Part shown: in pieces, positions 1 to 33,647 of the stretch
Layout of the letters: each line of letters begins with the position of its first letter
Position numbering within the stretch: position 1 is the stretch's first letter
Assembly (NCBI GenBank): GCA_018712605.1
Contig: DVGR01000185.1
Coordinates: 1 to 33,647 of the forward strand
Direction: 5' to 3'
Source: Candidatus Choladousia intestinigallinarum
Lineage (GTDB): Bacteria > Bacillota > Clostridia > Lachnospirales > Lachnospiraceae
DNA length: 33,647 nt
The notes under the pieces: model-generated
Told to the model about the DNA's origin: nothing
The model's input: the letters and a program-made list of their open reading frames with translations, nothing else
Database searches by the model: none
Made by a program: the position numbers and the translations under genes

Positions 1-1
1 T

Positions 2-109
2 ACGGTTGCCGGAGGATATTATTACCGGGTAAAAGGTACCCATGCTGCCATTAAAGGAAGTACAGGAGAATCATGCTCCAGCTATTCTAACGGTATGTGG
101 GTTAACTGA
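2..109 (+). CDS. C-terminal fragment of a CDS running in from the left edge (...TVAGGYYYRVKGTHAAIKGSTGESCSSYSNGMWVN*); probable small secreted protein, family unassigned
   Basis: Open frame from base 2 to the TGA at 107-109; start lies outside the window so it is absent from the ORF track. Confidence 0.55.
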   Translation, partial: TVAGGYYYRVKGTHAAIKGSTGESCSSYSNGMWVN

Positions 110-147
110 CATACCATAAAAATTTTTACAACTAAATAAGGATAAGC

Positions 148-311
148 CCCTGCGAAACCGCAGGGTGAAGGGAACTGGCGATTAGAATAAGATAATACCG
201 GAAACGGACTTTGCATACTGTTTTATCTTATTCTTCGGAACATGGCGCCGATGGATCAGAACGTGAAAATCCATACTGGGGAGTTAGGGCCTCCCCGGTA
301 TGGCGGCGCCA
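148..311 (+). promoter_or_regulatory. Highly structured leader upstream of the 333..1280 CDS: hairpin, long inverted repeat, three-way-junction-like fold; class unknown
   Basis: CCCTGCG(148-154)/CGCAGGG(159-165); AGAATAAGATAA(184-195)/TTATCTTATTCT(222-233); TGGCGCC(243-249)/GGCGCCA(305-311) enclosing ATGGAT(251-256)/ATCCAT(269-274) and ACTGGGGAG(275-283)/CTCCCCGGT(291-299). Confidence 0.5.
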
Positions 312-332
312 GAATTAATAAGGGAGATTTCT

Positions 333-1280
333 ATGAAAACTAAATATTTTCGGTTTCTGTATCATGGAGATAAGGGATGCTTTATACATGCAGGAGAACT
401 GGAAGACACGGCGACACAGGAGCGTTTTATTTTTGTCTATCTGAGCGGAACGAAACAGGCGGAAGATCACAAGAATGCGGAGAATGCTCTTTTTTTGTAC
501 CCAGAAACAGTGGATCTGGTGGTGGCGGGAGATGATTCTCAGACGGTAAAAGCGGCTTTGGACAGGCTGATGAAGAGAGCAAAAATAAAGATGCTGATTG
601 TACCATGCAAGGAGATGGCTGAAAGACTTTCTCCGGGGAATCAGCCGGAGCAGGTTGTGTGTTTATCAGGAGATAAAGTTTCTGATCAAAGCGGGGCGGA
701 GTCCGGCGGGCTTTGGCTGGAGCGGGCAGGATGGAAATTCTTTATCAAATCCTACCAAGAGGGAAGTTTGGTAATGGCCCACGGGCCAAAGGACGCACAG
801 CCAGGGAAAGTTTATGAGGACTGTGTCATGTGCGTACACGGCCTGGATCGAAAGCAGTGGGAGGAAGAGGCGGCACAGACAGACGGATATGCCTGGGCCG
901 TGGGACGGACACTGTATGAAGATTACGATGTGTGTAGGTACCAGAAGCGCAAAGACGGGGACTGCTATCTTGCAGGAAGCCTACTGCTGGGCAATATAAA
1001 GGCTGAAAAGTATTTCACCGAAATAAACAGGGATTTGGGAGACTTTATGCGGGAAATCCGGTTCTTCCTCCTGCCTGGTCTTGGAAGGGAAAAAGACTGG
1101 ACAGATGATCTCTTGGAAACGGAAAATGTAAACAATAAACGGTATTTTATAGGAATGGAACAGGTAATGGACCAGAAAGTGGCCGCCAGGATTGCTCTTG
1201 GGAATTTTTATCAAATTCCCGTTTCTGTGGGAGAGGAACAGGGCATCCGGTGTGCTGGATTTTTTAAGTACGCAAAGTAG
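333..1280 (+). CDS. Hypothetical protein, probable degenerate metallo-beta-lactamase-fold (ComEC/Rec2-like) protein lacking the metal-binding motif
   Basis: ATG at 333 preceded by AAGGGAG; the ORF-track start at 300 lies inside the structured leader. LDLVV..SQTVKAALDRLMKRAKIKMLIVP and GSLLLGNI...RFFLLPGLGRE resemble MBL blocks with HxHxDH and PHHGS replaced. Confidence 0.6.
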   Translation: MKTKYFRFLYHGDKGCFIHAGELEDTATQERFIFVYLSGTKQAEDHKNAENALFLYPETVDLVVAGDDSQTVKAALDRLMKRAKIKMLIVPCKEMAERLSPGNQPEQVVCLSGDKVSDQSGAESGGLWLERAGWKFFIKSYQEGSLVMAHGPKDAQPGKVYEDCVMCVHGLDRKQWEEEAAQTDGYAWAVGRTLYEDYDVCRYQKRKDGDCYLAGSLLLGNIKAEKYFTEINRDLGDFMREIRFFLLPGLGREKDWTDDLLETENVNNKRYFIGMEQVMDQKVAARIALGNFYQIPVSVGEEQGIRCAGFFKYAK

Positions 1281-1304
1281 GAAGGCGGCTCTTAAATGCT
1301 TCAG

Positions 1305-1338
1305 AAAGGCGGGGATGAAAATTCTCTGCCTTTTTCTT
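1305..1338 (+). terminator. Probable Rho-independent terminator after the 333..1280 CDS
   Basis: AAAGGCGGGGA...TTCTCTGCCTTT (includes G-U pairs) followed by TTCTTCT. Confidence 0.5.
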
Positions 1339-1558
1339 CTATCCATCCATAGAGGCGCACGTCACCCGCATCAGAGACGTAAACCAGGGCTGGAATGAAA
1401 AACAAATAGCCAGGACTCGGGGAAGTATGGTATGATATTCTTTAGAACACATAAAATAATAGGGAAGGATTGTCTGGCTTGGACAGCTCCTGAGGCTTGA
1501 AGGGCTAGGGTTAAGAATAGGGCTGCCGCGACAGCCCCGGGTGAGAGGAGGAACAAGG

Positions 1559-3163
1559 ATGAAGCTGACGTTTCTTGGCGCCACACATGAGGTGACCGGA
1601 AGCTGTTTTATGCTGGAGGCCTGCCATCGAAGGATTTTGGTGGACTGCGGTATGGAACAGGGGCCGGATGTATATGAGAATGCGGATATTCCTGTAAAAG
1701 CGGATAAAATTGATATGGTGCTGCTGACCCACGCCCATATGGATCACTCAGGGAAGCTTCCCCTTCTGTATAAAGAGGGGTTCAGGGGACAGATTTTTGC
1801 CACCTCCGCCACAGCGGATCTGTGTGAGATTATGCTTCGGGACAGCGCCCACATTCAGATCTTTGAAGCTGAGTGGAAAAACAGAAAAGGCAAGAGAGCA
1901 GGAAAGGAAGAGGTTTTGCCCCTTTATGACATGGAGGACGCAGAGGGGGCCCTTTCCTGTCTTGTCCGCTGTTCTTATGATAAAGAGATTATCGTGGCAG
2001 AGGGCGTAAGGGTCCGCTTTACAGATGCGGGACATCTTCTGGGATCTTCTTCCATTGAGGTCTGGATCCGGGAAGAGGGGATTGAGAAGAAGGTTGTGTT
2101 CTCCGGGGATATCGGGAACACCAACCAGCCGTTGATCCGGGATCCCCAGTATCTGACAGAGGCGGATTATGTGGTGATGGAGTGTACCTATGGGGACAGA
2201 AGCCATGAGAAACCGGCGGATTATGCCGTGGCCCTGGCCCAGGTGCTTCAGAGAACCTTTGACAGGGGAGGAAATGTGGTGATTCCCTCTTTTGCCGTAG
2301 GACGGACCCAGGAGATGCTGTATTTTATACGGAGGATTAAGGAAGAGAATCTGGTGACCGGGCACGACAATTTTGAAGTGTGGGTGGACAGCCCTTTGGC
2401 CATTGAAGCCACGAATATTTTCCGTGAGCATATGTGGAGTGATTTTGACCAGGAGGCCATGGAGCTTCTGCAGAAGGGAGTGAATCCCATTGGATTTACG
2501 GGGCTGAGAACCTCTGTAACCACCAATGATTCCAGGTCTATCAATGAGGACGTAAAGCCTAAGGTGATCATCTCTGCCAGCGGTATGTGCGAGGCGGGCC
2601 GGATCCGGCACCATCTGAAGCATAATCTTTGGAGGAGAGAATGTACGGTTCTGTTTGTAGGGTATCAGGCTGTGGGGACTCTGGGAAGAGCTTTGCTGGA
2701 GGGAGCCAAAGAAGTTAAGCTTTTTGGCGAGGAGATTGATGTGAAGGCGGAGATCTGCAGGCTTCCGGGAATCAGCGGCCATGCGGACAATCAGGGGCTG
2801 ATCCGCTGGATCAACAGCTTTGAGAAAAAGCCCTCCCGAGTGTTTGTGGTACACGGAGAGGACACGGTGTGTGATGTCTTTGCCGGCAGGCTGCAGGACG
2901 AGCTGGGATTGAATGCCAGCGCCCCTTACTCGGGGACGGAGTTTGACCTGGCCAAGGGCATGTTTGTCCATGTGGCGGAGCCACAGCGGATTCAGAAAGA
3001 AACCGCTCCGGCGGCCAAGGTATCTAAAGTCTTTGCCAGACTGGTGGCCGCTGGGCAGAGGCTGGTTGGCGTCATCCGGAAGAACGAAGGGGGAGCGAAC
3101 CAGGATCTCACCAAGTTTGCCAGGGAGATTCATGATCTCTGTGATAAATGGGATCGGGAATAG
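1559..3163 (+). CDS. MBL-fold RNA-specific exonuclease / beta-CASP (YSH1-like) protein
   Basis: GATHEVTGSCFML, HAHMDHSG, ECTYGDRSHE, VIPSFAVGRTQEML, ISASGMCEAGRIRHHL, SGHADNQGL motifs; GAGGAGG ribosome-binding site before ATG 1559. Confidence 0.9.
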   Translation: MKLTFLGATHEVTGSCFMLEACHRRILVDCGMEQGPDVYENADIPVKADKIDMVLLTHAHMDHSGKLPLLYKEGFRGQIFATSATADLCEIMLRDSAHIQIFEAEWKNRKGKRAGKEEVLPLYDMEDAEGALSCLVRCSYDKEIIVAEGVRVRFTDAGHLLGSSSIEVWIREEGIEKKVVFSGDIGNTNQPLIRDPQYLTEADYVVMECTYGDRSHEKPADYAVALAQVLQRTFDRGGNVVIPSFAVGRTQEMLYFIRRIKEENLVTGHDNFEVWVDSPLAIEATNIFREHMWSDFDQEAMELLQKGVNPIGFTGLRTSVTTNDSRSINEDVKPKVIISASGMCEAGRIRHHLKHNLWRRECTVLFVGYQAVGTLGRALLEGAKEVKLFGEEIDVKAEICRLPGISGHADNQGLIRWINSFEKKPSRVFVVHGEDTVCDVFAGRLQDELGLNASAPYSGTEFDLAKGMFVHVAEPQRIQKETAPAAKVSKVFARLVAAGQRLVGVIRKNEGGANQDLTKFAREIHDLCDKWDRE

Positions 3164-3209
3164 GCAGGACAGCCGCCGGACGGGGGTTAACAGCATTAGG
3201 GGAGAAAAT

Positions 3210-4406
3210 ATGAGGATTTTTTGGAAAAAAACCAGATGGAGACGGAGGATGGCTTTGTGGCTTTGCGCTGTTGCGGCAAGTATGCTGGCGGGAGGCTGCG
3301 GAACCATAGGCAGAGTGCAGTACCAGCTTTCCGGAAATGGTGTGGAAAGCTGGGAGCAGGCTGCCGCCGAGGCAGGCATCGAGACGCTTACAGAAGAGTA
3401 TTATTATGAAAATCTTCCGGAGGATTTACGAGAGGCATACCGGGAGCTGTATGTGAGAATTATGAGGAATGAGGACTCCGCAGAGATCTATTCCGGCATC
3501 ACGACGGATGACTTCTGGAAGGTATATTATGGGATTTTGGCAGACCATCCTGAGATCTTTTGGATCGGCAAAAGCGTTCAGGTTCAGCAGTCGGGGCTGA
3601 CGGGAAATGTGGTTTCCTATGAATTTGAAACCACTGTGCCGTTGGAAGAACGGGAGTCCATGAGGGCGCAGATCGAGGCGGCGGCTGATGCATGTCTGGC
3701 AGGCGTTTCTCAGGACGCTTCTGCATATGATAAGATCAAATATGTGTATGAGTTTATTATAAATACTACAGACTATGATGAGAACGGGCAGGACACCCAG
3801 AATATTCAGAGTGTTCTTCTGTATCAGTCCTCTGTGTGCGCAGGGTATTCAAAGGCCTTTCAGTATCTGCTGAACAGGATGGGGATTTTCTGTACCTATA
3901 TTACCGGAACGATCCGGGACGGAGGGGATCACGGATGGAATTTGGTGCGCATAGATGATTCTTATTATTATGTGGATGTCACCTGGGGGGATCCTGTTTT
4001 TGCCAACCAGATGGAGGGACAGGAAAGCACGGTTATGAATTATAATTACCTGTGCTGTACCCAGGAGGATCTTTTTAAGACCCATGAGCCGGACGGGACG
4101 GTGCCTCTGCCTGAATGTACTTCGAATGATTACAATTACTATATGCTCAACGGAATGTATTATGAGACCTTCGATTACGACACCATTTACAACCGGCTGA
4201 TGGAATCCGTATGGAATGGGGACAGCAGTATCGTAATGAAATTCGGAAGCCGGGAGGCGTATGACACGGCGGTATATGAGATTCTGGAGGATGGGATGCT
4301 CAATGACGCAGGCCAGTATCTCATGTCCCAGAACGGAGTCAGCACCTGGAATTACAGGTATCAGACGGATGAAAATTTTTACGTGTTTACTTTATATTGG
4401 CGGTAA
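3210..4406 (+). CDS. Transglutaminase-like domain lipoprotein
   Basis: Signal peptide with lipobox LAGGC; transglutaminase-like SSVCAGYSKAFQYLLNRMGI / DHGWNLVRIDDSYYYVDVTWGDP; GGGGAG ribosome-binding site. Confidence 0.88.
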   Translation: MRIFWKKTRWRRRMALWLCAVAASMLAGGCGTIGRVQYQLSGNGVESWEQAAAEAGIETLTEEYYYENLPEDLREAYRELYVRIMRNEDSAEIYSGITTDDFWKVYYGILADHPEIFWIGKSVQVQQSGLTGNVVSYEFETTVPLEERESMRAQIEAAADACLAGVSQDASAYDKIKYVYEFIINTTDYDENGQDTQNIQSVLLYQSSVCAGYSKAFQYLLNRMGIFCTYITGTIRDGGDHGWNLVRIDDSYYYVDVTWGDPVFANQMEGQESTVMNYNYLCCTQEDLFKTHEPDGTVPLPECTSNDYNYYMLNGMYYETFDYDTIYNRLMESVWNGDSSIVMKFGSREAYDTAVYEILEDGMLNDAGQYLMSQNGVSTWNYRYQTDENFYVFTLYWR

Positions 4407-4411
4407 AACAT

Positions 4412-4449
4412 GGGCGGGGAGGTTCCCGCCCAAAATTTTTTTAAAAATT
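4412..4449 (+). terminator. Rho-independent terminator
   Basis: GGGCGGGGA GG TTCCCGCCC followed by AAAATTTTTTT. Confidence 0.8.
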
Positions 4450-4552
4450 TTTGCAAGGTTTTTGGATTTTGCGTGTATAGGTATGTGAAAGCCATTTTGC
4501 AGGCGGGAAAACGGGCGGTACCCGGGAGGCGGTCTGCGGAGAGGAGGTAGGG

Positions 4553-5116
4553 ATGCCGGACGGTGATATTATTGAACTTCTGGAAGTTAGAGATGAGAAG
4601 GCCATTGCCCTGATCGTTGAAAGGTATGAGAAGCTGATCCGATATATTTCCGTCACCATTCTGGGCGGACGGGAAGAGTCTGTGAAGGAATGCATGAACG
4701 ATGTGTATCTGAAGCTCTGGACCCATGGTTCTGCGTATGACTATGAGAAAGCGCTGTTTAAAACGTATCTCAAGGCCATTACCCGGAACACAGCGCTCAA
4801 TTATCTGAGAAAGCTGAAGCGGCTGGAAGAATTAGAAGGCTTTGACGAGTCAGACACTATCCAGTCTGAGTACATAGACTACACCCAGAACCTGGAGCAG
4901 AAAATGATTTTCCAGGAAGAGGTCCAGGCCCTTTCCAATATCCTGAAGGAATTAAAAAAGAAGGATAAGGAAATGGTGATTCGGCGTTTTTATTACCTCC
5001 AGAGTACCAGGCAGATTGCAGAGGCCATGAAGATGTCAGAAAATGCAGTGGACAGCAAGCTTTCAAGACTCAGAAGGAAACTGAAAAAGAAGTATGAAAA
5101 GGAGGTGGCGAAATGA
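4553..5116 (+). CDS. Sigma-70 family (ECF-type) RNA polymerase sigma factor
   Basis: Region 2-like VERYEKLIRYISVTILGGREESVKECMNDVYLKLW...; region 4-like KDKEMVIRRFYYLQSTRQIAEAMKMSENAVDSKLSRLRRKLKK. Confidence 0.9.
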   Translation: MPDGDIIELLEVRDEKAIALIVERYEKLIRYISVTILGGREESVKECMNDVYLKLWTHGSAYDYEKALFKTYLKAITRNTALNYLRKLKRLEELEGFDESDTIQSEYIDYTQNLEQKMIFQEEVQALSNILKELKKKDKEMVIRRFYYLQSTRQIAEAMKMSENAVDSKLSRLRRKLKKKYEKEVAK

Positions 5117-5355
5117 GCCTTTTTAGCCCATACCGGCTGATTGATATTTTCAGCCTGATTGACCCGGCTCTGGTAGAAGAAGAGATTCCGGAAAATGATC
5201 CTGGATTTTTACAGATGACTTCCCAGGAACCCACAAAATGGACCATCAGAAAAAGAATTGCCGTAGTGACCAGCATCGCCGCTGCGGGCTCCCTGGCAAT
5301 CGCCGGGATCGTAGCCTTTGCCATTAAGCGGCATGAACCGGGCAGGGCAGCCTAG
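5113..5355 (+). CDS. Small single-TM protein, candidate anti-sigma/partner of the upstream sigma factor
   Basis: ATGA overlap with the sigma stop; one predicted TM segment (IAVVTSIAAAGSLAIAGIVAFAI). Confidence 0.7.
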   Translation: MSLFSPYRLIDIFSLIDPALVEEEIPENDPGFLQMTSQEPTKWTIRKRIAVVTSIAAAGSLAIAGIVAFAIKRHEPGRAA

Positions 5356-5402
5356 CCCTGAGAGCAGCTTTTATAATATAGAAAAAATGAGGAGAAAAGA
5401 AA

Positions 5403-5636
5403 ATGTTGGAAAAATTAATATCAATCGTTGCAGAGCAGTTACACGTAGAGGAAGCAGAAATTAAGCCGGAGACAGATTTCAAAGCGGATCTGAGCGCAGA
5501 TTCCCTGGATCTGTTCGAGCTGGTGATGGCTCTTGAGGAAGAGTACAATGTGGAGATCCCCAATGAGGACCTGGAGCAGCTTACAACCGTAAACGCAGTG
5601 GTAGAGTATCTGAAGAAAAAGGGGATTGAAGAATAA
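5403..5636 (+). CDS. acpP: Acyl carrier protein
   Basis: FKADLSADSLDLFELVMALEEEYNVEIPNEDL phosphopantetheine site. Confidence 0.97.
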   Translation: MLEKLISIVAEQLHVEEAEIKPETDFKADLSADSLDLFELVMALEEEYNVEIPNEDLEQLTTVNAVVEYLKKKGIEE

Positions 5637-6559
5637 TGAAAACAGAGATCTGCAGCCTGCTGGGAATTGAATACCCCATTATCCAGGGAGGCATGGCCTG
5701 GGTGGCGGAGCATTCCCTTGCTTCTGCCGTGTCAAATGCCGGAGGGCTGGGAATCATAGCGGCAGCCAACGCGCCCTGTGAAGTAGTGAGAGAAGAGATC
5801 CGCAAAACGAGAGAACGGACGGATAAGCCCTTTGGAGTAAATATTATGCTTTTAAGCCCCTATGCCCAAGAGGTGGCTCAGCTGGTAGTGGAAGAGAAGG
5901 TACCGGTGGTTACCACCGGGGCCGGAAATCCGGGTCCTTATCTGGAGGCCTGGAAAAATGCGGGCATTAAGGTAATTCCCGTGGTGGCTTCCGTGGCCCT
6001 GGCCAAGAGAATGGAGCGAGCCGGCGCAGATGCCGTGATTGCGGAGGGATGCGAGTCCGGCGGACACATCGGGGAAAATACTACCATGGTGCTGGTGCCC
6101 CAGATCGTGGACGCCGTGAAGGTTCCGGTGATTGCAGCCGGAGGGATCGGCGACGGAAGAGGCTTTGCCGCAGCTATGATGCTGGGGGCAAAGGGAGTAC
6201 AGATGGGGACACGCTTCCTGGTTGCTAAGGAGTGTGTGATCCATGAGAATTATAAGCAGCAGGTATTGAAAGCCAAGGATATTGATTCAGCCGTTACGGG
6301 GCGGACTACAGGACATCCGGTGCGTACCCTCAGGAACCGCATGACCCGTACCTACCAGCAGATGGAGAAGGACGGCAGCAGCTTTGAAGAGCTGGAGTCA
6401 CTCACTATCGGTTCCCTGCGCAAAGCAGTGGTGGAAGGAGACGTGGTGAACGGCTCTATGATGGCAGGACAGATCGCCGGCATGGTGACAAAGGAGCAGA
6501 CCTGCCAGGAGATGATTCAGGAGATTATGCAGGAAGCGGATGCGCTTCTTCAAAGATAG
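5636..6559 (+). CDS. fabK: Enoyl-ACP reductase II (FabK, FMN-dependent)
   Basis: IEYPIIQGGMAWVAEHSLASAVSNAGGLGIIAA; AEGCESGGHIGENTT; 2-nitropropane dioxygenase-like family; fab operon context. Confidence 0.95.
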   Translation: MKTEICSLLGIEYPIIQGGMAWVAEHSLASAVSNAGGLGIIAAANAPCEVVREEIRKTRERTDKPFGVNIMLLSPYAQEVAQLVVEEKVPVVTTGAGNPGPYLEAWKNAGIKVIPVVASVALAKRMERAGADAVIAEGCESGGHIGENTTMVLVPQIVDAVKVPVIAAGGIGDGRGFAAAMMLGAKGVQMGTRFLVAKECVIHENYKQQVLKAKDIDSAVTGRTTGHPVRTLRNRMTRTYQQMEKDGSSFEELESLTIGSLRKAVVEGDVVNGSMMAGQIAGMVTKEQTCQEMIQEIMQEADALLQR

Positions 6560-6694
6560 GAAAATGTAGACAGGGATATGGCGCAGGCAGGAGGAGAGAC
6601 AGCAAACGAAAACGAGGCCTGCGCCGTTGTCTGCGGTTTACTTTAAAAAAGAAAATAAATGCCGCAGAAAACTGCGGCAGTGGAGGAAGAATAG

Positions 6695-7645
6695 ATGGGC
6701 AAGACTGCTTTCGTGTTTCCTGGACAGGGGACACAGTATACTGGAATGGCAAAGGAATTTTATGATGCGTTTCCCGAGAGCCGGGAAGTATTTAAAATGG
6801 CTTCTGAGGCGGCGGGATTTTCTATGGAAAAGATCTGCTTTGAGGACTGTGAGGAGCTGAATGAGACGAAATACACCCAGCCGGCTCTTTTGACAGCCAC
6901 CTGTGCGATTTTAAAGGCTGTGGAAGCCCAGGGGATTACTGCCGATATTACGGCGGGGCTGAGCCTGGGAGAGTACTGCGCCTTGACAGCGGCAGGCAGT
7001 ATTGATTTTGAGGATGCGGTAAAATTAGTATGCCAGAGGGGAATCTACATGGAAGAAGAGGTTCCCGCAGGAGAAGGCGGTATGTCCGCGGTCATTACCA
7101 GGAAGCCCGTTCCCGTGGAGGAGATTTGTGAATCTATTCCGGGAGTTGTGGGAGTGGCCAATTATAATTGCCCGGGCCAGCAGGTGATCTCTGGTGAGAA
7201 GGAAGCTGTGGAGCAGGCGGGGAAAGAGCTGCTGGACGCAGGAGCTGCCCGGGTGGTGCCGCTGAAGGTCAGCGGGCCTTTCCACTCTCCCATGCTGAAG
7301 GGAGCCGGGGAAAAGCTGAAGGCGGAGCTTGGAAAGATCGGCCTTGCGGCTCCGGAGATTCCCTTTGTATCTAATGTCACTGCCAGAGAGGTAGAGAAGC
7401 CGGAGGAGCTTCGCAGCCTTCTGGCCAGACAGGTTTACTCTCCTGTAAAGTGGCAGCAGAGCATTGAGCGCATGATTGAAGAGGGAACCGATACCTTTGT
7501 GGAGATTGGGCCGGGAACGACCTTAAGTAAATTTGTAAAGAAAATAGACCGCCATGTACGTGTCTACCATGTGGAGACCGTAGAAGATCTGGAGACATTG
7601 AAGAAAGCCGCAGGAATGGATCCTGTAGAGCAGGCGGCGGGCTGA
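6695..7645 (+). CDS. fabD: Malonyl-CoA:ACP S-malonyltransferase
   Basis: FVFPGQGTQYTGM; GLSLGEYCAL active-site serine; VSGPFHSPMM-like block. Confidence 0.97.
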   Translation: MGKTAFVFPGQGTQYTGMAKEFYDAFPESREVFKMASEAAGFSMEKICFEDCEELNETKYTQPALLTATCAILKAVEAQGITADITAGLSLGEYCALTAAGSIDFEDAVKLVCQRGIYMEEEVPAGEGGMSAVITRKPVPVEEICESIPGVVGVANYNCPGQQVISGEKEAVEQAGKELLDAGAARVVPLKVSGPFHSPMLKGAGEKLKAELGKIGLAAPEIPFVSNVTAREVEKPEELRSLLARQVYSPVKWQQSIERMIEEGTDTFVEIGPGTTLSKFVKKIDRHVRVYHVETVEDLETLKKAAGMDPVEQAAG

Positions 7646-7732
7646 GTGTAAGCCGGAAGGCAGAAGCTGTACAAGGCCGGCTGGCAGCCGGAAAAAAGCA
7701 AGTCCGTGGATGACACGGCAGTGGAGGATGAA

Positions 7733-8473
7733 ATGTTAGAAAATAAGACAGCTCTCGTAACGGGAGCCGGCCGGGGGATCGGCCGTGCAATCGCACTGGC
7801 ACTGGCAGAGTGCGGGGCAGATGTGGCGGTAAATTACAGCGGATCCAAGGAGCAGGCAGAGGAAACCGTACGGCAGATTATCGAGATGGGGAGAAAGGCA
7901 GTGGCGATTCAGGCAGATGTGTCTGAGGAAGCGGACTGTGTCCGCATGTTTGCCCAGGCGGAGGAAGCTTTGGGACCTGTGGATATTTTGGTAAATAATG
8001 CAGGGATCACCAGAGACGGCCTGGCGGTGCGCATGAGCGGCGAAGATTTTGAAAAGGTTCTGGATGTAAACCTGAAGGGTGCTTTTTACTGTATGAAGCT
8101 TGCGGCAAAAGGCATGATGAAAAGACGGTACGGCCGGATTGTCAGTATCTCGTCCATATCGGGTGTCAAGGGAAACCCAGGACAGATCAACTACTGTGCG
8201 GCTAAGGCCGGAATCATCGGCATGACGAAATCCCTTGCCAGGGAGCTTGCGCCCAGGGGAATTACGGTGAATGCCATTGCCCCGGGCTATATAGAATCTG
8301 ATATGACGGCGGTATTGCCGGATAAAGTAAAAGAAAGCGTTTTAAGCCAGGTGCCCCTGGGAAGAATGGGGAAACCGGAGGATATCGCCCAGGCAGCGGT
8401 CTTTCTGGCCTCTGACCAGGCATCCTACATCACAGGACAGACGCTGCTGGTAGACGGAGGTATGGGAATTTGA
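7733..8473 (+). CDS. fabG: 3-oxoacyl-ACP reductase
   Basis: TALVTGAGRGIGRAIA; NNAGITRDGLAVRM; YxxxK; GQTLLVDGGM. ATG 7733 with GGAGGATG upstream preferred over the track start at 7706. Confidence 0.96.
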   Translation: MLENKTALVTGAGRGIGRAIALALAECGADVAVNYSGSKEQAEETVRQIIEMGRKAVAIQADVSEEADCVRMFAQAEEALGPVDILVNNAGITRDGLAVRMSGEDFEKVLDVNLKGAFYCMKLAAKGMMKRRYGRIVSISSISGVKGNPGQINYCAAKAGIIGMTKSLARELAPRGITVNAIAPGYIESDMTAVLPDKVKESVLSQVPLGRMGKPEDIAQAAVFLASDQASYITGQTLLVDGGMGI

Positions 8474-9705
8474 AAAAGAGAGTAGTAGTGACGGGGATGG
8501 GGGTCATCTCACCCATCGGAAATACAGTGGAAGAATTCTGGCAGAGTCTGAAGGCGAAAAGGGTGGGAATCGGAGAGATTACCCACTATGATGCCAGTGA
8601 AGATAAAGTAAAGCTTGCGGCAGAGGTAAAGGATTTTAATCCGAAAAATTACATGGATCCCAAAGCGGCCAGGAGAATGGAGCTGTTCAGCCAGTATGCC
8701 GTGGCTGCGGCTTATGAGGCGATCGGAAATGCGGGACTGGATCTGGAGAAAGAGGACCGGACCAGAATCGGCGTCTCTGTGGGATGCGGCATCGGAAGCC
8801 TGCAGATTATGGAGCAGGCCCTGGAAAAACGGTACACCAAGGGCTTTAAAAAAATGCCCCCTCTTTTCGTGCCTATGATGATTACCAATATGGCTGCGGG
8901 AAACGTGGCCATCAGTTTTGGACTGGAGGGCACCTGTGTCAATGTGGTGACGGCCTGTGCTACAGGCACACATTCCATTGGAGAAGCATTTAGGGCTATA
9001 CAATGGGGGGATGCAGATGTTATGATAGCAGGAGGGACGGAGGCAGCCATCTGCCCCACAGGAATCGGAGGATTCCATGCACTGACCGCTGTCAGCACCT
9101 CCCAGGATCCGGCCCATGCGTCTATGCCTTTTGACAAGAACCGGAGCGGGTTTGTCATGGGAGAAGGTGCAGGCGTGGTGGTTTTGGAGTCCCTGGAACA
9201 CGCCAAGGCCAGAGGTGCGCAAATCCTTGCGGAGGTAGGCGGCTTTGGATCTACCTGCGACGCATACCATATTACCTCTCCCAAGGAGGATGGAAGCGGG
9301 GCGGCCAGGGCCATGCTGCTGGCGGCGCAGGAAGCAGGGCTTACGGGAAAGGACATTCAGTATGTGAACGCCCATGGTACCGGAACCCATCACAATGATT
9401 TATTTGAGACAAGAGCGATTAAGAAGGCTTTTGGCGAGGACGCATACCAGATGAACGTAAACTCCACCAAATCTATGACTGGCCATATGCTGGGAGCCGC
9501 AGGGGCCGTTGAGTTTATTGCCTGCGTAAAAACTGTGATGGAGGATTTCATCCATGCCACCGCAGGGTTTGAAGAGGCGGAGGAAGAGATGGATCTGAAT
9601 TATACGAAGGAAGCAGTGAGCCGGAAGGTAACGGCGGCGATCACGAACTCTCTGGGATTTGGCGGACACAATGGGAGCCTGCTGGTAAAGAAATACGCAG
9701 AATAG
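8470..9705 (+). CDS. fabF: 3-oxoacyl-ACP synthase II
   Basis: VTGMGVISPIGNT; TACATGTHSIGEA; NAHGTGT; NSTKSMTGHMLGAAGAVE; TTG start overlapping the fabG TGA. Confidence 0.97.
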   Translation: MKKRVVVTGMGVISPIGNTVEEFWQSLKAKRVGIGEITHYDASEDKVKLAAEVKDFNPKNYMDPKAARRMELFSQYAVAAAYEAIGNAGLDLEKEDRTRIGVSVGCGIGSLQIMEQALEKRYTKGFKKMPPLFVPMMITNMAAGNVAISFGLEGTCVNVVTACATGTHSIGEAFRAIQWGDADVMIAGGTEAAICPTGIGGFHALTAVSTSQDPAHASMPFDKNRSGFVMGEGAGVVVLESLEHAKARGAQILAEVGGFGSTCDAYHITSPKEDGSGAARAMLLAAQEAGLTGKDIQYVNAHGTGTHHNDLFETRAIKKAFGEDAYQMNVNSTKSMTGHMLGAAGAVEFIACVKTVMEDFIHATAGFEEAEEEMDLNYTKEAVSRKVTAAITNSLGFGGHNGSLLVKKYAE

Positions 9706-9715
9706 GAGTGATGAG

Positions 9716-10150
9716 ATGCAGTTTGGCTTGGAAGAGATCCTGACCTTAATGGAAAAAATGGAGCAGACCGGACTTTCAGGTTTTGTATATCGGGATCAGG
9801 AGACAGAGATCCGGCTGAAGGGAAAGAAAGCCCCTTCTTGGAAGAAAGCCCGCAGCCAGGAAAAACAGACGGAAATTGCTGAAAAAGAGATTTGTGAGGA
9901 GAAGGAAGAGAATCTCAAAGAGGTACTCTGTCCTATGGTGGGAACCTTTTATGCGGCGCCCTCCCAGGACGATGATCCTTTTATCAGCGTGGGAGACACG
10001 GTGAAGAAGGGCCAGGTCATCGGGATTGTGGAGGCAATGAAGCTGATGAATGAAATCCGGTCTGAGTACAGCGGCGTGGTGGAAGAGATTCTGGTTCAGA
10101 ATGAGCAGCTTGTAGAGTATGAGCAGCCCCTGATCCGCATCAGACAGTAG
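9716..10150 (+). CDS. accB: Acetyl-CoA carboxylase biotin carboxyl carrier protein
   Basis: Biotinylation motif VEAMKLMNEI; PMVGTFYAAPSQDDDPFISVGDTVKKG. Confidence 0.97.
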   Translation: MQFGLEEILTLMEKMEQTGLSGFVYRDQETEIRLKGKKAPSWKKARSQEKQTEIAEKEICEEKEENLKEVLCPMVGTFYAAPSQDDDPFISVGDTVKKGQVIGIVEAMKLMNEIRSEYSGVVEEILVQNEQLVEYEQPLIRIRQ

Positions 10151-10159
10151 GAGGTACGT

Positions 10160-10582
10160 ATGCTGAACACGAAACAGATTATGGAAATTCTGCCCCACCG
10201 GGCGCCGTTTCTCCTGGTAGACCGAATCGATGAATTGGAGCCCGGAAAGCGGGCTGTAGGGTGCAAGGCAGTATCCTACAATGAGCCTTTTTTCCAGGGA
10301 CATTTTCCTCAGGAGCCTGTGATGCCGGGCGTGCTGATCTGTGAAGCCCTGGCTCAGGTTGGAGCGGTAGCTCTGCTCTCACAGGAAGAATATAAAGGGA
10401 AGATTGCCCTTTTCGGAGGTATCCGTCAGGCAAGGTTCCGCCGGAAAGTGGTTCCGGGGGATATGCTGCGGCTGGAGACGGAGCTGATTAAGCTTAAGGG
10501 ACCGGTAGGGATCGGAAAGGCAGTGGCTTACTGTAATGGAGAAATCTGCACGGAAGCGGAACTGACTTTTATGATTCAGTAG
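10160..10582 (+). CDS. fabZ: 3-hydroxyacyl-ACP dehydratase
   Basis: [33 protein letters not shown]. Confidence 0.97.
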
Positions 10583-10595
10583 ACGGGAGGAAAAT

Positions 10596-11975
10596 ATGTA
10601 TCGGAAAATTTTAGTTGCAAACCGGGGAGAGATTGCGGTCCGTATCATCAGGGCCTGCCGGGAGATGGGAATTGCCACAGTAGGGATCTGCTCCCTGGCA
10701 GACAAGGAGGCTCTCCACGCCCAGCTTGCGGATACGTGTATCTGCATTGGCGACGGGCAGGCGGCAGACAGCTATCTGAACGGGGAGAGAGTTCTCAGCG
10801 CAGCCATTGCTTCCGGTGCGGAGGCGATTCATCCCGGATACGGTTTTTTGTCTGAGAACGCAGCTTTTGCACGGATGTGCGAAAAGTGCGGGATTGATTT
10901 TATAGGGCCTTCACCCGAAAGCATGGAAGCTATGGGTGATAAGGCATCTGCCAGAAAGATTATGGATGAGGCCGGGATTCCAGTGATCCCTGGCATGGAG
11001 GGAACGGTGCAGTCGGCAGAGGAGGCCATGAAGCTGGCGGACCGCATCGGATATCCGATTATGATTAAGGCGTCTGCCGGAGGCGGAGGAAAAGGAATGC
11101 GGGTGGTGGAGAGCCCGGAGGAATTTGCCGAGCAGTTTTCCGCAGCCCAGCAGGAGACAGAGAAGGCCTTCGGCGATGGGAGAATGTATCTGGAGCGGTA
11201 TGTGCGCCATGCCAGACACGTGGAGGTACAGATCCTGGCGGACAGATACGGGAATACCATACATTTAGGAGAGCGTGACTGCTCTATTCAGAGAAGACAT
11301 CAAAAACTTATCGAAGAGACGCCGGCTCCTTTTCTGGATGAGGAACTGCGGAGGCGCATGGGTGAAACTGCTGTGCAGGCGGCAAAAGCCGCCCATTACT
11401 ACAGCGCCGGCACCATTGAGTTTTTGCTGGATGAGAACAAGAACTTTTACTTTATGGAGATGAATACCAGGATCCAGGTGGAGCATCCGGTGACCGAGAT
11501 GGTGACGGGAGTGGATCTGGTGAAGGAGATGATCCGCATTTCCGCTGGGGAAAAGCTTTCTCTTGACCAGAGGGATATCTCCTTCCGGGGACACGCCATT
11601 GAGTGCAGGATCAGTGCGGAGGATCCAAGCAGGGGCTTTATTCCCAGTGCAGGACGGGTGGTGCAGCTCTATGTGCCGGGAGGAAACGGGGTCAGGATTG
11701 ATTCCTGTCTCTACCAGGGATGTCAGATCCCTCCCTATTATGATTCAATGATTGGCAAAGTTATCGTCCAGGGGCGGGATCGCAGGGAAGCGATCCAGAA
11801 GATGAGAAGCGTCCTGGGTGAACTGATTATAGAAGGAATCCGTACAAATCTGGAGCTTCAGTACTGGATTCTTCAGGAAGAGGCCTTTGAAAAGGGCGAT
11901 GCGGAGACGGTGAACCGCAAGCTGATGCAGGGCCGGACGGAGGAAGAGGAGCAGGATGCTGAGAGAACAGTTTAA
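10596..11975 (+). CDS. accC: Biotin carboxylase
   Basis: [49 protein letters not shown]. Confidence 0.97.
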
Positions 11976-12834
11976 ACGAACCGTGGAGGACAGCCAGGCG
12001 TATAAAATCAAGCCTAAGAAGGTGCCGGATGGATTATTCCGCATCTGTGATGCCTGCGGCAAAATCGTATATGAGGAAGATGTCATGGACAACAAATATT
12101 GCTGTCCTAAATGCGACGCTCATTTCAGGATTGATCCAGAGAAGAGAATCCGTATGGTGGCGGACCGGGATTCCTTCCGGGAGTGGGATGCGGATCTCAC
12201 AGGAGGAAATCCTCTGGATTTCCCGGAGTATGATGAGAAGATGGACAGCGTCCGGGAAAAGACGGGGCTGAAGGAGGCCGTGGTCACAGGATGCGCAACC
12301 ATCCATGGCATGAAGACGGCTCTGGGAGTCATGGCTTCCGGGTTTCTCATGGGCAGCATGGGAACTGCGGTAGGGGAGAAAATCACCAGGATGATCGAGA
12401 GGGCCACCAGAGAACATCTTCCGATTGTGCTTTTCTGCTGTTCCGGAGGCGCCAGGATGCAGGAAGGAATTCTCTCCCTGATGCAGATGGCTAAGACGGC
12501 CCAGGCTATAAAACGCCACGATGAGGCGGGACTTTTATACATTCCTGTACTGACCGATCCCACCACAGGAGGTGTTACCGCAAGCTTTGCCATGCTTGGG
12601 GATGTAATCCTGGCGGAGCCGGGAGCTCTCATTGGCTTTGCGGGGTCCCGGGTGATCCGGCAGACCATCGGGCAGAAGCTTCCAGATGGCTTTCAGACGG
12701 CGGAATTCCTGTGCAGACACGGTTTTGTGGACCGGATCGTAAAGCGCAGCCAGCTTAGAAGAACCTTGGCTACTTTGATTCAGAGCTCTATGCCAGGGTA
12801 CTACAGACAGGCGGGAGGTAAATATGATCGTTAA
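11956..12834 (+). CDS. accD: Acetyl-CoA carboxylase carboxyltransferase subunit beta
   Basis: Zn ribbon CDACGKI...[15 protein letters not shown]; 20-nt overlap with accC. Confidence 0.96.
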
Positions 12835-13654
12835 ACAAGGTGTTACAGCGTGGGAGAGAGTGCAGCTCGCTAGAGGAAAAAACAGGCCCCATGCCATGGA
12901 CTATATCAGCAGCATTTTTGACAGTTTCATGGAACTGAGGGGAGACCGGGTATACGGAGATGACCGGGCCGTGATCGGCGGAATCGCTTCTATAGGAAAG
13001 CGGTATGTGACGGTGATCGGGCAGCAGAAGGGAAGAAGCCTGAAAGAGAATCAGCACAGGAATTTTGGCATGATGAATCCGGAAGGCTACCGGAAAGCCC
13101 TGCGGCTGATTCGGCAGGCGGATAAATTTCACCGCCCAGTGATACTCTTTGTGGACACACCGGGCGCTTTCTGCGGCGTAGAAGCAGAAGAGCGGGGGCA
13201 AGGAGAAGCCATTGCCCAGAATTTGTTTGAACTCTCCGGTGTCCAGGTTCCTGTCCTGTCTATTGTAGTCGGTGAGGGCGGCTCTGGCGGAGCGTTAGCC
13301 CTGGCTATGGGAAATGAAGTGTGGATGATGGAGAATGCGGTGTATTCCGTCCTGTCTCCCGAGGGGTTTGCGGCCATCCTCTGGAAGGACGGAACCCGTG
13401 TGGCAGAAGCGGCGGAGGCTATGAAGATCACGGCCCAGGATCTGAAGGATTTGGGCGTGATTGAGAAGATCATACCGGAATCTTTTCCGGCAGATAAAGA
13501 TTACATGCAGGCTTTATCTGGAAAGCTCCGTGACGAGATCCTGGATTTTCTGAGAAGATACCAGGACAAAACAGGAGACCAGATCAAAGAAGAGCGGTAT
13601 GACAGGTTCAGAAGACTGGGAACACCGGGCCAGGAGATGGACGGAATTTTTTAG
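12824..13654 (+). CDS. accA: Acetyl-CoA carboxylase carboxyltransferase subunit alpha
   Basis: [56 protein letters not shown]. Confidence 0.96.
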
Positions 13655-13670
13655 AAAACGGAATTTTTAC

Positions 13671-13737
13671 GGCAGGAGAGACTGCTGCATGAAAACATTT
13701 GATTGTTTTATGCGGCGGCATCTTCTGCCTTTTCTAT
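13671..13737 (+). terminator. Probable terminator of the fab-acc operon
   Basis: GGCAGGAGA...GCATGAAAACA TTTGAT TGTTTTATGC...TCTTCTGCC followed by TTTTCTATTT. Confidence 0.6.
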
Positions 13738-13758
13738 TTGAAACTTCGTTCTAATCTA

Positions 13759-13787
13759 TTGCAAATGCAGAGTGAATGAATTATAAT
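13759..13787 (+). promoter_or_regulatory. Sigma-A-type promoter for the Rpn-family gene
   Basis: TTGCAA (13759-13764), 17-nt spacer, TATAAT (13782-13787). Confidence 0.7.
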
Positions 13788-13855
13788 ATAACATATGTAA
13801 AACGCATTTTATTATATATAGAAAAGCGACTTTTACAAAAAGAAAGGAGAGGTTC

Positions 13856-14815
13856 ATGAACTCGGATGCGAAGCTCAAGGAATTTTGGGGAGAGAGTTCG
13901 CATTTTGCAGATTTGTTTAACACGGTTTTGTTCGGCGGAGATCCTGTGATCCTGCCGGAGACGCTTGCGGAAGCAGGGACAGATTTAGCCTTATCCATTC
14001 AGAAAAAGGCAAAGGGGGAAGCTTCCATAGAAAAGTTCCGGGATGTCTTTAAAACATGGAAGGGCCACTCCCTGGCGGTGCTGGGGATTGAGAACCAGAT
14101 GCGGGAAGAGTATACTATGCCTGAAAGGATCCTGCTCTATGACGCATTGGGGTATGAAGTCCAGAGGCGGAGAATTGCCAGGAGACATAAGCGGGAGAGG
14201 GATGTGAAGGATTCGGCAGAGTATCTCTGCGGGTTTAAGAAGACAGACAGGCTCCTGGCCCAGGTCACCATTGTGATTTATTATGGAGAGGAACCCTGGA
14301 GGGGTCCAGAGAGGTTGACTGACATCGTGGAGGTCCCACAGGAACTGAGACACTGTTTTAACGATTACAGGATCTTCGTGTTTTCCATAAATGAAAGCGA
14401 CGGCTCAGAATTTAAAGATCCGGAGGTTCGGAAGATCCTAAAGGCAGCCTATCATCTGCGCAGAAAGCAGATCCGGGATCTGGAGCCCATGGATGCGGAA
14501 GAGATCGAAGTGCTGGGAGCCTTTGTGAATTCCCGGCGGATTGCCAAACTGGCAGAGAAGAAAGAGGAGGGGATAGACATGTGTACGGCGTTGGAAGAGA
14601 TGATAAAAGAGAGTGAACAGAAGGGGCTGGAACAGGGGTTAGAACAGGGGTTAGAGCAGGGATTAGAGCAAGGAAGGAGACAAGGAAAAAAGCAGGGAAT
14701 TCATGAGACAATGGCCTATGTAATACAGGCTATGCATCAGAAAGGCTTTGAGGCGGAGGAGATAGCAAAGACCTTCCAGTGGCCCTTGAAGCAGGTGAAG
14801 AAATATATCAGGTAA
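13856..14815 (+). CDS. Rpn family recombination-promoting nuclease / putative transposase (PD-(D/E)XK)
   Basis: Residues around MNSDAKLKEFWGESSHFADLFNTVLFGG and YYGEEPWRGPERLTDIV, plus a C-terminal LEQG-repeat helix, fit the Rpn/PDDEXK-transposase family. Confidence 0.85.
   Translation: MNSDAKLKEFWGESSHFADLFNTVLFGGDPVILPETLAEAGTDLALSIQKKAKGEASIEKFRDVFKTWKGHSLAVLGIENQMREEYTMPERILLYDALGYEVQRRRIARRHKRERDVKDSAEYLCGFKKTDRLLAQVTIVIYYGEEPWRGPERLTDIVEVPQELRHCFNDYRIFVFSINESDGSEFKDPEVRKILKAAYHLRRKQIRDLEPMDAEEIEVLGAFVNSRRIAKLAEKKEEGIDMCTALEEMIKESEQKGLEQGLEQGLEQGLEQGRRQGKKQGIHETMAYVIQAMHQKGFEAEEIAKTFQWPLKQVKKYIR
14579..14815 (+). CDS. Candidate intragenic in-frame C-terminal product of the Rpn gene (78 aa, MCTALEEMIKESEQKG...)
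   Basis: In-frame ATG (codon 242) preceded by AAAGAGGAGGGG; GGAGG lies 8 nt from the ATG. Confidence 0.5.
   Translation: MCTALEEMIKESEQKGLEQGLEQGLEQGLEQGRRQGKKQGIHETMAYVIQAMHQKGFEAEEIAKTFQWPLKQVKKYIR
14627..14698 (+). repeat. 12-nt tandem repeat encoding (LEQG)4-RRQG-KKQG in the Rpn C-terminus
   Basis: CTGGAACAGGGG TTAGAACAGGGG TTAGAGCAGGGA TTAGAGCAAGGA AGGAGACAAGGA AAAAAGCAGGGA. Confidence 0.85.
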
Positions 14816-14838
14816 ATAAACAGAGACAGATACAGATA

Positions 14839-14870
14839 CAGGGGGATTGGAAAATCCCCCTGAAAATTTT
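14839..14870 (+). terminator. Rho-independent terminator after the Rpn gene
   Basis: CAGGGGGATT GGAA AATCCCCCTG followed by AAAATTTTAT. Confidence 0.8.
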
Positions 14871-14891
14871 ATACATTTCAGATGAGGGTTT

Positions 14892-14953
14892 CATCAGGTA
14901 TGACACGGTCTGATTTTTATGCGAGCATAAATCATCCCGGATCATACCTGATG
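14892..14953. repeat. About 62-nt palindromic element, function unknown
   Basis: Perfect 12-bp arms CATCAGGTATGA / TCATACCTGATG with internal dyad TGATTTTTATG CGAG CATAAATCA. Confidence 0.6.
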
Positions 14954-15118
14954 GCTGAACTGTTACAGAAGGATGTCATTCTTGAAATTCTGTTGTTTAC
15001 AAACCGCCTTTATAATGGTAGCATCTTATATAATGATGTTGAGGTCAAAAGCATTCAAATACCCAGATGGGAGGGTACTGCAGGGCAGGATTAGGATAGA
15101 GAGAAAGGATGAGAACAT

Positions 15119-15787
15119 ATGAAGCGAAAGGTAAGCCTTCAGGAGATTTCAGACGGAAGGCTGTACGGGTTAAACGATATGGTAAGGGCGGACTGCCGGG
15201 ACTGCCAGGGCTGTTCCTCCTGCTGCTGTGGGATGGGAAGTTCCATTGTTTTAGATCCCTATGATATATTCCGGCTCTCATCCGGGCTTGGGCGGACTGC
15301 GCAGCAGCTTCTGCAGGAGGAAAAGCTGGAGTTAAATGTGGTGGATGGAATGGTTCTGCCAAATCTGAAGCTTCAGGGAGAAGAGGAGGCCTGCGTTTTT
15401 TTGAATCCCCAGGGGAGGTGTTCCATACATGCTTTCCGGCCTGGGATTTGCCGCCTGTTTCCTCTGGGGAGATACTATGAGGGGCGTTCCTTTCAGTATT
15501 TTCTGCAGATCCATGAATGCCAAAAGCAGGACCGGACAAAGGTGAAGGTGTCCAAATGGATTGACACTCCGGGTGTTCTCAGGTATGATCGGTATATCTG
15601 TGACTGGCATTATTTTCTGGAGGATGCGGCAGAGAGACTGTCCGGTCAGGCGGAGGAAGAAGTAAGGAATGGAAATCTGTATGTGCTGAAGCTGTTTTAT
15701 CTCAGACCTTATGATGAGAGGGAGGATTTTTATTCTCAATTCTATGAGAGGTTAGGACAGGCGAGGGAGATACTGTTTGCCCCGTAA
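15119..15787 (+). CDS. YkgJ-type cysteine cluster protein
   Basis: CRDCQGCSSCCCGMGSSIVLDPYDIFRL...CVFLNPQGRCSIHAFRPGICRLFPLGR. Confidence 0.9.
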   Translation: MKRKVSLQEISDGRLYGLNDMVRADCRDCQGCSSCCCGMGSSIVLDPYDIFRLSSGLGRTAQQLLQEEKLELNVVDGMVLPNLKLQGEEEACVFLNPQGRCSIHAFRPGICRLFPLGRYYEGRSFQYFLQIHECQKQDRTKVKVSKWIDTPGVLRYDRYICDWHYFLEDAAERLSGQAEEEVRNGNLYVLKLFYLRPYDEREDFYSQFYERLGQAREILFAP

Positions 15788-15895
15788 GATGAGAGAACCA
15801 AGATTAAAGAATGGCTGCAGCAGGCCGCATAGAGCTGACGGAAAAGGCTTTGCCTAAGGGCAAAGCAGGAGAAAGACATGGGAGGAAGGATTAAA

Positions 15896-16483
15896 ATGGA
15901 GCTTTTAAAGGAAAGAATCCAAAAAGACGGAAAGATTAAAGAGGGAAATGTGCTGAAGGTGGACAGCTTTCTGAACCATCAGATGGACACGGGGCTGTTC
16001 AGGGAAATCGGGAAGGAGTTCAAGCGGCGGTTTGATGGGGAGAAAATTACGAAGATCCTTACGATTGAGGCCTCAGGAATCGGCATTGCCTGTATTGCCG
16101 GAGAAGAGTTTCAGGTGCCGGTGGTATTTGCCAAGAAAACCCAGACGAAAAACATTGCGGGGGAAGTGTACACTTCCAGGGTTGAATCCTACACCCATGG
16201 AAAAGTTTATGACATTCTTGTATCAAAGGAGTTTATCGGTAAAGAAGACAGGGTGCTGCTGATTGATGATTTCCTGGCAAATGGAAAAGCTCTGGAAGGA
16301 CTGATTGAGATTGTGGAAAAGGCAGGCGCTCATCTGGCAGGGGCAGGGATTGTCATAGAGAAGGGATTTCAGCCGGGGGGAGAGAGAATCCGAGCCAGGG
16401 GAATTCACCTGGAGTCCCTGGCGATTATCGAAAGTATGGATGAAAAGACGGGAGAGATCCGATTCCGGGAAAATGTTGGATGA
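15896..16483 (+). CDS. xpt: Xanthine phosphoribosyltransferase
   Basis: MELLKERIQKDGKIKEGNVLKVDSFLNHQMD; VLLIDDFLANGKALEGLIEIVEKAGA PRPP site. Confidence 0.95.
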   Translation: MELLKERIQKDGKIKEGNVLKVDSFLNHQMDTGLFREIGKEFKRRFDGEKITKILTIEASGIGIACIAGEEFQVPVVFAKKTQTKNIAGEVYTSRVESYTHGKVYDILVSKEFIGKEDRVLLIDDFLANGKALEGLIEIVEKAGAHLAGAGIVIEKGFQPGGERIRARGIHLESLAIIESMDEKTGEIRFRENVG

Positions 16484-16503
16484 TATGAAGAAGCAAAGAA
16501 ATA

Positions 16504-16552
16504 AGCAGCCCTTCCGGCTCCGAATGGCGAGATGGAAGGGCTGCTTTATATT
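16504..16552. terminator. Bidirectional terminator between xpt (+) and the GH36 gene (-)
   Basis: AGCAGCCCTTCC(16504-16515)/GGAAGGGCTGCT(16534-16545), T-rich on the exit side on both strands. Confidence 0.75.
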
Positions 16553-16598
16553 CCACTGGCAGCGGCCGAATTGGGACCACAGCCGGCGGGGGGGGGCA

Positions 16599-18797
16599 TT
16601 ATTTAGTGCATTTACGAATACTTACCATGTAAGAATCATAATTGCAGGCAGGTTTTGGAAGCACTAAGCCGCCCTGCATCAATGCGGCGCCTGTGTAAGT
16701 GGTTCCATCTACCTCATAGAGGGCATCCCTTGATAATCCTTTCAGCTTCAGCCGGCGGGGCTTGGGATTTCCGTGAAGATCCGTGTGAACGGCACAGAGG
16801 ATGGCCCGGGACTGATCGGATGCCACATAGCTCCAGGCTGTGTAGTCCGGGTTCTCATAGGGTGAGGCCAGACGATAGTAGGTACCCTGCTGAATCAGAT
16901 CATAATTTTCATTGTAGAACTGAATCTGTTCCCTTGCCTCGGCCTTCTCTTCCTCTGTAAGCTTGCTCAGATCCAGCTCATAGCCAAAGGAGCCCTGCAT
17001 AGCGCAGACGCCTCTGGTCTTAAAGGGTACTACGCGGCCGTTCTGATGATTGGGGCAAGCAGATACATGGGCTCCTACAGCAGACATAGGATAGCCGAAG
17101 GAGGTGCCGTAATGAATGCGAAGCCGCTCGATAGCATCCGTGTTGTCGCTGCACCATACCTGAGGCGCATAGTAGAGCATTCCAGCGTCAAAGCGTCCGC
17201 CGCCGCCGTTGCAGCCTTCCAGGAGAAGATTTGGATGGCGGGTGAGCATGTGTTCCTGCACTTCATAGAGGCCAAGCACGTACTGATGACGGATGGCTCC
17301 CTGGCTCATGGATGGATTGACGGTGCTGTAAATATTGTCTACGCACCGGTTCATATCCCATTTAATGTACTCTACGTTGGCAGAGTCAATAATATTGTCC
17401 AGGCTGGATTTCATAAATTCCACTACCTCCCGGTTGGAGAGATCCAGTACAAGCTGGTTTCTTCCACGGTTGGGAGTTCTTCCCGGGATCTCCAGAACCC
17501 ACTCGGGATGGTTTTTATACAGATCACTGTTTTCATTCACCATCTCCGGCTCCACCCAGATTCCGAATTTCAGCCCCATGTGGTTGATCTGTGAGGCCAG
17601 ATCCTCAAGAGAGCAGCCAAGTTTCCGCTCGTTTACGTACCAGTCTCCCAGGCCGCCTTTATCATCGTCCCTCTTTCCAAACCAGCCGTCGTCCAGAACC
17701 AGCATATCAAGGCCCAGGTCCGCGGCGTGGTGCGCAATGGTAAGAAGTTTAAGAGCGTTGAAATCAAAGTAGGTGGCTTCCCAGTTGTTTACAAGGGCCG
17801 GCCGTTTTTTGTATTTCCAGGGGCTGCGGATCAGATTGTCCATGTAGGCTTTGTGAAGCACAGAGGAGAGATCCGTAAATCCATGGGGCGTGTAGGAGAG
17901 TACCACCTCCGGGGTGACGAAGCTCTCTCCCTTTGCTAAATTCCAGATAAATTCATTGTCAGAGATTCCGCAGACAATTCGAGTACTGTCGAACTGGTCG
18001 TACTCCACCCGGATTCTGAAGCTGCCGCTGTATAAAAGGGAGTAGCCCCAGCAGCCGCCCTGATCCTCCGTAGTGTGTTTTTCACACAGGATCACAAAAG
18101 GATTATGCTGATGGCTGGAATTGCCTCTCACGCTGGCGATCTCCGTGATCCCATGGGTGAGGGGGCGGCGTTCAAGCTGCCGTTCCAGTACGTGCTTTCC
18201 GTAGAAATGTACCAGATCCAGATCCTCATCCATATAATCTAAAGACATGCTCATGGCCCGGTGAAGTTCCATGGGTGTCTCCATGCGGTTTTCAATCACT
18301 GCGCTTCTGGTGATAACATTCTTTCCTTCAAAAACCCCGTAAAGAAGCTTTACGTAGATTTCCTCATACGCATCCTTCAGGGTGATTTCCAGAGTCTCTA
18401 CATCTTCTTCGCCAGGCGCTGCAAAAAGGGCGGGAAGGCCCGGAAGGGCATACTTCCCAGGCTTTATTTCATGAGAATGATATCTCAGATCCAGAGCAGG
18501 CACAGACCCCTCTTTTCCGGCCCGCAGGGCGGAAATGCGGAAATCGCTGTTGCCGTGTACGGCATACTCCAGGGGAAAATAATCCATAGAGTAAGTGCGG
18601 TCGTCCACAATTTCCCCCACCTGAGCGGAAAAACCGTGGTCATCCGGGGCGATCAGGTAGGAGAGGTCGCTGTCATCTGTGACAGGGCCGAAATAAGTGT
18701 GCAGCAGCATTCCATGGGCATCTACCTTCATTTTGTATGTGCTTTTACAGGTCTGCAGAGTAAAGGTCTTCTGTTCTTCGTTATATTTAATTGCCAT
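16599..18797 (-). CDS. Alpha-galactosidase, GH36
   Basis: WEATYFDFN, LVLDDGWFGKRDDD, KFGIWVEPEMVNENSDLY, YIKWDMNR, LLLEGCNGGGGRFD. ATG at 18797 preceded by GTGAGGTGG preferred over the GTG at 18806. Confidence 0.96.
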   Translation of the reverse strand: MAIKYNEEQKTFTLQTCKSTYKMKVDAHGMLLHTYFGPVTDDSDLSYLIAPDDHGFSAQVGEIVDDRTYSMDYFPLEYAVHGNSDFRISALRAGKEGSVPALDLRYHSHEIKPGKYALPGLPALFAAPGEEDVETLEITLKDAYEEIYVKLLYGVFEGKNVITRSAVIENRMETPMELHRAMSMSLDYMDEDLDLVHFYGKHVLERQLERRPLTHGITEIASVRGNSSHQHNPFVILCEKHTTEDQGGCWGYSLLYSGSFRIRVEYDQFDSTRIVCGISDNEFIWNLAKGESFVTPEVVLSYTPHGFTDLSSVLHKAYMDNLIRSPWKYKKRPALVNNWEATYFDFNALKLLTIAHHAADLGLDMLVLDDGWFGKRDDDKGGLGDWYVNERKLGCSLEDLASQINHMGLKFGIWVEPEMVNENSDLYKNHPEWVLEIPGRTPNRGRNQLVLDLSNREVVEFMKSSLDNIIDSANVEYIKWDMNRCVDNIYSTVNPSMSQGAIRHQYVLGLYEVQEHMLTRHPNLLLEGCNGGGGRFDAGMLYYAPQVWCSDNTDAIERLRIHYGTSFGYPMSAVGAHVSACPNHQNGRVVPFKTRGVCAMQGSFGYELDLSKLTEEEKAEAREQIQFYNENYDLIQQGTYYRLASPYENPDYTAWSYVASDQSRAILCAVHTDLHGNPKPRRLKLKGLSRDALYEVDGTTYTGAALMQGGLVLPKPACNYDSYMVSIRKCTK

Positions 18798-18823
18798 GTT
18801 GTCCACCTCACATCTGAAAATTT

Positions 18824-20443
18824 TTAAAGCTTTCTGCTAAAGATCACTGCCTCATAGGGGCGCAGGCAATCCTTGCAGGAATCCTGGTCATAGTTGGAAA
18901 TCAGCACCTCTTCATCCTTCCACTGCTCTTTTAAGCTGCAGGGAAGCTCCTGCCCTGTAAAGCTGCAGAGGATAAGAAGCTGCTCTGTCTTACTGGTTCT
19001 TGTGTAGGCAAAAATGGAAGGATCTTCCGGCAAAAGCAGGTCAAAAGCCCCTTCTGTGAGAATCGGAAGGCTTTTGCGAAGCTGTATCAATTCTTGATAG
19101 TAGTGGAAAATGGAGTCCGGGTCTTTCCTGGCCTTTTCCACATTGATATCCGCATAGTTAGGATTAACTTTTATCCAGGGAGTTCCCTTGGTAAATCCGG
19201 CGTTTTCCTCATCGTTCCACTGCATGGGGGTACGGGCGTTATCCCTTCCCTTTACATAGATGGATTCCATTATTTCTTCCTTGGAATATCCCTTTTCTGT
19301 GCGCTCCTTATACATATTCAGAAGCTCGATATCCCGGTAATCCTCAATCTCCATCCGGGTATTGGTCATTCCGATTTCCTGGCCCTGGTAGATATAGGGC
19401 GTTCCCTGCATTCCGTGAAGGCAGGTGGCCAGCATTTTGGCGGACTCCACCCGGTATTTTCCATCGTCCCCGAAGCGGGAGACGGATCTTGGAAGATCAT
19501 GGTTTTCAAAGAAAAGGCTGTTCCATCCCTTCTGATAAAGAGCCTTCTGCCATTTTGCAAGGATTTCCTTAAACTGGACAAAAGGCAGGGGAGCCAGATC
19601 CCATTTCTCTTTACCCGGCTGCTGGTCCAGAAGAATATGCTCGAACTGGAATACCATAGAAAGCTCTGAGCCATCCGGGTTGCTGTAGAGCAGCGCGCTC
19701 TCTGGCGTAGCGCTCCAGGCCTCCCCCACCGTTACCAGATCTTTTTGCTGGAAGACGGCTTTGCTCATCTCTTTGAGGTAGGGGTGCAGCATCGGTCCTT
19801 CTGACGTGATCATGCGGTCCGGTTCCTTGGCAATCTGGTCAATGACATCCAGCCGGAAACCGCCGATCCCACGGTCTACCCACCACTGAATCATTTTGTA
19901 GATTTCTTCCCGGACTTTGGGATTTTCCCAGTTCAGATCCGGCTGTTTTACAGAAAACTGGTGGAGATAATACTGGCCGCATTCCGGCACCCACTCCCAG
20001 GCGGGGCCGCCGAAGCCGGCTTTCAGCTCGTTGGGATATTGTCCTTCCACGCCGTCCCTCCACACATAGTAGTCGTGGTAGGGATTGTCACGGCTTTTTT
20101 TCGCCTCCAGAAACCAGGGATGTTCATCCGAAGAGTGATTCAGCACCAGATCCATGATAATACGGATTCCACGGCTCTTTGCCTGGGCGATTAATTCATC
20201 CATATCCTCAAGGGTACCGAAAAGGGGATCGATATCCTGATAGTCAGAAATGTCATAGCCATTGTCGTCCTGGGGAGAGCGGTAGACCGGGGAGAGCCAG
20301 ATGGCGTCAATCCCCAGTTCCTTTAAGTAATCCAGCTTAGTTATAATTCCCTGCAGATCGCCCATACCGTCGCCGTTGCTGTCGCAGAAGCTTCGGGGGT
20401 AGATCTGGTAAATTACAGCGTTTTTCCACCATGACTGTTTCAT
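18824..20443 (-). CDS. Alpha-glucosidase / oligo-1,6-glucosidase, GH13
   Basis: WWKNAVIYQIYPRSFCDSNGDGMGDLQGI; MDLVLNHSSDEH; GGFRLDVID; ENHDLPRSVSRFG. Confidence 0.94.
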   Translation of the reverse strand: MKQSWWKNAVIYQIYPRSFCDSNGDGMGDLQGIITKLDYLKELGIDAIWLSPVYRSPQDDNGYDISDYQDIDPLFGTLEDMDELIAQAKSRGIRIIMDLVLNHSSDEHPWFLEAKKSRDNPYHDYYVWRDGVEGQYPNELKAGFGGPAWEWVPECGQYYLHQFSVKQPDLNWENPKVREEIYKMIQWWVDRGIGGFRLDVIDQIAKEPDRMITSEGPMLHPYLKEMSKAVFQQKDLVTVGEAWSATPESALLYSNPDGSELSMVFQFEHILLDQQPGKEKWDLAPLPFVQFKEILAKWQKALYQKGWNSLFFENHDLPRSVSRFGDDGKYRVESAKMLATCLHGMQGTPYIYQGQEIGMTNTRMEIEDYRDIELLNMYKERTEKGYSKEEIMESIYVKGRDNARTPMQWNDEENAGFTKGTPWIKVNPNYADINVEKARKDPDSIFHYYQELIQLRKSLPILTEGAFDLLLPEDPSIFAYTRTSKTEQLLILCSFTGQELPCSLKEQWKDEEVLISNYDQDSCKDCLRPYEAVIFSRKL

Positions 20444-22350
20444 TCTTCCTGTCCTTTCTCCCTTTTAAGCCAGAAAAATCCGTTTGCGGGTACCCATACG
20501 CCGGAGGCTCTCATTTCCTGTCCGGTTACTAAATCCTTGTACATGCCGTCCTGCTGGTCAATCCATGCGATCTTATTGTACTCGCTGAAGTTGAAAAGCC
20601 CGATGAGCCTCTCGTCTTCATACTCCCGGACGATGCAGATAACGGACTGCTCATACGTATCGAGCGTGTAGAAAACAGCGTTTGACATAAATACTTTCTC
20701 GGAAGAACGAATCTTTTCCAATTTATCGAGGCCGTGATAGATCCGTTCAGACACGCTGCCTTCATTTTTAATATCATCCACCAGCTCCCAGCGGAATTTA
20801 CCTCTGTGGATATACCGGGAATCAGGAGCTTTTTCAGGAACATCCTTATAAGAATAATCGTTGGTCTGTCCCACCTCATCGCCGCTGTAGAGCATGGGAA
20901 TACCAGACTCTGTAAACATGAAAGCGTGAAGCATAAGGACACGGCTGATGGCAGCCTCCATCTGCTCTTCGTCCTGCTCGAAACCTGCTTTCTCCACACC
21001 GCACATGGAGGCTGTGGTACCGCAGAAGCGGGCGTCGCCGGTGACAGGGTCTGCATTGTACAGTTCGCCCCGGCTGAAGCTGCCCTCCACCGTCCCGGTG
21101 AAGAAATCATTGATATACTGTTTGTGAGGACGTTCCTCCATGCCCCACCAGCGGAGGGTAGGGTAATCCAGCCCCCATCCGATGTCGTCATGGCACCGCA
21201 GGTAGTTCAGGAACACATAATCTTTGGGAAGGGAGGCCAGCACATCCATCTGGTTTTTCAGAAGACGGGTGTCTCTGGTCGCCACGGAATTCCATGTGGT
21301 GGCCATGGTCGTCACATTGTAAAGCATGTGGCATTCAGGCTTCTCAAGGGTACCGAAGTAAGGTACTACCTTGGAAGGTTCCATGACCACCTCGCCAAGA
21401 AGTAGGATTCCCGGACACACTATCTCCCCGATCATACGCATCATCCTGACAATGGTATGCACTCTGGGGAGGTTCCGGCAGTTTGTTCCCAGCTCCTTCC
21501 AGATATAAGGAACTGCGTCGATGCGGATAACGTCAATTCCCGCATTTGCGAAGAACAGGAAATTGTACATCATCTCATTAAATACCCGGGGATTTCTGTA
21601 ATTCAAATCCCACTGATAGGGATAAAAGGTAGTCATAACGTAATGGCCAAGCTCCGGCAGATACGTAAAATTGCCGGGAGCCGTGGTAGGAAATACCTGG
21701 GGTACTGTCTTTTCAAACTGAGCCGGGATCGTATAATTATCATAGAAGAAGTAACGGCTCATATATTCTCCCTCACCCCGGCGGGCACGTACTGCCCACT
21801 CATGGTCCTCGGAGGTATGGTTCATGACGAAATCCATGCACACGCTGATGTCTCTGTCGTGGCAGGCCTTTGCGACTTCCTCTAGATCCTCTACGGTTCC
21901 AAGTTCCGGCTGTACCTTGCGGAAATTCGCCACAGCGTAGCCGCCGTCAGAACGGCCTTTGGGGGTTTCCAGTAGAGGCATAAGATGGACATAATTAATA
22001 TTGCTTTCTTTTATATAGTCCAGCTTATCCTTTACGCCCTGAAGGTTATCCGCAAAATTATCCACGTAGAGCATAACGCCCAGCATATCGTTTTTCTTAT
22101 ACCAGTCCGGGTCTGCCTCACGCTTCCGGTCCAAAGCCTTCAAATCCTCCCGGCGCTCTGTGTAAAACTGATACATCTGTTTGCACAGCTCGTCAAACAT
22201 CCACTCATTGCTGTATAATTCTGTATAGAGCCATTTCAGCTCGTCTAAATGCTTCTGAAACCGAAGATAATACTCTTCATCGTTAAAAGCCTTTATATCT
22301 GTTTTGGGTTTCGGTATAGTTTTGGTCTTGTTCTTTGCTTTTGCCTGCAT
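20440..22350 (-). CDS. Amylosucrase-like GH13 protein (GH13_4-type)
   Basis: Long helical N-terminus; MDFVMNHTSEDHEWA; IDVIRIDAVPYIWKELGT; LLGEVV; NYLRCHDDIGWGL resembles the amylosucrase signature. Confidence 0.85.
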   Translation of the reverse strand: MQAKAKNKTKTIPKPKTDIKAFNDEEYYLRFQKHLDELKWLYTELYSNEWMFDELCKQMYQFYTERREDLKALDRKREADPDWYKKNDMLGVMLYVDNFADNLQGVKDKLDYIKESNINYVHLMPLLETPKGRSDGGYAVANFRKVQPELGTVEDLEEVAKACHDRDISVCMDFVMNHTSEDHEWAVRARRGEGEYMSRYFFYDNYTIPAQFEKTVPQVFPTTAPGNFTYLPELGHYVMTTFYPYQWDLNYRNPRVFNEMMYNFLFFANAGIDVIRIDAVPYIWKELGTNCRNLPRVHTIVRMMRMIGEIVCPGILLLGEVVMEPSKVVPYFGTLEKPECHMLYNVTTMATTWNSVATRDTRLLKNQMDVLASLPKDYVFLNYLRCHDDIGWGLDYPTLRWWGMEERPHKQYINDFFTGTVEGSFSRGELYNADPVTGDARFCGTTASMCGVEKAGFEQDEEQMEAAISRVLMLHAFMFTESGIPMLYSGDEVGQTNDYSYKDVPEKAPDSRYIHRGKFRWELVDDIKNEGSVSERIYHGLDKLEKIRSSEKVFMSNAVFYTLDTYEQSVICIVREYEDERLIGLFNFSEYNKIAWIDQQDGMYKDLVTGQEMRASGVWVPANGFFWLKREKGQEE

Positions 22351-22462
22351 GATATTCTCCTTATTGCTGCATGCAAGGCCGGCTTCGGCCAGCCTTGTGC
22401 GGATTATACTTGTACCTCCTAGTGGACTGTGTCATTATACTGAAAGCCAATGAGACAGTACA

Positions 22463-23983
22463 CTACTGAGATATATATAATTTGCCGGCGCCCCTGCCTC
22501 CGGATATCTGGATCTTTCCTTCAAGCAGGTCGGAATTGGTCTCATACCATATGTTGATTGTACCGGAATTACAGTACAGCTCCACAATGCCTCTGTCGAT
22601 TATAATATGTACATCCTCCAGTTTTTCCGGCAATACTGTTCTTTCGTCTTTATAGAAAAGCGCATTGTCACGGATGGACAGATTCTGGTTAAAAAGCTGA
22701 ATCGAAAGCCCAGCGCTGTCCTTCAGGTTCAGACTGAGTTCCGTGACAGCTTCACTTGTCAGTTCTGTCTCAAATTCCTGGTCTCCCCAGGAAAATTCTT
22801 CTTTTAATTTTTTGTTCTCATCATACTCCCTTACAGGCATCATAGACAGAAGCATTTCACCATGGCGTTTTACTGCGCCAAGCTCTCTGGGAATCCCCAT
22901 CATTCCTGTATAGAGCTTCCCGACATTTTTGGTGCGCAGCCAGGGAAGACTAATCACTCTTCCGTCCGTATTGCTGTAAGTCTGCGCCGCATAAGGCATA
23001 CGGGTAAGATAAGCTTTTCTCTGTACGGCGTCTGTGCGGAAATGATAGCCGTCAAAATCACCGAAATAATAGAAACCATCCGCACTTGTAAATACCCACA
23101 CGGTTTCTCCCTCACACTCCAGGCTGAATAAGTCGGGACACTCCCAAGCTTCATCCAGCACGAAGCTGTCTGTCATCTCCCAGTCCTGAAGATTTTCAGA
23201 GCGGAAGATTCCAAATTCATTTCCCTCCAGCCATAAAACCATAATATAGGCCTTTGTATCCTCATGCCAGAAGATCTTGGGATCCCGGCTGTCCTCACGA
23301 AGGACGTCAAGAGCCGGCTTAGGAAGCTTGATGAAGGTCTGGCCTTCGTCAAGGCTGTAGGCGATCCGCTGTGTAAAGCCTGCGCCGTTTTTCTTGCTCC
23401 AGGGATCCAGTCCCCCTGCCGCCGTGTAATAGAAGAGCAGGGCGTCTTTGGGGAGGCCCAGCATCCCACGGTCATTTACAAGGCCGCAGCCGGAATAAGC
23501 CGCTCCGAAGGCATCTGGATAGAGGACGTTGTCAGTCTGCTTAAAATGCAGCAGATCTGTGCTGACGCTGTGTCCCCAGGATAAATTCTGCCATTGGGTA
23601 TTGCAGGGATTGTACTGGAAATACAGATGGTAAGCCCCATTGTGGTATACCAGGCCGTTTGGATCGTTGATCCATCCCCTTTCTGCCGTGAAATGAAGAA
23701 GAGGACGCTTCAGGGGCTCCTGTTCATTCGTCTCCTTCTGGCAGAAGTCCTGGAAAAATTCCTGGTCAAAATCTCCCTTCAGGGTAAGGGTCTGTCCCTG
23801 GTATTCCTTTACGTTCAGATATGAATAATATTCATATTTCCGCTCACTTGGATTCTTGCACACGGGCACAAGGAACTCAAAAAGCTTCTCTTCCCCCAGA
23901 AAAATTTCCAGGGTTTCTTCCGGCAGCTCTGGCTGGATAGGAATTCCAAAATAATTCTGTTCGATCTTAATATTATATTCCAT
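22463..23983 (-). CDS. GH32 family protein (sucrose/fructan hydrolase)
   Basis: LHFTAERGWINDPNGLVYHNGAYHLYFQYNP; DSRDPKIFWH; WECPDLF. No signal peptide. Confidence 0.95.
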   Translation of the reverse strand: MEYNIKIEQNYFGIPIQPELPEETLEIFLGEEKLFEFLVPVCKNPSERKYEYYSYLNVKEYQGQTLTLKGDFDQEFFQDFCQKETNEQEPLKRPLLHFTAERGWINDPNGLVYHNGAYHLYFQYNPCNTQWQNLSWGHSVSTDLLHFKQTDNVLYPDAFGAAYSGCGLVNDRGMLGLPKDALLFYYTAAGGLDPWSKKNGAGFTQRIAYSLDEGQTFIKLPKPALDVLREDSRDPKIFWHEDTKAYIMVLWLEGNEFGIFRSENLQDWEMTDSFVLDEAWECPDLFSLECEGETVWVFTSADGFYYFGDFDGYHFRTDAVQRKAYLTRMPYAAQTYSNTDGRVISLPWLRTKNVGKLYTGMMGIPRELGAVKRHGEMLLSMMPVREYDENKKLKEEFSWGDQEFETELTSEAVTELSLNLKDSAGLSIQLFNQNLSIRDNALFYKDERTVLPEKLEDVHIIIDRGIVELYCNSGTINIWYETNSDLLEGKIQISGGRGAGKLYISQ

Positions 23984-24138
23984 CTATCTTCCTCCTTACT
24001 TCAACGGTCCTCCCGCAAGCGTCTGTCTTTAGGCAGAATGTGCGGCAGCATTCTATTTTGCCTGAAGATTATAACCCAGGTCAACATGTGCTGCAAGTAT
24101 TTTGCGAATGGCACAGGCGCCGCCACACATAAAAGCCA

Positions 24139-24282
24139 CGGATTGCTCCGCGCCTTTGGCGCTCCCGCAATCCGACCCGTATTCGCAATCCGCACTATCG
24201 TGCTACTTGCTCATACGGGTTAGCGTCTCAAATGTCCATGCAGCCTTGCGTGCCAGCACGCAGTCTGCCTGCCCATTGAGAC
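24139..24282. repeat. Multi-hairpin intergenic element between permease and GH32 genes
   Basis: CGGATTGC/GCAATCCG (24139-24146/24167-24174); ACCCGTAT/ATACGGGT (24175-24182/24213-24220) enclosing GCAC/GTGC; GTCTCAAATG/CATTGAGAC (24225-24234/24274-24282) enclosing TGCGTGC/GCACGCA. Confidence 0.7.
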
Positions 24283-24293
24283 TGGCTTTTATA

Positions 24294-24339
24294 GTAAAAA
24301 AACGCAGGGAGAATACGAAATGCATTCCCCGCTGCGTTT
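24294..24339 (-). terminator. Rho-independent terminator after the second permease
   Basis: Minus strand: AAACGCAGCGGGGAAT...ATTCTCCCTGCGTTTTTTT. Confidence 0.85.
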
Positions 24340-24346
24340 GTAAACA

Positions 24347-25207
24347 TCAGCCTTTAACGGCGCCGGATGTAACACCCTCTACAATGTACCGCTGCAGGAA
24401 CAGATACAAAATCAGGATCGGCAGCATTGCCAGGAGCAGCGCAGCCATAACAAGTCCCATATCCGTAGAATACGTTCCGTAGAATGCCTGTGTGGCAATG
24501 GGGATCGTATACAGCTCTTTCCTTGCAAGTACAAGGCTGGGAAGCAGGTAATCGTTCCAGAATGCCATAGCGTCAATGATAGCTACAGTGGCAATAGTAG
24601 GTTTAAGCAGCGGAAATACGATTTTCCAGTATGTCTGCCATCTGGTACATCCATCGATGAGGGCAGCCTCTTCCAGTTCCAGAGGAATATTTGTCCGGAT
24701 CGCACCATGGAACATGAAAGTTGCCATGGAGATCGAGAAGCCCACATGCATCAGAATCAGGGTGATGCGGCTGTTCAGCACGCCAAAGATACCGCCGTAG
24801 AGAGATACCAATGGGATCATCAGCACCTGGAAGGGGATAACCATGGAAGCGATCATGCCGGCAAAGAGAAGCGCACAGGCTTTCCACTTATTGCGGACAA
24901 TGACGAAAGCGGCCATGGAGGATACCAGCAGAGTCAAAACGGTAGCGCAGGTGGTGACAATTAGAGAATTTGTGAATGCCACCGGGAAATTCATGCTCTT
25001 CATTGCCTCCGGGAAGTTGGCGGTTGTAAATCCATGCTCACCGATGAGGCTTAAGGGATTTGAAGTAATATCCCCATTGGTTTTAAATACGTTGATTACT
25101 ACCAGTAAGAATGGGAAAACAAATAATATAAACACAAGAATGAGAACAATCATCATTATGGCATGAGAAATTGTTTTCCTGCGTGCGGCTTTTGCATTAT
25201 CAGTCAT
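24347..25207 (-). CDS. Carbohydrate ABC transporter permease (MsmG/MalG-type)
   Basis: EAA loop EEAALIDGCTRWQTYWKIVFPLLKP; multiple TM segments. Confidence 0.94.
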   Translation of the reverse strand: MTDNAKAARRKTISHAIMMIVLILVFILFVFPFLLVVINVFKTNGDITSNPLSLIGEHGFTTANFPEAMKSMNFPVAFTNSLIVTTCATVLTLLVSSMAAFVIVRNKWKACALLFAGMIASMVIPFQVLMIPLVSLYGGIFGVLNSRITLILMHVGFSISMATFMFHGAIRTNIPLELEEAALIDGCTRWQTYWKIVFPLLKPTIATVAIIDAMAFWNDYLLPSLVLARKELYTIPIATQAFYGTYSTDMGLVMAALLLAMLPILILYLFLQRYIVEGVTSGAVKG

Positions 25208-26088
25208 TACGCTTCCACCTCTCCTTTCTTACCAATATATACCTGGGTTACACCCACAATGGCACATACGATAAACAGAATCAGAGCCTCAGCCTGGCCG
25301 GTGCCATACCTCCTGTATGTAAACGCCTGGTTGTACACGTGCATAGCTGCCATAACAGAGGAACCGAAGGGCTCGCCCTTTGTCAAGGACAGGTTCACAT
25401 CGTAAACCATGAAGCATCTTGTCAGAGTCAGGAAGAGACACTGTACAAAGGAAGATCTCATCAGAGGAACGGTTACGTAGAAAGTAGCCTGGCTCTGGGT
25501 ACAGCCATCGATCTCGGCGGCTTCCATGAGGCTCTTGGAAACGCTCATAAAGCCTGCTACGTAGATCAGCATCATGTAGCCTGCGTACTGCCATACGGAA
25601 ACGACGATGAGACAAAGCATAGCTCCGTTGGTAGTAGCCAGCCAGGAAGTAGACAGGGCACCGATTGAAAGTGACTGTCCGATGGATACTAAAGCACGGT
25701 TAAATACGAACTTCCAGATATAACCAAGAACGATGCCGCCGATCAGGTTCGGAATAAAGAAGCCTGCTCGGAAGAAGTTCTGGCCTTTGATGCCGCTGGT
25801 CACCAGGTATGCCAGACCAAAGGCCACCAGGTTTACGAATACAACGGCAATAACTGTATAGAATGCGGTTCTTCCCAGAGCCTGCCAGAAAGCGGCGTCC
25901 TGGGCGGCTGCCATATAATTCTCAAGACCTACAAAAGGCTTTTCGACGGAAACGCCGTCCCAGCTTGTGAAGGTCAGATATAAACCGTAAATAAACGGAA
26001 GAATCACGACGCCGAGGAATAAGATTGTCGCAGGACCGGCAAAGATGGTAAACTGGCCGATCTTATACGACATAGTATTCTTTTTCAT
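25207..26088 (-). CDS. Sugar ABC transporter permease (MsmF/MalF-type)
   Basis: EAA-like MEAAEIDGCTQSQATFYVTVPLM; multiple TM segments. Confidence 0.94.
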   Translation of the reverse strand: MKKNTMSYKIGQFTIFAGPATILFLGVVILPFIYGLYLTFTSWDGVSVEKPFVGLENYMAAAQDAAFWQALGRTAFYTVIAVVFVNLVAFGLAYLVTSGIKGQNFFRAGFFIPNLIGGIVLGYIWKFVFNRALVSIGQSLSIGALSTSWLATTNGAMLCLIVVSVWQYAGYMMLIYVAGFMSVSKSLMEAAEIDGCTQSQATFYVTVPLMRSSFVQCLFLTLTRCFMVYDVNLSLTKGEPFGSSVMAAMHVYNQAFTYRRYGTGQAEALILFIVCAIVGVTQVYIGKKGEVEA

Positions 26089-26153
26089 CTCTTTTTCCCC
26101 CTCCTATTGTTTTAGAGATTGCTGGATCATAGGATCCTTCGCCTGTTTGGGGC

Positions 26154-26187
26154 AAAAAAAGGGGTGTCGGCGCCTGTCCGACACCCC
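26154..26187 (-). terminator. Rho-independent terminator between binding protein and permease genes
   Basis: Minus strand: GGGGTGTCGG ACAGGCG CCGACACCCC followed by TTTTTTT. Confidence 0.85.
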
Positions 26188-26208
26188 CGTATCAGCATGT
26201 TAAAGTGA

Positions 26209-27471
26209 TTAGTGCTCAACCGGAGTAGTAGATGACCAGTAAGCTTCAAGCTCGCCTGCGAAGCCTTCACGGTCGATCTGTCCAGCCAGATATTTCTGGA
26301 AGGAAGCGCCGCAGATTGAGTAGTGGTCATCCGGCAGATAGTCATAGTTGGGGATCAGGTTTCCAGCATCCGCATATTCCTTAACAGAAGCTCCCAGAGG
26401 ATCTGCTACTTCAAGAGAGATGTTGGTAAATGCGGGAACCAGTGCGCAGCTATCTACCAGGAAGGACTGGCCTGCTTCGTCACTTACCATCCAGTTCAGG
26501 AAGTCTTTTGCTGCCTGACGCTGCTCGTCTGTGATGCTCTCAGCGGAGTCAATGTAGAAGTATTTGGAACCGCCGCCTGTAAGCTTGGTGTTGGCGCCGT
26601 CATCCAGGTTCTGGGGAACAGGCATAATACCCATGTTCTCAGAGTAGTCGTACTGGTTGATTACGGACCAATCCCAGTTGCCGCCGAACATGAAAGCGAT
26701 CTCGCCTTCAGCCAGCTTCTGTGAGGTAACCTCACGCTCTGCTGCGATAGCAGAATCCTTTGCGTAGTTGTACTCCATCAGTACATCGAAAGTATCCATC
26801 AGTGCGTTAAACTTTTCGTTGTTGATCAGGTCTGCGGAACCTTCATACAGGCTCTGAACGAATGCTTCCGGGTCTTCCTGCTGCTCATATACCTGTGCAA
26901 GGAAATGTGCGCCGATGGACCAGTCTTCCTTCAGGATACCAACGGGTGCTGCCATGCCGCCCTCTACCAGAGTGTCCAGAAGGCCTTTGAATGCATCCAG
27001 TGTCGCATAATCAGCGGGAACGAATTCCTCACCTGTGATAGCTTCGATAGCGTCTGCGTTGTAGATCACGCCGCGGGCCTCAACACAAACCGGGAAGCCA
27101 AGAACTTTGTCGTCTACGGAGATAGCATAAGGAGTATTAGCTACCCACTCCTGGTCGCTCAGGTCGATTGCATGCTCCGGCCCTAAGGAATATACGTCCT
27201 TAGCGTCAACCATGGACATTACATAGGGATCGTCAGCAGCGTATCTGGAACCCATATGAGCTGCTACCGTATCGTTGGAGTAGTAAACCTCCATAGCAAC
27301 TCCTGCGGATTCTGAGTACGTAGAAGCTACCTCCTCGAACTGAGTCTGAATCTCCATCTTGGAATTGAAGACTGTCAGGTTCTCGCCCTCAGCCATAGCC
27401 GGTGTAGCTACGCTGGCTGCCAGAGATGCTGCCATAGCTGCAGCCATAACCATAGAAACTCGTTTTTTCAT
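26209..27471 (-). CDS. ABC transporter extracellular sugar-binding protein (family 1)
   Basis: Signal peptide MKKRVSMVMAAAMAASLAASVATPAMA; GEIAFMFGGNWDWSVI; AKDFLNWMVSDEAGQSFLV. Confidence 0.92.
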   Translation of the reverse strand: MKKRVSMVMAAAMAASLAASVATPAMAEGENLTVFNSKMEIQTQFEEVASTYSESAGVAMEVYYSNDTVAAHMGSRYAADDPYVMSMVDAKDVYSLGPEHAIDLSDQEWVANTPYAISVDDKVLGFPVCVEARGVIYNADAIEAITGEEFVPADYATLDAFKGLLDTLVEGGMAAPVGILKEDWSIGAHFLAQVYEQQEDPEAFVQSLYEGSADLINNEKFNALMDTFDVLMEYNYAKDSAIAAEREVTSQKLAEGEIAFMFGGNWDWSVINQYDYSENMGIMPVPQNLDDGANTKLTGGGSKYFYIDSAESITDEQRQAAKDFLNWMVSDEAGQSFLVDSCALVPAFTNISLEVADPLGASVKEYADAGNLIPNYDYLPDDHYSICGASFQKYLAGQIDREGFAGELEAYWSSTTPVEH

Positions 27472-27511
27472 GTTTTCTTTTCCTCCTTCTTGGTTTTTAT
27501 CAGGTGTCTGT

Positions 27512-27541
27512 ATAGTACCACAAACTGCACAGATATGTCAA
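27512..27541 (-). promoter_or_regulatory. Sigma-A-type promoter for the binding-protein gene
   Basis: Minus strand TTGACA (27541-27536), 18-nt spacer, TACTAT (27517-27512). Confidence 0.6.
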
Positions 27542-27645
27542 TCGGTAAACATAAATTTCATGGCCCAAAATTGTATTTTCGGTACATGTTAACGAACTTT
27601 AGCCTTTTTTTTTAGTTATATTTACCAATAGATTTTGTGGAAGAA

Positions 27646-27662
27646 ATTGTGGAATTCACAAT
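27646..27662. promoter_or_regulatory. Operator-like palindrome ATTGTGGAATTCACAAT upstream of the binding-protein promoter
   Basis: ATTGTG/CACAAT half-sites with 5-nt spacer, in the LacI-transporter intergenic region. Confidence 0.4.
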
Positions 27663-27814
27663 GGCATTTCTGGAATATGATTACCGTTGAACATAAAAAT
27701 AAAAATAAATTTATATGAATAAATACAACACATTAAGAAATCAGAAAATTTCTGAGATCGATTTAAAGTTTTATGACTAAAAAAGAATTCCGCAGCACGG
27801 TCCATGCGGAGCAT

Positions 27815-27843
27815 AAAAAATCCTGCCGGGTTTCCGGCAGGAT
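27815..27843 (-). terminator. Rho-independent terminator of the LacI-family gene
   Basis: Minus strand ATCCTGCCGG AAAC CCGGCAGGAT TTTTTATG. Confidence 0.85.
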
Positions 27844-27871
27844 GAAAATCATGGATGGAGACAGGAGATTC

Positions 27872-28858
27872 TTATGTACTCTCACGTTTGATCAGTGAGA
27901 CAGGAAACCGCATTTCCTTGGCTACAGTTTCCCCGGACAGCACACTGTTCAGAGCGGAGACCGCAGCGTCCGCCATCTCTTTGACAGGCTGACGGATCGT
28001 GGTGATACGAGGGGTAGTGAGAGAGGCGATGTTTACATCGTCAAAGCCGACTACCTTAAGCTGTTCGGGAACCTGAATCTGCTTTTCTTTACATATCTGA
28101 ATCACCTGAGCGGCGATCAGGTCGGAGCTAGCGAAAATCCCGTCGATCTGGGGATTCTGTTCAAGAACCAGACGGATAATCGCATAATAATCCATTTCAT
28201 TATAGTATTCGTCATCTGGATTTATAGTCATATACTGCACGCCCATTTTTTGGCACACGGTCTCAAAGGATACCTTGCGCCCATCCGCAGGCATGGCCAT
28301 TTGGTTTACGCCGCCGATATGGAGCAGGCAGCGGCACCCCTGTTCGATTAAATGCTCCGTGGCCAGCATACCCCCCTGGTAATTGTCGCAGACAATGCCA
28401 GCGGTGGCTTCATCGATAAACCGCTCAATCGTAATGACAGGAAAATCCAGATTTTTAAAAACTTCTGTATGAAAAAGGCCGCTGAAGAGGATTACCCCCG
28501 AAACCCGGTTTCTCCAGCACATTTCAATATATTTTTCCTCCAGGTCTGTCTTCCCTTTGGAACTGAAGAGCAGGATTTTATAATTAGATTCATACGCTGC
28601 TTCTTCCAGACAGTCAATCATTTTCGCAAAATAAGGATGGACGATATGCGGAACTATAACGCCGATGGTGTTGGTTCTCTGGGTGGAAAGGGAACGGGCC
28701 ATCTCATTGGGCTGATAGTTCAGTTCCTTCATGACCCGGTAAACCTTTTGGCGGGTTTTTTCGCTGATATATCCCCGGTTATTCAAAACCCTGGAGACTG
28801 TTCCAACCGTCAGCCCCGATTCACGTGCCACATCCTTTAACGTAGCCATTTGCGTCAC
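27872..28858 (-). CDS. LacI family transcriptional regulator
   Basis: ATLKDVARESGLTVGTVSRVLNNRGYISEKTRQKV HTH; periplasmic-binding-like effector domain. Confidence 0.96.
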   Translation of the reverse strand: MTQMATLKDVARESGLTVGTVSRVLNNRGYISEKTRQKVYRVMKELNYQPNEMARSLSTQRTNTIGVIVPHIVHPYFAKMIDCLEEAAYESNYKILLFSSKGKTDLEEKYIEMCWRNRVSGVILFSGLFHTEVFKNLDFPVITIERFIDEATAGIVCDNYQGGMLATEHLIEQGCRCLLHIGGVNQMAMPADGRKVSFETVCQKMGVQYMTINPDDEYYNEMDYYAIIRLVLEQNPQIDGIFASSDLIAAQVIQICKEKQIQVPEQLKVVGFDDVNIASLTTPRITTIRQPVKEMADAAVSALNSVLSGETVAKEMRFPVSLIKREST

Positions 28859-29097
28859 CCCTTTCTGTAAAATCTATATACATAAATATAGCATTTTTTC
28901 TTACAATATGTCAACCGATGGTTAGATATATCAGATAGGATTGTCTGGAAAGAAAAACTGTGATACACTTTAAAAGATGCAGGATTGTGGGAGTGCGCAG
29001 CACGGAACAATCCGCAGGCATCATAGTTGAGGGCTTTTGACATCAACATCTTTAAAAAGAGAAAACATAGAGAAAAGGAAAACAGAGGACAGAAAAG

Positions 29098-29931
29098 ATG
29101 AAAAAAAAGATAAAAATGATCGGTCTCGACCTGGACGGGACTGTATTTAATGAAGAAAAGAAAATTACCCCCCATACCAGGGTGGTTTTGGAGGAGGCCA
29201 TCCGCAGGGGAATCACGGTACTTCCGGCTACCGGCCGTCCCGAGGCGGGACTCCCTGAACAATTCCTGGAGATTCCGGGAGTCCGCTATGCGCTTACTTC
29301 CAACGGCAGCCGCATTATTGACCTGGAGAAGAAAGAGACGGTGTATGAAGAGCTGATTCCTTGGGAGATGGCCCAGGAACTGATCGGCACTCTGGCTGCC
29401 TGCCCTCATTCCGCTTGGGAGGCGTACTATGGGGGAAAATGCTTTGTGGATCAAGATACTTACCGCTTCCTTGAAGAGCCGGGAATGACGCCGGCTGTCA
29501 AAGAATACATCAAAAAGACGAGAAATCTGTGGCCTCATTTGATTCCCTATATGCGGGAAAACAGGATTGCCGTGGAGAAGCTCCATATGGTGTTTGACGA
29601 CCGGCAGGAGCGGGACCGCATGCTGGTTAAATTGAAAGAAGATTCCAGGATTGACGCCAGCTTTGCCAGTACCTTTAATCTGGAAATTATCTCTGCTAAA
29701 TCAGGAAAAGGAAACGGACTTCTGGCTTTGGGGAGAATTCTGGGAATCAAACAGGAAGAAATCATGGCCTGCGGGGATTCCTGGAATGACTGGGACATGC
29801 TGAAAAAGGCAGGGCTGGCTGTGGTAATGGAAAATGGAGATCCGGAGACGAAAAAACTGGCTGACTTTATCACAAAAAGCAATGAGGAAGACGGAGTGGC
29901 GTGGGCCATTGAGCAGTTAGTGCTGGAATAA
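29098..29931 (+). CDS. Cof-type HAD-IIB family hydrolase
   Basis: MIGLDLDGTVFN; ATGRP; SAKSGKGNGLLALGRILGI; ACGDSWNDWDMLKKAG. Confidence 0.94.
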   Translation: MKKKIKMIGLDLDGTVFNEEKKITPHTRVVLEEAIRRGITVLPATGRPEAGLPEQFLEIPGVRYALTSNGSRIIDLEKKETVYEELIPWEMAQELIGTLAACPHSAWEAYYGGKCFVDQDTYRFLEEPGMTPAVKEYIKKTRNLWPHLIPYMRENRIAVEKLHMVFDDRQERDRMLVKLKEDSRIDASFASTFNLEIISAKSGKGNGLLALGRILGIKQEEIMACGDSWNDWDMLKKAGLAVVMENGDPETKKLADFITKSNEEDGVAWAIEQLVLE

Positions 29932-29937
29932 GGGAGT

Positions 29938-29965
29938 AAAACAGGCGGGGCTATGGCCCCGCCTG
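29938..29965. terminator. Hairpin between convergent HAD and GH43 genes; best tail on the minus strand
   Basis: CAGGCGGGGC TATG GCCCCGCCTG; TTTTACT follows on the minus strand. Confidence 0.65.
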
Positions 29966-29993
29966 CAGTTGTATCTGGATCAACTCTTCACGG

Positions 29994-32570
29994 TCACTGA
30001 GTGGAAGTGTACAGCTCCTGTACATCCTCGGCACCCAGCACGCCGCAGTATACCTGTACCTGGTCGAAGAGAGCGTCCCGCACATCCTCGTCATCCCAGA
30101 TGTAGCCGCTTCCCACCATAACGTCGGTTACCTGGGAAATGCCCGTCTTGTTATTCAGGAAACAGTCGCTGATATTCTTAACCTCCTGCCCCACAAGTTC
30201 TCCGTTTAAGTAAACCTTAATACCTTGGGGATCCACGGTGTAGACTACGTGCTGCCACACCTCACGTTCTCCGCTGGTAGTAAGCAGTGCGCCCATGACA
30301 TCACTGTAGGCGTTTGCGTTAATCCTGGCTATGAGATTTGCGCCGATCCGGGTAAGAGGATAGGCCGCGGCAGCGTCCGCCTCAAAAAGGGCGCTGTGTT
30401 CAAAGGTTTCCTCCCCAATGTTAACCCACATAGCTACAGAGTAACCGGCAGGCTTCACCTCAGAGAAAGTATCCTCTGGGAGACGGAGATAGTTCACGCC
30501 TTTTGCCCCTTCCTCATTGGTGATCTGCAGGACGCTTCCCCTGGTTTCGTCTTCTATAATAGAAGCAGTGCCTTCCAGGAGGGCAGTTCCGCTTCCGGCA
30601 GACCCTTCCATGGGGGGCAGAGTATTATCCTGGGCGGGAGTGTCAAAATCAAAACCGTACATCATATATGCCTTCTGGCGTACCGTAACCTTGTAGGTTC
30701 TGGTGACGGAGGCGCTTCCCCTGGTGATCTGGGCGGTAAGATCTACCCGAACATCCTCTTCCTGTCTAGTGGCCTCTCCCGTTTCACTGAGAGTCTCTGG
30801 ATCGGAAGAGGTCCAGACTACGTCTGCCCCCATAACGGATTCGGGGAGCTCCAGGCTTTCGCTGGTGGCGGAGGGGATCATCTGGTCGACAGAAACGGCC
30901 GCCATGTCAGCCACCATCTCGTCATCCTCCATATCAATCATACTTCCCCAGATGCTGGTATTATCGCTGCCGATGGCGGTAAAGGTCATCACCGGGTCAG
31001 GATCAGAGTTTTCTTTATGCTGGAGGAAGAAGATTCCTTTGTAAGTCACATCGTTGATCTCAAAGGTGACATAATCGTAGCCTTTGCCGGAGTCAGTCTT
31101 TGTCCATGTGCCGGCGGCCGCTCCGGACACTGTGCCGTCCTCTTCCAGAGTAAGCATCTGTGTGGTGAGCATCTCTCCGCTGGTGTTGGTTCCGTGGTTG
31201 ATAAATTCATAAGAACCCACTACCTGGCTGTCTTCATAATTTTCCGGTGTCTCTCCCATATACTCATATACGGCAGTGACTGGCCACAGATCCTCATTCA
31301 TAAACTGCTGATGTACCCGCAGCTCATGGGCTTCAAGCTGGGGCTCAATGTCGAAACGCTGATGGTAGAACAGATAGCGGGAGCCATCATCGTCAATCAA
31401 GGCGGAGTTGTGTCCGGCGGCACGTTTTCCGATCTGGTCATAGAAGGAGTAATTGCCGATGAGCTTGATGCCGTAGAGGTCATTGCTCTCTCCGTTGTCA
31501 GCGGCGTTTCCTCCGGCTGCATCCAGGTAGGGGCCAGTAGGATTCTCGGAACGGAACAGACGCATGTTGTACCCGCCCTCTGCCGTCAGGCCGCCGTAGG
31601 TTTCGTACATATAATAGTAGCCAGTCTCGCTGTCATACAGAATGTAGGGAGCTTCTCCTGACTGATGATTGCCTCCGGCCAGGTGGACACCGAAATACCG
31701 GTCTACAAAGTTGCCGGATACCTCGTCCGTGGAATCGACGCCCGGATAAATGGCGGCCCCTGTGGCACGGTCAAGCTCCAGCAGGAAGAGTCCGCCGGAC
31801 CAGGAACCGTAGGACATATAAAGTCTCTCGCCGTCAGCGTCAAAGAAAAGGTTGGGGTCAATGGCGTTGGGAGCGTAAAGGTTATTCCAGCCGCCGTTGG
31901 AGTCAAACCAGTTCTCGCTGATTTCATCGATTCCTCCATTTTCTGAGCCCTTTTCTATGAGAGCGGTCAAATTCAGGTAATCATTGTCCCATTTAGTGTC
32001 CCGGGAGCTGTTCCCGTCCGGTTCTCCGGTCATGGTAAAGCCAGAGTAAAGAATGGTATCCACGAACTCATAGGGTCCTTCAAAGGTCTTGGATACCAGG
32101 TAACTGATGCAGGAGCGGCGCCAGGTGGAGGAGGTGCAGCAGTACAGCATATAGGCGCCGGTGGAGCCGTCCTCCCATTCATAGTAAGGATTCCAGATGG
32201 CGTCCGGAGCCCATACGGCATAGCCTCCGCCGGCACAGTCTCCATCGTCGTAGCCGGCCCATTGGAAAGGCTTTTCCAGGTTTTCCAGGAGATTTCCGTA
32301 AAAAGGAGTTTCCTCCACATTGCCATAGTCATAGTTTACCTGCTGCCACTGGATCAGATCCTGGGATTCGGCGGAAGCAGTGTGGGAACCCAGGACATAA
32401 TAGTCTCCGTCCTCCGTCTTTATAATAGAAGGATCGTGAACGGATACCCTGGTAAGCTCTGGTGTCGAGCTCTCGGCCTCTTCTCCCTGAACGGGAAGAA
32501 AGGAAGAGACAGCCAGCGCTCCGGTAAGGGAGGCGGCCAGAAGTCTGTGTAACCATTTTTTCTTTTTCAT
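29994..32570 (-). CDS. Secreted GH43 glycoside hydrolase with Ig-like and C-terminal LamG/concanavalin-like domain
   Basis: Signal peptide MKKKKWLHRLLAASLTGALAVSSFLPVQG from ATG 32570; VHDPSIIKTEDGDYYVLGSH; YAVWAPDAIWNP; AIDPNLFFDADGERLYMSYGSW; C-terminal YSVAMWVNIG...LNGELVG. Confidence 0.88.
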   Translation of the reverse strand: MKKKKWLHRLLAASLTGALAVSSFLPVQGEEAESSTPELTRVSVHDPSIIKTEDGDYYVLGSHTASAESQDLIQWQQVNYDYGNVEETPFYGNLLENLEKPFQWAGYDDGDCAGGGYAVWAPDAIWNPYYEWEDGSTGAYMLYCCTSSTWRRSCISYLVSKTFEGPYEFVDTILYSGFTMTGEPDGNSSRDTKWDNDYLNLTALIEKGSENGGIDEISENWFDSNGGWNNLYAPNAIDPNLFFDADGERLYMSYGSWSGGLFLLELDRATGAAIYPGVDSTDEVSGNFVDRYFGVHLAGGNHQSGEAPYILYDSETGYYYMYETYGGLTAEGGYNMRLFRSENPTGPYLDAAGGNAADNGESNDLYGIKLIGNYSFYDQIGKRAAGHNSALIDDDGSRYLFYHQRFDIEPQLEAHELRVHQQFMNEDLWPVTAVYEYMGETPENYEDSQVVGSYEFINHGTNTSGEMLTTQMLTLEEDGTVSGAAAGTWTKTDSGKGYDYVTFEINDVTYKGIFFLQHKENSDPDPVMTFTAIGSDNTSIWGSMIDMEDDEMVADMAAVSVDQMIPSATSESLELPESVMGADVVWTSSDPETLSETGEATRQEEDVRVDLTAQITRGSASVTRTYKVTVRQKAYMMYGFDFDTPAQDNTLPPMEGSAGSGTALLEGTASIIEDETRGSVLQITNEEGAKGVNYLRLPEDTFSEVKPAGYSVAMWVNIGEETFEHSALFEADAAAAYPLTRIGANLIARINANAYSDVMGALLTTSGEREVWQHVVYTVDPQGIKVYLNGELVGQEVKNISDCFLNNKTGISQVTDVMVGSGYIWDDEDVRDALFDQVQVYCGVLGAEDVQELYTSTQ

Positions 32571-32933
32571 GTTTTCTGTTGGGATGCAGAAACATCCCCG
32601 CTCCTTTCTCTCCATATCCGGGAAGAGTCCAAGAACCTTCGCCGGGATGGATAAATTTTTAGAAAATTCTAAAATATTATAGATAATTGTATTATATAAT
32701 AGGCGGGAGAAAATCGCAATAAATTTGTGCAAAATATAAAAAATACCGTTTGATGCTTTTTTGTCGCCCTAAAACAATAAAAAATATAAAATGATATAGA
32801 AAAATATAAGAAAATAAGGTGAAATAATAGAAAAATTTATATAGAGGTGCTATAATTTAAGCAGACAAATTAACAATTTGAATTTGTTTAATGTTTGAAT
32901 TTCTGAAAGGCAGTGAAAAGGAGTAGTTATACA

Positions 32934-33647
32934 ATGAATAAAGAACAGTTATTAAATGAATGGTTAGAAGAAGAAAAGGTTGCACATATTCATGGGTGGG
33001 ATTTTTCTCATATACATGGAAAATATGAAGAAGAAAACGATTTACCTTGGGATTATAGTAAAATTATTCGTCACTATTTATTGCCTGAAATGAAACTATT
33101 AGATATTGATACAGGTGGTGGTGAGTTTCTTCTTTCATTAAAACACCCTCTTTGTCATTTGAGTGCAACAGAAGCATATCCGCCCAATGTAAAACTATGT
33201 AAAGAAAAATTACTTCCACTGGGAGTGGATTTTAGGGAAGCAGATGGACTTGCAAAACTTCCTTTTGATAACGAAACATTTGATATAGTAATAAATCGTC
33301 ATGGATCTTTTAATGAAAATGAAATATGGCGAGTATTAAAACCAAAAGGAATTTTTATTACTCAACAGGTAGGGGCAGAAAATGATAGAGAACTTGTTGA
33401 ATTGTTACTAAACGAGGTGCCGCCATTACCATTCCCAAAGCAATATTTGCATACAGTACAACAAGCATTTCAAAAAGTAGGTTTTACAACTCTTGAAGCA
33501 GAAGAAATATATCGCCCAATTAAATTTTGGAATGTAGGTGCGCTCGTTTGGTTTGCACATATTATTGAATGGGAATTCCCTAATTTTAATGTAGAAAAAT
33601 GTTTGGCAAATTTATACCATGCACAAGAAGTGTTAGAAAAAAATGGA
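32934..33647 (+). CDS. Class I SAM-dependent methyltransferase, truncated by the window end
   Basis: ATG 32934 with AAAAGGAG upstream; MKLLDIDTGGGEFLLSL motif I; FDIVINRHG; EIWRVLKPKGIFITQQVG. Open to base 33647, so absent from the ORF track. Confidence 0.88.
   Translation, partial: MNKEQLLNEWLEEEKVAHIHGWDFSHIHGKYEEENDLPWDYSKIIRHYLLPEMKLLDIDTGGGEFLLSLKHPLCHLSATEAYPPNVKLCKEKLLPLGVDFREADGLAKLPFDNETFDIVINRHGSFNENEIWRVLKPKGIFITQQVGAENDRELVELLLNEVPPLPFPKQYLHTVQQAFQKVGFTTLEAEEIYRPIKFWNVGALVWFAHIIEWEFPNFNVEKCLANLYHAQEVLEKNG

Follow-up and report, generated by a model that had tools for sequence, protein, structure and literature searches.

Toxins and the antitoxins that restrain them may share a single reading frame. 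In Escherichia coli, rpn genes produce short RpnS proteins from internal starts; each RpnS neutralises its own RpnL nuclease by blocking growth inhibition, SOS induction and DNA cleavage, the two proteins form a 2:2 complex, and four-residue repeats set the specificity of the pair (Zhong et al. 2023; PMC10327210). The same authors obtained RpnS, in a ribosome-binding-site- and start-dependent manner, from a Clostridioides difficile rpn gene expressed in E. coli. The question raised by the locus described here is whether an rpn gene of a Lachnospiraceae metagenome-assembled genome (MAG), Candidatus Choladousia intestinigallinarum, is organised in the same way. The DNA analysed (hereafter the window) is a stretch of 33,647 nucleotides, contig DVGR01000185.1.

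Genomic context of the rpn gene

The rpn gene is flanked by accA on one side and by a gene encoding a Cys-cluster protein on the other, in a fragmented genome of approximately 3 Mb. Its neighbourhood consists of accA and ordinary metabolic genes, and no recognised defence island was distinguished there. Since a promoter-like site is located upstream and terminator-like hairpins are present on both sides (Table 1), rpn is probably a single-gene transcription unit.

Table 1. Coordinates of the features distinguished at the rpn locus (window positions).
Feature	Position	Strand	Remarks
Terminator-like hairpin 3′ of accA	13714..13729	+	Consensus scan only
Promoter-like site TTGCAA-17-TATAAT, full-length rpn	13759..13787	+	10/12 matches; consensus scan only
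Shine-Dalgarno of full-length product (AAAGGAGAGG)	13843..13852	+	Sequence
rpn (RpnL), 319 codons	13856..14815	+	Predicted 319-aa PD-(D/E)XK nuclease, Rpn/YhgA family; catalytic residues, profiles, AF2
Internal Shine-Dalgarno AGGAGG	14565..14570	+	8-nt spacer to internal start; predicted unpaired
Internal ATG (codon 242) and rpnS	14579..14815	+	Predicted 78-aa C-terminal product, three helices
Four in-frame LEQG repeats (12-nt units)	14627..14674	+	Period-12 array; inside first long RpnS helix
Terminator-like hairpin 3′ of rpn	14839..14862	+	10-bp stem; consensus scan only

The accA-rpn pairing (window 12824-14815; L245 and L246) is also found in one relative from the genus (G001), and no rpn gene lies beside accA in G030 or the remaining relatives examined, within the short flanks compared. 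A second rpn copy of the same genome (L002, G000:C86:16899-17051) shows 86% identity across the first 51 aa and is cut by the contig end; a further TIGR01784 match is located at G000:C229:7570-8043. A single-protein scan of contigs returned seven loci, and the named relatives were Lachnospiraceae, Dorea and Blautia MAGs.

Assignment of the full-length product to the Rpn family

Changes at residues D11, D63, E82, Q84 and R94 of E. coli RpnA affected the phenotypes studied by Kingston et al. 2017 (PMC5350276), a work in which RpnL and RpnS were not separated. All five residues are kept in the window protein, as D4, D63, E79, Q81 and R91, respectively. Among 75 sequences D63 and Q81 are invariant and E79 nearly so; the PD-(D/E)XK catalytic residues are present and, judged from the sequence, the nuclease residues are intact. 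The single protein scores under the curated cut-offs (TIGR01784, 26.7 vs 52.1; PF04754, 15.1 vs 21), a profile cut-off being a curation threshold and not a mechanistic feature. Because PF04754 was matched at E <= 1e-3 by 49 of the 75 homologs, and hhalign to RpnA gave E 1.3e-4, we assign the window protein, despite its scores, as a predicted divergent relative of the Rpn family (COG5464 / TIGR01784 / PF04754) and not as a textbook member. Its nuclease part shares about 19% identity with E. coli Rpn proteins. The conserved catalytic residues thus bear out the Rpn assignment made in an earlier sequence-only reading of this DNA. Pfam and NCBIfam also matched the C-terminal tail to FliH, EutK_C and Yae1; these hits appear to reflect helices of low complexity and were set aside.

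An internal start within the window gene

The same reading had proposed that a Shine-Dalgarno (SD) sequence, the hexamer ATAGAC and an in-frame ATG at codon 242 would give rise to a 78-aa product carrying the LEQG-repeat helix. These elements lie where it had placed them (AAAGAGGAGGGG, 14561-14572; ATAGAC, 14573-14578; ATG, 14579-14581), and the four repeat units fall within the first predicted RpnS helix. The window contains 7 instances of AGGAGG-N5-9-ATG, with 2.3 expected, so that taken alone the motif is mildly unusual and constitutes weak evidence. The AGGAGG/ATG 14579 pair is the strongest combination of SD and start codon within rpn in any frame (-12.4 kcal/mol), and its SD strength was equalled by none of 60 synonymous recodings. 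The mRNA at this site folds no better than shuffled sequences (z 0.02) and accessibility in homologs adds little (0.60 vs 0.58); control by mRNA structure was therefore rejected.

Conservation of the start codon and Shine-Dalgarno sequence

Genus and family searches yielded 159 near-full-length aligned open reading frames (ORFs). Statistics were calculated on 153 of them, leaving out L156 (a GTA row that looks misaligned) and a few short or ambiguous rows. The column of Met242 in the 159 ORFs contains ATG (131), GTG (20), TTG (3), GTA (3), TTA (1) and a gap (1); in 77 representatives of 50% identity clusters it contains ATG (63), GTG (11), GTA (2) and TTA (1). Valine in this column is nearly always encoded by GTG (P = 5e-8), a codon chosen for 34% of valines across these genes. 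Substitutions of Met242 are thus almost confined to other start codons. Three homologs (L030, L133 and L171) carry GTA or TTA in this column (two well-aligned GTA, one TTA) and possibly lack RpnS or use another start. The codon following the internal start (window 14582-14584; RpnS position 2) encodes Cys in 146 of the 159 ORFs; this nearly invariant residue is absent in E. coli RpnA, which has Thr instead. The internal start sequence of RpnA is aaGGAGagtttaATG, and its SD is AAGGAG, compared with AGGAGG in the window gene.

The SD proved to be conserved as well. Pairing with the 16S tail has a mean hybridisation energy of -10.9 kcal/mol, compared with -7.7 kcal/mol for synonymous recodings (z -15.8), and 71 of the 77 cluster representatives (one gene per 50%-identity cluster) beat their own recodings. 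Of these 77 genes, 56 have AGGAG or GGAGG at the site, with 21 expected. As a control, 1388 other internal ATGs of the same genes were analyzed and displayed no SD excess (-2.65 vs -2.60); the motif is found at 72% of the sites in question and at 3.7% of the other internal ATGs. All three reading frames are used by GGAGG (EE-type, 46; GG, 30; RR/GR, 7), which lies 7-11 nt from the start codon. The amino acids vary while the DNA signal stays constant, i.e. the SD is kept as DNA and not as protein. In an unbiased scan of in-frame ATG, GTG and TTG codons the site ranked first in 120 of 153 genes, and several more distant TIGR01784-type genes from the same order contain a strong SD and an ATG 57-104 codons from their end. 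The sequence-only reading had itself suggested checking SD and ATG in homologs; both turned out to be retained, and what is retained is the initiation signal and not the protein sequence. It is this conservation, not the single motif, that excludes chance, and it shows that the internal start has been maintained by selection as a start, at the boundary between nuclease and tail.

Predicted structure of RpnS and its four-residue repeats

In the AF2 model of the full protein (pLDDT 92) a long helix begins at residue 242 and is followed by two short helices, and RpnS modelled alone also forms three helices. The tail is thus predicted to be a separate domain beginning at Met242. The crystal structure of E. 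coli RpnA-S (7TH0) likewise consists of three helices (PMC10327210). When RpnA-S was compared with the RpnS profile by hhalign, 35 tail columns were aligned with E 2.8e-5, and in a search of the profile against all PDB entries 7th0 appeared at E 0.12. Foldseek searches of PDB found no match at E <= 0.001 for either model, and 7TH0 was absent among the best 50 matches. Structural support for homology with the three-helix RpnA-S is therefore partial.

The four-residue repeats begin 8-20 residues past the internal Met in E. coli and about 16 in the window gene. The number of repeats varies between close homologs. When homologs were paired if the part preceding the internal start was 75% identical or more, 53 of 64 pairs showed an RpnS length difference divisible by four, these pairs not being independent of one another.

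Solo and rearranged rpnS copies

Genes encoding only the C-terminal part begin at the same Met as the internal start. One solo rpnS (L037) lacks a nuclease domain; its ATGTGT is preceded by AGGAGG at a distance of 9 nt, and the gene is located between a methyltransferase-like gene and a nitroreductase-like gene. In another (L034), only about 12 N-terminal nuclease codons are left, out of frame, and are followed by a complete RpnS ORF. Locus L135 (G224:C1) comprises tandem rpn copies with differing repeat numbers; in one of them the nuclease core has been deleted in frame, with the SD, internal start and tail retained.

Putative internal promoters in a subgroup of homologs

Transcription start sites were reported within all E. 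coli rpn genes (PMC10327210). Fourteen homologs (L112, L113, L122, L131, L134, L137, L142, L149, L150, L151, L172, L176, L177 and L183) contain the sequence TTTACA-N17-(TGN)TAAAAT (TACAAT in L137), whose end precedes the internal start by 152-164 nt. When the 54 nt around this site are considered, 10 of 12 consensus matches are attained by 14 genes, whereas 1.2 are expected, and none of 200 resamplings gave as many as 14. All 14 genes use TTA for the first Leu, and the codon supplying the TA of the -10 element is always NTA, the encoded residue being Leu, Ile or Val. The subgroup members are each other's nearest relatives, with a median identity of 40%. Common ancestry contributes to the shared promoter, but mere inheritance appears unlikely because the 14 genes are divergent. 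This putative extended -10 promoter is placed to make an rpnS-only transcript and, in view of the E. coli transcription start sites, looks like their Firmicute counterpart.

When the entire family was tested for internal promoters, no convincing signal emerged. In the window gene nothing above 8 of 12 matches was found 130-200 nt upstream of the internal start, and there is no promoter near that start, in which it differs from the E. coli systems. Over the whole gene a single strong match in sense orientation was recorded (14088-14116); as it overlaps the codons of the conserved catalytic IENQ residues and is not present in the other homolog representatives, it was treated as a chance occurrence.

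Comparison with known Rpn systems

The window gene resembles E. coli RpnA/B/C/D/E and RpnP2 in combining a PD-(D/E)XK nuclease with an internal SD and start, four-residue repeats and a predicted three-helix C-terminal tail, and the predicted domain boundary at Met242 agrees with that of E. coli RpnL/RpnS. RpnS-only gene copies and, in some homologs, an internal promoter are likewise common to the E. coli systems and the present family. The C. difficile gene is similar as a Gram-positive rpn with an RpnS, though it comes from another species, is another gene and is likened here by description only. The gene-within-gene layout that the sequence-only reading had proposed for this Firmicute family is supported by the homolog conservation; as news for Firmicutes it was anticipated by the C. 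difficile gene.

Alternative explanations

The SD-like sequence could be a by-product of a linker rich in Glu, Lys and Gly, with Met242 kept for protein reasons and no initiation inside the gene. Such linkers do favour the motif, GGAGG being present in 19% of synonymous recodings already. However, GGAGG is kept in three frames coding for EE, GG or RR, Met gives way almost only to Val (GTG) and Leu (TTG), and the SD energy goes far past the synonymous expectation at this ATG and not at other internal ones, all of which makes a by-product highly improbable. We consider it just as improbable that the SD acts as a pause site for ribosomes passing from the nuclease to the tail domain. Its position exactly at the predicted domain boundary would suit a pause, which however leaves unexplained both the restriction to ATG, GTG and TTG at a fixed spacing and the existence of solo rpnS genes with this very codon as their start.

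A different possibility is that RpnS is made and acts mainly as a structural subunit or a DNA-binding autoregulator, not as an antitoxin. The last two helices resemble pieces of helix-turn-helix domains (resolvase, IstA, LuxR-type tails), and the 2:2 complex of E. coli would be compatible with a subunit. Against this role stand the variation of the four-residue repeats, which fits self-recognition, and the E. coli experiments, where RpnS blocks the growth inhibition, SOS induction and DNA cleavage caused by its own RpnL. We regard it as unlikely, though less so than a by-product or a pause.

Proposed function of the locus

We conclude that the window gene is probably (at a probability of roughly 0.8) an rpnL-rpnS gene-within-gene toxin-antitoxin system. 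Ribosomes initiating at 13856 would synthesize RpnL, a putative PD-(D/E)XK DNA endonuclease, while those loading at the internal AGGAGG would start at ATG 14579 and produce RpnS, the 78-aa helical tail. RpnL would then be held inactive by RpnS, which would contact the identical RpnL tail by way of the long helix bearing the repeats, and would be freed upon infection or stress; the number of four-residue repeats may set which RpnS fits which RpnL. Translation of RpnS in the Choladousia host is suggested by the sequence signals described above, and inhibition of RpnL, its activation and phage defence by analogy with the E. coli systems.

More speculatively, gut Firmicutes might tune the antitoxin by means of control elements located inside the toxin frame. 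The strength of a nearly universal internal start would be varied (ATG, GTG, TTG or lost), the subgroup promoter about 160 nt upstream would provide an antitoxin-only transcript, and Cys2 of RpnS, exposed after removal of Met, might be a redox or stability switch. We put this forward as a tentative idea, less likely to hold than not.

Annotations of such genes as 'putative transposases' would miss the predicted second product. A start-codon column read together with an SD in shifting frames provides a simple sequence test for functional internal starts. The analysis extends RpnS from experiments in E. coli and with one C. difficile gene to a selection-based case across a large family of gut Firmicutes, in which the rpn frame would encode both a nuclease and its predicted antitoxin.
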